Source of the DNA: Caldilineaceae bacterium
Lineage (GTDB): Bacteria > Chloroflexota > Anaerolineae > Caldilineales > Caldilineaceae
Length of the DNA stretch: 64,000 nt
Direction of reading: 5' to 3'
Assembly: GCA_958295845.1 (NCBI GenBank)
Contig: OY282376.1
Location: forward strand, 3,733,022-3,797,021
Shown: piece after piece, positions 1 through 64,000 of the stretch
Layout: each line of letters opens with the position of its first letter
Numbering within the stretch: the stretch's first letter is position 1
Translations under genes and position numbers: made by a program
Notes under the pieces: model-generated
What the model was told of the DNA's origin: nothing
Database searches by the model: none
What the model saw: only the letters and a program-made list of their open reading frames with translations

Positions 1-580
1 TTACGTCCCAATCTTCTTCATCGAAGACGATGGTTTCGGTCTCGCTGCCATCGTCATCCAGGGCAACGCCTTTCAGATCGATCGTCATCAGATCGCCGTA
101 CTGGCTGGGGCGGTCGGCCTCAACGTAGTCGGCATTCTGCTCGAGGATGGCCTGGACACGCTCCTGGACCTGCTCTTCGTCAGCCTCGACTTCCTCTTCA
201 TCGACGCGCAGGCCGCGGTAGTCGCCCAGGCTCACCTCTGGGGGAAGCGGTATGGTGAGGTGGAATCGGACCTCCTGCTCCATGTCGACATTATCGAGAC
301 TTCCGATGTAGTAGGGTTCCAGGCCTTCCTGCTCAAGGGCTTCCTTGTAGACTTCCTGCCCCAGTTCGTCGACAAACTCATTGACAATCGCCTCGCGACC
401 CACAAATTGAAGCAGGATATGAAAGGGCACGCGTCCCTTGCGAAAGCCGGGAATGCGCACCTGTTGGGCGATTTTGCGGGCCGCCTTGCGCATTTCCTGA
501 TCGATGCGTTCCTCAGCAACTTCGATCGTCATTGCGAGCTGGCGGCTATCCATTGGTTCTGTGGAAACGGTCAATGTCAT
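1..580 (-). CDS. tig: Trigger factor, N-terminal part (runs off the window)
   Basis: Ribosome-associated chaperone and peptidyl-prolyl isomerase that meets nascent chains at the exit tunnel. About 193 codons are visible, beginning MTLTVSTEPMDSRQ, and the gene continues beyond base 1 with no stop in frame. The ribosome-docking signature is present as GFRKGRVP near residue 44, followed by the alpha/beta ribosome-binding domain and the first strands of the FKBP-type domain (YGDLMTIDLKG near residue 160). The ATG at 580 is preceded by a purine-rich GAGAGGCAAGG stretch. Ribosome docking is family knowledge; the signature itself is seen. The C-terminal chaperone arms lie outside the window. Confidence 0.93.
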   Translation of the reverse strand, partial: MTLTVSTEPMDSRQLAMTIEVAEERIDQEMRKAARKIAQQVRIPGFRKGRVPFHILLQFVGREAIVNEFVDELGQEVYKEALEQEGLEPYYIGSLDNVDMEQEVRFHLTIPLPPEVSLGDYRGLRVDEEEVEADEEQVQERVQAILEQNADYVEADRPSQYGDLMTIDLKGVALDDDGSETETIVFDEEDWDV

Positions 581-617
581 CGTACCTTGCCTCTCATTGT
601 TTCTTGTTAGCAAACGC

Positions 618-1148
618 TTAGAGGGCGTCGCCGCCCAGTGTAAGGATGGTCATCAGGGGGCCGGCGGCGAAATGTTCCTTCTTCGCCAGTATGCCGCGAA
701 GATAAAGGGCTGCGAGTGTGGCGGTGTAGGCGAGCACGCCGGCTGGCCCGTGTTCGGGGAAGATGGATACTGCTATGATCACGCACAGGAAGAGATTGGA
801 AAACAGCAGGATGGTGGAGACTGACCTGGTACAGCGTCCCCATTTGGGTACGTCTATCAGCGCGAAGCCGCGCCACTTGCCGGGAAAGAGATCGAAGGCC
901 AGATGGAGCGCCACGCCGGCGGCAAAACCGGTGACGAGCCAGTCGGCCCATGCGGCTGATATAAGGGCTCGCCCGACCCAAAGCAGGGCGGGCAGCAGGA
1001 AGCTGTGGGTGACGAGTGACCTGTGGCGAAGGCGGAAAATCCCGAACCTGTCGATGTCGGGGAAAAGGGTACCCAGCCATGCTCCGATAGCGAAGCAGGC
1101 GAAGCCAATCGCAACTGTGAGTACCTCCGGGCCGGCAATTTCGAGCAC
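618..1148 (-). CDS. DUF457/YdjM-like integral membrane protein
   Basis: A 176-residue protein with four or five hydrophobic segments. Between the first two it carries the acidic/histidine pattern FPDIDRF (about 29-35) and RHRSLVTHS (about 41-49). This Asp/His arrangement resembles the DUF457 (YdjM) family, described as predicted membrane-bound metal-dependent hydrolases; no activity is proven for most members. The start is a GTG with only a weak upstream GGGAC. It lies 37 bases upstream of trigger factor on the same strand, so co-transcription is possible. The overlapping longer frame (607-1245) has no recognisable features. The family call is moderate and the function is not assigned. Confidence 0.6.
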   Translation of the reverse strand: MLEIAGPEVLTVAIGFACFAIGAWLGTLFPDIDRFGIFRLRHRSLVTHSFLLPALLWVGRALISAAWADWLVTGFAAGVALHLAFDLFPGKWRGFALIDVPKWGRCTRSVSTILLFSNLFLCVIIAVSIFPEHGPAGVLAYTATLAALYLRGILAKKEHFAAGPLMTILTLGGDAL

Positions 1149-1354
1149 TTGGTGCGTCCCGCGTCATCAATGGGCGTCCGATATCCAACTGCGCGGGGCA
1201 ACATTCGGAACCCGCGTGGGAAGTAACTGAATTTTGGAGCGCCACCTTTCAGTATAGCACACGAGAGAGTCCAGGACACAAAACGAACAGGTTTTTTGTG
1301 TGTTTACATCGGTGAAATTCGCGTGGGCCTGGCAACGGAGAGAGGCCGAACTGG

Positions 1355-3427
1355 CTATGTCCGTTTGAAGGCTCGTTCCAGTTCACCGGCGCTCAGTCTC
1401 AGCATTGTGGGCCGTCCGTGCGGACATGTGCGGGGGGCACGGCATTTTTCCAACTGGCGCACCAACTCTTTCATCTCGATGTCGCTCAGGACCTGGCCGG
1501 CCTTGATGGACGCTCGCTTACACACCATTTTGACCAGACGGGCCTCCAACTCCTCGCCCACCAGGTCCCGGCTTTCGGCGAGGCCCTGCACTATCTCGTC
1601 GAGGGTGCGTTCGGCATCCTGATTCGAAAGAACAGTGGGAACGGCGCGCACGAGGAAAGTATCGCCGCCAAAGTGCTCAACGCCAAAGCCGAGGGCGTTC
1701 AGGGCGGTCAGGTGCTGCGCGACGAGACCGGCGCGGGCATCGCCCACATGGAGAGAGATAGGAGTCAACAGGCCCTGGCGGGCCACGCCGCCCCCTGTGC
1801 CGCCACTTTCGCGCTGGGCCATGTATTTCTCGTACAGGATCCGTTCATGGGCGGCGTGCTGATCGATCAGGTAGAGACCCTCCGGCCCTTCGGCGACAAC
1901 ATACATTGCGCCGGCCTGACCTACTACGCGAAGGGGAGGCAGAGCCTGGTCATCGGGACGGGGGGACGCTTCCGGCTCACCGGCAGGGGAAGGCGGTGAA
2001 TCGCCGGGTACCTTTTGCGGTGCGTCCACCAGTGGATCTACGTCAGGCGGATCGGCTTGGGGGAGCTCGAAAGGCATCGCGGGCTGATTGCCTACGCCGG
2101 CGTTGAGAATCGCGTGGCGGCGGGCAGACCAGCCGGTCTGATGGGGAAGGTCAGGGGCTTGTCGGCCCGGGTCGTGGTAGGGCCCGCTTGTGTGGGACGC
2201 TGACGTTCGGGTGCTTTCGTCGCCCAGCTCCACTGAAGGTACACCGGTGCTGTCGATGACGGCCTGGCGCACGCTACGCTGGACGGCGCTGAAGACTTTG
2301 TTGGCATCGACGAAACGCACCTCTGTCTTGCGCGGGTGCACGTTTACGTCGACCTCAGCTGGATCGAGGTCGACAAAGAGTACAGCCAGGGGGAAGCGGC
2401 CGACCGGAAGCAGGGTGTGATAGGCCTGCACGACGGCGTGGGTGAGGCTACGGTCTTCGACGTAGCGCCTATTGATGAAGAGGTTGATCTGGGCGCGAGT
2501 GGGGCGGGTCAGAGATAGGGAACTGATGTACCCGCTTACGTGTACGGCCCGGCGATGGGCAGATGATGCGGGGCCCGCTGAGCGAGGTTGTGAATGGCCG
2601 GCGGCCGGTGGGGAGGCCGGAGCAGGGATTTCGGCCGATGCGGGCATGAAATCGATCTCGTCCTCTTCGGGCTGTTGTTCCGACTGGGAAAGCGTGTCAG
2701 GCTGATCAGCGTCGACAGGCGCGGCATCGCGGGCCGCGGCTTCCTGTCGCAGACGGCCTACGCCTATCATCTGCTGGGCGTTCTCGCTCTCGTAGATTTT
2801 GGCCAGCACCTCGTCAACGCGACCAGTGCCTTCGGTGAAGAAGGAGAGTTTGCCATCGGTGACGAATTTGAAGCGGCAGTCCGGGTAGGCCAAGGCATAG
2901 CGCTGGACGATGGCGGCGATGTGGCCTGCCTCTGTTGACGGGCGGCGCAGGAATTTGCGGCGAGCGGGTGTGTTGAAAAAGATATTCTCGACGGAGACGA
3001 CTGTGCCGACAGGCAGTCCGGCGGGCTGGTCGCGGGTGACCTTTCCGCCTTCGATGCGCAGCTCCGCGCCGGAGTTAGCGCCGGCGCGGCGGCTTTTGAG
3101 CGTCAACTGGCTGACTGCGGCGATGCTATAGAGGGCTTCGCCGCGAAAGCCGAAAGAGGTGATACGATCGAGGTCGGCGGCGCTGTTCAGCTTGCTGGTG
3201 GCGTGCCGCTGGGCGGCTATCGGCAGTTCGGAGGCGGGGATCCCATGGCCGTCGTCGGTCACCTGGAGGAGGCGCTGCCCGCCTTCTCTGATCTCGACCT
3301 GCACCTCGGTCGCGCCGGCATCCAGGCTGTTCTCGATCAGCTCTTTGGCGACATTGGCGGGTCGTTCCACCACTTCGCCGGCGGCGATTTTGGCGGCTAC
3401 ATCCTGGGAAAGAAGCTGAATGGGCAT
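1355..3427 (-). CDS. mutL: DNA mismatch repair protein MutL (endonuclease type)
   Basis: GHKL-ATPase that couples mismatch recognition by MutS to strand removal. The 690-residue protein starts IQLLSQDVAAKIAAGEV and shows the ATP-site motifs ENSLDAGAT (about 32-40), DDGHGI (about 58-63) and FGFRGEAL. A low-complexity Pro/Ala-rich linker follows. The C-terminal domain carries DQHAAHERILYE at 522-533, which fits the DQHA(X)2E(X)4E endonuclease motif, plus VCKRASIKAG (about 634-643) and CPHGRP (668-673), the zinc-site motifs of nicking MutL proteins. This is the type found in bacteria without MutH and Dam-directed repair. No mutS is adjacent in the window. Confidence 0.96.
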   Translation of the reverse strand: MPIQLLSQDVAAKIAAGEVVERPANVAKELIENSLDAGATEVQVEIREGGQRLLQVTDDGHGIPASELPIAAQRHATSKLNSAADLDRITSFGFRGEALYSIAAVSQLTLKSRRAGANSGAELRIEGGKVTRDQPAGLPVGTVVSVENIFFNTPARRKFLRRPSTEAGHIAAIVQRYALAYPDCRFKFVTDGKLSFFTEGTGRVDEVLAKIYESENAQQMIGVGRLRQEAAARDAAPVDADQPDTLSQSEQQPEEDEIDFMPASAEIPAPASPPAAGHSQPRSAGPASSAHRRAVHVSGYISSLSLTRPTRAQINLFINRRYVEDRSLTHAVVQAYHTLLPVGRFPLAVLFVDLDPAEVDVNVHPRKTEVRFVDANKVFSAVQRSVRQAVIDSTGVPSVELGDESTRTSASHTSGPYHDPGRQAPDLPHQTGWSARRHAILNAGVGNQPAMPFELPQADPPDVDPLVDAPQKVPGDSPPSPAGEPEASPRPDDQALPPLRVVGQAGAMYVVAEGPEGLYLIDQHAAHERILYEKYMAQRESGGTGGGVARQGLLTPISLHVGDARAGLVAQHLTALNALGFGVEHFGGDTFLVRAVPTVLSNQDAERTLDEIVQGLAESRDLVGEELEARLVKMVCKRASIKAGQVLSDIEMKELVRQLEKCRAPRTCPHGRPTMLRLSAGELERAFKRT

Positions 3428-3673
3428 AGTGGGGTAAGTATACCATTTTTGGGCGTGATCGTTGCCGCGCAGGGCTTGGTGATGGCGCTGCTGGGAGTTT
3501 GCGTCTTGAGGGAAGTACCTGGGGTGGTGAGGAAGCTGTGCCTGCCGAGAGAAGGACGAGACCAGGCAGCTTCGGCTCCAGACCTGCCTGCTATTCCTCC
3601 GATTAGGGACGGCTACGCGACGTTGTGCGTCCGAACGGACGTCAAATTGAATCAGGTCTCTTCGGGGTCGTGA

Positions 3674-5446
3674 TCAGCCTGTGAGATGTCCTGAAAGGCT
3701 GCTTTCCCATGCCGAGTCCACGAAGAGGTGCTCGTGGCCTGCTACGTCGACGATGAGTATGGCGACGGCGCGATCGGGCGGGGGATCATCGCCTATACTT
3801 CTGGATTTTTCGGACTGATCAAAGGAATAGTCGCCTGTGACGAGGGAATTCTTACCCGCGGGGGTGTCGACCAGCGCTGCGCGCAAGGAGGCGCCGTCAT
3901 AATCGGGATCGACCAGTACTGCTCGCACCTGCGCACGCCAGTCGCGAGGCAGCGGGACCTTTGCTTCGGTAGCCAAGCGTTCAACTTGCGGGCTGTGAAA
4001 CGCTTCAATCCGAACCGTGAGGCGGTCGTCTGCCTGCTCGAGCAGGATGCTGGCGGTGGGTCTGTAAGTCGCTTTGACCCTGAGGCGGCCGCTGTTCGCG
4101 GGGTCCGTAAGGCCGATATGAAGTATCTGATACCCGATATTGCTCCGGGCGCTATCATCGCTGATTCCAGGCCCCGATTTGGCGTTATCGGCATCGACTG
4201 GCAGGTTGGAAGATGTGGACTTGGGGGGCCTGCTCAGGCGGCAGGCGGTTGTACGCACCGCCCGCCAGGCGCTGTCGCAGCCGATCCAGTTACGGCCCAG
4301 TTTGTGGGCGACTGACAGGGTTGTACCGGAGCCGGCGAAGGGGTCGAGTACAAGGTCCCCGGGATGGGAGGCGGTTTCGATGATGCGCTGCAGCAGACGT
4401 TCTGTTTTCTGCGTGGGGTAGTTCTCGTCTTCCCCGGGGACGGTGCCGAGTCCGGCGATGTCGTCCCAGAGATTATCGACCGGCCTCGTGAGCAGGTAGC
4501 GGTTGCGCCCGCGTTTTTCCAGGTAGTATTTCACGCCGATGTTGCCGCCGTTGGAGGCGTACACTCTCTGCGCGTCCTGATCGACGATGACGTCGCCGGC
4601 GTATGGGGCGTAGAGGCGACCCTCTTCATGGAGGGACTTCAGACGCTCGAAGCTATAGGTTCCGGGGTCGGATGTGCGGAAGAAGCCCTGCTCGTCGCGC
4701 ATGTACTGGGCGGCGGCGGCTTCTTCGGTGAGAGCGAGCTCGCGTTTGGGGGGATGCCATGGCGGCTGTCCTTGGGGTGTGCTGCGAAAAATGTGAATCG
4801 CCTGGGCACTGCGGGGGAAGTAGCGGGCGTGGACTTTTGCCCCGCGCATGGTCTGACTGCGCCAAAAAACTGTGTTGAGATGCAGTTCAGCGCCGAATAG
4901 CTCTTCGAGCAGGAGGAGAATGTGCGCGTGCATGCGGTGATCGCAGTGGAGCCAGAGGGTGCCGTCGGCGTGTAACAGCTGGCGCAGGAGGAGCAGACGG
5001 TCGGCCAGGAACTGGAGGTAGTCGCTGGGCTGCCAGACGTCTTGATAGGCGGCGACTTCGCCCAGCGTGGGCTGCCGCTTGCCGCGCAGGCGGATACGGC
5101 TGGTATAGGTGCGGTTCGAGTTGTAAGGCGGGTCCAAGTAGACCAGACCGACCTTGCCGCGATAGCCATTGGCCAGCAGCCAGGAGAGCGAATCGAAGTT
5201 GTCTCCAAACAGTAGGAGGCCCCCTTTGCCCTTGCCGCTTATGCGCGGCGGGTAGCTTTCCAGCTGACTGGCATAGGGACTGGTGGGTTCGACCGTCAAC
5301 CGTTTGCCAGGCCATGTGAGGCTTACCTGATCCCTATTGCGATCTGGCGGCGCGTCCCCGGTTGTCATGGCGCGGGTACGCTCCATGTTTGGTTGCACCA
5401 GTCGGGAATATGGTTTGTCATTGCCCAGTTTGGTTGGGTCCGTCAC
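3674..5446 (-). CDS. Orphan DNA adenine-type methyltransferase (beta class)
   Basis: Predicted SAM-dependent DNA methyltransferase of 590 residues. The catalytic motif DPPY (residues 105-108) lies N-terminal to the SAM-binding motif DPFAGSGTT (368-376). That motif order (IV before I) is typical of beta-class N6-adenine or N4-cytosine enzymes such as Type III Mod subunits. NYPTQKTERLLQRII (about 342-356) matches the conserved stretch just before motif I in this class. The last 190 residues have no motif I recognise and may be the target-recognition or a regulatory domain. The frame opens with GTG; an internal ATG at residue 21 is also possible. No restriction endonuclease gene is beside it, so it may be solitary. 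The recognition sequence cannot be read from the protein. Confidence 0.85.
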   Translation of the reverse strand: MTDPTKLGNDKPYSRLVQPNMERTRAMTTGDAPPDRNRDQVSLTWPGKRLTVEPTSPYASQLESYPPRISGKGKGGLLLFGDNFDSLSWLLANGYRGKVGLVYLDPPYNSNRTYTSRIRLRGKRQPTLGEVAAYQDVWQPSDYLQFLADRLLLLRQLLHADGTLWLHCDHRMHAHILLLLEELFGAELHLNTVFWRSQTMRGAKVHARYFPRSAQAIHIFRSTPQGQPPWHPPKRELALTEEAAAAQYMRDEQGFFRTSDPGTYSFERLKSLHEEGRLYAPYAGDVIVDQDAQRVYASNGGNIGVKYYLEKRGRNRYLLTRPVDNLWDDIAGLGTVPGEDENYPTQKTERLLQRIIETASHPGDLVLDPFAGSGTTLSVAHKLGRNWIGCDSAWRAVRTTACRLSRPPKSTSSNLPVDADNAKSGPGISDDSARSNIGYQILHIGLTDPANSGRLRVKATYRPTASILLEQADDRLTVRIEAFHSPQVERLATEAKVPLPRDWRAQVRAVLVDPDYDGASLRAALVDTPAGKNSLVTGDYSFDQSEKSRSIGDDPPPDRAVAILIVDVAGHEHLFVDSAWESSLSGHLTG

Positions 5447-5482
5447 CTGTTCTGGCCGACACAGGCTCGGAGTCCAATCGAA

Positions 5483-5516
5483 AGACCCGGCAGCAAGAAA
5501 CAGGGCTGCCGGGTCT
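5483..5516 (-). terminator. Hairpin terminator after the molybdenum hydroxylase operon
   Basis: A perfect 12-bp inverted repeat, AGACCCGGCAGC and GCTGCCGGGTCT, encloses a 10-base loop. It lies 33 bases after the stop of the MoaD-like gene. Read on the minus strand it is followed by TTTCGATT, a short T-rich tail, so it fits an intrinsic terminator for the operon. On the plus strand the tail is CTGTTTTG, so some bidirectional activity is possible. Confidence 0.7.
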
Positions 5517-5548
5517 CTGTTTTGAAATCACTTTCCCGCGCGGGCGGG

Positions 5549-5827
5549 TCAGTTTTGGTACGAATTGCCGCCGGTCATGGCTGGAACGAAGTGCACTTCG
5601 CTGTCCGGCCCCACGGCCGCGCGCAGGCCGCGATTCTGCACGGCCCCGTCAACGGCTACAGTCCAGCCGGGCCGGATGCGTCCTTCATCGATGATGCGTT
5701 CGGCGATCCCTGGGAAGCGTTCCTCCAGGTCGGCGACCACCTCGCGTACGGATTCGCCCTCTGCTTCAACGATCTGCTGGCCATCGGTAAGCGGGCGCAT
5801 CAGCGGCGGAATCCAGACTTTGGCCAC
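5549..5827 (-). CDS. MoaD/ThiS-family ubiquitin-like protein with a post-diglycine tail
   Basis: A 92-residue beta-grasp protein. The pattern fits MoaD-like sulfur carriers: VWIPPLMRPLTDGQ at the start, VREVVADLEERFPG in the middle (helix 1), WTVAVDGAVQ, and VHFVPAMTGG near the end. In the family the C-terminal Gly-Gly is adenylated and thiocarboxylated, which requires it to be terminal. Here five residues (NSYQN) follow the GG. The GTG start lies 2 bases after the stop of the Mo-subunit gene, with AGGAGA inside that gene's end, so translation is probably coupled. A role in supplying sulfur for molybdopterin of the adjacent hydroxylase is an inference from position. A free-standing sulfur carrier for another pathway remains possible. 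Confidence 0.72.
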   Translation of the reverse strand: MAKVWIPPLMRPLTDGQQIVEAEGESVREVVADLEERFPGIAERIIDEGRIRPGWTVAVDGAVQNRGLRAAVGPDSEVHFVPAMTGGNSYQN

Positions 5828-5829
5828 GC

Positions 5830-8148
5830 TCAGTCGTCTCCTGGCACCAGTTCAGCCTCGGCCTCCTGGGCCCACATCGCTTCGAGAAGGTTGGCCGGGG
5901 AGATCGGGAGCTTGTCCATGCGCACGCCGGTGGCCTGGTAGACTGCGTTGGCGACTGCGCCGGCAGGCGGCACGATATTGACTTCACCCACGCCGCGTAC
6001 ACCGTAGGGGTGGGCGGGATGGGGGACCTCGACCATAATCGTTTCGATCATTGGCAGGTCGAGAGCCGTCGGCATACGGTAGTCGAGAAGACTGGCGTTG
6101 AGAAGATGGCCCTCGTCGTCGTAGATGTACTCTTCGTTGATTGCCCAGCCGATGCCCTGTGCGACACCTCCCTGCATCTGACCTTCCACATAGGAGGGAT
6201 GAATGGCCTTGCCAACGTCCTGGGCGATCGTGTAGCGGAGAACCGTGATCTTGCCCGTGTCCGGGTCGACCTCAATGTCTATGCATTGGGTGGAGAACCC
6301 TGGGCCGAAGTCCTGCGGATGGACGGTGGAACTGGCCATCAGGGGCTCTTCGCGCTGCACGAGACCGGCGGCCTTGACGAAGGGAAGGCTCTCGCCACCT
6401 GCGCTGAACGTGCCGTCTTCGTAGCTTACGTCACCGGCTTCAACTTCCCACTGATCGGCGAGGCGATTCTTCATTTCTTGCAGGAGCTGCTGGCCAAGGT
6501 TGTATGCGGCGAGACCGGTTGCGAAGGTGGTGCGGCTGCCGCCGGTCACGTCGTTGTAGGAAACCGTGTCTGTGTCCACGACGCGGGCCATAACCTGCTC
6601 GTATTCGATATCCATCGCCTCGGCCAACTGCATGGCGATCGAGGCCCGCGTACCGCCGATGTCGGTGGACGCTTCGTTAAGGTTAACGGTGCCATCGGGG
6701 TTGAGAACAGCGGTTGCGCTGGACTGGCCGCCCCAATTGTTCCAATAGCCGGAAGCGATGCCGCGGCCTCGATACTTGCCTTCCAGCGGCGTCTGATAGT
6801 GTTCGGAGTCGCGAATGGCCTCCACGGTCTCTATGTGTCCGATGCGAGCGTACTGGAGGCCGTCCGGCCGGCGGTCGTTCTCCTTGGCCCCGTTAAGGAT
6901 GCGGAATTCGGCGGGATCCATGCTGAGCTTTTCGGCCAGCTCATCGACGACGCTCTCCACTGCGAAGGCGACGTTCGTTCCTCCTGGCGCGCGGTAGGCT
7001 GCGCTGCGGGGCCGGTTCACGACGATGTCGTAGCCGTCGACCTGAAGATTGTCGATGGCGTAAGGGGCCAGACTCACGTTGGCGGCGGCGCCGACGGGCG
7101 AGCCGGGATAGGCGCCGGCCTCGTAGTAGAGTTCGGCGAGGGCAGCGGAGATCTTGCCGTCTGTGTCGACGCCGATCTTCACACGGATATTGGAGCCGGA
7201 AGTGGGCCCTGTTGCGGCGAGGACGTCGGCACGGCTCATCACGACCTTGACGGGTTCGTGGCCGGCCTTCTCGGAAAGTATTACTGCGACAGGCTCGACA
7301 TAGACGTTGATTTTGCCGCCGAAGCCGCCGCCGATCTCGGTGGGAACCACTTTGAGTCGCGAGACCGGTACTTTCAGGATCTCACAGACCTGGCCGCGTA
7401 CTGCGAAGGAGCCCTGGGTGCTGGTCCAGATGGTGATCTGGCCGTCGGCGCTGTGCAGGGCGGTGGCGGCGTGGGGTTCGATGTAACCCTGGTGGACGGT
7501 TTCGGTGCGGAATGTGCGATCGACGACCAGGTGGGCGCCGGCAAAACCGGCGTCGAGGTCGCCGCGCTGGTGGCTGAAGACCGAGGCAAGGTTGGACGGC
7601 TCAGTTCCGACTTCACCCATTGAATCGGTGCGCAAGGTCCCCAGTAGAATAGGCGCATCATCAGCCAGGGCGTCGTCAACGGTCATCACCGGAGGCAGCA
7701 GCTCGTAGTCGACTTCGATCAGCCCGGCGGCCTCCTCAGCGATATGGGGGTTGACGGCGGCCACAGCTGCGACTGCATGGCCATGATACAGGACTTTCTC
7801 ACTGGCCAGGACGTTGTCACTCAGATACTTCAGGTTGATGGCGCCTTCGCCCAGGTCTTCGACCTTGTCCTCGGCTTCAGGCAGATCGTCGGCGGTGACG
7901 ACTGCACGCACGCCGGGCAGGGCTTCGGCCTTGCTGGTGTCGATGGAACGAATGTGGGCATGGGCGTGAGGGCTACGCAGGACGAAGCCGTGAAGCAGCC
8001 CGGTCATCTGGACATCGGCGGCATAGACGGCGCGGCCCGTAACTTTGTCAACGCCGTCCGGCCTTACAGGGCGTGTGCCGATGACCTTATAGCCATTCTG
8101 ACCGTTAGCGGCCAGTTTAGCAGTTCCATTCTGTTTTGTACCGGCCAT
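5830..8148 (-). CDS. Molybdenum hydroxylase, Mo-cofactor (large) subunit
   Basis: Catalytic subunit of a xanthine-dehydrogenase/CO-dehydrogenase family enzyme (772 residues) that hydroxylates a substrate with water at a Mo-pterin site. Seen in the sequence: RPDGVDKVTGRAVYAADV at the N-terminal a/b hammerhead domain; GGGFGGKI, the pterin-binding glycine loop; AYRAPGG in the active-site region; and VRGVGEVNI near the C-terminus, carrying the family's catalytic Glu. The active-site loop is AYRAPG rather than AYxCSFR or AYRGAGR, so this should not be called a carbon monoxide dehydrogenase. The substrate (purine, N-heterocycle or aldehyde) is unknown. It is the third gene of a four-gene operon, and its ATG is preceded by GGAGG. 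Confidence 0.9.
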   Translation of the reverse strand: MAGTKQNGTAKLAANGQNGYKVIGTRPVRPDGVDKVTGRAVYAADVQMTGLLHGFVLRSPHAHAHIRSIDTSKAEALPGVRAVVTADDLPEAEDKVEDLGEGAINLKYLSDNVLASEKVLYHGHAVAAVAAVNPHIAEEAAGLIEVDYELLPPVMTVDDALADDAPILLGTLRTDSMGEVGTEPSNLASVFSHQRGDLDAGFAGAHLVVDRTFRTETVHQGYIEPHAATALHSADGQITIWTSTQGSFAVRGQVCEILKVPVSRLKVVPTEIGGGFGGKINVYVEPVAVILSEKAGHEPVKVVMSRADVLAATGPTSGSNIRVKIGVDTDGKISAALAELYYEAGAYPGSPVGAAANVSLAPYAIDNLQVDGYDIVVNRPRSAAYRAPGGTNVAFAVESVVDELAEKLSMDPAEFRILNGAKENDRRPDGLQYARIGHIETVEAIRDSEHYQTPLEGKYRGRGIASGYWNNWGGQSSATAVLNPDGTVNLNEASTDIGGTRASIAMQLAEAMDIEYEQVMARVVDTDTVSYNDVTGGSRTTFATGLAAYNLGQQLLQEMKNRLADQWEVEAGDVSYEDGTFSAGGESLPFVKAAGLVQREEPLMASSTVHPQDFGPGFSTQCIDIEVDPDTGKITVLRYTIAQDVGKAIHPSYVEGQMQGGVAQGIGWAINEEYIYDDEGHLLNASLLDYRMPTALDLPMIETIMVEVPHPAHPYGVRGVGEVNIVPPAGAVANAVYQATGVRMDKLPISPANLLEAMWAQEAEAELVPGDD

Positions 8149-8166
8149 TTGGTATCCTCCTCGGAC

Positions 8167-8640
8167 CTACGCGTCGTTTTCGGCCACGTCCAACACGGCT
8201 CGCACGATCTTGTCATAGCCTGTGCAGCGGCAGAGATTGCCGGCCAGCCAGAGGCGCACATCGTGCTCGCTGGGCGCGGAATTGTCATCGAGGAGTGCCT
8301 TGGCAGAGACGATGAATCCCGGCGTGCAGATACCGCACTGCAACGAGGCATGCTCGAGGAATTTCTGCTGCAGCGGATGCAGTGCGCCACCTTCGGCAAT
8401 GCCTTCGATGGTGACTATGGAGCGGCCTTCAATCTCGGGCGCGAGCACGAGACAGGAGTTTACGAGAACGCCGTCCAGGATAACGTTACAGGCGCCGCAG
8501 TTGCCGTTACCGCAGCCTTCTTTGCTGCCGATCATGCCGAGATTGTCCCTAAGCGCCTCCAGCAGCGTTTGCCGGGGTTCGCAAAGGAAGACAGTTTCTT
8601 CGCCATTAATTGTAGTTTCTACCGCGATCTTTTTAGCCAT
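8167..8640 (-). CDS. Molybdenum hydroxylase, [2Fe-2S] (small) subunit
   Basis: Electron-transfer subunit of 157 residues with two iron-sulfur domains. A plant-type ferredoxin domain carries CGNGNCGACNVILDG and a further Cys downstream. A four-helix C-terminal domain carries CGICTPGF and CRCTGYDKIV. In the family these two clusters pass electrons from the Mo site to FAD. The ATG overlaps the last 8 bases of the FAD-subunit gene, indicating coupled translation, and the Mo-subunit gene follows after an 18-base gap. The length and cysteine pattern are normal for the family. Confidence 0.95.
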   Translation of the reverse strand: MAKKIAVETTINGEETVFLCEPRQTLLEALRDNLGMIGSKEGCGNGNCGACNVILDGVLVNSCLVLAPEIEGRSIVTIEGIAEGGALHPLQQKFLEHASLQCGICTPGFIVSAKALLDDNSAPSEHDVRLWLAGNLCRCTGYDKIVRAVLDVAENDA

Positions 8641-9544
8641 GTCCGTTCAGTCTCCCAAGTTCGTCAACAGTTTGTGTGCCTCTTGCCCGGTCGATTGCGA
8701 TGCGGAGCGCGCGCTGGGTTAGCACTCCAGACAGGTGTGTGCGCTGAGCAATCGTTCCCCGCATGTCACTGATCGGTCGGGCCGCGGCCTTGGCCAGGTC
8801 GGCGGCCTTTGCCAGAGTCTCTTCGGAGACCGGTTGACCGGCCAGTGCGTCGCCTGCTTCCTGCACAAAGAGCGGCGTTGGGGCGACAGCGCCTATTGAG
8901 ACGCGGCCAGACTGGATGGTGCTCTTGTCATCGCTGAGGACTACAGAGGCGCCGGCGCCGACGACGGCAATGTCCATTTCGTTGCGGGGGATGAAGCGCA
9001 GGTAGGCTGCGCCGAAGTTGGCGGGCGGCGTTGGAAATTCAAGTGCGACCAGGAATTCGCCGTTTTCCAGAACGTTGCGGCCAGGCGCGGTACAGAAGTC
9101 TTCGACTGCGACGGAGCGGCGCCCGTTGGGGCCGGCGATATGGCAGGTGACGCTGTGGGCGATGAGGTTAGGAATTGAATCTGCGGCGGGAGAGGAGTTA
9201 CAGAGGTTGCCGCCGAGGCTGGCGCGCCCCTGAATCTGCGTGCCGCCGATCAGGTGCGTCGAATCGATCAGTGCCGGATAGGCGTCGCGAATGGCCTGAT
9301 AGTTGTTGATCGAATGGCACGATGCCGATGCACCCAGGGTCATGCCATCGCCGCTGACAGAAATCGCCATCAGTTCGGGGATTCGCTTCAAGTCGACGAC
9401 AGTGTCCAGTGCAAGGCGCCCTTCCTGAAGCTGAGCAATCAGGTCCGTACCTCCGCTCAGCGGTCGGGCCGTTGCGCCCCCGGCAGCGAGTGCCGAGATC
9501 GCCTCGTCCACACTAGTTGGTGCTACAAAATCAAAAGCTTGCAA
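8633..9544 (-). CDS. Molybdenum hydroxylase, FAD-binding (medium) subunit
   Basis: 303-residue flavoprotein of the CoxM/XdhB type, first gene of the operon. FAD-binding motifs are visible as RPLSGGTDLI (about 27-36) and GRASLGGNLCNSSPAAD (about 105-121), followed by the C-terminal CO_deh_flav_C-like region. In the family it receives electrons from the 2Fe-2S subunit and passes them to NAD+, oxygen or a quinone; the acceptor here is unknown. The start codon is TTG, supported by GGAGG about 8 bases upstream. Confidence 0.92.
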   Translation of the reverse strand: MQAFDFVAPTSVDEAISALAAGGATARPLSGGTDLIAQLQEGRLALDTVVDLKRIPELMAISVSGDGMTLGASASCHSINNYQAIRDAYPALIDSTHLIGGTQIQGRASLGGNLCNSSPAADSIPNLIAHSVTCHIAGPNGRRSVAVEDFCTAPGRNVLENGEFLVALEFPTPPANFGAAYLRFIPRNEMDIAVVGAGASVVLSDDKSTIQSGRVSIGAVAPTPLFVQEAGDALAGQPVSEETLAKAADLAKAAARPISDMRGTIAQRTHLSGVLTQRALRIAIDRARGTQTVDELGRLNGHG

Positions 9545-9578
9545 AGAACTACCTCCTCGATGGGTTCGGGTGTTGGAA

Positions 9579-9594
9579 ACTCTGTGCGCAGAGT
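9579..9594. promoter_or_regulatory. Inverted repeat upstream of the molybdenum hydroxylase operon
   Basis: ACTCTG-TGCG-CAGAGT lies about 35 bases upstream of the FAD-subunit start, in the roughly 205-base gap shared with the divergent comEC. It could be an operator or a small leader hairpin. On the minus strand a possible extended -10 element (TGGTATAAC, about 9671-9679) sits further upstream without a good -35 box. No regulator gene is adjacent. The rest of this gap shows no gene. Confidence 0.35.
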
Positions 9595-9751
9595 ACTAAT
9601 CGAAGTCCGCTAAGGGCTACGAGGAAATCGGAATATCACTAGAATATCATAAGGAGCCTACTTGGGTTCAGTTATACCATAAGATCAAACGAGAGGAAAA
9701 ACGGCCAGACCGAATTTCACGCTGGACGCCGGATCGGCTTTAAAGCATTGA

Positions 9752-12493
9752 ATGGGGTATGATATCGCCGTCCAGTTTTCTGGCAACCATTACATTTTGC
9801 GCATAAAAAAGTTTGACTGGATGAAACTGCTCTATCTTGCCATAGTCTATCTCCTGGGCATAGCGGCCGGACAGATTCTCTGGAAGCATGGATGGTTTGG
9901 TTGCGGTATCGGCGACCATTATTGGATCGCTGGCCTGGCTCTTGTTTGCGGCTTTCTGTGGATGGACGCCAGCGACTTCCGTCGCGCCGGCGAACCGATG
10001 CGCTGGCCGGCCGCGGCAGGTTTTTCTCCTCCTCGCAGGACCCCCTCAACCTGGCTTATCGGCGGGCTCGTCTTTGCAGGCATTTGCGGATTCCTGCGCC
10101 TTGGTTCGCACCCGCCTCAGCCCTGCCACGGGCCATCGGACCTGGCCTACTACAATCTGGCGTACAACAACCTAGACAGTGGTGAAAATATCAGCCGATT
10201 GACAACGGCAGAAGGTTATGTGGCGAGCTATCCTATCGTAAGGGACGGGCGGCAACGGCTCGATATCGAGGTTGAGTCTGTGGTGGTCGAAGGCGTTCGG
10301 AGAGAGGTGGATGGGCGTTTGCGACTTCAGACGGGCACCGTATACCGCTTTCGCTTTGGAGAAAATGTGCGGGTGCGCGGCCAGTTGACGGAGCCGTCGA
10401 TCCTGGACGATTTCGATTACAGGGCTTACCTGGCGCGCAAGCAGATTTACAGCATGATGCTAAGGCCGCAGGTGGAACCCCAGCCGGGGAAGCTGCGCGG
10501 GGGCGCCCTGCTTCAGTTCGTCTATGGGATGCGCGATCGCGGGGAGAGGTTACTGGCCCGGCTGCTGCCGGAGCCGTATGCGGCACTGGCCAGCGGTATG
10601 CTCCTGGGTATTGAGGCCGGCATACCTGACGATTTGTATGAGAAGTTCAACCTCACAGGCACCAGCCACGTGATCGTAATCAGCGGCAGCAATGTGGCGC
10701 TGGTCACGGGTGTGCTGATGGCGCTGGGCATCTGGCTGTTCGGGAAACGCGGCGCAATTTGGCCGACCCTGTGCGGGCTTGCCGTTTACACGATTCTTGT
10801 TGGCGGCGACGCCGCGGTAATGCGGGCGGCTCTGATGGGGGCTATGTTTGTGATCGCAACCGTGCTTGGTCGTCAGAGCACCGCTTTGGTCAGCCTGGCT
10901 GGGGCATGTTTGCTGATGACATTGTGGAATCCTCTTATGCTCTGGGACGTAGGCTTTCAGCTCAGCGGTGCGGCCACTCTTGGGCTGATACTGATGGGCC
11001 CTTCTCTTACGGAAGGCTTTACGTCATTCGGGGACAAGGTGTGGGGCGTTCTGCGGCGCTGGCGGCCACTGCCTGATCGTCCCAAGTCGGACTTTCTCAA
11101 GCCCAACTCGGTGGGTGATCTGTTACGTGATGGACTGCTGATGACGGTTGCGGCCAGCATTACGACATATCCGCTGGTCGTGTTCTACTTTGGTCGTTTC
11201 AGTCTGATCAGTTTGCTCTCGAATCTTCTGATCACGCCGGTACAGCCGGGGATTCTTCTATTCGGCGGCTTCTCACTGATCGTTGGACTCTTCGGGTTGG
11301 AGCAGCTGGCACAGTATTTGCTATTTGTGCCCTACGCGGGTCTATGGTGGACGACGATGATCGTTAATTGGAGTGCGGGTTTCCAGAGTGCGAGTGTGGA
11401 GGTCAACTGGTTTGGAGGCGGCGCGGCGGCAGTTACTTACGCGGTCATTTTCGGACTGTCCTGGCGAAAGCCGATATTGAGCTACGTTCGCCTGTTCTGG
11501 CACGGGACGGTCAGGTCTTTCTCTCTGCATCGGGACAAGGTATCGGCAACGAGGAAGCTGGCCGACGCAATCGTGGCGGCGCCGACGTGGACCTTTGGCG
11601 CCCTGTCCGTGGTGGCTGGCATGTTGTGGTGGATCGCCCTGACACAGCCGGACGGGCAGCTGCATGTGCATTTTCTTGACGTAGGGCAGGGAGACGGGAT
11701 CTTCATCCAGACGCCGAGCGGGCGGCAGCTGTTGATCGATGGTGGGGATGACGGCCAGCAGCTCTTTGCCGAACTGGGCGCGATAATGCCTTTCTGGGAC
11801 CGGGAGATCGATTACGCGATCGTGACCCACCCTGACTGGGACCATATGGGAGGCCAGGCCGAACTGCCTGAACGATTCAGAATCGGCCAGGCGGTTATCA
11901 GCGAGAATACGCGCGGGCACGAGGATTCACAGATCTGGCTGGCGGCCCTGGATGCTGGGAATGTGCCGGTTGACGGGCTTCAACAGGGCGGGTGGCTGGA
12001 CCTGGGTGATGGGGTATCGCTGTGGGCGCTGTGGCCGCCGCGGGAAGAGGAGCTGGAGGGCCTGGACGACAGTGACAAGAATGAGCGGTCGTTGATTTTG
12101 AAGCTGGTCTACGGAGAGTTCACGGTCTTGCTGACAGGGGATGCGGGGCGGCCAAGTGAGGAGCGACTGCTGCTTGGCGAACAGCCGCTGGCCGCGCACG
12201 TGCTCAAGGTAGGACATCATGGCAGCGAGCACAGCAGCAGCAGAGGCTTTGTTGAGACGGTCAACCCCGGTGTAGCGGTGATCCAGGTGGGTGCTGAAAA
12301 CCGTTACGGTCATCCTGACCGCGAGGTACTGGAGATATTGGACGGGCGAATGATCCTCCGCAACGACCGGGAGGGCAGGATCCACATCTGGAGCGACGGG
12401 AAGCAGATGTGGGTGGAGACGGAAGCCGGCATCGACACCGACCTGTTAGAATTGGCCGGAGCAGCGACGACTCTTGAACCAGTTTTGAAATGA
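9752..12493 (+). CDS. comEC: ComEC/Rec2 family DNA-uptake channel
   Basis: Large inner-membrane protein (913 residues as drawn) that in competent bacteria carries single-stranded DNA into the cytoplasm. Order seen: an N-terminal hydrophobic region (DUF4131-like); the ComEC core with GTSHVIVISGSNVALVTG; about ten hydrophobic segments; then a C-terminal metallo-beta-lactamase domain with FLDVGQGDGIFIQT (about 641-654), THPDWDHMGG (about 691-700) and VGHHGSEHSSS (about 819-829). The metal ligands HxDxDH are intact, so nuclease activity of that domain is plausible. A start at the internal ATG at 9821 (MKLLYLAIVYLLG) would put the first membrane helix directly at the N-terminus and is a good alternative. 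No comEA is adjacent. Confidence 0.9.
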   Translation: MGYDIAVQFSGNHYILRIKKFDWMKLLYLAIVYLLGIAAGQILWKHGWFGCGIGDHYWIAGLALVCGFLWMDASDFRRAGEPMRWPAAAGFSPPRRTPSTWLIGGLVFAGICGFLRLGSHPPQPCHGPSDLAYYNLAYNNLDSGENISRLTTAEGYVASYPIVRDGRQRLDIEVESVVVEGVRREVDGRLRLQTGTVYRFRFGENVRVRGQLTEPSILDDFDYRAYLARKQIYSMMLRPQVEPQPGKLRGGALLQFVYGMRDRGERLLARLLPEPYAALASGMLLGIEAGIPDDLYEKFNLTGTSHVIVISGSNVALVTGVLMALGIWLFGKRGAIWPTLCGLAVYTILVGGDAAVMRAALMGAMFVIATVLGRQSTALVSLAGACLLMTLWNPLMLWDVGFQLSGAATLGLILMGPSLTEGFTSFGDKVWGVLRRWRPLPDRPKSDFLKPNSVGDLLRDGLLMTVAASITTYPLVVFYFGRFSLISLLSNLLITPVQPGILLFGGFSLIVGLFGLEQLAQYLLFVPYAGLWWTTMIVNWSAGFQSASVEVNWFGGGAAAVTYAVIFGLSWRKPILSYVRLFWHGTVRSFSLHRDKVSATRKLADAIVAAPTWTFGALSVVAGMLWWIALTQPDGQLHVHFLDVGQGDGIFIQTPSGRQLLIDGGDDGQQLFAELGAIMPFWDREIDYAIVTHPDWDHMGGQAELPERFRIGQAVISENTRGHEDSQIWLAALDAGNVPVDGLQQGGWLDLGDGVSLWALWPPREEELEGLDDSDKNERSLILKLVYGEFTVLLTGDAGRPSEERLLLGEQPLAAHVLKVGHHGSEHSSSRGFVETVNPGVAVIQVGAENRYGHPDREVLEILDGRMILRNDREGRIHIWSDGKQMWVETEAGIDTDLLELAGAATTLEPVLK

Positions 12494-12562
12494 ATTAGAT
12501 CGGGCGCGGCAGGATCTGTCTCGTTGATTCAGTCGAGCGACGAAGGCTGTCCCGGTGCATGG

Positions 12563-13057
12563 TCAGGCATCTTGGGCGGTGTCAGGCCGGACGAGGTAGA
12601 GAAGCGTGATCCCGAGGACAACGATCAGGCGAAAAGCGGCCTGACTTCCGTTCCAGACATCGGATTGCCACATCAGGAACCACTCCCCGCCGACGGTGAT
12701 AAACCCAGTAAACCAGAGGATAATCCCCAATGTCAGGCCTGCGATTGCGATGCCTTTGGCCTGATTGAACTTGAGGGCGTCATCTTTGGCGCGAAAGAGC
12801 CGGGCACCTCCCCACCAGCAGAGAACTGCGATCATAATCTCGACGAGAATGATTGCCCAATAGAGCAGGTGGTGCAGCGACGACGCGTTGATCGCCCGCC
12901 ACATTCCCTGATTGTCGGGGAAGGTCGTGTCCATTTTGAGTACATGGACCACGAACCAGTAGTTTGATTCATAATCTGTAAGATTATTAAACGCGACGAG
13001 CGAGGCATTTAGCGCGATGGCCCAGACGATGGAGATTTTCGAATACCTTGTGAACAT
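12563..13057 (-). CDS. DUF2165 family small integral membrane protein
   Basis: 164-residue protein with four predicted membrane segments: near residues 8-24, 62-82, 103-122 and 140-157. The features LVAFNNLTDYESNYWFVVHVL and GEWFLMWQS are characteristic of DUF2165, a family of predicted small integral membrane proteins without assigned function. The ATG has GGAGAAG just upstream. It converges with comEC, with 69 bases between the two stops. Family assignment is fair; function is unknown. Confidence 0.7.
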   Translation of the reverse strand: MFTRYSKISIVWAIALNASLVAFNNLTDYESNYWFVVHVLKMDTTFPDNQGMWRAINASSLHHLLYWAIILVEIMIAVLCWWGGARLFRAKDDALKFNQAKGIAIAGLTLGIILWFTGFITVGGEWFLMWQSDVWNGSQAAFRLIVVLGITLLYLVRPDTAQDA

Positions 13058-13427
13058 ATCTTCTCCAGACCAATAGACTCTAACAAGTATTGGAGATAGA
13101 GACCGAGAACAGAGTGGGAATTCAGGTTTTCGAAGGAGAAAGTCCTAACGCGGTTGTTTGCCCAGGTTAAAACCTGCACGATACCGTGAGCAAATGGCCT
13201 AGCTAATGGGGGGGCCTGTCAGAGAACAGACGGGCGCGAACAGATCTGAACTGTCCTGCACTGATGTCACGGGGAAATTCCGCTCAAGTAAGGAGCCGAT
13301 CCGAAGCATTTGCGGAAGCCGGCCGTTCTGAATTCGACGGACGGAGCTTGGAATCAAACGTATTTGTTGCTAAGGCTCTCAAACTACTGCCCGGTCCGGG
13401 CGCGTTCACTCGATAGTTCACCTGGTC
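13058..13427. other. Intergenic region, no gene found
   Basis: About 370 bases between the DUF2165 gene and the permease-HAD gene, both on the minus strand. No reading frame or RNA gene is convincing. It holds a symmetric element CAGGTT-AA-AACCTG at 13163-13176, which could be an operator for the downstream DUF2165 gene, and a short GC hairpin GCCCG-GTC-CGGGC near 13389-13401 just after the permease-HAD stop without a T-run. Confidence 0.5.
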
Positions 13428-15233
13428 TCACGACCAGAGCTTTTCCACGACCTGCGGGCGATTCAGGTAGCCGATGAGGTCTGTCGGCTCTTCCAGGATC
13501 AGGTCTGCGTTACTGAAGTTCTGCGTCGCCCCCATGCCGCAGAGGAGCCCAACCTGCACGGCGCCGACCGCTTCGCCGACACGCAGTTGCAGCTCGGTAT
13601 CACCGACAACCAGACAAGCGTCGGCGGGCAGGTTCAGCATTTCCAAGACGTTTAAGAGTCCCTCGCTGTTAGGAGAGGGCTTGCGCAGATCGTCTCTGGA
13701 GACGATGGCGTCGAAGAGGTCGTCGGGCAGTTCGGCGTTTTGGAGGAAGGCTTCCAGCTCCGTTCGCGAGCGGGTCGTTATCAGGGCGACTTTGTACTGT
13801 TGGCGGAGTTCCATCAGCAACTCGGGCACCCCGTCGCGCAGCGTCTGGCTTTCGCTGGGGGCAAAGGCCCGCACGCGTTGCATCCGTTGTGTTAGCCGGC
13901 TGGCGTCGTCGTGCAGTCTGAGCCAGGTGAGCAGGCTGATGATGGCAAGAGAGGGCCCTTCCATCCAGGCCATAAAGCGGCGGAAGAACTGTTCGCGCTT
14001 TTCGCTGGGCCAGATTCGCTCTAACCGGTCAAAGCGCTGGGCCAGCTCGGTGGCCAGGGACCAGTCGAGGTGGGTCAAGGTGCCGTCGAGATCAAATACG
14101 ATGCCTTCGATCCAATGTCCCCCGATCAGGCCCGGAATCTGGATTTCGTTCTGCCGCTGTAGAGATTCGAAGGGCTCCAGATCGCGCAGCTTACGGAAGA
14201 CATACAAGAGGAGGGCGCGGACGCTGGCGATGGTTGGCGTGATCAGGAGAACGCCCAGGACACCGAAGACAAGCGCGGCGCTGATGATTCCGGTAAAAGT
14301 GACGGCGGGATGGAGGCGCACACGGCGCCCGACCAGCCGGGGGATGAGATAGACGCTTTCGACCTGGGTGATAATGACGTACAGGATCAGGACGATGATG
14401 GCGAAAGGGACATTTCCAATCGGGAGCCAGGTCGGCCCTTGCAGGAGGGCGACGAGCGTGCCGATGGTGCCGCTGATTCCGGGACCCACTGTAGGTAAGA
14501 ATTCAAGAATGCCGGCAAGCAGAGCCAGGGCTGCCGCATTGGGCAGGCCGACAATGGACATGATGATCCAGGTCATGGTTCCGACCACAAGGCCGAGGAC
14601 AAGCTGCCCGCGCAGAAAGGCCATCCAGATCGCGCCAAGTTCCTGCGACATGCGCTGGACGTCATCCCGGTATTCTGGGGGTAGCGCGTTCATCACCATG
14701 CGTTGCAACTTGATGATGTCTTTGAGCAACCAGAAGCCGAGGACAAGCACGTAGATCGTGGTAAGGACGCCGGTTGTAAAGGAGGCGGCCAAGCCGAGGA
14801 CACCGGTACCTGCCTGCGACAGAACGTTTTGAATGACGGCGCCCAACTGTTGCAGAAGGTCGTTGATGTTCAGGTTAAGCCCGATGATGGGCAGGAGGGG
14901 GCCTGAGGGGGCCGACTGCAGGTCGGTGACCAACGTCTCGAGCAGAATTAGGAGAGACTCGACTGAAGAGACCACGCGGGGCACGAAGATGATTGGTCCG
15001 ATGATCAGCAGGAGGATGACCAGAAGGTAGACCGCAACGATCGAGGTTGCCCGGCTCCAGCCAGTGCGCTGCTGCACCCAACTCACGGGCTGATAGAGGA
15101 CGAAGGTCAGCAGTAAAGCGATGATCGTTGGCTGGATCATCACACGGAAGGCGTAGAGGAGTAGCACGGCCAGAAGACCGAGAAGCGCCGATACCACTAT
15201 TTTCGTGGTTGTACTCCACCGTTTCGTATTCAT
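13428..15233 (-). CDS. AI-2E/PerM-family permease fused to a HAD-family phosphatase
   Basis: A single 601-residue frame with two unrelated domains. Residues about 1-350 form an AI-2E transporter (UPF0118/PerM) type membrane protein: paired N-terminal helices, a soluble stretch, PPEYRDDV, and the signature LEFLPTVGPGISG (about 243-255). Residues about 374-600 are a haloacid-dehalogenase-like hydrolase: DLDGT at 381-385 (nucleophile Asp and acid Asp), ITTRSR (motif II Thr), RKPSP (motif III Lys) and VVGDTELQL (motif IV). All catalytic positions look intact. Members of the permease family export small molecules or ions; the HAD domain resembles phosphoglycolate-phosphatase-type enzymes. The linkage is unusual and suggests coupled dephosphorylation and transport, which is inference. 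There is no in-frame stop or frameshift at the junction. Confidence 0.88.
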   Translation of the reverse strand: MNTKRWSTTTKIVVSALLGLLAVLLLYAFRVMIQPTIIALLLTFVLYQPVSWVQQRTGWSRATSIVAVYLLVILLLIIGPIIFVPRVVSSVESLLILLETLVTDLQSAPSGPLLPIIGLNLNINDLLQQLGAVIQNVLSQAGTGVLGLAASFTTGVLTTIYVLVLGFWLLKDIIKLQRMVMNALPPEYRDDVQRMSQELGAIWMAFLRGQLVLGLVVGTMTWIIMSIVGLPNAAALALLAGILEFLPTVGPGISGTIGTLVALLQGPTWLPIGNVPFAIIVLILYVIITQVESVYLIPRLVGRRVRLHPAVTFTGIISAALVFGVLGVLLITPTIASVRALLLYVFRKLRDLEPFESLQRQNEIQIPGLIGGHWIEGIVFDLDGTLTHLDWSLATELAQRFDRLERIWPSEKREQFFRRFMAWMEGPSLAIISLLTWLRLHDDASRLTQRMQRVRAFAPSESQTLRDGVPELLMELRQQYKVALITTRSRTELEAFLQNAELPDDLFDAIVSRDDLRKPSPNSEGLLNVLEMLNLPADACLVVGDTELQLRVGEAVGAVQVGLLCGMGATQNFSNADLILEEPTDLIGYLNRPQVVEKLWS

Positions 15234-15318
15234 ATTGCCAGGTGATGCAGATGGGCGGGACTTACTTGCCGCTCAGTTCGCCATTGCTGGCGGCGCGAAT
15301 TACAGTTCACTGTTCAGA

Positions 15319-16080
15319 CTATCTGAAAACGGTAAATCTCGTCAAAGGCCAGTAACGCACCCAGATGCGGCCTTTGATGTAATCTCGGTGTACGGGGCCA
15401 AATGAGCGGCTGTCGTTGCTATTGTCGCGGTTATCGCCAAGGACGAAGAAGGCGTCCTCTGCCAGGGTAACGGGGCCGAAATCGGAGTGCAGAGCCCCAA
15501 GCCCTAAAGCCGGCCGAAGGTCTTCGCCTGCCGCCAGGGCTTCCAAATCGGACTGAAGAGCCTGCGGAAGGGCTACTTCATGACCGTCGACAAGCAGGCG
15601 GCCCTGTTGAATCTCGACGGTCTGGCCCGGCAGGCCCACGACGCGCTTGATTATCAGCGCCGGAGACTCGGGCATATCCAGGACGATGATTTCGTTGTGG
15701 CGTGGGGCATGGAAATAGTAACTGAACTTTTCCATGATCAGCCGCTCTTCGGGCCGAAGGTTGGGCTGCATACTCTGGCCACGCACAATGGTTGCTTGGG
15801 CGAGGAAGAGATGAATCAATGCTGCCAGGAAGATGGCAGGGAGGACGACCTGTACGATTTCTTTGAGCGAGGAGACGATGGCTGCGGCCGCGGACATGCT
15901 TTGCGGCTCTGGGCGTATCTGCGCGGCCGTCGGATTGTCGGAGGCGGTAGACGCCAGGCGCCGGGCAGCGCCGACATGCTGCGGATGATCCGCAGGAGGA
16001 GCGGCTGCCTGCTGTTCTTCGGCAGGCAGCGCGCTTCGAGGGCTGGCTTGCTCCTCCTGGTTTCGAGTCGACATCTTCAT
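15319..16080 (-). CDS. lepB: Signal peptidase I
   Basis: Membrane-anchored serine protease (253 residues) that removes signal peptides from exported proteins. Catalytic Ser103 lies in RGQSMQPNL and Lys145 in IIKRVVGLPG; the family box GDNRDNSNDSRSFGPV is at about 215-230. One membrane anchor is seen at about 75-97. The first 65 residues are an Ala/Pro/Gln-rich cytoplasmic tail longer than usual. It follows pnp by 46 bases and is followed after 85 bases by the permease-HAD gene, so a pnp-lepB transcript is likely. The start ATG at 16080 has no strong ribosome site; a second ATG lies two codons later. Confidence 0.94.
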   Translation of the reverse strand: MKMSTRNQEEQASPRSALPAEEQQAAAPPADHPQHVGAARRLASTASDNPTAAQIRPEPQSMSAAAAIVSSLKEIVQVVLPAIFLAALIHLFLAQATIVRGQSMQPNLRPEERLIMEKFSYYFHAPRHNEIIVLDMPESPALIIKRVVGLPGQTVEIQQGRLLVDGHEVALPQALQSDLEALAAGEDLRPALGLGALHSDFGPVTLAEDAFFVLGDNRDNSNDSRSFGPVHRDYIKGRIWVRYWPLTRFTVFR

Positions 16081-16126
16081 CGATCGAATGAGCCTACTCG
16101 GTGACTCATTGGCGGGCCGCCACCTC

Positions 16127-18397
16127 TCATCTACGGGGTCGGCCCCCGTTTCTCATGCTGCGGTCGCGCTCGCGATTTCCACCGCGGTCACGGTCGCGTC
16201 CGCCGCGGTCACGGTCGCGTCCGCCACCGCCGCCGCCACGGCGCCCGCCTCGGTCTTTTTCACGGGCTTCCTCGGCACTCCAACCTTCCAGGACAGCCTG
16301 CCGGCTCAGCCGGATTTTGCCTGCGGGATCGATGTCGATCACCATTGTTGTGAGTTCATCGCCGACGTTTGCGATTTCTTCGACGTTATTGACCCGGTAG
16401 TCGGCCAACTGACTGATATGCACTAATCCATCGACGCCGGGCAGCAGGTTGACGAATGCGCCATAGGCTTCGACTCTGACGACCTGGCCGGTGTAGATTT
16501 TGCCTATTTCGACTTCTTCGGTCAGAGATTCGATTTCGCGGCGAGCCTCTTCGGCGGCGGGGCCGTTGAGGCCGGAGATAAAGACAGAACCGTCGTCGTC
16601 GATATCGATTTTGACTTCGTATCGTTCCTGTAAGGCGCGCACTGTCTTGCCGCCCGGACCGATAATCTTGCCGATCTTCTCCGGATCGACGCTGACGGTG
16701 AGGATGCGGGGCGCGTTGGGGCTGAGCTCCTCACGGGATTCGGGGAGTACCTCCAACATTTTTTCCATGATATGCAGGCGGCCCAAGCGTGCCTGCTCCA
16801 GGGCGATGCGCAGGATATCAAAGTCCAGCCCTTTGATTTTGAGATCCATCTGCAAGGCGGTTACGCCATGGTTGCTGCCGGCGACTTTGAAATCCATATC
16901 GCCAAGATGGTCTTCGACACCTTGGATGTCGGTCAGCACCACGTAGTCACCGGTGTCCTGATCCTGCACCAGGCCCATCGCAATGCCGGAAACAGGGGCA
17001 TCGATTGGTACACCGGCGTCCATGAGCGCGAGGGTGCTGCCGCAGACTGAGCCCATGCTGGTCGAGCCGTTGCTGCTGACAGCTTCGCTCACCAGGCGCA
17101 ACGTATAGGGAAAGTCTTCAGGGATTACCGGTTGCAATGCCCGTTCGGCCAGGGCACCGTGACCGATTTCGCGGCGTTTTGGCCCCCTCATCGGGTAGGC
17201 TTCGCCGGTCGAATAGGGTGGGAAGTTGTAGTGATGTATATAGCGCTTTTCGTCCTCGGGCATCAGGGTGTAGAGGCGCTGGGCGTCGCCGGGGGTGCCA
17301 AGGGTTGCAATTGTCAGGACATGTGTCTCGCCGCGCATGAACAGTCCGCTGCCGTGGACCTGGGGAAGGTTGCCCACCTGAACCTGGATCGGACGTACGG
17401 TCTGCGGGTCGCGGCCATCGGGTCGGACGCTCTCGTCAAGGATACGCCTGCGTACGGCATCCTTGTAGAGGCTGTCCAGCGTATCGTCGACGTCGCCGGC
17501 TTCGATTTCGCCTGCACCGATGGGTTCGGCCAGAGCTTCCATCGTTGCGTCGCGGATCTCGGCGAGGCTGGACTTGCGTTCGTCACGGGCAGTCGTCCCG
17601 TTCACAGCGGTGAAAACCTTGTCGCGAGCCAGTTCGGTCACATGCTCGACAGTGTGATCGGCCGCCTTGAATACAGGAAAGTCGGTGTGTTTTTCTTTAC
17701 CGTGGTCGGCCTGCATTTGTGATATTGTCTGGATCGCAGGCTGCATTGATTCATAGGCCAATTTGAGCCCGTCGAGCATGATATCTTCGGGCAGCTCGTC
17801 GGCGCCGGCTTCAACCATCAGGATATTGTCCGCGGTGCCGGCGACCTGCAGGCCGAGGGTGCTCAACTCCATCTCTGAGGCGGTCGGGTTGACGACCATC
17901 TCGCCGTCCACATAGCCGACTGAGGCTGCGCCGACCGGCCCGTCCCAAGGGATGTCACTGATCGATAGGGCAGCTGAGGCTGCGATAATCGCCAGAGGGT
18001 CGATCAGGTGCTCGTTGTCGGAACTGAGGGCAGTGAGGACGACCTGCACTTCGTTGCGCATACCCTTTGGGAAGAGTGGGCGCAACGGCCTGTCCACCAG
18101 GCGACAGAGGAGAATTCCCTGTTCACTGGGCCGTCCTTCGCGGCGGAAAAGGTTTCCGGGGATACGGCCGGCGGCGTAGAGTTTTTCTTCGAAATCGACG
18201 GTCAGGGGGAAAAAGTTGATTCCCGGCCTTACGCCCCTATCCATCGTGGCAGTGGCGAAGATAACCGTGTCGCCACATCTGACCGTGACGGCGCCGCCTG
18301 CCTGTTGGGCAAGGATACCGGTCTCGATACTGAGTTCTTTGTCGCCCAAAGTCGTTGTGTAACAGTGGGCGCCTTCAAACAATCTGTTTTGGTCCAT
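16127..18397 (-). CDS. pnp: Polyribonucleotide nucleotidyltransferase (PNPase)
   Basis: Phosphorolytic 3'-5' exoribonuclease of RNA turnover, 756 residues. Two RNase PH-like domains are visible, the first opening with [16 protein letters not shown] and the second with the catalytic-core stretch [22 protein letters not shown] domain follows ([17 protein letters not shown], about 590-606), then an S1 domain ([19 protein letters not shown]). The C-terminus is an Arg/Gly/Asp-rich tail of about 45 residues (repeats of RDRDRGG) that could bind RNA or protein partners; the matching DNA is a short CG-rich repeat. GAGGTG precedes the ATG. It lies downstream of rpsO, the order conserved in many bacteria. 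Confidence 0.97.
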
Positions 18398-18915
18398 CTT
18401 AATTCACCTCGAAATGAATTTCGCGCTGCATTCCCAGAAGGTAAAGCAGGCAGGTGGGGCCACCGGTTCGAGCTTATTCCGGAACCGGCAACGCATCCGA
18501 CGTTGCCGCCACCCGCAGACGAAGTCTCTGGTCTGAATGGCCGACGATGCTACTCGGTGTCCATTATCCCAATGATATCTCTGCGCATTGCTTCGAGGTG
18601 CGGAACTGGAGAACGGATCGAAGCGGTCGGTGTCGAGCGCAAACGGCTCAATCAGCGAAGGCTTCGGTCCATTCTCCAATGCCGGACCCCGGAGGCAGAG
18701 TCTGCCTGGTGCAATGCACTAAGCACGAAGTGCATCTGCGAGCGGCTGGTGGCGGTATTTTACTGTCAATCTGTCGCGCGATCAGGCGCGAACTCCGTAT
18801 TGATCTGCCGGGAGCAGACTGTAGAGGCTAAGGAGCCATGGCTACAGCAGCTACCCGGCGAGAGCAAACAAGACTGATTGGTGAGAGTTCCTGCTTTCCC
18901 CCCAAGCAGTGCGGG
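18398..18915. other. rpsO-pnp spacer with hairpins
   Basis: A 518-base gap between rpsO and pnp, both on the minus strand. No protein frame is convincing. It contains an inverted repeat AGGCAGA-G-TCTGCCT at 18693-18707 and a 7-bp hairpin ATGCACT/AGTGCAT at 18714-18735. In other bacteria this spacer carries the RNase III site through which PNPase limits its own synthesis. The hairpins are candidates for such processing; neither has a T-run, so they are poor terminators. Confidence 0.4.
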
Positions 18916-19185
18916 TTAACGACGTAGACCCAGCCTCTGAATGAGCTGGCGGTAGCGGTTCACATCCTTTCTTGCCAGGTATGCCAAGTGGCGGCGGCGT
19001 TGACCGACCAACTTCAATAGACCTCGACGCGACCCTTCATCGTGTTTGTGCGCTTTCAAGTGGTCGGTGAGGGCATTGATACGCGTTGTAAGAAGGGCGA
19101 CCTGCACCTCCGGGGACCCTGTGTCCTGCTCGAAAGTCCGGTACTCCTCAATGATCTTCGTCTTTTCTTCCGTCGAAATACTCAT
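18916..19185 (-). CDS. rpsO: 30S ribosomal protein S15
   Basis: 89-residue primary 16S rRNA-binding protein of the small subunit platform. The sequence from [17 protein letters not shown] to QRLGLRR is full length for S15, with the conserved [13 protein letters not shown] and [16 protein letters not shown]. The frame is open further upstream, but the ATG at 19185 is chosen because it matches the family N-terminus and AGGAG lies 7 bases before it. S15 is known in several bacteria to repress its own mRNA by binding the leader; the leader here is structured (see that entry). Confidence 0.97.
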
Positions 19186-19330
19186 GTGGTACTCCTGGAC
19201 TCCTTTCCACTTGGACCAGAGAACCTCGGAAGCGTTGTAAGCATGTGACCATTCTCTGGTGGGCCGCAATTTGCGTTTAGAGAGCCAAATCATCGCTGGA
19301 ATACCACGGCGCATGATCCAGCCGGTACTG
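19186..19330 (-). promoter_or_regulatory. Structured 5' leader of rpsO (candidate S15 autoregulatory element)
   Basis: From the predicted promoter to the S15 start the mRNA would have a leader of roughly 145 bases. Its most obvious structure is a perfect 9-bp pairing, ACCAGAGAA (19215-19223) with TTCTCTGGT (19252-19260), enclosing 28 bases and ending about 30 bases before the start codon. S15 leaders of differing architecture that bind S15 are known from several phyla. Whether this one does is inference. Confidence 0.4.
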
Positions 19331-19334
19331 AATC

Positions 19335-19363
19335 AGTTTAGCACAGGAACGGACTTCACCCAA
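19335..19363 (-). promoter_or_regulatory. Predicted sigma-70-type promoter of rpsO
   Basis: On the minus strand TTGGGT and TAAACT are separated by 17 bases, with a TG one base upstream of the -10 (TGCTAAACT), forming an extended -10 element. Initiation would fall near 19328, giving the leader described above. It is the only reasonable candidate in the region. Confidence 0.45.
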
Positions 19364-19843
19364 ACTTTGGCGGTCACGTCACTATACGTAGAACATCGGG
19401 GCGGGGTCGCGTGGGGACACGGGGAAGGCGATGGGGCGGAACGGCAGTTTTTAGTAGTCAGTTTTTAGTTTTTAGTGAACTGCGGACGGCAGTGGTCAGG
19501 AGTCAGGGGTTAGGGGTCAGTGAATGGGCGATTCTTCGGTGATGGATGTGGGGACTGGGCACGGGCTAGATGATACCAGAGGTAGCAAGAGAGTTCACCG
19601 GTGTTGTGGGCTGCGCATCGGGCCGTCGACCTCTTGATTACCTGATCGGCTGCCATTATAATGGGCCAGACTTGCTGAACTGTGACTTCGCACATTTCAC
19701 GGGTGCAGGCGGAGGCGCCTTCTCCGGAGGATGCGCCGGCGCCGGTTTGTATGTCTCCAGTCCCCAGTCAGATCGAGATGCATTGGGGGGAGTGATGCCG
19801 GGCCTGCCAAGCAGTTCGATGGCGTGAAGAGTGCTGGGGTTGG
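19364..19843. repeat. Non-coding region with GTCAG/TTTTTAGT-type short repeats
   Basis: About 480 bases without a convincing gene between rpsO and queG. At 19440-19530 there are degenerate short direct repeats: CAGTTTTTAGT units, then GAACTGC, GCAGTGGTCAG, GAGTCAGGGGT and TAGGGGTCAGT. The pair GAACTGC/GCAGTGGTCAG also occurs in the tandem repeat near 43.6-43.9 kb, so the two look like members of one dispersed repeat family. The remaining sequence shows nothing I can name. Confidence 0.55.
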
Positions 19844-21241
19844 ATGACTGTCCCCGCAAAGGTGTCGCGCGTGCCTGACCGCAAATTAACCGCTTCGCTG
19901 AAGACAGAGGCGCGGCGCCTGGGTTTCGACTTCTGCCGCATCGTCGAGGTGGGCGAGGCGGCGCATGCGGCGTTTTTCTGCGGCTGGCTGGGCCTGGGGC
20001 GGGCCGGGGAGATGGAATACCTAGGGCGCAATCTGGAGAAGAGGCGCAATCCGGGCCTGCTGGCCGAGAATGGCCCCGCGTTCCGCTCGCTGATCGTATT
20101 GGGCGTCGACCATCATCGGTTCGATCTGGCGCCGGAGATTCTGAATGACCCGGCGCGCGGCATCATTGCCCGCTATGCGTGGGGCGAGGACTATCACGAG
20201 ATCATGCGTCCTCTGCTCCATGAGCTTGACGGCTGGCTGCGCGGCCGGACCGGCCGCTCGACTTTGGGAAAGGGTCTGGTTGATACGGGCCCTGTGCTGG
20301 AGCGGGACTGGGCCCAGAAGGCTGGCATCGGCTTTACCGGCAAGAACTGCTGTACGATTCACCCGCAGCGAGGCAGCTGGATATTTCTGGCAACGCTCCT
20401 GGTGCCGGAGGCACTGGCGTGTGACCCGCCTGTGGCGGCGGTTCGTGCGGCAGATCATGGGGTGGAGGAGACGCTGGCGGGCCTGCCGGCAGGGGGCGAT
20501 TACGGGGCCTGGCAGCTTCAGGAAGAGGAAAGGCTGCCACAGAAGAGTCGTCAACGCAGCAAGGTGGAATTCGAGGAGGATTCAGGCGAATCCGCGCAGG
20601 CCACGTGCGGACAGTGTACGCGCTGCCTTGACGCGTGTCCGACCGATGCTTTTGTCGGTCCGTTTCATCTCGACCCCCAGCGCTGTATATCCTATTGGAC
20701 GATCGAGTCGCGCCAGCCGATTCCGCGATCGTTGCGGCGCATGTTCGGCAACCGGATATTCGGGTGCGATATCTGCCAAGAGGTCTGCCCCTGGAATCAG
20801 CGGCTGGCAGAGAGGACGCCGCGGCTGAGAGGGCTGACGGCTCAGGAAGAGCGCGTGGCGCCTCCGCTGTTGGAGGGATTCGACCGGCGTCTCCCTTACT
20901 GGCTTGAGCCGGGGGCTTTCGCCGAGCGCTGGCGGCGGTCGCCGTTGAAGCGGGCGAAGCGGGCCGGAATGTTGCGCAATGTGTGTGTTGCCCTGGGGAA
21001 TTGGGGCGACGAGGCGGCCTTTGCGGGTTTGGAGGCAGCTGCAGCCGACGAATTGGCGCTTGCGCGAGGGCACGCGGCCTGGGGGCTGGGTGAACTGCGG
21101 CGGCGGCACAATGACGGCCGGGCTGCTGCCTGTCTGGAATCTCTGCTTGCCGATGAGACAGACGCGTGGGTGCGAGAGGAGATTGGTGTTGCGCTCGGGC
21201 GGGGCAACGAAACTTTCGCCGCAAGCAGTCGTAGAGACTAA
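19844..21241 (+). CDS. queG: Epoxyqueuosine reductase
   Basis: Cobalamin-dependent iron-sulfur enzyme catalysing the last step of queuosine synthesis in tRNA (epoxyqueuosine to queuosine). Seen: FTGKNCCTIHPQRGSWIF in the catalytic domain; two 4Fe-4S binding sequences CGQCTRCLDACPTDAF and CDICQEVCPWN; and a C-terminal HEAT-like region with repeated W/L-G-x-L-R-R units. The 465-residue length exceeds the usual size (roughly 310-390). Much of the excess is an insertion of about 55 residues (acidic and Gln-rich) between the LLVPEAL strand and the first cluster. The ATG chosen has GGGGTTGG upstream; nearby GTG codons are possible. Other que genes are not in the window. Confidence 0.92.
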   Translation: MTVPAKVSRVPDRKLTASLKTEARRLGFDFCRIVEVGEAAHAAFFCGWLGLGRAGEMEYLGRNLEKRRNPGLLAENGPAFRSLIVLGVDHHRFDLAPEILNDPARGIIARYAWGEDYHEIMRPLLHELDGWLRGRTGRSTLGKGLVDTGPVLERDWAQKAGIGFTGKNCCTIHPQRGSWIFLATLLVPEALACDPPVAAVRAADHGVEETLAGLPAGGDYGAWQLQEEERLPQKSRQRSKVEFEEDSGESAQATCGQCTRCLDACPTDAFVGPFHLDPQRCISYWTIESRQPIPRSLRRMFGNRIFGCDICQEVCPWNQRLAERTPRLRGLTAQEERVAPPLLEGFDRRLPYWLEPGAFAERWRRSPLKRAKRAGMLRNVCVALGNWGDEAAFAGLEAAAADELALARGHAAWGLGELRRRHNDGRAAACLESLLADETDAWVREEIGVALGRGNETFAASSRRD

Positions 21242-21251
21242 TATAGCGGCA

Positions 21252-21280
21252 TTGACGGACACTGGGTTAGGTTGTATCGC
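21252..21280 (+). promoter_or_regulatory. Possible promoter of the DUF4013 gene
   Basis: TTGACG and TATCGC are separated by 17 bases in the 65-base gap after queG, with initiation about 20 bases before the start codon's AAAGGAGA ribosome site. The -10 box is imperfect. Readthrough from queG is the alternative. Confidence 0.35.
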
Positions 21281-21306
21281 TGTGTCTTCGACAAAGGAGA
21301 GCACCT

Positions 21307-22398
21307 ATGGATATCGGACGAGCGCTAACATACTTTTCAGAAGACGAACGCTGGGTCGAGAAGACGGCCATCGGCACGGGGTTGCTTCTGATCAGTTCAT
21401 TGCTCCTGGTGGCGCTGATTGGCGTTCTTGGCTACTTTATCCTGTTCGGTTACCTGGTGCGTCTGCTCCAGAACGTCCGCGACGACGTCCATCCTGTACT
21501 GCCGGAATGGGATCAGTGGGGTGATGATCTTGTTCGCGGGGTAAAGGTGGCCTGTGTATATCTGGTGTGGGCGTTGCCGATGATTCTTATTTCGGTTCCG
21601 CTCTTCATCATCGGAATTGTCATACCTGAGAACGCACGAGGTCCGGCAAGCGATGTAGGGGCGATATTTGGAGTGTGTGCGCTCTGTCTGCAATTTCTAA
21701 TTGGTATCGCTTACCTCGTCGTTCAGCCTGGATTCACCATCGCCTTTGCCAGGAACGAAACCATCAGCGACGGCCTCCAGGTTTCGGAAATCTGGGACTG
21801 GACTCGTGACAATATCGGCAATGTCGTGATCGTGGCGATTCTCACAGCGATCGCCGATCTGATCATCACGACGGTCGGCGGCATCGTAGGATTGATTCTT
21901 TGCGTAATCGGAGCGGTTGTAACTGTACCTTTGTCGCAGCTGATTATCTTCTACTTCCAGAGCCACCTGTACGGCCAGCTGGCGAGAACGGCTGGAGAGG
22001 GCCCGGCAGAGGGCGTTTCGGGGCCTGCGCCAGCTCCCGATCCAGAGTTCGAATGGACTGCTGAAACTGTCGAAGAAACTGAGATTTCAGGCGAGGTGGT
22101 CCCGCCGGCTGTGTTCGACCCGCAGACCGAGCCGGAGCCGCCGGCGGATCTTGAAGCAGCAGTCGAGGGGGACATGCCGGAAGAGGCGGAGTCTCAGGTG
22201 GTTTCTGACGAGCCCGAGGAGGATGGGGAGTCAGAGGAAGGTGTTGAATCGGAAGAAGGTGCTGAGTCGGAAGAAGGTGCTGAGTCGGAAAAAGGTGCTG
22301 AGTCGGACATAAGTGCTGAGCCGGACGTAGGTGCTGAGCCGGACGTAGGTGCTGAGCCGGAGGAGGATGAACCTCCCTCAGAGCCGAAGAGCCAGTAG
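21307..22398 (+). CDS. DUF4013-like membrane protein with acidic repeat tail
   Basis: 363-residue protein. Residues 1 to about 225 form an integral membrane domain with roughly five hydrophobic segments and the pattern LPEWDQWGDDLVRGVKV, which resembles DUF4013 proteins of unknown function. From about residue 226 to the end it is strongly acidic and Pro/Glu-rich. Residues about 309-355 consist of short repeats (ESEEGA, then EPDVGA), predicted to be disordered and cytoplasmic or surface-exposed. AAAGGAGA precedes the ATG, and a strong terminator follows. Function unknown; the tail may be a flexible binding or spacer region. Confidence 0.75.
   Translation: MDIGRALTYFSEDERWVEKTAIGTGLLLISSLLLVALIGVLGYFILFGYLVRLLQNVRDDVHPVLPEWDQWGDDLVRGVKVACVYLVWALPMILISVPLFIIGIVIPENARGPASDVGAIFGVCALCLQFLIGIAYLVVQPGFTIAFARNETISDGLQVSEIWDWTRDNIGNVVIVAILTAIADLIITTVGGIVGLILCVIGAVVTVPLSQLIIFYFQSHLYGQLARTAGEGPAEGVSGPAPAPDPEFEWTAETVEETEISGEVVPPAVFDPQTEPEPPADLEAAVEGDMPEEAESQVVSDEPEEDGESEEGVESEEGAESEEGAESEKGAESDISAEPDVGAEPDVGAEPEEDEPPSEPKSQ
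22231..22367 (+). repeat. 18-bp tandem coding repeat in the DUF4013 gene
   Basis: Seven to eight imperfect copies of an 18-base unit (consensus GAAGGTGCTGAGTCGGAA) encode the acidic hexapeptide repeat. Later copies have changed to GACGTAGGTGCTGAGCCG. The near identity of adjacent copies points to slippage or unequal exchange, and copy number is likely to vary between strains. Confidence 0.85.
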
Positions 22399-22438
22399 GG
22401 GAAAAGTCCCAGGGCGAATCAGAGGGTTATCGATCGTT

Positions 22439-22474
22439 AAGCCCGTGCGAGATAATCAAATCTCGCACGGGCTT
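22439..22474 (+). terminator. Intrinsic terminator after the DUF4013 gene
   Basis: A perfect 15-bp stem, AAGCCCGTGCGAGAT with ATCTCGCACGGGCTT, closes a 6-base loop (AATCAA) and is followed by TATCATT on the plus strand. It lies between convergent genes (pdxT reads toward it), so it may serve both, though the minus-strand tail (AACGATCG) is not T-rich. Confidence 0.85.
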
Positions 22475-22588
22475 TATCATTCGGCATACATTTGCGAGCG
22501 CCGGAAGGAAAAACTGCGACGGTTTCGAGGCACCGCAGTTGACTTTCCGGCTACTGGGTGTCTGACGCTGGCGAATCTGTTCTCGCGG

Positions 22589-23215
22589 TTAGCCAGAGCA
22601 GGACTTGAACTCGTTTACAATCTGAATGAAGTAGCGGTGCCAGCGCAGGTCGTCAGTTAGTTCGGGGTGAAAGGCCGTGGCCAGAATCGGTCCGTTGCGT
22701 ACGGCAGCGATTACCGACTCGGTTTCATCTCCAGGGGAGGCAACGGTCGCAAGGGGAACCACGTCTTCGGCGACTGCGGTGATGGCGGGAGCGCGTATGA
22801 AGACTGCGTGGAAAGGTGTGTCTCCCAGTGTGGGAACATCGAGATCGGCCTCAAAGCTGTCGACCTGGCGGCCAAAATAGTTGCGATTGACGGTTACGTC
22901 CAAGCCGCCGATCAGCGCCTGGCCGCCCAGTTTCTGTCCGGTCGCGTGCTCGGCCAGCAGAATCATTCCAGCGCATGTTCCCCAAGTGGGCTTGCCGCCG
23001 TGGACCCACTGGCGCAGCGGCTCAACCAGTCCCCAGCGCTCGGCGACGAGCCCCATGCTCGTGCTTTCGCCGCCTGGGATGATCAGCCCGTCCAGGTCGT
23101 CGAGCTCAGCAGCCAGTCTGACCTCGACGGCATCGACATTGAGGCGCTTCAGCATGGCGATGTGTTCGCGGAAGGCGCCCTGGAGCGCGAGGATCCCCAA
23201 ACGAACCTGGCTCAC
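22589..23215 (-). CDS. pdxT: Pyridoxal 5'-phosphate synthase, glutaminase subunit PdxT
   Basis: Class I-type glutamine amidotransferase (208 residues) that supplies ammonia to PdxS for direct PLP synthesis. The catalytic triad is visible: Cys81 in GTCAGMI, and His183 and Glu185 in FHPELT. The oxyanion region [10 protein letters not shown] is at 45-54. The start is GTG within GTGA, overlapping the TGA of the upstream PIN-toxin gene, so translation is probably coupled to that gene. This is unusual because pdxS, its partner, lies two genes further upstream in the same orientation. Confidence 0.96.
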
Positions 23216-23709
23216 GGAATATCCTCTTGCTTAGCGAGGAATTCGACCGGCGTCAGGACAGGCAAGGAAGTGCGATTGGCGAAGTCCTTTGGATTCCAGG
23301 TTACAAGCGTTTCGACCTGAAATTCCTCAGCAGTTTGCAGAACAAACACGTCGCCAAGAGTCATTCGCTTTTCTATTCCTTCGAAAAGAGAGGAGAGGCA
23401 AGAGGAGAGCCAGAACTCTGCGGAATCTTCATCGGCCACAAGCGGATGCAAAATCGCCACCGGGTAGGTTTCTTCAAAGCTATACATCCACCGCCGTAAT
23501 TCTTGGGTAGAAAGGTTGAATGAGGAAATCCCGCAGAGTTCCAAGAGCGAAAAAATGGAGAATCCAACACTCAGTTTGGGGAAGATTTCAATCAGCCTGC
23601 GGTTCTGTTCATAGCGAACGTCACGATGGAAGAAGCGGTCAATGACGAAGCGGTCAATGACAATGACATTTCTATCAATCAGGATCAAGACTCTCTCTCC
23701 GCATCGCAT
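23212..23709 (-). CDS. PIN-domain toxin (VapC-like ribonuclease)
   Basis: 165 residues as drawn. The PIN pattern is present: [10 protein letters not shown] with Asp12 near the start, Glu57 in FSLLELCG, Asp120 in [12 protein letters not shown], and TWNPKDF with Asp142 near the end. These acidic residues coordinate the metal in PIN ribonucleases. The frame opens at an ATG inside the antitoxin gene. A TTG at 23688 (giving MILIDRN) is preceded by GGAGAG and fits the usual PIN N-terminus better. The gene overlaps the antitoxin upstream and the pdxT start downstream. The sequence is less GC-rich than the pdx genes on either side, suggesting acquisition. The target RNA is unknown. Confidence 0.8.
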
Positions 23710-23986
23710 TCACCAATTCTTCAGGAGTCCGGTAGGGCAGACTATCGGCAACTTTCGCCGATATCCTTTCGAATTCAATTTGGCGCTCTATCCTAGTCAT
23801 TTCCAAGAACTTCGGGTCAGCCATCGCAATCATTTTCCATAGGTGGTCCCGATACGACTCTTCGTCCTGGGCAGGCAACAGGTCCGGAAAGATAACGACG
23901 ACGTTTTGGCCGTTGGATGCTTCTACGTTTTCAGATAGTTCGACCACCCCATCGCGGTAGACACCTTTGACTGAAACGTCCGACAT
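23675..23986 (-). CDS. Putative antitoxin of the PIN toxin
   Basis: 103-residue protein. The N-terminal VKGVYRDGVVELSENVEASNG resembles the small beta-type domain of AF2212/DUF104-like antitoxins, which commonly precede PIN toxins. The C-terminal half is helical and charged ([25 protein letters not shown]), suited to wrapping a toxin. AGGAG precedes the ATG. The gene overlaps the toxin frame by up to 35 bases, a typical antitoxin-toxin arrangement. The role is inferred from pairing; the family call is moderate. Confidence 0.7.
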   Translation of the reverse strand: MSDVSVKGVYRDGVVELSENVEASNGQNVVVIFPDLLPAQDEESYRDHLWKMIAMADPKFLEMTRIERQIEFERISAKVADSLPYRTPEELVNAMRRESLDPD

Positions 23987-24017
23987 CTTTTCTCCTGTCA
24001 GGAAAGGCCTTCAGAAC

Positions 24018-24048
24018 GGTGGCAGAAGGCATAGCCTTTTCTGCCACC
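24018..24048 (-). other. Intercistronic stem-loop between pdxS and the antitoxin gene
   Basis: GGTGGCAGAA (24018-24027) pairs with TTCTGCCACC (24039-24048), and the stem continues inward as GGC/GCC with a two-base bulge. It lies 39 bases after the pdxS stop and 32 bases before the antitoxin start. No T-run follows on the minus strand, so partial termination, mRNA processing or 3'-end stabilisation of pdxS is more likely than full termination. Confidence 0.6.
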
Positions 24049-24086
24049 GCCAGAACGAAAGAGGTGGAAGGTAGGGGCCGCGCTGG

Positions 24087-25004
24087 CTACCACCCGCGCT
24101 CTGCCATCTTTTCTTCGTCCGAAAGGTCGGTTACGTTGATGCCGACCATGGGGGCGCCGAGATTTTCGCTGACTTCGGCCAGAATGTGAGGGTCGTTAAA
24201 GTGCGTGACAGCCTGGACGATGGCATGGGCGCGCTTGGCGGGGTCGTCGCTCTTGAAAATGCCGGAGCCGACGAAGACGCCGTCAACGCCGAGCTGCATC
24301 ATCAGGGCGGCATCGGCAGGGGTCGCCACGCCACCGGCGGCGAAGTTCACGACCGGCAGTCGGTTGAGCTCGGCGGTCTCCTTGACCAGGTCGTAGGGCG
24401 CCTGAATGTCCTTTGCATAGGTGAAGAGTTCGTCGGCGTCCATTCTGCTGATGCGGCGGATGGCGCCGTATACGCTGCGGGCGTGCCGTACCGCTTCAAC
24501 GACATCTCCTGTGCCTGCCTCGCCCTTGGTGCGGATCATGGCGGCGCCTTCGGCAATGCGGCGCAGGGCCTCACCGAGGTTTCGGCAGCCACAGACGAAG
24601 GGAATGGTAAAGCTGTGCTTGTTGATGTGATGGCTCTCGTCGGCGGGTGTCAGGACTTCGCTTTCGTCGATATAATCTACGCCAAGGGCCTCCAGGATCT
24701 GCGCTTCGACAAAGTGGCCTATGCGTACTTTTGCCATCACGGGGATCGTGACGGACTCCATGATCTCTTTGATCAGGCGCGGGTCGCTCATGCGGGCCAC
24801 GCCCCCGTCCTGGCGAATGTCGGCGGGTACGCGTTCTAGGGCCATAACAGCGCAGGCGCCGGCTTCTTCGGCGATGCGTGCCTGCTCTGCCGTCACTACG
24901 TCCATAATTACGCCGCCCTTAAGCATCTGTGCCAGACCGGCCTTAACAGCGAAAGTTCCTCGCTCCACCTGACCATCTTTCTGCTGACCGTTCTTCGTAC
25001 TCAT
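24087..25004 (-). CDS. pdxS: Pyridoxal 5'-phosphate synthase, lyase subunit PdxS
   Basis: Synthase subunit (305 residues) that makes PLP from ribose 5-phosphate, glyceraldehyde 3-phosphate and PdxT-derived ammonia, forming a 12-mer ring. Conserved stretches: GGVIMDVV (active-site Asp), [15 protein letters not shown] (Schiff-base Lys), [19 protein letters not shown] (second Lys and phosphate loop) and VGSGIFKS. The start is the ATG at 25004: AAGGAGG lies 10 bases before it, while the upstream GTG at 25028 would place that ribosome site inside the gene. Confidence 0.97.
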
Positions 25005-25101
25005 GGGTGGTGCCTCCTTGGATGCCACAACGGGTCAGTAACTTCACGTGCTGCGCTCTGAGGGCGAACGACGAACGCGGGTTCTGTTCAATCCCTTGCG
25101 C

Positions 25102-25130
25102 CTGATATTGAATTCTGTTATTGTAGTCAA
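25102..25130 (-). promoter_or_regulatory. Predicted promoter of the pdxS operon
   Basis: On the minus strand TTGACT and TATCAG are separated by 17 bases, about 100 bases upstream of the pdxS start. It would drive pdxS, the toxin-antitoxin pair and pdxT. The -35 box is good and the -10 box moderate. Confidence 0.45.
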
Positions 25131-25236
25131 AAGCCCCCTTATTTTCCAACTTCACAAAAGCAGCGATCCCAGTCCCCGCGACTGCTCTGACGATCGAAGG
25201 AACGTCCCGGGCTTGGACGGGGACAGTTGGGCAACG

Positions 25237-25264
25237 TTTACAACTGAAGTCGGCGTACTATTGT
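25237..25264 (+). promoter_or_regulatory. Possible promoter of amt
   Basis: TTTACA and TATTGT with a 16-base spacer lie about 150 bases upstream of the amt start. Downstream of it is a 10-bp palindrome CCCGCGCGGG (25328-25337). Neither a sigma-54 element nor a clear nitrogen-regulator box was found. The evidence is weak, and the remainder of the pdxS-amt gap shows no gene. Confidence 0.3.
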
Positions 25265-25412
25265 GCAGAATAGCCATATGATTTCCGGCTCTGGTTCGGC
25301 GATCATTAGTTGGTAGCTTAAGGGGTTCCCGCGCGGGGGCCTCTTAGTCAGTACAACCCCACAATAGCTTTTCGGACAGCAGGGATTGCCTGCAACAGGA
25401 GGAAACAGGCAT

Positions 25413-26621
25413 ATGGATGGAATCAACTCTGGAGATACTGCCTGGATCATCGTCGCCACCGCATTGGTGCTGATGATGACACCGGCACTGGGTTTCTTTT
25501 ACGGCGGTATGGTCCGCCGAAAGAACATCCTCTCCACTCTTAACCTCAGTTTCATCACGATTGGTCTCATCAGCATTCAGTGGGTCGTCATTGGGTATAC
25601 GCTGGCCTTTGGCACGAGTGTGGCCGGGCTGGTCGGCGGTCTTGACTACATTGGACTGTCAAATGTCGGTACGGAGGCGCTGGAAGGGCTGTCCATACCC
25701 CACCTGCTTTTTGCCGCGTTCCAGATGACATTTGCCATCATTACGCCCGCGCTGATTTCGGGGACGTTCGTGGAACGAATTCGTTTCAAGGTGTACCTGG
25801 TCTTCGCGGTACTGTGGGCAACGCTGGTCTATGACCCGGTCTGCCACTGGGCCTGGGGCGGCGGCATCTTTGCCCGATGGGGCGCGCTGGACTTTGCCGG
25901 CGGGACTGTGGTGCATATTACGGCCGGTTTCTCGGCGCTGGCGTTTGCGACGGCAATCCGCAAGCGCAAGGGTTTCGGACAGGTGGCTATCGAGCCGCAT
26001 AATATCGCATTCACAGTCTTGGGTGCAGGCCTGCTGTGGGTAGGCTGGTTTGGCTTCAACGGCGGCAGCGCACTTGCGGCCGACGGTCTGGCGGTGCAGG
26101 CCATAGTGAACACGAATACGGCTGCTGCTGCCGCAGCGGTAGTTTGGATGTTCCTGTCCTGGCGTGACAATAAGCCCAGCGTTCTGGGTATTGTGACGGG
26201 CGCCATTGTTGGCCTGGTTGCGATCACGCCGGCGGCCGGCTTCGTCACGCCGATGGCAGCGCTCCTAATTGGCGCGATAGCGGCGCCTGTAAGCTACTAC
26301 AGCATCGATTTCCGAGAGAAGAAGGGCCTTGACGAAAGCCTGGATGTGTGGGCCTGTCATGGCATGGCGGGAACTTGGGGTGCGCTGGCAACCGGCCTGT
26401 TTGCGACGGCGGCAGTTGGCGGGACTGACGGTCTCTTCTACGGCAACCCCACGCAGTTTGGAATTCAGATCATGACGGTCATCGTGACAATTGTGTACTC
26501 GTACGCAATCACGTTCATACTGACTAAGATTCTGGATGCGGTTTGGGGCCTGGCCGTCACCGAGCAGGAAGAGGAGATTGGGCTGGACATCAGCGAGCAC
26601 GGCGAACGCGCGTATGCGTGA
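25413..26621 (+). CDS. amt: Ammonium transporter (Amt/MEP family)
   Basis: 402-residue channel-type transporter for ammonium with about 11 membrane helices. Seen: ALGFFYGGMVRRKN (Amt signature near the N-terminus), GGTVVHITAGFSALAFA and VWACHGMAGTWGALATG, which carry the twin pore histidines. The C-terminal cytosolic tail EEEIGLDISEHGERAYA is the region that PII proteins contact in the family, and two PII genes follow directly. The ATG at 25413 is chosen because AGGAGGAAACAGG lies just before it; the frame is open from a TTG 27 bases upstream. The stop is TGA in the context TGA-CTA, and the frame stays open behind it (next entry). Confidence 0.96.
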   Translation: MDGINSGDTAWIIVATALVLMMTPALGFFYGGMVRRKNILSTLNLSFITIGLISIQWVVIGYTLAFGTSVAGLVGGLDYIGLSNVGTEALEGLSIPHLLFAAFQMTFAIITPALISGTFVERIRFKVYLVFAVLWATLVYDPVCHWAWGGGIFARWGALDFAGGTVVHITAGFSALAFATAIRKRKGFGQVAIEPHNIAFTVLGAGLLWVGWFGFNGGSALAADGLAVQAIVNTNTAAAAAAVVWMFLSWRDNKPSVLGIVTGAIVGLVAITPAAGFVTPMAALLIGAIAAPVSYYSIDFREKKGLDESLDVWACHGMAGTWGALATGLFATAAVGGTDGLFYGNPTQFGIQIMTVIVTIVYSYAITFILTKILDAVWGLAVTEQEEEIGLDISEHGERAYA

Positions 26622-26762
26622 CTAGCGAGGCACGGTGGCGAAGGTACGTACTTTGAAGAAGCCGCTGATGCTGAAGAAGCTGAAGCGGTTGTAGATAGCG
26701 AAGTCAGCGAGTACAGCGAGCAAGTGGAGGTCAGCGATAGTAGTGAACAAGAGGACGCCTAG
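26622..26762 (+). other. In-frame acidic extension after the amt stop codon
   Basis: Directly after the amt TGA the same frame remains open for 46 codons to a TAG at 26760-26762. It encodes an acidic, Ala/Glu/Ser-rich sequence (ARHGGEGTYFEEAADAEEAE, then VSEYSEQVEVSDSSEQEDA). The composition is protein-like, and HGGEGTY partly echoes HGERAYA before the stop, as if the end of the gene had been locally duplicated. Either this is a decayed 3' end of a once longer gene, a sequencing error, or a tail added by stop-codon readthrough; UGA followed by CUA is a leaky context in other systems. Confidence 0.5.
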
Positions 26763-26781
26763 ACCCTTCTTGTCTTGAACG

Positions 26782-26807
26782 GGGTCGTGCGGTTAGCCGC
26801 ACGACCC
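26782..26807 (+). other. Stem-loop between amt and the first PII gene
   Basis: GGGTCGTGCGG and CCGCACGACCC form a perfect 11-bp stem with a TTAG loop. It begins 20 bases after the end of the amt extension and lies 48 bases before the PII start. No T-run follows, so it is likely a processing, attenuating or stabilising element that sets the amt/PII transcript ratio rather than a full terminator. Confidence 0.6.
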
Positions 26808-26854
26808 AACCCGAACTGCGGTAGACTCCTCTTTAAATGTAGAGGAGAGGAGCG

Positions 26855-27298
26855 ATGCTCAAGAAGGTTGAAGCCTACATCCGGCTCGAAAAACTGACCG
26901 ACGTAAGGTCAGGGTTGGTGAAGGTCGGGGTCCCGGCAATCGATACGGTTGAAGTGCAGGGACTTGGAAGGCAGACCGGCATCAGGCTGGCCGGACGGCA
27001 GAGCAGCTACACCGTCGACACATTGCCTCGTCTTCGCTTGACTGTGGTTGTGGACGAGGAGGATGTCGCCCAAATTGTAGAGACGATCAGGGAGGCAGCT
27101 GCTACAGGAACACAGGGCGACGGTGCAATACATATCTGCCCAGTAGAGAATCTGGTCCGAATCAGCACAGGGGAGGAAGGCGAAGACGTGCTGGTCTATG
27201 AAGGAGATATCGACATTCAGGGAATTCTTTCGCCTCCTCCCGATCTCAGCGATCTATTTGCATTCTATCTGGAAAGGAAGTACAGAATAGAGGAATGA
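26855..27298 (+). CDS. PII-type signal protein, long form (first copy)
   Basis: 147-residue GlnB/GlnK homologue. Core alignment by eye: the T-loop GRQTGIRLAGRQSSYTVD keeps the Gln39-equivalent (Gln40), the Ser49-equivalent (Ser50) and the modifiable Tyr51-equivalent (Tyr52). The B-loop ATGTQGDGAI and C-loop RISTGEEGED are present. Compared with the E. coli GlnB sequence, Lys58 is Arg, Lys90 is Ala and Arg103 is Ser; all three are ligand- or ATP-site positions. About 35 residues extend past the normal end (112), including SPPPDLSDLFAFYLERKYRIEE. AGGAGAGGAG precedes the ATG. A role in controlling the upstream Amt is inferred from gene order. Confidence 0.88.
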   Translation: MLKKVEAYIRLEKLTDVRSGLVKVGVPAIDTVEVQGLGRQTGIRLAGRQSSYTVDTLPRLRLTVVVDEEDVAQIVETIREAAATGTQGDGAIHICPVENLVRISTGEEGEDVLVYEGDIDIQGILSPPPDLSDLFAFYLERKYRIEE

Positions 27299-27359
27299 AA
27301 GGTCTCTCGGTTCGCCCTCCGGTCACGAGAGAGTCTTTCGACAATCAGGAGAAATAGCG

Positions 27360-27752
27360 GTGTTCAAAAAGATCGAAGCGTACATCCGACAGGAGAAACT
27401 GGACGGTGTCCGGCTGGCTCTGATTGAAATTGGCGTCCCCGCTGTCGATACTGTCGAAGTGCAGGGTCACGGTCGTCAGAGTGGAATCAAGCTTGCCGGG
27501 CGGCACAGCACCTATGTGGTGGATACGTTGCCCCGAATTCAGCTGAATCTGGTTGTAAGCGAGGATGATGTTGCTCAGGTGGTTGAAACCATCCAGAGGA
27601 CGGCGGCCACCGGCACCCAAGGCGACGGTGCGATCTTCATCTGTCCCGTGGAAAACATCATTCGAATCAGCACGGGGGAGCAAGGAGACGATGCGCTCGT
27701 CTTCGAAGGCGAGATAGATATCTCCGAACACAAAGTCGATGGAGATGACTAG
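27360..27752 (+). CDS. PII-type signal protein (second copy)
   Basis: 130-residue paralogue of the preceding gene, clearly a tandem duplicate by protein similarity. Its T-loop reads GRQSGIKLAGRHSTYVVD, again with the Gln39-, Ser49- and Tyr51-equivalents kept. It shares the same substitutions at the Lys58-, Lys90- and Arg103-equivalents (Arg, Ala, Ser). The C-terminal extension is shorter (about 18 residues, FEGEIDISEHKVDGDD). The start is GTG with AGGAGA about 8 bases upstream. Between the two PII genes lies only a weak 7-bp stem (TCTCTCG/CGAGAGA). The two copies may form homo- or heterotrimers. Confidence 0.88.
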   Translation: MFKKIEAYIRQEKLDGVRLALIEIGVPAVDTVEVQGHGRQSGIKLAGRHSTYVVDTLPRIQLNLVVSEDDVAQVVETIQRTAATGTQGDGAIFICPVENIIRISTGEQGDDALVFEGEIDISEHKVDGDD

Positions 27753-27866
27753 ATTCCGCTCTCGTTAGCGGACCTGCCTGACCCTGTCGACAAGGGACAC
27801 GCCGTCCCGCCCAGTTTAGAGTTCATACTTCCCATAAACGCGTCCAGGGGGGACTTGCGTCTGTCG

Positions 27867-28724
27867 CTAGCCCTCGTTGAGCGCGTTTCGCTTTTCCCAG
27901 TAACGTACAAACAGTGAAAGTCCTATCGTCATTACCAGATAGAGAAAGGCGACGACGTTGTACGTTTCGAAGAAGCGGAACGTGCTGGTTGCATAAAGCC
28001 TGCCCAGTTGGGTAATGTCCTGAACGCCCAGGACTGACACCAGCGCCGAGTCTTTGAGCATAGCGATAAAATCGTTGCCCAGCGGCGGCAGTACGCGCCG
28101 GACCGCCTGTGGCAGGATCACAAAGCGCATGGCCTGGCTCCGGCTCATGCCGAGGCTGAGCGCCGCTTCCAACTGTCCCCTTTCCACACTCTCGATACCC
28201 GCGCGAAAAATTTCAGCGATGAAGGCGCTGTAGCCGATTACAAGCGCCAGGATTGCGCGGCTGGTAAAGGAGAGCTGGCGGATGCTGAACTCGGCCAGGG
28301 GCTTTGCGACCAGGCCAAGTCCCAGCGCCTGGAGGGCGGATCCCGCCCAGTTGAACAGGTCCACAAGCCCTGGGGCGCCCACGAACGCAATGTAGAAGAG
28401 AATCACCAACATCGGCACGCCGCGGATGATCTCCACGTAGAAGGAAGCCACTTCGTAGACCGGTCGAAAGCGGGAGACGCGGGCCAAACCGAGGGCCAGA
28501 CCGACCATGAGAGCCAGACCAAAAGAGATCAGGCAGACGTACAGGGTCAGGCCCACGCCTTTTGATACGGCGTTTAAGATCAGGTTGTAGTCGGCGTCGG
28601 CCAGCAGGCTCCAGAGGAGGAGCACGCCCAGGAGCAGTGCTACCAGGAGCCAGTAGGGAAGGCGCGCGAAATAGTCGGCGGGTGAACGCCCGGGACGGCC
28701 TTGAGGAGAGTCGGCTGCTGCCAC
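27867..28724 (-). CDS. Polar amino-acid-type ABC transporter permease
   Basis: 285-residue inner-membrane protein of the HisM/GlnP class. The ATPase-docking EAA loop is visible as [22 protein letters not shown] (about 190-211). The pattern [20 protein letters not shown] marks the early conserved helices. It has an insertion of roughly 40 residues ([17 protein letters not shown] and on) between conserved helices. It follows the solute-binding-protein gene on the same strand, separated by 78 bases containing a strong hairpin. No ATPase gene is nearby, so the ATPase must be shared or encoded elsewhere. Confidence 0.92.
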
Positions 28725-28745
28725 TTGTGATGCGAGTTGTAAGAG

Positions 28746-28796
28746 TTCGAGCGCAAAGAGCGGGGGAGATCGCTATAATGTCTCTTTGCGCTCGAA
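28746..28796 (-). other. Long hairpin between the solute-binding protein and permease genes
   Basis: A perfect 15-bp inverted repeat, TTCGAGCGCAAAGAG and CTCTTTGCGCTCGAA, encloses a 21-base loop. It lies 6 bases after the stop of the binding-protein gene and ends 21 bases before the permease start. No T-run follows on the minus strand. Such intercistronic stems are known in binding-protein operons, where they protect the upstream mRNA so that more binding protein than permease is made. TATAAT occurs in the loop on the plus strand, probably by chance. Confidence 0.7.
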
Positions 28797-28802
28797 GTCA
28801 TG

Positions 28803-30437
28803 TCAGTTTGGATCGTACAGGAAGAACCACTTCACATTCAGGTAAGCGTCGTAGCCGTCGGCTTTCATGGTCTGGATGGCAGCGTTGAATGGCGCGGTCC
28901 ATGTGCTGCCGGGTGTGAAGATGAAGCCGAACTCCTCAGTCGCCAAGGCCTCACCCACGATTTTGAGCTTCTCCGGGTTGGCGCCGATGTAGCCGCGGCC
29001 AGAGGCGGCATCGACCAGCACCATGTCTACGTCGCCAGCGATCAGTGCCTGCACCGATGCCCCGAAGTTGTCGAGCAACTGGATGCGCGGGTTGGCCTCG
29101 TCGCCGTCCAGAATGTCGTACACGGCTGTGTAGAAGCCGGTGGTGCCAGCCTGCGCACCGATCAGCAGTGCGGAATCGGCGGCGAAGGCGTCGGCCGTTT
29201 CAAAGCGCTCCTCGTCGGCGCGCACAAGCATGAACTGCTGGCTGGTCATGTAGGCATCAGAGAAATCGACCACTTCGGCACGTTCAGCCGTGATGGTGAT
29301 GCCGTCCATGCCTACGTCGAACTGACCTTCGGCCACGGCCTGGATCATGGCCTCCCACGAGGTAACCTGCCAGTTGACGACACAGTTGAGACGACGGCAG
29401 ATCTCGTTGACGGCGTCATATTCCCAGCCGACAGCCTCGCCGCTGGCCGGGTCGATGAAGTTGAGCGGAATGAAGTCGTTGCCCGTTACGGCAACAACCT
29501 CCGCTCCGTCCATGTCGGGCAGACTGTTATAGATGTCGGCGGCGTTGGGATCTGTGAGGAAGAACCAGCGGGTATTGAGATAGGCCAGGTAGCCGTCCTC
29601 TTTCATCGTCTGGATGGCAGCGTTGAAGGGCGCGGTCCATGTGCTGCCGGGCGTGAATATGAAGCCGAACTCCTCGGTCGCCAAGGCCTCACCCACGATC
29701 TTGAGCTTCTCCGGGTTGGCGCCGATATAGCCGCGACCAGAGGCGGCATCGACCAGCACCATGTCCACGTCGCCGGCGATCAGTGCCTGCACTGATGCTC
29801 CGAAGTTGTCGAGCAGCTGGATGCGCGGGTTGGCCTCGTCGCCATCCAGAATGTCGTACACGGCGGTGTAGAAGCCGGTGGTGCCAGCCTGTGCGCCGAT
29901 CAGCAGTGAGGCATCGGCGGCGAACGCGTCGGCGGTGTCAAAGCGCTCCTCTTCGGCGCGCACAAGCATGAATTGCTGGCTGGTCATGTAGGCGTCGGAG
30001 AAATCGACCACATCGGCGCGTTCAGCGGTGATGGTGATACCGTCCATGCCGACGTCGAACTGACCTTCGGCCACGGCCTGGATCATGGCTTCCCATGAGG
30101 TGACCTGCCAGTTGACGACACAGTTGAGGCGGCGGCAGATCTCGTTGACGGCGTCATATTCCCAGCCGACAGCCTCGCCGCTGGCCGGGTCGATAAAGTT
30201 GAGAGGCGTGTAGTCGTTGCCCGTTACGGCAACGATTTCGGCGCCGCCCATGTCCGGCAGACTGTCATAGACTACGTTTTTCATGCCGGTGGGCATGCGT
30301 GAATCTGAGGCCGGGGACTGCGCACCGGTCTCACCCGATGCCGTGGAGGGCGCGGCAGGTACACAGGCGCTCAGGGCCAGCGCAAGCAGGAGGAGGGTTA
30401 CCACAGGGCGTTGGATCAGTGCTAGATTCTTTGTCAT
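28803..30437 (-). CDS. Solute-binding lipoprotein with two tandem SBP_bac_3 domains
   Basis: 544-residue exported receptor of the polar amino-acid (family 3) type. The N-terminus is a lipoprotein signal peptide ending in the lipobox-like LALSAC (Cys25), then a Ser/Ala linker. Two complete binding domains follow, residues 57-298 and 303-544, joined by only four residues. Each has NFIDPASGEAVGWEYDAVNE, FDVGMDGITITAER and GFIFTPGSTW. By my count about 15 of 242 residues differ between them. The second copy ends exactly where the first does. One permease gene lies downstream. Family 3 proteins bind amino acids or small cations; the ligand here is unknown. Confidence 0.93.
   Translation of the reverse strand: MTKNLALIQRPVVTLLLLALALSACVPAAPSTASGETGAQSPASDSRMPTGMKNVVYDSLPDMGGAEIVAVTGNDYTPLNFIDPASGEAVGWEYDAVNEICRRLNCVVNWQVTSWEAMIQAVAEGQFDVGMDGITITAERADVVDFSDAYMTSQQFMLVRAEEERFDTADAFAADASLLIGAQAGTTGFYTAVYDILDGDEANPRIQLLDNFGASVQALIAGDVDMVLVDAASGRGYIGANPEKLKIVGEALATEEFGFIFTPGSTWTAPFNAAIQTMKEDGYLAYLNTRWFFLTDPNAADIYNSLPDMDGAEVVAVTGNDFIPLNFIDPASGEAVGWEYDAVNEICRRLNCVVNWQVTSWEAMIQAVAEGQFDVGMDGITITAERAEVVDFSDAYMTSQQFMLVRADEERFETADAFAADSALLIGAQAGTTGFYTAVYDILDGDEANPRIQLLDNFGASVQALIAGDVDMVLVDAASGRGYIGANPEKLKIVGEALATEEFGFIFTPGSTWTAPFNAAIQTMKADGYDAYLNVKWFFLYDPN
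28806..30269 (-). repeat. 738-bp intragenic direct repeat
   Basis: The two binding-domain units of the solute-binding-protein gene are near-identical at DNA level: 29544-30269 (first) and 28806-29531 (second), offset 738 bases. Differences are scattered and include many silent changes; the ends of each unit are the most divergent. This is a recent in-frame tandem duplication or one kept similar by gene conversion. Confidence 0.9.
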
Positions 30438-30512
30438 AGTTTCTCCGTTCCGGCTACTTCACCTTTTGGACTGGTATGCGGATCTCGGTCTTCCGATGCT
30501 CAATTAATTGTT

Positions 30513-31394
30513 TCAAACAGGCATCTGTCGTTTGGTGTAGGCGCGGCCGATTTTTGCCGTTTCCGGGATGTGGCCGCCGATAACACGCACGCCGGCATCG
30601 ATTCTTTGTACTATATTATCTGCGCTGGCCGGCTGCAAGAAGGCGACGCCATTTGCCTCGCACGCAGCGTGCACGCGATCGCTTGCTTCCTGCATTTCGG
30701 GCGGAAAGGTCGGTGGGCGTTTGCGATAGCCCAGGGAGATGCTCAGATCGCCAGGCCCCATTTCTGCGAATCCGATTCCGGGGACGGCCAGGATCTCTTC
30801 GATGTGGGGCAGTGCTGCGGCCGACTCGATCTTTAGACCCAGCAGCAGCTCGCCCTCTGGGTTGAGGGGCCAGGGATCGGCCTTGTCGATATAGGCTGCG
30901 TTGTCGATGCCCCAGATCGCGGCGGCAGTCGGCTCGGAGCCGACGCCGCGGCGCCCCTGCTGCAGCCCGTCGCCAACGCCGATACGATTGATAGGGTAGC
31001 GGCAGCCTTCGACGAAAGCGGCGACGGCTTCAGGTGTCTCGGCTTGACAGAGCAGGATACCGTGAACGCCGCGTGCCAGAATCTGGCGGAACTGCCAGGC
31101 ATTGTATCGCACGATGTCGGCCGACGTGCCTTCGACCGGCGCTTCGACGATCACGGTGGGCGTGCGGTGGCCGCTGGGGGCCGGACCACCTTCCACCAGG
31201 CCCTGCATGTAACTCTCCAGACCACTCATGTTGAACGCGCCGTGCTCCATGCCTACGTTTATGTAGTCAGACCAGATGGCGGCATCAGTGAGGCCTTGTT
31301 CGCGGGTGAGCACGTGACCGGTGTGCCCGCCGCTGTAGTAGATGGGCTGACCCTGGTCCAGCAGTTCGATTGCACGGTTAATGCGCTTGGTCAT
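30513..31394 (-). CDS. HpcH/HpaI-family aldolase (class II, metal-dependent)
   Basis: 293-residue TIM-barrel protein. The metal-binding segment LKIESAAALPHIEEIL carries the conserved Glu, and EMGPGDLSISLGY carries the matching GPxDLS Asp. Family members cleave or form 2-keto-3-hydroxy acids (for example 4-hydroxy-2-oxoheptanedioate, 2-keto-3-deoxy sugar acids) with pyruvate as partner. The catalytic His usually found near the N-terminus may correspond to YYSGGHTGH, which is not certain. It sits 75 bases upstream of the solute-binding-protein gene on the same strand, suggesting uptake and breakdown of one substrate; that is inference. Confidence 0.83.
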   Translation of the reverse strand: MTKRINRAIELLDQGQPIYYSGGHTGHVLTREQGLTDAAIWSDYINVGMEHGAFNMSGLESYMQGLVEGGPAPSGHRTPTVIVEAPVEGTSADIVRYNAWQFRQILARGVHGILLCQAETPEAVAAFVEGCRYPINRIGVGDGLQQGRRGVGSEPTAAAIWGIDNAAYIDKADPWPLNPEGELLLGLKIESAAALPHIEEILAVPGIGFAEMGPGDLSISLGYRKRPPTFPPEMQEASDRVHAACEANGVAFLQPASADNIVQRIDAGVRVIGGHIPETAKIGRAYTKRQMPV

Positions 31395-31554
31395 TGGATG
31401 TCTCCTGTGAGGGGTAGAATGTCAAGGTATTCCTGCAGGATGCAATCCGCATCCAATGCCGGCGTTCTGCTCGCGCCAGGTCAGTGCCAAGCACCTCTTG
31501 TGTCTTTTACTCAGAGCAATCCAGCGGAAGCTCGCTTTTTGGTGCGACCGGTGG

Positions 31555-32205
31555 TTAGCCACTCCCGTTTTCCCGGCACTCCACATTGAGCCATCCCGAG
31601 CGGAAGGGTTGCGCGGAGTCGGATTCCGGGTCGAAGCGGTGGCGCCATATGCAGCCGTTGTCGTTGCCCAGAAGGTGGAGCGAGACTGAGGTATCCGGGC
31701 TGGTGGTGCGCACGCGGTGGATGTCATTTTCGGGCAGCAACTCATAGAGGTCGCCGGGCCGCAGCATCTGGCGAACGGAAAGGGCCAGGTCGGCGTAGGA
31801 CTCGTCATGGCCGTCGTCCTGACGTGTATAGACCTCTTCCTCCTGCTCGCCCTTGTACAGGCCGACAAGACCCCACGCCAGATGATCGTGCACGGGGGTC
31901 TGTGCGCCAGGGGGGACGACCAGGGCCGAAAAGGCCAGGCCGCCATCGCCGGCCCGATAGAGCAGCCACATGCCGATACCGCCTCCCATGCCGCTCTCCT
32001 GGGAGGGCTGCTGAAATTTGGGGGGCAGCCAATCCGGGTCGGCCAAGAGATCGACGAAATCCGGGCGGATGGCAGCCACGATTGCGCGTGGATCAGATTC
32101 GTGGGCGCGGGCGGCGTTTACTGCTGCGATGAATTGGCGCATCCGGGGGTTGTCCAGGAGCCATTCGTCGGTGTGGTGGGATGAGGGGGTTTTCATTGCC
32201 GTCAT
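31555..32205 (-). CDS. Cysteine-dioxygenase-like cupin protein
   Basis: 216-residue protein with a double-stranded beta-helix. The first metal motif reads TPVHDHLAWGLVGLYKGEQ (about 100-118), with the HxH pair and downstream Glu. The second is DIHRVRTTSPDTSVSLHLLG (about 161-180), with a third His. This arrangement fits cysteine dioxygenase-type cupins, iron enzymes that oxidise thiols such as cysteine or 3-mercaptopropionate. The substrate cannot be told from sequence. The first ATG overlaps the stop of the upstream methyltransferase gene (ATGA), so the pair is translationally coupled. Between it and the aldolase gene are 160 bases without a gene. Confidence 0.75.
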   Translation of the reverse strand: MTAMKTPSSHHTDEWLLDNPRMRQFIAAVNAARAHESDPRAIVAAIRPDFVDLLADPDWLPPKFQQPSQESGMGGGIGMWLLYRAGDGGLAFSALVVPPGAQTPVHDHLAWGLVGLYKGEQEEEVYTRQDDGHDESYADLALSVRQMLRPGDLYELLPENDIHRVRTTSPDTSVSLHLLGNDNGCIWRHRFDPESDSAQPFRSGWLNVECRENGSG

Positions 32206-33125
32206 GAAGCGTCTTCCTCTTTCGGCGGCTCAAGCGAAAACTGGGCAAAATGGAAAAACTCTGTGGGTTCCAAGTCGGTGCGGTCACCCAGGTAGCGCTT
32301 CCTTTGCTCCTCGGGCGGTATCATCTCCACTTCTGTGTAGCCGTGTCTGGCCATCAAGTCACGCAACGATTGGGGGGTAAAGTCGGTCAGCATTGGTTCT
32401 CCCCGGCGCGCAACAAAACCCTCCATTTTTTCACAGAGCGTTCGCCATTCGTCGGAGATAATATGCTTGGCTACTTTGAAGTCAAAGACGAGCCGGCTTC
32501 CCGGGGCAGATATTTCCGCAACCCGGTCCAGGGTATCGCGAATTGCCTCTGGCGTGAGGTAGTAGGTTACACCGAGCCAGGAGTAGAAGGCCGGTTTTTG
32601 GGAGTCGAAGCCCGCTTTTGCCAGCTCCTCATCCATCTTGTCGATCTCGAAGTTCACGGGTACAAATGTGAGGTTCGGGGGGATGCTCCCTATTGCTTTC
32701 TGAACGCGCTGCCGCTTTACATCCTGTGTAGCCGGGTGATCCACTTCGAAAACGCGAACTTTGTCAGCCAGGTCCTGCCGTCGCAGGGCGAACGTATCAT
32801 GCCCGGCGCCGAGTATCACATACTGGCTGGTGCCTGACTCGACGGCCTGTTCGAGCTGGTCCTCGGTATAGCGGGACCGCAGAACAACTGCCGGGTAAAC
32901 GGGCCGGTAGACGCCAAGAATCACGTCCCCGACGAGCCATTTCATCAGCCTGTACTTTGCGACCGCGTGCCAGAATGGGGTCAGCATTTGCAATGCATAG
33001 GTGTCTTCAAATACATGGGGAGGATTGTGCCAGCGCAAGTGTACGGCGCGGATAGTGGCAACCAAGACTGCAGTCTTGCTTGTGTCTTTTTTCTGTTGGC
33101 GGGGTAAATTCTGAGAGGTTGTCAT
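32202..33125 (-). CDS. SAM-dependent methyltransferase, leucine-carboxyl-methyltransferase-like (TIGR00027 type)
   Basis: 307-residue class I methyltransferase. SAM-binding motif I reads YVILGAGHDTFALR (about 102-115), followed by VFEVDHPATQDVKRQRV, the acidic motif typical of the LCMT/PPM-like family (PF04072). WLGVTYYLTPEAI is the motif IV region. Family members methylate carboxyl or hydroxyl groups of small molecules or proteins; many bacterial ones have no known substrate. Its end overlaps the cupin gene start by 4 bases. Upstream is a 281-base divergent region shared with the aldo/keto reductase gene, where I see no clear promoter. Confidence 0.82.
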   Translation of the reverse strand: MTTSQNLPRQQKKDTSKTAVLVATIRAVHLRWHNPPHVFEDTYALQMLTPFWHAVAKYRLMKWLVGDVILGVYRPVYPAVVLRSRYTEDQLEQAVESGTSQYVILGAGHDTFALRRQDLADKVRVFEVDHPATQDVKRQRVQKAIGSIPPNLTFVPVNFEIDKMDEELAKAGFDSQKPAFYSWLGVTYYLTPEAIRDTLDRVAEISAPGSRLVFDFKVAKHIISDEWRTLCEKMEGFVARRGEPMLTDFTPQSLRDLMARHGYTEVEMIPPEEQRKRYLGDRTDLEPTEFFHFAQFSLEPPKEEDAS

Positions 33126-33406
33126 GTTTCAGTATCTCCGTGGCTGAGCGGACTCCGCGGCGAAGCTATTATTTTTCTGTTGGAGGGGCAGTTCAGTTTT
33201 CCATCCCGTTGCCTGGAATGGTCTCAGGAGATAGTTTCATAGTAACATACAGGCTACTCAGATTTCAAACCATTGCCGGGTTCAATGTGCGGCCTCCTGG
33301 ACGGTCGGGAGGGGTCCACGTGGTGGTGGAAAGGGTCTGGCTGTGTGGGTTTTCTCATGGGAAATGGTGCTTCACAATGAAGGCACTTTCGCCGGGAGAG
33401 CGATCA

Positions 33407-34429
33407 ATGAACAACATACCACAGAGGGAGATTGGCGGCACAGGGACCCATGTTTCCGAGTTCGGTCTGGGAACGGCACCGCTGGGGGACCTGTTCGACG
33501 TGCTCGATGAAGACGCGGCGCAGGGCATTTTGCAGGCGGCTTGGGATGTGGGGGTGCGATACTACGATACGTCTCCATTCTACGGAAATGGCAAGAGCGA
33601 GCACCGCGTAGGCCACTTTCTGCGGCAGAAGCCGCGTGATGAGTTCGCAATCTCTACCAAAGTCGGGCGGGTGTTCCGACCTTCACGGAACCCGGCCACG
33701 TTTGATCCTGGTCCGTTCGTGGGCGCGCTGCCGTTTGAGTTCAGCGTCGATTACAGCTACGACGGTATCATGCGGTCCTACGAGGACAGCCTGCAGCGGC
33801 TCAGCTTACCTTCGGTGGATCTGCTGGTCATTCATGACCTGGACCTCTACTTCTACGAGACGGAGGCTCGCGTAAACGCCTATCTCAATCAACTGTTTAC
33901 GAGCGGTTGGCGCGCTCTTGACGAGTTGCGCAGCCATGGTCTGATAAAAGGGGTAGGCGCGGGCATAAACGAGCTGGGGATGATCCCCCGCTTTCTGGAT
34001 CTTGTCGAGCTTGATTTCTTTCTGGTCGCTTACGGCTATAACTTGCTGACGCAAGAGATGTTGGAGAAGGAGTTTCGCCTATGCGAGCAGCAGGGAATCA
34101 GCATTATAATTGGTGCGGTCTTCGCGTCGGGGATTCTGGCCACCGGCGCGGTGCCCGGGGCACGGTACTTCTATGCACCCGCCTCGGAGGAGATGATGGA
34201 GAGGGCGGACCGGATCGAGAAGATTTGCCAGCGTCACCAGACGCCCTTGCCTTGCGCGGCGCTGCAGTTTTTGCTGGCCAACCCGATCGTATCTGCCATC
34301 ATCCCCGGCGCGATCGAAGCCGCCCATGTAGAGGGCAATTACGGCCTGCTAGAAAGGCCTATCCCGACGGATTTGTGGAATGAGCTCAAGTCTGAGGGGC
34401 TGCTCAGGGAGGATGCGCCTACTCCCTGA
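33407..34429 (+). CDS. Aldo/keto reductase (D-threo-aldose dehydrogenase-like)
   Basis: 340-residue NAD(P)-dependent (beta/alpha)8 oxidoreductase. The catalytic tetrad is visible: Asp and Tyr in RYYDTSPFYG, Lys in ISTKVGRVF, and His in LLVIHDLD. The overall pattern, including FGLGTAPLGDLF at the start and the late SGILATG stretch, resembles the sub-group of D-threo-aldose 1-dehydrogenase, L-fucose dehydrogenase and pyridoxal 4-dehydrogenase. The ATG at 33407 is chosen because GGGAGAG lies 8 bases upstream; the frame is open for another 327 bases but without homology-like sequence. It converges with nuoN of the first cluster with only 4 bases between the stops. Confidence 0.9.
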   Translation: MNNIPQREIGGTGTHVSEFGLGTAPLGDLFDVLDEDAAQGILQAAWDVGVRYYDTSPFYGNGKSEHRVGHFLRQKPRDEFAISTKVGRVFRPSRNPATFDPGPFVGALPFEFSVDYSYDGIMRSYEDSLQRLSLPSVDLLVIHDLDLYFYETEARVNAYLNQLFTSGWRALDELRSHGLIKGVGAGINELGMIPRFLDLVELDFFLVAYGYNLLTQEMLEKEFRLCEQQGISIIIGAVFASGILATGAVPGARYFYAPASEEMMERADRIEKICQRHQTPLPCAALQFLLANPIVSAIIPGAIEAAHVEGNYGLLERPIPTDLWNELKSEGLLREDAPTP

Positions 34430-34433
34430 GCGT

Positions 34434-35939
34434 CTAAGGAACAACGGAAAGCAGCTGGCCAGAGGCGTTGCTCACCCATTCGAGTACCGCGCTAGGATAG
34501 ACACCGATCCAGAGGGTGGCGATTGTGCAGATCAGGAGACTGGTCTGTAACGCCATCGGCACATCGAGGGCCTCGCCTTCACCTTCCTGGGTGAAGAACA
34601 TTTCCCGCACCACGCGCAAATAGTAGAAAGCGGCGATGCCGGCGTTGATCGCGCCAATCCCGGCCAGCCAGAAGTACTGACGTTGGATGGCTGCGCCGAA
34701 GACGTAGAACTTGCCGAAGAAGCCCCCCGTGAGGGGAATGCCGGTCAGGCTGAGCAGGAAGATCGTAAACATGACGGCAAGCCAGGGCGCCCGCTTGATC
34801 AGACCGCGGTAGGCGCTGATATGCGTGCTGTCGACCGTTTCCTCCAGTGCCATGACGACGAGGAAGGCGCCGACGTTGGTGAACAGGTAGGCGAAGAGAT
34901 AGAGCAGTACGCCGTTGAGACCATCCATCGCGCTCGGCGAGGAAGAGGTTACGGCAACCAACCCCATCAGGATGTAACCGGCCTGGGCCACGGAGCTGTA
35001 GGCGATCATGCGCTTGACGCTGTTCTGCCGCAGCGCCGCGAGATTGCCCATGGTCATGGTGATGATGCTGAAAGCGGCCAGCACGGGGACCCAGTTTACT
35101 TCGAAGGAGGCCATGGCCACGACGAAGAAACGGGCCAGCACTGCGAAGGCGGCGGCCTTGGAGGCGGTGGAAAGATAGGTGGCGACCGGTGTTGGCGAGC
35201 CGTCGTAGGTGTCCGGGGCCCATTGATAGAAGGGCGCGAGGCTTGCCTTGAATCCAAGGCCCGCCAGAATCAGCAGCATCGCGGGCAGGGCGGCAAAAGC
35301 CAAGCCGCTAACTTCGGTCGATTCACCAAGCATCTCGGAGAAGGCGGCGGCAATGTCGTGCAGGTACAGGGAACCGGTAGCGCCGTAGAGCAGGCTGATG
35401 CCATAGAGCATGACTGCCGAGGCGATCGACCCGTAGAGGAAGTACTTCAGACCGGCCTCGTTGCTGCGCCGGTTGTCCCTCAGGAATCCGGCCAGCATAT
35501 AGCTCGTTATCGAAAGGAATTCGATGGCGAGATAGACGAGAACCAGGTTATTGGCGCTGACGGCAATGCTCATGGCCAGGCTGACCATCAGGAAGAAGGT
35601 CCAGAACTCGCCCTGATTGCCGGAACGGCGGTTCATGTAGCGGCCGCCGGCGATGGTGGTCAGGACCATACCGGAGAAGATGGTGACCTTGATGAAGCTG
35701 CCGAAGTTGTCGATGGTCATCATCGAGAAGGCCACCTTCGGCCCGGCTTCCGGATCGGAGATGTTCAGCTGCAGTACGGCGGCAACCAGGGCAGCGGTCA
35801 GAAAGAGGGCTGACAACGCCATGTAGCTCAGCCCCGACTTCTTGCCCACGCCGGGATCGTAGGCCAGATCCAGGCAGAAGATAAACAGGCCGCCGATGAG
35901 AAGTATGATTTCGGGTGCGATATATCCTAAGTCGCCCAC
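34434..35939 (-). CDS. nuoN: NADH-quinone oxidoreductase subunit N, cluster 1
   Basis: Antiporter-like proton-channel subunit of complex I (501 residues, about 14 membrane helices). Typical NuoN stretches: LVYLAIEFLSITSYMLAGF, SLAPFYQWAPDTYDGSPTPVATYLS, and SVKRMIAYSSVAQAGYILMG with the functional Lys. The conserved Glu in the first and His/Lys in the middle helices indicate a working channel. Last gene of the membrane-arm-only cluster, 93 bases after nuoM. A second nuoN lies at the far end of cluster 2. Confidence 0.96.
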   Translation of the reverse strand: MGDLGYIAPEIILLIGGLFIFCLDLAYDPGVGKKSGLSYMALSALFLTAALVAAVLQLNISDPEAGPKVAFSMMTIDNFGSFIKVTIFSGMVLTTIAGGRYMNRRSGNQGEFWTFFLMVSLAMSIAVSANNLVLVYLAIEFLSITSYMLAGFLRDNRRSNEAGLKYFLYGSIASAVMLYGISLLYGATGSLYLHDIAAAFSEMLGESTEVSGLAFAALPAMLLILAGLGFKASLAPFYQWAPDTYDGSPTPVATYLSTASKAAAFAVLARFFVVAMASFEVNWVPVLAAFSIITMTMGNLAALRQNSVKRMIAYSSVAQAGYILMGLVAVTSSSPSAMDGLNGVLLYLFAYLFTNVGAFLVVMALEETVDSTHISAYRGLIKRAPWLAVMFTIFLLSLTGIPLTGGFFGKFYVFGAAIQRQYFWLAGIGAINAGIAAFYYLRVVREMFFTQEGEGEALDVPMALQTSLLICTIATLWIGVYPSAVLEWVSNASGQLLSVVP

Positions 35940-36032
35940 AAATTGTTCTCCATATGACAGTGCCGGATGTCGGTTGAACGCCGCCGGTGCGTCAAGCCGA
36001 AGCTGGCAGCAGACAGCCGGTCACTGCAGTGT

Positions 36033-37631
<1,599 letters not shown>

Positions 37632-37724
37632 GAAGCCGTCTCCAAGCAGAGTTTAGGTTTAGGCGAAATAAGCCATGCGAGTCCGTTGCCGTTCGAAAGG
37701 ATGCTCTCGAAGCGGCGCCGCCCC

Positions 37725-39962
37725 TTATACCAAGGTAAGAATCATGGGAAGCACGTTCAGGAATAGCCAAACGGCCAGGATCAACATACCGAAAAGCAGA
37801 TAGGTCTGTACGCGGCCATCCTGCAACATCCGAGCAATGTGGCCGGCCTGATCGGAGATCCAGCCGACACCGTCTACGAATCCGTCAACGACGAACCTGT
37901 CAAAGGCAGCCGAGAAGTCGCCTATACGGAGGGCAATCCGGCCGACGCCGTTGACGACCCAGTCGATAATCCATTCACGGTCAAACAGGGCGAGGAAGCG
38001 GCTCAGCCACAAGGTGAAGATAACGATCGTGACGTTATACAGTTCGTCAATCCAGTACTTACGATGCCACATCCACCAGATCGGGCCGAGAATCCGTGCG
38101 ACGGGGTCCGTCTGGCCTTCCTTCAGCCCCTGACCGTAGACCAGGTATCCTGCGCCAAGGCCGCCGAGCGCGACGACAATCGAGACTGCCAGCGGCACGA
38201 AATTGAAATCGGGATGATGCGGGTACAGGTGCATGTACTTCATATAGGGTTCGAGGTAGTGCCCGATCCAGTTGGGAACGATGCTACCGAGAACCGGGAA
38301 GGCATCTGGAATTCCGAACCATCCGCCGGCGATGGCGAATATGCTTATCAGAATCAGTGGTGTCGTCATGCTGGCGACGCTTTCTGGTGCGTGCGAAGCG
38401 CCCTCGGTGCGGGCTTTGCCCAGGAAGGTCAGCCCGATCTGGCGCATTGTGTAGAAGGCGGTGAGGAAGGCCGACAGCGCCAGCGTCCAGAAGACCCACT
38501 GATGGCTGCCGTCCCAGGCAAAGGCCAGAATCTCATCCTTGGACCAGAAGCCTGCGGTGACCAGAGGGAAGCCTGAAAGGGCCAGCCCGCCGATGATGAA
38601 GGTCCATCCGGTGCGGGGCATCCTGTTCAGGAGGCCGCCCATGTTGCGCATATCCTGCGCGTCCTCGGTGTCGAGAACGCCATCGGGACGGCGGACGATG
38701 TTTTCACCATGGCCATCACTGTGGTCCTCACCGTGGTCGTCGTCGTGGGCGTGTTCGTGTGCGTGATGATAGCCGTGTTCCACACCGTGAATCACGCTGC
38801 CGGAACCGAGGAACAGGAGAGCCTTGAAGAAGGCGTGTGTCAGCAGGTGGAAGAGTGCGGCCACATAGGCACCCATGCCAATGGCGGCCACCATGTATCC
38901 CAGCTGGGAGATGGTGGAGTAGGCCAGCACCCGTTTGATGTCCCACTGGGCCACTGCGATTGTGGCGGCAAACAGAGCGGTAAAGGCGCCGATGAATGCG
39001 ATGAACTGCAGCGTTCCGCCGGAGACCGCGCCGGAAAACTCGTAGATGGGGAACATCCTGACCAGCAGGAAGACACCGGCCGAGACCATCGTCGCCGCAT
39101 GGATCATGGCGCTGACGGGTGTGGGCCCTTCCATGGCGTCCGGCAACCAGATATGCAGCGGGAACTGGGCGCTCTTGCCAATTGCGCCGCAGAATATAAG
39201 CACGCCGATGAGCGAGATCCAGTGGACTTCGCCGAAGACGGGAATATTGACCAGGGAATTGGTAAGCTGATCCAGGTTTGACTGGGTGAAAAGCTCACTG
39301 AAGCGCAGGCTGCTCGGCTCGCTGCGCACGTAGAGGAGGATAAGGCCGATCATGAGCAGGGCATCACCGATGCGGGTGGTGATGAACGCTTTGACCGCGG
39401 CTGCCCGCGCGGACGCCTTCTCGTACCAGAACCCGATCAGGAGGTAGCTGCACAGCCCCATCACTTCCCAGAAAATGAAGAACTGGAGCAGATTGTTGGC
39501 GACGACCAGACCGAGCATGCCGGTCGCGAAGAGGCAGATATAGGCCATGAAGCGGCTGTAGCGGGGGTCTTTACCCTGTGCGTATGCCGTCGGGTACTGT
39601 GACGCCTGCAGATGGTGGGGGAAACTCATGTAGCCGCTGGAGTAGATGAAGATCATCAACACCAGAAAGGGCACCATGAACAGCATCAAGGCGTTGGCCG
39701 GATCCACCGCGTAGCCGATGACAAATTCTGTAGCGCCGGTGGGAATCGAGTAGATTGCCTCGTCAACCGGATGTTCACCGAAGTGATCGCGGAAGAATGA
39801 GGCAAAGGCGATCCCCCAACCCAGGATACAACTCAGCAGAGCGGCGCCGATTGCGGTCAAAGCGCTGCCCCGCTTGTTCTTATTCAGAAAGAGCAGGATC
39901 GCCAGGAATGCCAGGAAGGGAGGAATCGGCACAACCCAGGTGACGCTGAATAGTCCTTCCAT
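37725..39962 (-). CDS. nuoL: NADH-quinone oxidoreductase subunit L with His-rich insertion, cluster 1
   Basis: Largest antiporter-like subunit (745 residues). Core motifs: [42 protein letters not shown], and [20 protein letters not shown]. In the family the C-terminal region forms a long lateral helix along the membrane arm. After the conserved [13 protein letters not shown] stretch (about residue 385) there is an insertion of about 35 residues rich in His, Asp and Glu ([20 protein letters not shown]) before the usual RNMGGL motif; the cluster 2 paralogue lacks it. It follows a small TPR-protein gene and precedes nuoM. Confidence 0.96.
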
Positions 39963-40030
39963 AGAAAAGCCTCAAGAAAAATGGAAACCGGACGGTCTTC
40001 CGTAGTCAGTTCAAAATAAAGATGCCTGAT

Positions 40031-40384
40031 CTAAGACGTAGCCTGACCTCGAACCAGATTGGCAAACAGATACCCGACAAGCAGACCGGCAAATGCCAAG
40101 ACGAACAGCCACAGATCGTTGTGCAGCCCGGCGGTCGAGCCGATGCCTACGAAGAGGCCAGCCCCGACAAGAGAGATTACGAGCCGAAATGATTGGGCTT
40201 TCTTGTGCCGACGGGCTTTCTCCAAGAGCTGTGCTGCGTCACCATAGTCTGGCTTGTGCTTTACGATCTCTTTCAGTGCATAGACGGCGCCTGTATAGTT
40301 GCCGCCCTCCATCTTCTCCTGTGCGAGTTGGTAGAGAAAACCGCACTGTTCTTCAAGTGTACCCGTCAGCTGCTTCTTGGCCAC
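40031..40384 (-). CDS. Small TPR-containing membrane protein inside the complex I cluster
   Basis: 117-residue protein. Residues about 10-60 look like one and a half tetratricopeptide repeats (YQLAQEKMEGGNYTGAVYAL, then KEIVKHKPDYGDAAQLLEKA). Two hydrophobic segments follow (about 67-85 and 90-108). It is located between nuoK and nuoL, 68 bases from nuoL and 62 bases from nuoK, on the same strand, so probably co-transcribed. It is not a standard complex I subunit. A role as assembly factor or accessory subunit for the cluster 1 membrane arm is inference from location only. Confidence 0.72.
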   Translation of the reverse strand: MAKKQLTGTLEEQCGFLYQLAQEKMEGGNYTGAVYALKEIVKHKPDYGDAAQLLEKARRHKKAQSFRLVISLVGAGLFVGIGSTAGLHNDLWLFVLAFAGLLVGYLFANLVRGQATS

Positions 40385-40446
40385 CTTTTCTTCTTATCTC
40401 CGCAGGCGGCGCCGAGAGCGGCCCCATCCTACACATTTACTGCGAC

Positions 40447-40761
40447 TTAGCCGGCAAGAATGTCCAACTCGTCAACGTCAATGGTGCGCCGCTCGCGGTA
40501 GACGGCGATGATCAGCGCCAGGCCCACGGCAGCCTCGGCTGCGGCGAGGCCGATAATCAGCACGGCGAATGCCTGTCCTGTGAGGTCCTCCATGGGACCG
40601 ACTCCGTGCCGCCAGAAAGCCACCAGGTTGATATTGGCGGCGTTGAGCATGAGCTCGATGCCCATGAGCATGGCGATGGCGTTGCGCCGTGCGAGCGCGC
40701 CGTAAAGGCCGCATGAAAACAGGAAGGCGGCGAGCATCAGATACCAACTTAGCGGAACCAT
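40447..40761 (-). CDS. nuoK: NADH-quinone oxidoreductase subunit K, cluster 1
   Basis: 104-residue subunit with three membrane helices. Both buried glutamates of the proton path are present: in LMGIELMLNAANINLVAF (helix 2) and LAAAEAAVGLALIIAVYR (helix 3). This supports a functional membrane arm. It lies between nuoJ and the TPR membrane-protein gene. Confidence 0.96.
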   Translation of the reverse strand: MVPLSWYLMLAAFLFSCGLYGALARRNAIAMLMGIELMLNAANINLVAFWRHGVGPMEDLTGQAFAVLIIGLAAAEAAVGLALIIAVYRERRTIDVDELDILAG

Positions 40762-40841
40762 AGATCAACCCCAAACAGATGCGATGGCAAGAAATCGGCG
40801 CTCTGTCATTGCGGCAACCCCGATTTCGTTGAGCAGGAGCC

Positions 40842-41372
40842 CTAGCGGTCGCGTGCCAACATGACGGCACCGACCAGAGCCAGAAGCAGCAGCAGCCCCA
40901 GAACTTCAAAAGCTATAACGTAAGTGGTTACAAACTCTCTTCCCAGTGCAGCTATCAAAGCCTCGTCAGCCACGACTTCTTCACCCGCGGCCGGCCACGG
41001 CGTTGCCCGCGCAAAGGCAAGCAGAGCGGCGAAAAAGAAGACCGCAAACAGAGAGGCTTTGCCCCACTGATTGTTGAGCGGCGAGGTGCGACCGTACATC
41101 ATGCTGCGCGTGAGCATGATGGCAAAGGCGATCAACATGGCTATCGCACCGACGTAGACCAGTATCTGGCTGACCGCCAGGAATTCGGCTTCCAGAAAGA
41201 CGTAGATACCGGCGACGCCGAAAAAGGTCAGCGTCAAGGCCAGAGCACTGTGAAAGAGGTTTCGGCTCGTCACGACAGCCAGACCGGCTATGGCCGTGAG
41301 TAAGGCAACCTGAATGAACACGAACTGTTCAAATGTCGGTATTGGTACCTCAACGCCCAACGGTAACTGCAT
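40842..41372 (-). CDS. nuoJ: NADH-quinone oxidoreductase subunit J, cluster 1
   Basis: 176-residue subunit with five predicted helices. The conserved helix 3 region reads LAVSQILVYVGAIAMLIAFAIML. The last part (VLGLLLLLALVGAVMLARDR) matches the NuoJ C-terminus. The frame opens 93 bases earlier, but the ATG at 41372 begins directly before the first helix and has an AGGGA upstream. 80 bases separate it from nuoK. Confidence 0.94.
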   Translation of the reverse strand: MQLPLGVEVPIPTFEQFVFIQVALLTAIAGLAVVTSRNLFHSALALTLTFFGVAGIYVFLEAEFLAVSQILVYVGAIAMLIAFAIMLTRSMMYGRTSPLNNQWGKASLFAVFFFAALLAFARATPWPAAGEEVVADEALIAALGREFVTTYVIAFEVLGLLLLLALVGAVMLARDR

Positions 41373-41482
41373 GGAAATCCCTGCCTTGTTGGTGGGGCTC
41401 AACTTTACAGATGCCAGTTTACAGATGCCAGCGCCCCGAACTGTGATGCAGCCTCGTACTGTCAATTCCTGTCCGGAAAAGT

Positions 41483-42724
41483 CTAATACATCGTGCCCTT
41501 TTCGGAGACCTGCATGCCGCCGATCAATGAAGTCGGTTCGAAGGACCGCTTCGTTCGCATCTGCTCTTCACGGAAGTATTTCTGCAAGATGTAAGTTACG
41601 ACGGCCATGACGCCGACATTGGCGATGAAAATCAAGACATATTGAATGGCGACCGGGGTCGGAAGCTTCTGGATGATGGCCTGGGCGACGATGAGCCCGA
41701 TCATCAGCGGCACCAGGACCTTCCAGGCAAAGTACATCATCTGATCGATGCGGATGCGGGGAAAGGTGCCGCGAATCCACTGTTGGAGGACGTAGACGCC
41801 GAAGGTCTTTAACATAAAGTAGCCGAGACCCAATATTGGACCTATGACCGGCAGGCCGACGCCGGGCCCTTGCCATCCTCCCAGGAAAAGCGTGACGGCA
41901 ACGGCAGCCAGAATCCAGGCGTTCAGGAATTGGGCCAGGAAGAACATGGCGAACTTCATGCCGGAATACTCGATGTGGAAACCGGCGATCAGTTCAGATT
42001 CCGCTTCCAACAGGTCGAAGGGGGTAAGTTCAGCCTCTGCGAGCGAGCTGACGAAGAAGACGATCAGCGCGCCCGGCATGACTATTCCGAGCCAACCCAA
42101 GCCGAGGTTAAAGCCGAAAATATGCAGTGACTGGAGTTCTACGATGTGGCCGAATCGCATCGAACCGGTGAGCAGAACGACCGTAAGGATTGCCAGCACC
42201 AGGGGGATCTCGTAGCTCAGGAGCTGTGCCACCACGCGAAAACCGGCGAGCAGGGCGTACTTGTTGTTGCTGCCCCAGCCCGCCATCAGTGCTGCCATGA
42301 TGCCAATCGAGCCGAGCCCAACAATATAGAGCGCGGCGACGTTGAGGTCCACGCCGGTCAGGCCGGGCGCAAATGGAATGACCGCAAGCAGCATAAGCAC
42401 ACCGGTCACCGCCAGAACGGGGGACAGATTGTAGGCGATCTTGTCTGCTTCGTAGGGGGTTATGTCCTCTTTGGAGAGCAACTTGGCGGCGTCAGCGACG
42501 GTCTGGAGAAGGCCGAATTTGCCGACGCGATTTGGGCCAATTCTGTCCTGTATGCGGCTGATTGCCTTGCGGGTAATCCAGATCAACAGGAGAACCGACA
42601 GCATGCCGTAGTTGATGAGGATAAAGGACCCGACGGCGTACACCAGGAATATGGCCGCCCAGCCGGGAAGTCCCAGCCCCATGAGCCAGCTGGAGAGGGC
42701 TTCGCTCCATTGGGTTACCTGCAT
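41483..42724 (-). CDS. nuoH: NADH-quinone oxidoreductase subunit H, cluster 1
   Basis: Quinone-site membrane subunit, 413 residues. Conserved: [58 protein letters not shown] and [27 protein letters not shown], the last carrying the conserved acidic loop near the quinone chamber. It is about 90 residues longer than the cluster 2 copy: an extra N-terminal helix region and a C-terminal helix plus tail ([15 protein letters not shown]). The ATG at 42724 is chosen because GGGAGG lies 8 bases before it. Confidence 0.95.
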
Positions 42725-42809
42725 AGCTTTGCCTCCCAACAGGTAGTTGAGAAATTTAGGCCTTTCGGGACCGTGAACTGAATCGAGATGGGCAGCATCA
42801 GGACGAGAT

Positions 42810-43166
42810 CTACTGCCAATCCAGGGCGCCTTTGCGCCAGTCGTACATAAGACCGATCACGAGCAGGAGAATAAAGAAAATGGTCGCGAGCACTGCAAAC
42901 ATTTCCAGTTGTTGGTATGCCACGGCAATTGGAAAAAGGAACAATGCTTCGACATCGAACACGACGAATACCAGGCCGATCAGGTAGTATTGGGCTCGGA
43001 ACTGCACCCAAGTCTCGCCGATGGTTTCGACGCCACTCTCGTAGATGTCGTTCTTGATCTCATCGGGCCGGCGGGGGCCAAGGAAATGGCCCATCACGAT
43101 GGCGGCGAGAGGCAACACGACCGCCAAACCGGACATAATAAGAATGAAGAAATATTGAGTGAGCAT
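42810..43166 (-). CDS. nuoA: NADH-quinone oxidoreductase subunit A, cluster 1
   Basis: 118-residue subunit with three helices and the loop [18 protein letters not shown], which in complex I sits at the junction with the peripheral arm. The C-terminal [13 protein letters not shown] is typical. The ATG at 43166 fits the family N-terminus ([11 protein letters not shown]); the frame is open 81 bases upstream. First gene of the minus-strand cluster, facing nuoA of cluster 2 across about 990 bases. Confidence 0.95.
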
Positions 43167-43209
43167 TGCCGAGAATCCGTTTGTGTGGAATTTAACAAAC
43201 TCCCGCGAA

Positions 43210-43218
43210 AGTATAGCA
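43210..43218 (-). promoter_or_regulatory. Extended -10 promoter element of nuo cluster 1
   Basis: On the minus strand TGCTATACT (TG-n-TATACT) lies about 44 bases upstream of the nuoA start. The -35 region at the expected distance (TTTTCC) is poor, which is usual for extended -10 promoters. It is the best candidate to drive the seven-gene cluster. Confidence 0.45.
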
Positions 43219-43555
43219 TAGCGATTTCTGATAGGAAAAGTTTGCACCCTTTGTAAACGCGTTCAACGCGGCGGGGGCGGCGGCTTGTTGGCGGCATTGC
43301 ATCGGATCGGGGCAGGACTGGTGAAATGATCTCGTACTGCGGGCTGGGGGTCCGTATTCCAGGGACATTCGACACGCAGGGTGCATCCCAGATTTTGGGG
43401 TGGGAGCAGTCTGCCAGTGAATTCATGCCGGAGGTGCATGGAATTGTTTTACGGCACTGGGAGAGACGCAGGGCAAGGGCCAGGCCGGCCCTTTACCGAG
43501 GGGGCGCGGAACTGCAGGGGGAACAGCGGGGGAAATGCAGGGAAACTGCGGGGGC

Positions 43556-43866
43556 GGGGAACTGCAGTGGTCAGTGGTCGGTAGTCAGTGGTCAGAGTCT
43601 GGAGACAGCAGGTGGGGGGTGGAGACACTGTTGGCTAGACACTTTGCTTTAGACACCTTGCCGGGGAAGAATAAACACGGTGGTCTAGCAAGGGCGGGAC
43701 GTTGCGGGGCGGGGAACTGCAGTGGTCGGTGGTCAGTGGTCAGTGGTCAGAGTCTGGAGACAGCAGGGGGGGGTGGAGACGCTGTCGACTAGACACTTTG
43801 CTCTAGACACCTTGCTGGAGAAGAATAGACACGGTGGCTAGCAAGAGCGGGGCGTTGCGGGGGCGC
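43556..43866. repeat. 155-bp tandem repeat, two copies, with inner AGTGGTC units
   Basis: Copy one 43556-43710 and copy two 43711-43866 both begin GGGGAACTGCAGTGGTC and are nearly identical. Each contains three or four AGTGGTC heptamers, GAGTCTGGAGACAGCAGG, a pair of TAGACAC-TTTGC units and a terminal GTTGCGGGG. A partial third start (GGAACTGCAGGGGG) lies near 43508. It occupies the gap between the two divergent complex I clusters. Related pieces occur near 19.44-19.53 kb. No transposase or coding potential is seen. Confidence 0.88.
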
Positions 43867-43876
43867 AGCCCCCGCA
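43856..43876. other. GC-rich hairpin at the end of the tandem repeat
   Basis: TGCGGGGGC and GCCCCCGCA form a perfect 9-bp stem with a 3-base loop (GCA). It lies at the edge of the second 155-bp repeat copy. No T-run is adjacent. It may be part of the repeat element. A purine-rich tract (about 43911-43945) follows. The remainder of the gap between the two nuoA genes shows no gene. Confidence 0.55.
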
Positions 43877-44057
43877 CAAGTGAGGGCCGAAGGCACGAAC
43901 GCCCAAATGCAAGAAAAGAGTGAAGAGAAGAGAGGAGAGAGTGACACTGAACAGGCTGGTGGAGATTGGGAATGGAACCGACGGCGGCTTGGTTGCAGCT
44001 AGAGATATACGAGAATTCACCCTCGTTTTGGGATGTACCCATCGACACGCACGGGCT

Positions 44058-44087
44058 TTGACAGTCAATTTCAGTTCGTGCTAGAAT
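44058..44087 (+). promoter_or_regulatory. Sigma-70-type promoter of nuo cluster 2
   Basis: TTGACA (perfect -35) and TAGAAT (-10, five of six) are separated by 18 bases. Initiation would be near 44094, about 65 bases before nuoA. This is the strongest promoter match in the window. Confidence 0.7.
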
Positions 44088-44093
44088 AGTTGC

Positions 44094-44115
44094 GTTCGTG
44101 GAAAATTGCACGAAC
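44094..44115 (+). promoter_or_regulatory. Inverted repeat at the start of the cluster 2 transcript
   Basis: GTTCGTG-GAAAATTG-CACGAAC is a perfect 7-bp inverted repeat starting at the predicted transcription start. A further TTCGTG direct copy lies at 44075-44080 between the -35 and -10 boxes. It may be an operator, or a 5' mRNA hairpin. No regulator is identified. Confidence 0.45.
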
Positions 44116-44158
44116 ATCTCCCCAAGCCTTTCAGTTACGCTGAAAAGGAATAATCGAG

Positions 44159-44515
44159 ATGGCAAGCGACTATCTGCCACTTCTCATACTTATCGTGTTG
44201 GCGGCCGGATTTGGCGGTATTGCCATAGGTCTGCCCTCACTTTTAGGTCCACGCGAGCGCAACGATCAGAAGTTGGAGCCATACGAATCGGGGATCATTC
44301 CCTTTGCCGACGCCCGTCGACGATTCCCGGTGAAATACTATCTGGTTGCGATGCTCTTTCTGATTTTTGACATCGAAGTAATCTTCCTCTTCCCGTGGGC
44401 GGCCGTCTTGAGAGACCTTCGCCTGTTTGCCCTATTGGCGATGATTCCTTTTTTCATTGTACTCGTGGTGGGTTTCCTCTATGAATGGAAGAAGGGCGCT
44501 CTCGACTGGGACTAG
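44159..44515 (+). CDS. nuoA: NADH-quinone oxidoreductase subunit A, cluster 2
   Basis: 118-residue subunit with three helices; the junction loop reads KLEPYESGIIPFADARRRFPVKYY, and the C-terminus FLYEWKKGALDWD matches the family. It is only moderately similar to the cluster 1 copy (EPYESG against NDIYESG), so the two are old paralogues rather than a fresh duplication. First gene of the complete complex I operon; a gap of 163 bases separates it from nuoB. Confidence 0.96.
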   Translation: MASDYLPLLILIVLAAGFGGIAIGLPSLLGPRERNDQKLEPYESGIIPFADARRRFPVKYYLVAMLFLIFDIEVIFLFPWAAVLRDLRLFALLAMIPFFIVLVVGFLYEWKKGALDWD

Positions 44516-44678
44516 AGACTGAGGAGTCTGGCCGTCGCTCACAGCTTTTCACAGGGTACTGTAAATTCATTGCTGCAGGCGAAAGCTGGGAGGCCCAGCG
44601 AGCCGGAAGCCAGTCGCTGCGTTCGAGAGTTGCCGCGTCTAGCCAGGCTGCCAGAGATGTAGGTGCAAAGGAACGGAC

Positions 44679-45206
<528 letters not shown>

Positions 45207-45317
45207 CCTTAAGTAATGGTTCCTTGTAAGCGGAGCACCTGTTTGAGCCACCAGTTCGACAGAGTTAACACCTTCCTTTTTTCAGGTCGACGCGCAGAAA
45301 TGAGAGCGAGTTGAGAG

Positions 45318-47168
45318 ATGCCTCTTGATGTAGCCCCGGTTTTTCGCACGTACGAGACGCAACGAACGCTGAATCCACCAGGTATCCCCGCGTTGGCGCC
45401 AATGCCAACCGGAGAGACCGACGATACACGGCGCATCTGCGAACGGTTTGGCGAGGATATCGTTGCGGCGGGCCTGCACAACGGCAACCAGGTGGTGATG
45501 GTTGAGCCGTCACAACTGAAGGCGCTCGCCACTTTTCTGCGTGATGATCCCGGACTGAAATACGAGACGCTGATAGACGTTACCGGTTTGGACCGGTCGC
45601 ATTTGCCACTGAACGGCGATGCACGCTTTCAGGCGGTCTACCAGTTTCGCTCCTACTCGCGCAACCAGCACCTCACGGTCGTGGCCGACTGCGAAGATGA
45701 ACAGGGCGGCGACGGCAACCAGGCGCAGATCGACAGCCTGACCGGCGTGTACCGGGGGGCAGAATGGCCGGAGCGGGAGGCGTACGATTTAATGGGAATC
45801 CGCTTCGCCGGTCATCCTGACCTGCGGCGGATCCTTATGCCTAAGAATTGGCCCAACCACCCGCTGCAGAAGCAGGCGCCCCTGGGCGGGGAAGAGGTGC
45901 CTTTTACATTCACCTGGGACGATCCGGAGTTCGACACGCTTGGCACCCAGATACTGCCGGCGGAAAGCAAGGCCCCCGACCTGCCACCGGGGATGAGCCG
46001 GCAGAACATGGTCATCAATATGGGGCCGCACCATCCGAGCACGCACGGCGTCCTGCGCCTGGTCGTGGAGATGGACGGTGAGCGCATCGTGAGCATCGAC
46101 CCGGACCTGGGCTTCCTCCATTCCGGCTTCGAAAAGACTGGTGAAAACAAGCGCTATAAGGATTTCGTCTATTACACCGACCGGATGGACTATCTGTCGG
46201 CGATGTCGAACAATCTGGGCTACTGCCTGACCATCGAGCACATGCTGGGCCTGGAGATTCCGGAACGGGCGCAGGTGATCAGGGTGATCATGGCAGAGAT
46301 GCAGCGAATCGCGTCTCATCTGTTCTGGCTGGCGACGCACGTTCTGGATGTCTCGGGCACGGGAATGAGCCTCCTCATGTATGCGACGCGCGAAAGGGAG
46401 CGGATACTGGATCTGTTCGAGATGGCATGTGGGGCCAGGCTTACGGTCAGTTATATTCGCATCGGCGGCGTCTGGCAGGATTTGCCGGACGCTTTTATCG
46501 ATGAGTTGAAGGGTTTCCTGCGATTGATGCCGCAGAAGATCAGGGAGTACGAGGCGATGGTAACCGAGGCGCCGCTGTGGCAGGAGCGCCTGACAGGCAT
46601 CGGTTATATCAGCGCCGAAGACGCTCTGGGCATGGGTCTGACGGGGCCGATGCTGCGAGGCAGCGGCATCGACTGGGATCTGCGGCGCGATAGACCCTAC
46701 AGCGGCTACGAGGCATATGAGTTCGAGGTGCCGACCAGCGATAGCGGCGACTGCTACGGGCGCTTCATAATCCGTCTGGAAGAGATGCGTCAGAGTGTGC
46801 GCATTCTGGAGCAGGCGGTGGACAACCTACCAAGTGGCCTGTATAAGTCGAACAATCGCAAGGTAGCGCTGCCGCCGCGCGCCGAGTTGGACGTGAGTAT
46901 GGAAGCATTGATTCACCACTTCAAGCTGATGACCGAAGGCTTCCATGTGGCGCCCGGCTACTATTATAACGGCATCGAGAACAGCAAGGGCGAGTTGGGG
47001 TTTTACGTCTACAGTGACGGTTCGGCCAAGCCGTACCGGTTACACGTTCACGGGCCCAGCTTCAATAACCTTTACGCAATCGACCATATCAGTCGGGGTG
47101 AGATGCTATCCGACGTTGTAACCAACATCGGATCGATCGATATTGTACTTGGTGAGGTAGACCGATAG
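45318..47168 (+). CDS. nuoCD: NADH-quinone oxidoreductase subunits C and D, fused
   Basis: 616-residue fusion. Residues about 40-215 are NuoC-like (YETLIDVTGLD; EREAYDLMGIRFAGHPDLRR; ILMPKNWPNHPLQK). Residues about 232-616 are NuoD-like, starting NMVINMGPHHPSTHGVLRL and ending IGSIDIVLGEVDR, the quinone-site subunit related to hydrogenase large subunits. A fused NuoCD is also known from E. coli and others. GAGAG precedes the ATG. The linker between the parts (about 216-231) is Pro-rich and short. Confidence 0.96.
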   Translation: MPLDVAPVFRTYETQRTLNPPGIPALAPMPTGETDDTRRICERFGEDIVAAGLHNGNQVVMVEPSQLKALATFLRDDPGLKYETLIDVTGLDRSHLPLNGDARFQAVYQFRSYSRNQHLTVVADCEDEQGGDGNQAQIDSLTGVYRGAEWPEREAYDLMGIRFAGHPDLRRILMPKNWPNHPLQKQAPLGGEEVPFTFTWDDPEFDTLGTQILPAESKAPDLPPGMSRQNMVINMGPHHPSTHGVLRLVVEMDGERIVSIDPDLGFLHSGFEKTGENKRYKDFVYYTDRMDYLSAMSNNLGYCLTIEHMLGLEIPERAQVIRVIMAEMQRIASHLFWLATHVLDVSGTGMSLLMYATRERERILDLFEMACGARLTVSYIRIGGVWQDLPDAFIDELKGFLRLMPQKIREYEAMVTEAPLWQERLTGIGYISAEDALGMGLTGPMLRGSGIDWDLRRDRPYSGYEAYEFEVPTSDSGDCYGRFIIRLEEMRQSVRILEQAVDNLPSGLYKSNNRKVALPPRAELDVSMEALIHHFKLMTEGFHVAPGYYYNGIENSKGELGFYVYSDGSAKPYRLHVHGPSFNNLYAIDHISRGEMLSDVVTNIGSIDIVLGEVDR

Positions 47169-47235
47169 CTGTGCGGCTTTTGGATAGAGTCAGCGCCGGT
47201 CACCGAATACTGCTCACCGGCAACCGGGGTATGCA

Positions 47236-49212
47236 ATGATAACGGAACAGATGCGGCAGGAGATCGACGAGATACTGGCACGCTATCCCGCGGGCCGGCA
47301 GCGTTCGGGGATATTGCCGGCGCTCTACGTGATCCAGAGGGAGTACGGTTACTGCCCGGTGGATGCGCAGGACGAACTGGCAGAAATCCTGGGGATCGCG
47401 CCGGCGGAGGTTGGCGGGGTCGTCGGTTTCTATAACATGCTGCATGAGGCGCCCAAAGGCGAATATCACATCGAAGTCTGTACGAACGTGCCGTGCATGT
47501 TGCGGGGCGGGAACCAGTGCCTTCACAACTTCGAGAACGCGCTTGGCATTCATCATGGTGAGAAGACTGAGGACGGCAAGTTCGCGCTTGATCATATGGA
47601 GTGTCTGGGATCCTGCGTCACGGCGCCGATGGCGATTGTAACGGATCAGAAGACAGGCGAGATCCGTTATTTTGAGAATCTCGACTCGTCTGAGGATGTG
47701 GAGAAGGCGATCGATCTGCTCAAAGCGGGAAACGGCTTTCACACGTTGGAACGCTGGACGCCGGAGGCCGACCCGGACAACGAAGGCGCGTCCGACGGCC
47801 CTTACCGCCTCGGCGGGATGGAGCCGCGTTACCTGATGGACCGGCTCAATAAACCGGACAGCCACAGGATTGAGACCTATGAGGCAGACGGCGGCTATGC
47901 CACGGCCCAACGTGTCCTGAACGGGATTGAACCTGCCGATATGATCGATCAGATCAAGGACAGCGGTATCCGCGGCCGCGGCGGCGCCGGTTTCCCCACA
48001 GGTATGAAGTGGGGTTTTCTGCCGCCGGGCGTGCAACCTCGTTACATGGTCGTTAACGCTGACGAGTCGGAGCCCGGCACGTTCAAAGATCGCATCGTGA
48101 TGGAGTACGATCCGCATCAGCTGATCGAAGGCATCATTCTGAGCTGCCACGCGATTGAGTCGGAGAAGGCCTTCATCTATATACGCGGCGAATATTACTT
48201 TGCCTATGTGCGTTTGCAGGAGGCCCTGGCAGAGGCCACTGCCAAGGGCTATCTGGGTGAGAAGATTTTCGGCACCGACAAGAACCTGGACATTGTGCTG
48301 CACCGCGGGGCAGGCGCCTACGAGTGCGGTGAAGAGACCGCCCAGCTGACGAGCCTCGAAGGTTATCGGGGGCAGCCGCGCCTGAAGCCGCCCTTCCCCG
48401 CCGTGGAAGGCCTGTATGCCAAGCCGACGATTGTTAACAACGTCGAGTCGATCTGCAATGTGACGCATGTCATGCGTTACGGCGTCGAATGGTACAAGGA
48501 GTACGGCACTGAACGCAGCCCGGGCATGAGGATCTTTTGCCTGAGCGGCAACGTTAAGCGGCCAGGGCTCTACGAGCTTCCGCACGCCACGCCGTTGAGT
48601 GTACTGGTTAACGAATACGGGGGCGGCCCGGAGGACGAGAACCATCCGATCAAGGCAATCGTTCCGGGCGGGCTTTCGATGAAGCTGCTGACGCCGGACC
48701 AGTTCGACACGCCGCTGGACTACGAGAGCATAGCCGAGGCCGGATCGCTGTTGGGCTCGGCGGGCGTGATCGCAATCGACGACCGCACATCCATGGTCGA
48801 GGTCGCGCGGCGGACGCTCAGCTTCTATCGCGAAGAGAGCTGCGGCAAGTGTACGCCTTGCCGGGAAGGCACGGCCTGGCTGGAGAAGATCCTGCTGCGC
48901 ATCGAGGAAGGGCAGGGATTGGGCAAAGACCTGGAACTGATGGAGTTCATCGCCGACAATATCGCAGGCAAGAGCTTCTGCCCCTTTGGTGAGGCGTCGG
49001 TATGGGGACTGCAGAGCAATCTGCTCAAATTCCGACCGGAGTTTTCCTCGCAGATCGAGAGCACCAATCCGGACGAGATCGGCCCGGTACTGCCGATTCG
49101 CCCTGATTACCGCCCGAATACGCACGAGGAAAGCGGGCTGCGCGACAGCACGTTTGCCCCGGCTGGGGGGAACATCGTGCTGCATGATGACCTGGTGCCT
49201 GGGGACGACTGA
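47236..49212 (+). CDS. nuoEF: NADH-quinone oxidoreductase subunits E and F, fused
   Basis: 658-residue fusion of the two NADH-module subunits. The NuoE part (1 to about 160) has the 2Fe-2S ligands Cys82, Cys87, Cys123 and Cys127 (C-x4-C-x35-C-x3-C). The NuoF part (from about 185) has the FMN/NADH glycine-rich stretch GRGGAGFPTGMKWGF, NADESEPGTFKDR, and the 4Fe-4S ligands in CGKCTPCREG (Cys536, 539, 542) with a fourth Cys in SFCPFGEAS. No stop or frameshift separates the parts. The gene ends 11 bases before a Uma2-type nuclease gene. Confidence 0.95.
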   Translation: MITEQMRQEIDEILARYPAGRQRSGILPALYVIQREYGYCPVDAQDELAEILGIAPAEVGGVVGFYNMLHEAPKGEYHIEVCTNVPCMLRGGNQCLHNFENALGIHHGEKTEDGKFALDHMECLGSCVTAPMAIVTDQKTGEIRYFENLDSSEDVEKAIDLLKAGNGFHTLERWTPEADPDNEGASDGPYRLGGMEPRYLMDRLNKPDSHRIETYEADGGYATAQRVLNGIEPADMIDQIKDSGIRGRGGAGFPTGMKWGFLPPGVQPRYMVVNADESEPGTFKDRIVMEYDPHQLIEGIILSCHAIESEKAFIYIRGEYYFAYVRLQEALAEATAKGYLGEKIFGTDKNLDIVLHRGAGAYECGEETAQLTSLEGYRGQPRLKPPFPAVEGLYAKPTIVNNVESICNVTHVMRYGVEWYKEYGTERSPGMRIFCLSGNVKRPGLYELPHATPLSVLVNEYGGGPEDENHPIKAIVPGGLSMKLLTPDQFDTPLDYESIAEAGSLLGSAGVIAIDDRTSMVEVARRTLSFYREESCGKCTPCREGTAWLEKILLRIEEGQGLGKDLELMEFIADNIAGKSFCPFGEASVWGLQSNLLKFRPEFSSQIESTNPDEIGPVLPIRPDYRPNTHEESGLRDSTFAPAGGNIVLHDDLVPGDD

Positions 49213-49223
49213 GGAGTATTGTG

Positions 49224-49916
49224 ATGGTCGCTGTAGCGCCGCCAGTCTCGCCGGACCCAAGCGGGGAGGTCGAGAGTGCGAGAAGAAGAATACAGGAAAC
49301 AGTTCTACCAATTGGACCGGTAGAAGGTCTGCCCTTGCGACGGTTCACGTTGGATGAGTATCATTCACTGATTGAGACGGGCTTCTTCGATGAGGACGAA
49401 CGGGTCGAACTGCTCGAAGGAGTCTTGGTGTCGATGAGCCCGATATATCCGCCGCATGCAAATGCGGTCGATCTCCTTTTGCTTGTATTTTCGTCGCTTC
49501 TCACGCGGGGGGGAATTAGACTTCGAGTTCAGGCTCCTATTTCGATTTTGGATTCAGAGTCCGAACCGGAAACGGACTTGACTCTTTTGAAGGACATGGG
49601 TGCAGCATTTGCGGAACGTCACCCCGGTCCGTCTGAAGTTTTCTTGTTGGTAGAGGTGGCCGAATCAAGCTTGAAAATAGATCGCTCCAAGAAGAGAGCC
49701 TTATATGCCCAAGCAGGGATAGCAGAGTACTGGATTTGGAATCTTGTCGATAATGTACTTGAGGTCTATCGCGATCCGAGCAGCTCGTCCTCGGGCGAGG
49801 CACTTTACCAGACCAAACTAACGTTAAGTCAAGGCATGTCAATTGCGCCACTTGCATTCCCTGATTTCCATGTCGCGGTAGACGATTTAATGTCGCCAGC
49901 CGCTGGCGAAGCCTGA
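49224..49916 (+). CDS. Uma2-family (DUF820) putative endonuclease
   Basis: 230-residue protein. The order of motifs is that of the Uma2/DUF820 family, which has a PD-(D/E)xK nuclease fold: FTLDEYHSLIETGFF and VELLEGVLVSMSP at the N-terminus, PETDLTLLK (the Asp of the motif), FLLVEVAESSLKIDRSKK (Glu and Lys) and YAQAGIAEYWIWNL. The family is common in cyanobacteria and Chloroflexota and its cellular role is unknown. It is inserted between nuoEF and nuoG on the same strand, with GAGGAG in the 11-base gap before its ATG. Its base composition is visibly more AT-rich than the flanking nuo genes, suggesting acquisition. Confidence 0.87.
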   Translation: MVAVAPPVSPDPSGEVESARRRIQETVLPIGPVEGLPLRRFTLDEYHSLIETGFFDEDERVELLEGVLVSMSPIYPPHANAVDLLLLVFSSLLTRGGIRLRVQAPISILDSESEPETDLTLLKDMGAAFAERHPGPSEVFLLVEVAESSLKIDRSKKRALYAQAGIAEYWIWNLVDNVLEVYRDPSSSSSGEALYQTKLTLSQGMSIAPLAFPDFHVAVDDLMSPAAGEA

Positions 49917-49966
49917 CTCTGACGAACTTGAAGAGTTTCTCCTCTTACTCGGAGACGTAATCGTCA

Positions 49967-52456
49967 ATGACAGATAACGTAACGCTCACAATCAATGAAA
50001 AGGAAGTATCGGTCCCTGCCAGGACGCTTCTGGTGGACGCGGCGCGGATGGCGGGCGTCGAGATTCCGGTCTTCTGCTCGCATCCCAAGCTGGACCCGGT
50101 CGGGTGCTGCCGCATGTGTTTGGTCGAGGTGGACGGCCCGCGCGGCACGGCGATGATGGCCTCCTGTACGATGCCGGTGGGCGACGGCATGGTTGTGCGT
50201 ACGGATACCGAACAGGTGCAGACGGTGCAGGAAGCAAACCTCGCCTTCATCCTGCTCAATCATCCGCTGGACTGCCCAATCTGCGACAAGGGCGGCGAGT
50301 GCCCGTTGCAGGACCAGACGATGCGTTTCGGACCGGGGATCAGCCAGCTGATCGAACCGAAGCGGCTGGCAAAGAAGCACTATGACATTTCCGACACGAT
50401 CGTGCTGGACCAGGAGCGGTGCGTCCTCTGCTGGCGCTGCATCCGCTATCTGGAGGAGTGGGAGGACAAGCCGCAACTTGGTCTTTTCGAGCGGGGCAGC
50501 GATACGATCGTCGACATCCAGGATGGGCGCCCCGTCGACGCCAAGACCAGCGGCAATATCATTGACCTTTGCCCGGTCGGGGCGCTGACAAACCGCGTTT
50601 CGCGTTTTGCCTATCGTCCCTGGGAGATCGAGCGGACGCCGAGCGTCTGTTTGCACTGTTCGGTGGGCTGCAATGTGCGGTTGGACAGCCGTACGCACCA
50701 GTTGCGGCGCATCGTCGGCCGCGAAAACATGCAGGTCAACGACCAGTGGATTTGCGATAAGGGCCGCTTCGCCCACGCGTGGGTAAACGACGAGAAGCGA
50801 CTGGCTGCACCGCAGTTGCGCAAGGACGGCAAGCTGACCCCTGTACAGTGGGGCGAGGCACTGGCCTTCATCGCGGAAAAGCTGAACGGCATCAAGGAGA
50901 AGTACGGCGCAGATAGCGTGGGCGCAATCGGCAGCGGCAAGATAAGCAACGAGAGCAATTATGCGCTGCAACGATTCATGCGTGCGGTGATCGGGACGAA
51001 CAACATCGATCACCGCGACGGCGGCGAGGTCGCTGCCCTGCCCACCGGGCTGCCGGCACTGGCAGAACTGATGAAACCGCAGTACGGGCCAGACCCACAG
51101 GTCGATACGGTACTGCTATTTGGTGTGGACCCGAGCGAGGAGTTGCCTGTTCTGGACCTGCACCTGAAGAGGGCGGTCCTTCGAGGCGGGGTCAAACTGA
51201 TCATCGCCCACGCCCGCCAGATCGAGTTGACGCGATACAACGGCCCCTACCTGTCTTACGTGCCGGGAGAAGAGTCTTCGCTGATAAGCCGCCTTACTCA
51301 GGCTGTGCAGGGTTCGGACCAGTCCGAAGACGAGGCAGCGATATCGGCAGCGGCCAAACTGTTGAAGGAGAGCGAGAGCTCGCTGATTGTTTACGGGCCG
51401 ATGGCAGCGCGGGGCGAGAATGGACCTGGTGTCCGCAGCGGGCTGGAACAGCTCGTCCTGGCGGCCGGCGAGGGGGCACGACTGGCCTATGCCGGCTTGG
51501 ACGGCAATGCGCAGGGCTGCCGCGATATGGGTGTTCTTCCTGACAGGTTGCCCGGCCATTTCCCGCTTGATGACGCCGACGCCAGAGCGCGGCTGGAAGC
51601 GCTTTGGGGCTGCAATCTTCCCACTTTCTCTGGCTACACATACAAGCAGATGCTGGACAGCCAGGAAATGAAGGCCCTCTTCGTGAACGGGGCCGACCCG
51701 GCGACCGAATCGCCGGACTGGTCGGCCAGTTTGGAGGACTTGGAGCTGCTGGTTGTCACCGATCTGCTGCCGACGGCGACTGCTCAGAAGGCTGACGTTG
51801 TGCTGCCGGCCCTGGGGTGGTCGGAGAGCGACGGCACCTACACCAATCTGGAGCGTCGCGTGCAGCGGGCGCCAAAGGCGGTCACCGATCCGAAGTCACG
51901 AGCGGCGGCGGACTGGATGATATTTGCGCACCTGGCCAAGCAGATGGGTGCGGACTGGTCATTTTCCGACGCTCACAGTGTGACTGCTGCTATCACTCAA
52001 GCTATCCCCGCGTATGGGGAACTGACGTGGGAGGCACTGGGCGATCAGGGCCGCCAGTGGGACGCCAGTTGCGCGCCGACGGAGGACGCTTCCGCAGGGC
52101 GCACGTCAGAGGAAGTCCCAGCATCCGCGGCTGAAGATGCCGAATATCCACTCAGCCTTGTCACCGGTACTGTCCTGTACGACGGCGGCACGCTCTTCGG
52201 CCTGACCGAGGAGATGCACGGCATGGCACATGGGGCGACAGTCACTCTGAACCCTGCCGATGCGGCAAAGTATGGTCTCGACGCGGGCAGTGCGGTTACG
52301 GTGCGGAGCGAGCAAGGAAACCTGGATCTGACTGTGGCGGTCGACGCGCAGGTGCAGACGGGCTGCGCCTGGATTCCGGAGAGTTTGCCCGGTGCGCCGG
52401 TGGGCGCGCTGCTCAACGGCAGCTTTACGCAGCGGGTCAAAGTGGAAAGGCGTTAA
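49967..52456 (+). CDS. nuoG: NADH-quinone oxidoreductase subunit G
   Basis: 829-residue iron-sulfur subunit. N-terminal 2Fe-2S domain with Cys37, Cys48, Cys51 and Cys67; the His/Cys-ligated 4Fe-4S site (His99, Cys103, Cys106, Cys112); the next site in [10 protein letters not shown] (Cys152, 155, 158) with a later Cys in DLCPVGAL; then CLHCSVGC followed by Cys after 27 residues, the CX2CX3CX27C motif of the extra cluster N7. The rest is a molybdopterin-oxidoreductase-like domain and a C-terminal beta-barrel domain ([10 protein letters not shown]). The N7 motif is present only in some bacterial complexes. Confidence 0.95.
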
Positions 52457-53437
52457 ATGGACTGGCTACAGGTATTGGTCTTCCCGGCCATCCGCGCACT
52501 GATACTGATATTCGTCCTGCTGACCGGTTTCGCGTACCTCACCTGGTTTGAGCGCAAACTGCTGGCCCGCTTCCAGGTGCGATACGGTCCAAACAGGGCG
52601 GGCAAGTTCGGTCTCCTGCAGCCGGCCGCGGACGCGGTCAAGGCGTTTTTCAAAGAAGAGATCATCCCCAATCACGTCGACAAGCCGGTCTATCTGTTGG
52701 CGCCGGCGCTGGCCCTCGTGCCGGCGCTGATCATCTGGGCGGTAATCCCGATCGCCAAGGGAACGCCTGTCATCGCTGACGTGAATATCGGTTTTCTGTG
52801 GATTCTGGCGGTGGCGGGAATCGAGAGCTACGGCATCATTCTGGCGGGTTGGAGCAGCAACAACAACTATTCGCTGCTCGGCGCGCTGCGCTCGTCGGCG
52901 CAGATGGTGTCTTACGAACTGCCACTGGGCCTCTTTCTGGTCAGCATTCTGATTTTGGCGGGCAGCTTCAGCCTTGTCGACCTGGTCGAGGGCGTCCGTC
53001 CATGGTGGGAGTGGATCTGGCTTTGGCTGGCCTTTCCGTTCTTCTTCATCTGTATACTGGCTGAAACGAACCGCAGCCCATTCGACTTGCCAGAAACGGA
53101 AAACGAATTGGTGGCTGGATTTCAGACAGAGTACGGCGGCATGAAGTTCGCGCTGTTCTTCATCGCCGAGTACGTCAACATGATCTCCACCAGCGCGATT
53201 ATGGCGACCCTTTTCTTTGGCGGTTGGAAGGGCCCATTCGCTGAGCAGTACATCTGGCTGGGACCGATATATCTCTTGATCAAGGTCGTCGTTCTGCTCT
53301 TCCTTTTTGTCTGGGTACGGGCCAGTATCGGCCGGCCCCGCTATGACCAGTTGATGAAGTTCTGCTGGAAGTTCCTGTTGCCTCTGAGTCTGGTCTATGT
53401 GAGTATTTCGGCAGTCCTGGCAGTTTTTCTGAAGTAA
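52457..53437 (+). CDS. nuoH: NADH-quinone oxidoreductase subunit H, cluster 2
   Basis: 326-residue quinone-site membrane subunit of normal length. Conserved: [40 protein letters not shown] and [20 protein letters not shown]. The ATG follows the nuoG stop without a gap. It is closer to the common bacterial NuoH in length than the cluster 1 copy. Confidence 0.96.
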
Positions 53438-53462
53438 GAACCGCAGAGGAAAGAGGTTTTCA

Positions 53463-53933
53463 ATGGAGTTGGGTAATTTCTTTAAGGGCGCTTCCGAGAT
53501 CGGCAGAGCGATGGGTGTGACGCTAAAACACCTGCGCCAGAGGCCGGTTACGGTGGAGTTTCCTCACGAGGATATTCCGATCTATCCCCGCTTCCGCGGT
53601 CGTCATGAGCTGCGGCGCTATTCCAACGGACTGGAGCGATGCATTGGCTGCTGTCTGTGCGAAGCCGCCTGCCCCACTGAAGCGATCCACGTAGAGGCGG
53701 CAGAGAACGACCCGGATGCGCCGCTCTCGCCGGGCGAGCGTCACGCCAAGGTTTACGAACTGAATCTGCTGCGATGCGTGTTTTGCGGTGACTGCGAAGA
53801 GGCCTGCCCTACGGAAGCCATCGTTCTCGGTCACGACTTTGCCATGGCCAACTACGAGCGGAAGGACTTCGTGCTGACCAAAGAGGAGCTTCTTAATCCA
53901 GGCATGCCCAAAGTGATCATTCGACCGGAGTAA
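53463..53933 (+). CDS. nuoI: NADH-quinone oxidoreductase subunit I
   Basis: 156-residue ferredoxin-like subunit with two 4Fe-4S clusters (N6a, N6b): Cys60, 63, 66, 70 in [16 protein letters not shown], and Cys105, 108, 111, 115 in [16 protein letters not shown]. The sequence [16 protein letters not shown] before the first motif is typical. No copy is present in cluster 1. Confidence 0.97.
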
Positions 53934-53939
53934 CTTTTC

Positions 53940-54485
53940 ATGAGTTGGTCGCTTCTGTTTTTCCTGCTTGTTGGCGCCGTCAGCCTGGCGGCAGCTTTGG
54001 GCGTGGTGACAAGCCGTCAGCCGGTGCACAGCGCGCTGTTTCTGCTCACCAATTTCGCCACCCTGGCAGTTCTCTATATTACTCTGGATGCGCAGTTCCT
54101 GGCGGCAGCGCAGGTGATCGTGTATGCGGGGGGAATTGTCATTTTGATACTGTTTGTGATTATGCTCATCGGTGGCGATACGAACGACTTCAGCGCGGCA
54201 CAGCGGGCATGGAGTCGCACCGTGGGCATTGCGCTGGGGGTCATCTTACTCCTGACGGTCTCCTACAGCGTGCTTTCGCGCATGATGGGCCCCTCTGAAG
54301 AAAGTGTGGCGCTCCTGCAGGGCGGAACGCCGAAGGCCGTCGGTATCGCCCTGTTTACGAATTATGTACTTCCCTTTGAGTTGATCGCTCTCCTGTTGCT
54401 TGTCGCGCTGATCGGCGCTCTTGTGCTGGGCCGCCAGCCGGAGGGCGCAGGCGATGGCATCCCGTCCGTCAAGGCGAACGAATGA
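53940..54485 (+). CDS. nuoJ: NADH-quinone oxidoreductase subunit J, cluster 2
   Basis: 181-residue subunit with five helices. The conserved segment reads LAAAQVIVYAGGIVILILFVIML, followed by a polar loop and a final LLLLVALIGALVLGRQ. The stop overlaps the nuoK start (ATGA), so the two are translationally coupled. It starts 6 bases after nuoI. Confidence 0.96.
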   Translation: MSWSLLFFLLVGAVSLAAALGVVTSRQPVHSALFLLTNFATLAVLYITLDAQFLAAAQVIVYAGGIVILILFVIMLIGGDTNDFSAAQRAWSRTVGIALGVILLLTVSYSVLSRMMGPSEESVALLQGGTPKAVGIALFTNYVLPFELIALLLLVALIGALVLGRQPEGAGDGIPSVKANE

Positions 54486-54787
54486 TGGTAGAGACTAGCT
54501 TATACCTGGTGCTGGCCGCCATGATCTTTACTGTCGGCGCCACTGGTGTCCTGCTGCGCCGCAACGCACTCATCATCTTCATGTGCATTGAAATGATGCT
54601 CAACAGCGTGAACCTGACGTTGATCGCGCTCGCGCGCCAGTGGGGCAATCTCGAGGGGCAGATTTTCGTCTTCATGATCATGGCAGTGGCCGCGGCCGAG
54701 GTAGCGGTCGGGCTGGCAATCCTGATCGCCAATGTCCGGCATCGTGAGAGCATCAACATTGATGAGATCAATCTGTTGAAGTGGTGA
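54482..54787 (+). CDS. nuoK: NADH-quinone oxidoreductase subunit K, cluster 2
   Basis: 101-residue three-helix subunit; the proton-path glutamates are in FMCIEMMLNSVNLTLIAL and AVAAAEVAVGLAILIANVRHR. The start overlaps the nuoJ stop. An 89-base gap to nuoL follows, with no obvious element. Confidence 0.97.
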   Translation: MMVETSLYLVLAAMIFTVGATGVLLRRNALIIFMCIEMMLNSVNLTLIALARQWGNLEGQIFVFMIMAVAAAEVAVGLAILIANVRHRESINIDEINLLKW

Positions 54788-54876
54788 CTTCCAGATTCTG
54801 TCTTTGGTAGTTCCCTGCTCAAGCGGCAGCACACAAGAGCCGATAACGACCGACCGAGAGCTGTAATGAGGAATCT

Positions 54877-56787
54877 ATGTTGGACTTAGCCTGGCTTATT
54901 CTGGTATTTCCCTCAGTGGGCGCGCTGATAAACCTGTTTGTCGGTGACAAACTGAGGGAGCGGGGTATTCATATCGTCGCCTCTGGCGCGGTGGTCCTCT
55001 CCTTCGTTGTCAGTCTTGGGCTCTTCTTTGGTCTGTCGGGCCTGGATGAGCATCACCGTACGGCAACCGTTCATCTGTGGGACTGGATAACCATAGGAAG
55101 CTTTACGGCTCCGGCAGCACTGTTGATTGACCCGCTCAGCGTGACGATGGCCCTGGTCGTAACCGGGGTTGGCGCGCTGATCCACATTTACGCCGGCGGC
55201 TACATGCACGGCGAGCAGAACTTTCAGCGCTTTTTTGTCTATTTGAATTTTTTCATCCTGGCGATGTTGGTGCTGATACTCAGCAACAACTTTGTGGGCA
55301 TGTTTGTTGGCTGGGAGGGCGTTGGGCTGGCGTCGTATCTGCTCATTGGGTTCTATTTCGACCGCCATGACGAATCCTATGGCCACTACGCAGATGCCGG
55401 CAAGAAGGCGTTTCTGGTCAACCGGATCGGCGACTTCGGCATGATGCTGGCTGTTTTCCTGATCTGGACCAGTGTCGGGACAGTTGTTTTTGAGGAAGTT
55501 TCTCTGGGGGCCGGCGCGTTGACCACCGGCGCGGCGACGGCGGTTTGCCTGCTGCTCCTGCTGGCCGCGACCGGCAAGAGCGCCCAGTTGCCGCTGTTCG
55601 TCTGGCTGCCGGACGCAATGGCCGGGCCGACGCCTGTATCGGCGCTCATCCATGCGGCGACGATGGTGACTGCTGGGATCTACATGGTGGCGCGAACACA
55701 CTTCCTGTGGGAGCTTGCGCCGATGGCGGGCAGTCTCGCGGCCTGGGTTGGAGGATTGACGGCGCTGCTGGCGGCGTCGATCGCGCTGACGCAGGTTGAC
55801 CTGAAGAAGATCCTCGCCTACTCAACGATATCCCAGTTGGGTTTCATGATGCTTGGTGTTGGGGTCGGGGCCTATGCATTTGCCATCTTTCACCTGGTAA
55901 CGCACGCATTTTTCAAGGCGCTGCTGTTTCTGGCAGCCGGCAATGTGATGCACGGTCTGCCCGACGGCGAGCTGGACATTCGCAAGATGGGAAATCTGCG
56001 GGCGAAGATGCCGACGACTTACAAGCTGTTCCTGATCGGCGCAGCGGCTCTGGCGGGCCTGCCTCTGCTTTCAGGTTTTTTCTCGAAAGACGGGATCCTG
56101 CTGCATGTCGCCAATTTCAACATACTTCTCTATCTGATCGGTCTATTCACAGCTCTGTTGACGGCATTCTACAGTTTCCGGGCCGTCTTCATGGCCTTCT
56201 GGGGTGAGGCGCGCGACCAGCACGTCCATGAGCACGCGCACGAAAGCCCGACTGTGATGACTGCGCCGCTGTGGGTTTTGGCTGTTCTGGCCGTGATAGG
56301 CGGAGCTCTGAACCTGCCTTTCCTTCTCACCTTGGAACACTATCTGGAGGCGGCCGTTGGCGTGCCCGCCTTCCATCCTAACTGGACGATGGAGGTGGTG
56401 CTATTGGTGGTCAGTGCAGTTGTGGCTGTGGCAGGTGTCGGCCTGGCTTACGGGCGCTATATCAAGGGTTCTTCGACCGCTGCCGGGAGGTTTTCGGCGG
56501 GCGTTGCGAGGCTGGTCGGCCCGTTTGAACCGTTGGCCCGCAACAAGTGGTATGTGGATGAGATTTACGCTGCATGGATCGTCGGACCGCTTCTTGCTCT
56601 ATCCGATTGGTTCAACGAGGTAGTCGACCAGGGCGTGGTTGACGGCGCGGTAAATCTCGTCGGCCAGGCGAATCTGGCCTTGGGGGGTGCCCTGCGCAAG
56701 GTCCACAACGGATTGGTACCAACTTACGCGTTGAGTGTTTTCTGCGGTGTCGTGGCCTTACTACTGTGGTTCGTGATTGGAGGCTAG
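54877..56787 (+). CDS. nuoL: NADH-quinone oxidoreductase subunit L, cluster 2
   Basis: 636-residue antiporter-like subunit with the lateral-helix C-terminus. Conserved: GWEGVGLASYLLIGFYF, SAQLPLFVWLPDAMAGPTPVSAL, and [22 protein letters not shown]. The loop after KALLFLAAGNVMHGL is short (PDGELDIRKMGNL), unlike the His-rich one in the cluster 1 copy; a brief HVHEHAHES stretch occurs further on. Confidence 0.97.
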   Translation: MLDLAWLILVFPSVGALINLFVGDKLRERGIHIVASGAVVLSFVVSLGLFFGLSGLDEHHRTATVHLWDWITIGSFTAPAALLIDPLSVTMALVVTGVGALIHIYAGGYMHGEQNFQRFFVYLNFFILAMLVLILSNNFVGMFVGWEGVGLASYLLIGFYFDRHDESYGHYADAGKKAFLVNRIGDFGMMLAVFLIWTSVGTVVFEEVSLGAGALTTGAATAVCLLLLLAATGKSAQLPLFVWLPDAMAGPTPVSALIHAATMVTAGIYMVARTHFLWELAPMAGSLAAWVGGLTALLAASIALTQVDLKKILAYSTISQLGFMMLGVGVGAYAFAIFHLVTHAFFKALLFLAAGNVMHGLPDGELDIRKMGNLRAKMPTTYKLFLIGAAALAGLPLLSGFFSKDGILLHVANFNILLYLIGLFTALLTAFYSFRAVFMAFWGEARDQHVHEHAHESPTVMTAPLWVLAVLAVIGGALNLPFLLTLEHYLEAAVGVPAFHPNWTMEVVLLVVSAVVAVAGVGLAYGRYIKGSSTAAGRFSAGVARLVGPFEPLARNKWYVDEIYAAWIVGPLLALSDWFNEVVDQGVVDGAVNLVGQANLALGGALRKVHNGLVPTYALSVFCGVVALLLWFVIGG

Positions 56788-56852
56788 CGGTGCAAGACGC
56801 TTCAGGCCAGGCACAGACCACATACAGCTAACGACCATTCATTGGTATTTCT

Positions 56853-58382
56853 ATGCTCTCGATTCTCACGTTTTTGCCCATAGTCGGCGCAATCGTTGTT
56901 CTGCTGGCGCCGAGCGATAGCCTCAAAAAGTGGTTGGCATTCGGCGCGACCGTTGCCACCTTTGTGGTGAGCCTCTTGCTGCTGCCCGGCTGGCAGGAGA
57001 TCCCGGACATGCAGTTCGTTGAGCGCTATGCGTGGATGCCGGACCTGAACATCTACTATCACCTTGGTGTGGATGGAATCAGCCTGTGGCTGGTCCTGTT
57101 GACGACACTGCTGATGCCGATTGCGGTGGCGTTCAGCAACCAGCACATCAAGCAGAATCTCGGCGGGTATCTGGCCTTGATGTTGCTGATGGAGACGGCA
57201 GTGCTGGGGGTCTTTCTCGCCCTGGATCTTGTGCTGTTCTATGTTTTCTGGGAGTTCAGCCTGATCCCGATGGCTTTCCTGATTGGCAAGTGGGGCAGCC
57301 AGAACCGGATATATGCCGCAGTCAAGTTTTTCCTGTACACGCTGGCAGGTTCGGCGCTGATGCTGGTGGCAATTCTGGCGCTCTATTTCAATGCAGGCAC
57401 ATTTGACCTGCTTGAATTACAGCGGGCAGGTCTGCCTCCGGGATTGCAGCAGCTGGCCTTTCTGGCGTTTGCGCTGGCGTTCGCGATTAAGGTGCCACTG
57501 TTTCCATTTCACACATGGCTGCCCGATGCACACGTTGAGGCGCCCACGGCGGGTTCGGTCATTCTGGCCGGTGTGCTCCTGAAACTGGGTACTTACGGGT
57601 TTCTGCGATTTGCCTTACCGTTATTCCCTGTAGCCGTCGCCAATTACGCAACGCTCATATCGATTCTGGCGGTGGTCGGCATCCTTTATGGCGCACTGGT
57701 GGCGCTGGCGCAGCGGGATCTGAAGTCGCTGGTGGCGTATTCCTCTGTCGCGCACATGGGGTTCGTTGTGTTGGGGATTTTTGCGCTGAATGAGCAGGCT
57801 GTCAGCGGGGCGGTTCTGCAGATGGTCAATCATGGTCTCAGCACCGGTGCGCTCTTCCTGATGGTAGGGATGCTTTACGAGCGGCGGCATACGCGGCTGA
57901 TGAAGGACTATGGCGGACTCTGGGCCAGTGTCCCGATCTTTTCGTTCTTCTTCCTGGTTGTGGCGATGAGCAGCGCGGGTCTCCCCGGTCTGAACGGTTT
58001 TATCGGTGAGTTTGCCATCTTGCTCGGCACATTCAAGAGCTCTCCGATTCTTGCGGTCCTCGGCACCGCCGGCGTCATCCTGGCCGCCTGGTATCTGCTG
58101 CATGCATTCAGACAGGTGGTGCAGGGCGCGCTGACAAATCCGGCCAATTTGAAGGAAAACTTACCTGACCTGAACTGGAAGGAGATCGGTCAACTGGTAC
58201 CGCTCGTGCTGCTGTTCTTCGCTATCGGGTTGGCGCCCAACTTCTTCCTGGACAAGATCAATCCCTCTGTGGCGGCGCTGGAGGTTGTTCAGACGCCAGC
58301 AGTTGGACACGAGTTGCTGGTGGATAGCAGTGACCAGTCGAAGCAGGATTCCGATATCAATCCACTGACCACAATCTACTAA
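56853..58382 (+). CDS. nuoM: NADH-quinone oxidoreductase subunit M, cluster 2
   Basis: 509-residue antiporter-like subunit. Conserved: LFYVFWEFSLIPMAFLIGKWG with the key Glu, VPLFPFHTWLPDAHVEAPT, and DLKSLVAYSSVAHMGFVVLGI with the key Lys. The last 25 residues are polar (DSSDQSKQDSDINP). It follows nuoL by 65 bases and precedes nuoN by 5. Confidence 0.97.
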   Translation: MLSILTFLPIVGAIVVLLAPSDSLKKWLAFGATVATFVVSLLLLPGWQEIPDMQFVERYAWMPDLNIYYHLGVDGISLWLVLLTTLLMPIAVAFSNQHIKQNLGGYLALMLLMETAVLGVFLALDLVLFYVFWEFSLIPMAFLIGKWGSQNRIYAAVKFFLYTLAGSALMLVAILALYFNAGTFDLLELQRAGLPPGLQQLAFLAFALAFAIKVPLFPFHTWLPDAHVEAPTAGSVILAGVLLKLGTYGFLRFALPLFPVAVANYATLISILAVVGILYGALVALAQRDLKSLVAYSSVAHMGFVVLGIFALNEQAVSGAVLQMVNHGLSTGALFLMVGMLYERRHTRLMKDYGGLWASVPIFSFFFLVVAMSSAGLPGLNGFIGEFAILLGTFKSSPILAVLGTAGVILAAWYLLHAFRQVVQGALTNPANLKENLPDLNWKEIGQLVPLVLLFFAIGLAPNFFLDKINPSVAALEVVQTPAVGHELLVDSSDQSKQDSDINPLTTIY

Positions 58383-58387
58383 CCTCT

Positions 58388-59854
58388 ATGGACACCGCCC
58401 TACTCTTTGACAATGCCATCGTTCTTCTGCCGGAGATTGCTCTGGCGGTAGGCGTGATGGTCCTGATGATGGTCGACATCGGCCGCCGCGGACAAGATGA
58501 CTCTGCGTTACTGGCCAGTCTTTCGGTTGCAATCCTGTTGTTGGGAATCGGCGCGTCAGTTCTCATCTGGGGCAGGCCGCCGGTCGAGTATCTGGACGGG
58601 GCGGTATCTGACGGATTTGCACTGAGCGTGCGGTTGGTCATCCTGATTGCCGGCGTCCTGGGCGTATTCCTGAGCCGCAATCGGTTCCCGGCAATTGAAC
58701 GTCAAGGGGGCGCCTTCTACTCTCTGTACCTGTTGGCGATCATCGGCATGATGTTGATGGGGACCGCTACGAACTTAATCGTCCTCTTCATTGCCCTGGA
58801 GATCTTTTCGCTTGCCCTTTACATTTTGAGCGGCTTCTACCGGGACAGCCCACGCAGCATCGAAGCTGCCATGAAGTACTTTCTCCTGGGGGCATTCGCC
58901 AGCACCTTTTTCGTTTACGGCTCTGCGCTTCTTTACGGCGCGGGCGGCAGCGCTCATTACGCTCGCATCCACGAGACGCTCGCGACCGGGGGCGGCAACC
59001 CCTCGCTGGTCTTTCCCGGTATCGCGCTTCTGCTGGTCGGATTCGGTTTCAAGGTGAGCCTTGTCCCGTTCCACATGTGGACACCGGACGTATACCAGGG
59101 CGCGCCAACGCCGGTGACGGCGTTTATGAGCGTGGGCACAAAGGCGGCGGCCTTTGCCGGTTTCTTCCGGCTGATGATGACTGCCCTTCCCTCTTTTCAT
59201 GACCAGTGGGCCACGCCCCTGGCGATTCTCGCGGTCCTGACCATGACGGTTGGGAACCTGACGGCGCTGCGCCAGAGCAGCGTGAAACGGATGCTGGCTT
59301 ACTCGGGCATTGCCCACGCCGGCAACATCCTCATCGCGCTCGTGGCAGGGACAGGCGCGGCTTCTTCGGCGGCCGCCTTTTATCTCTTTGCGTATGCCTT
59401 CATGAATATCGGCGCGTTTGCGGTGATCATTGCCTTCGAGAAGCATGCCGGGGACGACAATGATTTGGAGCAGAGCAGCTTGGCCGGCGCGTCTGAGAGA
59501 TTCCCTGCGCTGGCGGCGGCGATGGCGATATTCATGCTGAGTCTGAGCGGGATTCCACCGCTGGCCGGATTCTTCGGTAAGTTTCTGGTCTTTAAGGCGG
59601 CCGTGGAGGCGGGTTGGGCCTGGTTGGTGGTGATTGGCGTGCTCAACAGCGCCATCAGCGCCTACTACTATCTGCGAGTGGTTGTGGCGATGTATTTCCA
59701 GCAACCGGAAGAGACCGGAGAAGAGGAAGTGCCTCTCGCAGCGACTGCTACGCGATCCTCACTTTTTGTCGTCACCGTTTCGGCTGTGGCGGTTGTCGTC
59801 ATCGGCCTGCAGCCGGGGTTGTGGGCAGACCTGCTGAGAGGGCTGGGGCAGTAA
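58388..59854 (+). CDS. nuoN: NADH-quinone oxidoreductase subunit N, cluster 2
   Basis: 488-residue antiporter-like subunit, last gene of the complete complex I operon. Conserved: LIVLFIALEIFSLALYILSGFYR, SLVPFHMWTPDVYQGAPTPVTAFMS, and SVKRMLAYSGIAHAGNILIALV. It converges with rodA, with 55 bases between the stops. Confidence 0.97.
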   Translation: MDTALLFDNAIVLLPEIALAVGVMVLMMVDIGRRGQDDSALLASLSVAILLLGIGASVLIWGRPPVEYLDGAVSDGFALSVRLVILIAGVLGVFLSRNRFPAIERQGGAFYSLYLLAIIGMMLMGTATNLIVLFIALEIFSLALYILSGFYRDSPRSIEAAMKYFLLGAFASTFFVYGSALLYGAGGSAHYARIHETLATGGGNPSLVFPGIALLLVGFGFKVSLVPFHMWTPDVYQGAPTPVTAFMSVGTKAAAFAGFFRLMMTALPSFHDQWATPLAILAVLTMTVGNLTALRQSSVKRMLAYSGIAHAGNILIALVAGTGAASSAAAFYLFAYAFMNIGAFAVIIAFEKHAGDDNDLEQSSLAGASERFPALAAAMAIFMLSLSGIPPLAGFFGKFLVFKAAVEAGWAWLVVIGVLNSAISAYYYLRVVVAMYFQQPEETGEEEVPLAATATRSSLFVVTVSAVAVVVIGLQPGLWADLLRGLGQ

Positions 59855-59866
59855 TCAGCTATCAAA

Positions 59867-59892
59867 GGCCGGCTCCTCTACTTCGGCCGGCC
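59867..59892. terminator. Weak bidirectional hairpin between nuoN and rodA
   Basis: GGCCGGC and GCCGGCC form a 7-bp stem with a 12-base loop in the short convergent gap. There is no T-run on either side, so termination here, if any, would be inefficient or factor-dependent. Confidence 0.4.
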
Positions 59893-59909
59893 GGCATCGA
59901 GCAACGCAG

Positions 59910-60992
59910 CTACGCGAAATCCATCTTGCGATGGCGCATGACGACGCTCTGCGCCAACCCCACCGCCACCATCATCGAAACCAGACTGCTGCCGCCGTAG
60001 CTCAGGAACGGCAGAGTCATGCCTGTGACAGGCAGGATGGCCAGATTCATCCCCACGTTTACGAAGGTCTGAAAGAAGATCAACGCGGCCACGCCCAAGG
60101 TGATCAGGCGGCCGAATTGATCCTGCGCCAGGTCAGCGATTCGCACCAGGCGCCAGATCACGAAGAACAGTAGCAGCAAAACCATGACTGTGCCGATAAA
60201 GCCCAGCTCTTCGGCCATGACGCTGAAGATGAAATCTGTATGCCGAACGCGCAGGAAATGCAGTTGATTCTGTGAACCCTCGGCCCAACCCATTCCGATC
60301 CATCCGCCGTTTCCGATGCTGATGAGCGCCTGCTGCACGTTAAACGCGGCGTCGGGGTTCGAGCCGGGGTCGAGGAAGATCTCGATTCGTTCGACCATGT
60401 AGTCCTGAAGCGTTCCTCGGAGAATCGGCCACGCTGCCGCGCCTGCGGCAAGGCCAAGCAAGATGTGGAGCAGTCGAACGCCGCTAATGAGTATCAGCGT
60501 TCCACTGATGAAGGCCAGAGTGACCGTCATCCCCAGATCAGGCTGGACATATACCAGACCCAGGGGAAGAAGAAGCAGGACGATGACGCCTAACAGATAG
60601 GGAAGCCTGCGAATTCGGTCCTGAAAGCGGCTCAGATACCATGCCAAGAAGACGATGAGCAGGAACTTGCCCGCCTCGGTGGGTTGCACGTCGGTGACGC
60701 CCAGATTCAGCCAGCGCTGAGCGCCGCTCTTGACCTCGCCGACGAGATAGACTGCCAGCAGCGAGGCCATGAGCAGGATGTAGCTGGGTTGAGCCAACAG
60801 CTCCAGGTGTCTGTAGTCGAAGAGGGCGGCCGTAACGAGGGCAATCGCGCCCAGGATAGTGAAGACCAGCTGTCTTTGCCAGTAGTCGGCCAGCGCGATG
60901 GTGGAGAAAGTGGCGCTGTAGGTCATGGCGATGCCGATTCCGCAGAGGAGCAGCACACAAAAGAACAGTGGTCGGTCGAAGTGTCTGATCAT
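59910..60992 (-). CDS. rodA: SEDS-family peptidoglycan polymerase RodA
   Basis: 360-residue membrane protein with about ten helices. SEDS features: YWQRQLVFTILGAIAL, GAQRWLNLGVTDVQPTEAGK (the catalytic-site loop includes PTEAGK), YVQPDLGMTVTLAFISG, HTDFIFSVMAEELGFIG, and LPFLSYGGSSLVSMM at the end. In the rod system it polymerises glycan strands with PBP2. Association with mrdA in the same minus-strand cluster favours RodA over FtsW. It follows minD by 22 bases. Confidence 0.92.
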   Translation of the reverse strand: MIRHFDRPLFFCVLLLCGIGIAMTYSATFSTIALADYWQRQLVFTILGAIALVTAALFDYRHLELLAQPSYILLMASLLAVYLVGEVKSGAQRWLNLGVTDVQPTEAGKFLLIVFLAWYLSRFQDRIRRLPYLLGVIVLLLLPLGLVYVQPDLGMTVTLAFISGTLILISGVRLLHILLGLAAGAAAWPILRGTLQDYMVERIEIFLDPGSNPDAAFNVQQALISIGNGGWIGMGWAEGSQNQLHFLRVRHTDFIFSVMAEELGFIGTVMVLLLLFFVIWRLVRIADLAQDQFGRLITLGVAALIFFQTFVNVGMNLAILPVTGMTLPFLSYGGSSLVSMMVAVGLAQSVVMRHRKMDFA

Positions 60993-61014
60993 CGGATGTT
61001 CGGATGTTTGCCCG

Positions 61015-61884
61015 TTACAGACCGATGAGACGCCGGAGGCGCTCGGGCCAGCTGACCTCTGGGAAATGCATCAGCGGGACATTGTATCCCAGCAGTCGTT
61101 GGGCGATGTTATGGTAGGCACGGCTGACATATTTTTTGCGTTCGAGGGCAACGGGCCAGCCTTTGTTCGACGAAACGGTGATCTGGTCGTCATCGGGCAC
61201 GATACCCAGGAGATCGATGCTCAGAATGCTAAGAATGTCATGCCTGCTCATCATCTCCTTCCGCCTCACCAGACGAGGATTGTAGCGATTGATGACGAGC
61301 CGCGCCTGTGTGTTCAGATCGCGCTCCAGGAGGTAGATGACTTTGTCAGCATCGCGCAGCGCACTGACTTCGGGTGTCGTGACGATGATCACTTCCGAAG
61401 CGGCGGCGATCGCGTTCTGGAAGCCCAGTTCGATGCCGGCGGGAGAGTCCACCAGGACGAAATCGGCGATTGTTCGCAGCTCCTGGCAGAGCGTCATCAT
61501 CTGGTCGGGTGCGACTGCGGTTTTGTCGCGTGTCTGGGAGCTCGGCAAGAGGTACAGTTCGTCAACGCGCTTGTCGGGCACGAGGGATTCATGCAATGAA
61601 CAGCGCCCCTCTATCACGTCGACAAGATTGTAGACGACCCGGCTCTCCAACCCCATGACGATGTCGAGGTTTCTGAGGCCGATGTCAGCATCAACTACAA
61701 TCACGCGTTGACCTGCCATTGCCAAGGCGGTACCCAGGTTGGCAGTGGTTGTTGTCTTGCCCACGCCTCCTTTGCCAGACGTCAGAGTCAGGACGAGGCC
61801 CCCGTCCGCACGGGCGTCACTATTGCCTGGGGTTGCATGGGCGTCGGGCGAGAGTTCGCCCCTCACTGTTTCACCTGTTTGCAT
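61015..61884 (-). CDS. minD: Septum site-determining ATPase MinD
   Basis: 289-residue ParA/MinD ATPase. The deviant Walker A reads SGKGGVGKTTTTANLG (Lys38 and Lys43); VDADIGLRNLDIVMGLE is the A'/switch region; FVLVDSPAGIE carries Walker B. The C-terminal SWPERLRRLIGL fits the amphipathic membrane-targeting helix. About 28 polar residues precede the usual N-terminus. The ATG lies inside the end of minC (14-base overlap). It recruits MinC to the membrane to block FtsZ rings at wrong sites. No minE gene follows; rodA is next. Confidence 0.94.
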   Translation of the reverse strand: MQTGETVRGELSPDAHATPGNSDARADGGLVLTLTSGKGGVGKTTTTANLGTALAMAGQRVIVVDADIGLRNLDIVMGLESRVVYNLVDVIEGRCSLHESLVPDKRVDELYLLPSSQTRDKTAVAPDQMMTLCQELRTIADFVLVDSPAGIELGFQNAIAAASEVIIVTTPEVSALRDADKVIYLLERDLNTQARLVINRYNPRLVRRKEMMSRHDILSILSIDLLGIVPDDDQITVSSNKGWPVALERKKYVSRAYHNIAQRLLGYNVPLMHFPEVSWPERLRRLIGL

Positions 61885-62824
61885 CCCAGGGGTCCACGAT
61901 TATTTGATTGTCTATGACTCTAGCCACCTCGGGCTTACCGCTGCTCTCTCTCTTCCAGAACCAGTAGCCTGGATTGCTGGATGCCCCTTTGGGCGTCATG
62001 GCAATGTGCCGGGCGATCCGCATTTGCACGGGTTCAAAATCCAGTGCGGCGACGACGGCACTGGCGTCTCCCATGGCGCCGGCGTGCACGGTTCCTCGCA
62101 GGCGCCCCCATATCAGCACGTCGCCCCCGCTAATAACCTGCGCACCCGGGTTGACATCGCCCAGAATGACTACTGAGCCGGCGTGACGAATCGACTGGCC
62201 GGAGCGCAGATTTCCCCGGTAGATGTAGGGCGGGGGCGCGGATTCTACGTTGGGCTCGTCTGCCCAGGGCGTGACGGCAGCTTGTTCACCGTCTCTCTCT
62301 GTCACGCCCGGCTCCTGAGTCAGCGGCGCGAATGGCGACGCGTGAAAGTCGCTGCCGGGCGGTGGGCCGCCATCGTCGCGAAGGGAAGCCGGGTAAAGCC
62401 TGCGCGCAGCCTGGGAAAGAAAACTTTCTCCGTTTCTCTCTGGCCTGCGTTCCAGTCTGACTACAGGCGGGGGCGTGTCTCCTTCCCAGATGACGTCCAG
62501 TCCCAACTGCTTTGCGACCTGAAAGGAATCTCTATTGCCTGTGTGCAGAGAGACCAGGACGATATTCTGTTCTTCCAGCACTTCGTTAACTTCCTGAAGG
62601 TGGTCTGCAGTGACCGTTCGGTCGCCAATTGCCAGCGACATTCGCTCGTCCCGGAAGAAGCCGTCTGCCTGCGAGATATGACTGGCGAGAAAGTCCAAGA
62701 CCTGCGGCCAGGCACCTTTGTCGTCTGCGACTTCGACGACAGTATAACCGCCCCGGCCTTTGATGCGGACGTCAGGCCTGACGGGCGGCCCGGCTCTTGT
62801 CGAGGAAACGCTGTTTGTACTCAT
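61871..62824 (-). CDS. minC: Septum site-determining inhibitor MinC
   Basis: 317-residue FtsZ-ring inhibitor. The N-terminal domain has SLAIGDRTVTADHLQEVNEVL. A Pro-rich linker of about 80 residues leads to the right-handed beta-helix C-terminal domain: RGNLRSGQSIRHAGSVVILGD, NPGAQVISGGDVLIWGRLRG and HAGAMGDASAVVAALDFEP, all typical for MinC. The C-terminal tail of about 45 residues (NPGYWFWKRE) is longer than usual. The ATG at 62824 is chosen for AAGGACC upstream; the frame is open 54 bases earlier. Confidence 0.94.
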   Translation of the reverse strand: MSTNSVSSTRAGPPVRPDVRIKGRGGYTVVEVADDKGAWPQVLDFLASHISQADGFFRDERMSLAIGDRTVTADHLQEVNEVLEEQNIVLVSLHTGNRDSFQVAKQLGLDVIWEGDTPPPVVRLERRPERNGESFLSQAARRLYPASLRDDGGPPPGSDFHASPFAPLTQEPGVTERDGEQAAVTPWADEPNVESAPPPYIYRGNLRSGQSIRHAGSVVILGDVNPGAQVISGGDVLIWGRLRGTVHAGAMGDASAVVAALDFEPVQMRIARHIAMTPKGASSNPGYWFWKRESSGKPEVARVIDNQIIVDPWDANR

Positions 62825-62947
62825 TCGGTCCTTGTAGACATTAGAAAATAGTTCGCCGCGGGCAGCACTATAAGCCAAGAGGCGGAGACTGAGAACTGAA
62901 ACCGGAAGACAAGGGGCGCAGCGGCAGTGTCAGAGCAGACGGGTTAG

Positions 62948-64000
62948 CTAAGGGCGCAGATCGTGAAACCATGCGTGAAGCGTCTCCTGCGCGACAGGGA
63001 TGGCCACGGTTGAACCTTCCCCTCCTGAATAGACAAAGACTGTGACAACGATTTCGGGATCTTCATAGGGAGCATAGGCGGTGTACCAGGCGTGGAATGG
63101 AAGATTCCCTTCGTGGTCGCGATCGGTGCAGTCCTGGATTTCCGGATCATAGGCACAGAACTCTGCTGTGCCGGTCTTGCCGGCGACAGTGATGCCATCG
63201 ACGCGACTATCAATTGAGGTCCCATAGGGGCCGTTTACCGCATGCCACATGCCTTTCTGGACGAAGGCAAGCAGGCCAGGGTCTACCGGCAGCCGTTCGC
63301 CAATTTCGGGTTCGTATTGCCACTGCAGGCGATTTTGTGTGTCGACCGTTTCCTGCACAAACTGCGGTTTGACCACATAACCGCCATTGGCGACTACGGC
63401 GGTACTGACCAGAACCTGCATCGGCGTCCCCAAGACATCGCCCTGGCCGATGGACATATTGTAGCTGTCGCCGGTGGTCCATGATTCGGCTTTGGTCAGC
63501 CTCTTCCACTGTTCGTCCGGGACAAATGCCTGGACTTCTCCGGGCAGATCGACGCCTGTAAGCTCACCGTAGCCAAAAAGCCGCATCCACTTGGCGAGGC
63601 GTTCGCTCCCCAGTCCCACCATGAAGTCCGGATAACCGCCGCCCAGATAGTAGAAGAAAATGTCATTTGAGAGGCCGAGCCCCTCGACGATGGTCATAGA
63701 GCCGTGAAGAATATTGAGCTTGTGATTCCAGCTCACGAATTGCTGGGCTTGGGTGGGATCGTCGGGGAAGAAGAAGTTAGGCAGGAAGATCGGTCCTCGA
63801 TCCACAAGCGTCGTATAGGGGGTGATGACATTTTCAGCGAGAGCGCCTGTGGCTGAGACGAGTTTGAAGGTTGAACCGGGCGGGTAAAGGCCGCCGATGG
63901 CATAGTTGTAGAGCGGGCGGCGTGTGTCATCTTCCACTTCCAGGGCCTGATACTCCTCGCCCAGCCCCTCTGAGAAGATGTTGTTGTCGTAACTGGGCAG
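62948..64000 (-). CDS. mrdA: Penicillin-binding protein 2, C-terminal part (runs off the window)
   Basis: Transpeptidase domain of a class B penicillin-binding protein. About 350 residues are visible; the beginning lies beyond base 64000. Active-site motifs: GSTFK (SxxK with the acylated Ser), SND (SxN) and KTGTAEF (KTG). YNYAIGGLYPPGSTFK and DLPGEVQAFVPDEQWKR are typical of PBP2/MrdA. The KTG-motif loop is followed by an Asp/Cys-containing insert (CAYDPEIQDCTDRDHEG) that could form a disulfide outside the cell. With RodA it builds side-wall peptidoglycan. Confidence 0.92.
   Translation of the reverse strand: MPSYDNNIFSEGLGEEYQALEVEDDTRRPLYNYAIGGLYPPGSTFKLVSATGALAENVITPYTTLVDRGPIFLPNFFFPDDPTQAQQFVSWNHKLNILHGSMTIVEGLGLSNDIFFYYLGGGYPDFMVGLGSERLAKWMRLFGYGELTGVDLPGEVQAFVPDEQWKRLTKAESWTTGDSYNMSIGQGDVLGTPMQVLVSTAVVANGGYVVKPQFVQETVDTQNRLQWQYEPEIGERLPVDPGLLAFVQKGMWHAVNGPYGTSIDSRVDGITVAGKTGTAEFCAYDPEIQDCTDRDHEGNLPFHAWYTAYAPYEDPEIVVTVFVYSGGEGSTVAIPVAQETLHAWFHDLRP

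Follow-up and report, generated by a model that had tools for sequence, protein, structure and literature searches.

An open reading frame behind the amt stop codon

The window, by which we mean the whole analysed stretch of 64,000 nucleotides, lies in a 5.4-Mb genome that consists of a single contig. It contains the ammonium transporter gene amt, followed by two genes for PII proteins (Table 1). The Amt protein matches the Pfam family PF00909 (Ammonium_transp) over residues 10-401 (E=3e-123, 411.9 bits), i.e. a full-length domain, and it aligns with AmtB and Amt structures of the PDB up to residue 401. Among named sequences, the best match came from an Anaerolineae MAG (75%), followed by a group at about 65% that includes a Chloroflexi MAG; an affiliation with the Chloroflexota is inferred from these matches. 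The gene ends with GAACGCGCGTATGCG-TGA, with the stop codon at 26619-26621. A preliminary description of this DNA had noted that the TGA is followed by CTA and by an acidic frame of 46 codons up to a TAG, and all these elements, as well as their coordinates, were confirmed.

Table 1. Features at the amt locus (positions refer to the window)
Feature	Position	Strand	Remarks
amt, ammonium transporter, 402 aa	25413..26621	+	ends ...GERAYA-TGA
Proposed recoding signal GCG-TGA-CTA-GCG-AGG	26616..26630	+	last Ala codon, putatively leaky stop, 9 nt of 3′ context
Putative readthrough tail, 46 codons including the first CTA	26622..26759	+	LARHGGEGTYFEEAADAEEAEAVVDSEVSEYSEQVEVSDSSEQEDA; acidic, predicted disordered
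Second stop TAG	26760..26762	+	would end the extended product; TAG or TAA in relatives
Hairpin GGGTCGTGC...GCACGACCC	26782..26807	+	strong; lies between the second stop (about 20 nt away) and the PII genes
PII protein 1	26855..27298	+	PF00543, E=2.6e-19; C-terminal extension ending ...ERKYRIEE
PII protein 2, GlnK-like	27360..27752	+	PF00543, E=9.8e-22

The predicted tail contains 16 acidic residues (D/E) and a single basic one (K/R). It had no match in Pfam, and an AlphaFold model of Amt with the tail gave a pLDDT of about 30 in this region, which is uninformative beyond disorder. A single open extension proves little, because 18 of the 50 window frames of at least 250 codons continue in frame for at least 46 codons. 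The open extension is thus not significant in a single sequence, and it is the cross-species comparison that carries the case.

The tail is confined to one genus and follows an ancestral stop codon

We searched 17 genomes of the genus. In 16 of them, amt ends with GERAYA-TGA followed by CTA-GCG-AGG, the exception being the genome G004. The 16 species have acidic, Ser/Glu/Gly-rich tails of 34-52 codons, each closed by TAG or TAA, and the TGA in front of the tail is kept in all 16 and never replaced by a sense codon. In G004 and in the nearest other genera, the last Amt codon lies at the same place, the stop is either TGA or TAA, and no tail follows; in several tail-less relatives, the PII gene starts only about 15-50 nt behind amt. 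A scan of 396 genomes of the class found the Amt-end pattern with TGACTA only within the genus. As the outgroup Amt proteins end at the same residue, the comparison identifies the TGA as the ancestral terminus of Amt, behind which one clade acquired the tail. All 16 species belong to a single genus, and the signal may therefore have arisen only once.

The tail evolves as a protein sequence

For the selection analysis, a codon model was run on a fixed amt tree with a tail alignment that had been built from the translation. The tail showed an omega of about 0.37 (lnL -1416.1 versus -1438.9 at an omega of 1; 2dlnL=45.5, p about 1.5e-11), and the relative rates at tail codon positions 1, 2 and 3 were 0.72, 0.70 and 1.58. 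Because the alignment was based on translation, we also carried out an alignment-free check with five ungapped tail pairs of equal length, leaving out the three codons next to the stop. The differences at codon positions 1, 2 and 3 amounted to 11, 14 and 39, so that 39 of 64 were at third positions (p=5.6e-6). The tail frame is open in 16/16 species, with 1-4 and 4-13 stops in the other two forward frames. Tail lengths differ by whole codons only, and the spacer behind the second stop shifts by 1-2 nt between relatives with equal tail length. Since repeated triplets could explain part of the in-frame indels, the substitution tests weigh more than the indel pattern. By these measures of sequence evolution, the tail is under purifying selection as a protein.

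A 15-nt sequence around the stop codon is invariant

The preliminary description had proposed that a conserved TGA with conserved amino acids and synonymous change behind it would support readthrough, and it had regarded UGA-CUA as a leaky context in eukaryotes and UGA-C as weak in bacteria. The 3′ ends of amt in the 16 species agree with the former in every respect: the TGA and the amino-acid pattern are kept, and there is synonymous change behind the stop. As to the context, the invariant signal extends beyond the CTA, and 15 of 15 nucleotides are identical in the 16 species (GCGTGACTAGCGAGG is invariant in 16/16). At the stops of the two downstream PII genes, only 2/15 and 1/15 of the same positions are kept. 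Within amt, 208 columns have an invariant residue of degenerate type, but just 22 of them use the same codon throughout (Ala: 2/46). Two codons of the signal are rare in these genes, CTA making up 13 of the 677 codons for Leu and AGG 0 of the 167 codons for Arg. A rough product of the codon fractions for the four invariant codons is about 5e-5. Some caution is indicated, as amt also holds a 20-base invariant run elsewhere.

Within the genus, TGACTAGCGAGG occurs at a real gene end only in amt, and inspection of nearly all 97 TGACTAG sites of the source genome revealed no other convincing gene end of this kind with a long extension. These 97 sites compare with 822 for the reversed control, i.e. 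the motif is about 8x rarer; such a depletion is expected if CTAG is avoided, but amt retains the motif. Behind the amt stop, we found no conserved hairpin, with no consensus pairs and folding energies like those of shuffled sequences, and no Rfam families were detected downstream of it.

Possible routes into the tail frame

Independent initiation of the tail was excluded: in L005 and L015, the tail frame lacks any ATG, GTG, TTG, CTG or ATH codon, and the tail frames of the other species have no start codon in common. The +1 frame has TAG as its first codon, and stops interrupt the +2 frame in every species. As there is no alternative start, ribosomes must come from amt in frame, either by readthrough or by a hop. 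The conserved stop, the invariant signal, the selection at the protein level and the absence of another start can be taken as established, as far as sequences can establish them. In contrast, the decoding step, the inserted amino acid, the efficiency, the function and the extended protein itself are inferred.

We consider it quite probable that the tail is made by programmed UGA readthrough via a short linear UGA-CUAG signal, albeit without experimental evidence. Readthrough is favored because the amt site matches all seven UGA-CUAG bases and is conserved up to +12. Against it, the GCG on both sides of the stop and the AGG are fixed without an obvious reason in terms of readthrough. The foremost alternative is an in-frame stop hop, in which the Ala peptidyl-tRNA would detach from the GCG, pass over UGA-CUA and pair again with the same codon nine nucleotides further on. 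Translation would resume at AGG and the tail would be made, but the junction would read ...AYA-R and not ...AYA-X-LAR. UGA-CUA stands between two matched GCG codons in 16/16 species, even though invariant Ala columns of amt so rarely keep one codon (see above); stop hops between matched codons are known from synthetic constructs, and Atkins et al. have pointed out that some presumed readthrough might in fact be in-frame stop hops (PMC5009743). However, no natural in-frame case is known (PMC5009743), and the gap exceeds that of the classic synthetic case, in which the matched codons directly adjoin the stop. Moreover, GCG is the commonest Ala codon (404/884), which makes the match weak evidence, the conservation of CTA would not be required, and no structure was detected 3′ of the stop, with only the downstream side having been modelled. 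We therefore regard a hop as unlikely, though worth keeping in mind.

The remaining explanations have considerably less in their favor than readthrough. That the tail is untranslated and the region is preserved because of a role at the RNA or DNA level, be it a 3′ UTR element, a binding site or a triplet-repeat tract, would agree with the nucleotide-level conservation of the 15-mer, with the GAA/AGY/GGN repeats, in which slippage can partly give frame-keeping indels, and with the relaxed omega of the tail (0.37 versus <0.2 for amt). The period-3 substitution pattern, the purifying selection on amino acids and the stops in the other forward frames as opposed to the consistently open tail frame nevertheless speak against this view, which we judge improbable. 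Still less credible is the insertion of selenocysteine at the amt UGA by SelB and tRNA-Sec. The machinery is in place, with tRNA-Sec (anticodon TCA) in 17/17 genomes of the genus and with selB and selD in the source genome, where selD and a formate-dehydrogenase-like gene contain genuine in-frame TGA codons. However, these two genes bear stems with GGUC or GGUCU apical loops behind the UGA, whereas amt does not; no SECIS hairpin was found at amt, and GGTC is absent within 60 nt in 14 of the 16 amt genes and located at +11 in the other two. In addition, the tail-less G004 also has tRNA-Sec, and the homologues read have no Cys at the stop position, the ancestral state being a stop. A sequencing error and a recent nonsense mutation, both offered as competing explanations in the preliminary description, failed: 16 species whose genomes were assembled separately share the same TGA and tail, which excludes an error, and the outgroup Amt proteins end at the same residue, which excludes a recent mutation. 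General UGA reassignment was rejected as well: PII gene 1 ends with TGA in 13/14 genomes, 23 of the 50 long window frames end with TGA, prfB is present, and no UCA Trp tRNA was found among the best 30 tRNA loci. For these three, nothing beyond the single sequence could be put forward, and we regard them as practically out of the question.

Independently of amt, the two genes selD and the formate-dehydrogenase-like gene indicate that the source genome encodes selenoproteins.

Proposed mechanism and comparison with known recoding systems

In bacteria, termination at UGA is RF2-dependent. According to the readthrough mechanism that we propose, most ribosomes would terminate at the amt UGA and yield the ordinary 402-residue Amt, while a fraction would misread UGA as sense by means of a near-cognate tRNA. 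The signal, comprising GCG in the P site, the UGA and the 3′ CUAGCGAGG, would weaken RF2-dependent termination. One residue would be inserted, Trp being the likeliest guess, followed by Leu-Ala-Arg and the rest of a disordered acidic tail of 34-52 residues, and translation of the extended form would halt at the second stop codon. Two Amt isoforms would then coexist in the trimers of the cell. The tRNA-Trp is ordinary, with a five-pair anticodon stem and CCA, so that nothing outside the mRNA favors UGA decoding, and neither a suppressor tRNA nor a tRNA-Trp with a four-pair stem was found among the best 30 tRNA loci.

In bacteria, UGA-C terminates translation only weakly, which is exploited by the autoregulated prfB frameshift (PMC5289835). 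The prfB gene of the source genome retains the shift site ...CGG-CTT-TGA-C (CTTTGAC) with a purine-rich stretch upstream. The bacterial prfB site CUU-UGA-C resembles the amt site in that slow termination at UGA-C diverts ribosomes, but prfB makes use of a +1 frameshift that needs CUU and an upstream Shine-Dalgarno-like element, whereas the frame is unchanged in amt. With bacterial selenocysteine insertion, amt would share the recoding of an in-frame UGA and the presence of the machinery in the genus, but it lacks the SECIS hairpin and the GGUC loop. Stop hops and the bypass in T4 gene 60 (PMC5009743) likewise have matched codons around the stop, but no take-off structure was found in amt, and a natural in-frame case is unknown.

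The closest resemblance is to eukaryotic systems. UGA-CUAG causes efficient readthrough in vertebrate genes, for which about 12 nt of 3′ context are sufficient, and it is also present in some alphaviruses (PMC4132726). OPRL1, OPRK1, AQP4 and MAPK10 of vertebrates as well as the alphavirus UGA-CUA sites have the same UGA-CUAG as amt (PMC4132726). Like amt, the vertebrate genes have a linear 3′ context that needs no structure, a universally kept motif and a C-terminal extension under coding selection, and OPRL1 also has an Ala codon in front of the stop (GCA). The vertebrate and alphavirus cases differ from amt in that they depend on the eukaryotic ribosome and eRF1 instead of bacterial RF2 and concern unrelated genes, and conservation in amt extends further, to the GCG that precedes the stop and to position +12 on the 3′ side (GCGAGG). 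The likeness is presumably convergent. It has to be considered that the effect of UGA-CUAG is documented in eukaryotes and that its strength on bacterial ribosomes is not established. Among prokaryotic in-frame stops, those described by Belinky et al. (PMC7918605) are comparable in being conserved, having a dN/dS <1 and being read as readthrough, but they are mostly young nonsense changes within genes, whereas in amt an ancestral gene end is kept genus-wide with a dedicated signal. The part of the literature that was searched did not reveal any published chromosomal, genus-wide conserved bacterial readthrough site outside selenoproteins, which is of course no proof that none exists.

In a wider sense, it appears likely that amt represents either a recoding that converged on the vertebrate and alphavirus UGA-CUAG motif or, by way of the matched GCG codons, the first natural in-frame stop hop, with two Amt isoforms in either case that would tune ammonium uptake in a fixed or regulated ratio. 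If readthrough is confirmed, amt would be a rare example of stop-codon readthrough that is built into a bacterial chromosome and has a dedicated UGA-CUAG signal. It would also imply that UGA-CUAG works with bacterial ribosomes and RF2, and hence that it acts on a part of the ribosome or on a decoding step that is common to both domains. The signal is a small 15-nt element that is open to testing, and a single junction peptide makes natural in-frame stop hopping testable.

The tail and the PII proteins

The C-terminus of Amt is cytoplasmic, and it is established that the T-loops of PII plug Amt from the cytoplasmic side (for example, PMC3198391). A tail at the cytoplasmic face would probably alter PII docking or another cytoplasmic contact; this function is plausible but inferred. 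If a minority of the subunits in the trimers carry the tail, PII might dock less firmly, or a different partner might be recruited. If this holds true, there would be a translational route to mixed transporter trimers beside PII, in a system that is usually described as being controlled by PII binding. As a further possible role, readthrough could keep transcription coupled to translation as far as the PII genes.

Two PII genes are found behind the tail-bearing amt. In G004, the stretch that was read shows only one, and PII protein 1 was not seen behind the tail-less amt. PII gene 1 is decaying in some relatives, being broken across frames in L015 and apparently degenerate in L016. The tail persists in both and thus outlasts the decay of PII gene 1, which argues that it does not depend on PII protein 1 alone. 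The hairpin in front of the PII genes is kept in most relatives and has no U run, and L015 and L016 have a different hairpin at this place; it is perhaps a U-less terminator or a stabilizer of the mRNA 3′ end. Further downstream, on the opposite strand (28803-30437), the window encodes a 544-aa solute-binding protein that apparently consists of two near-identical amino-acid-binding domains in tandem.
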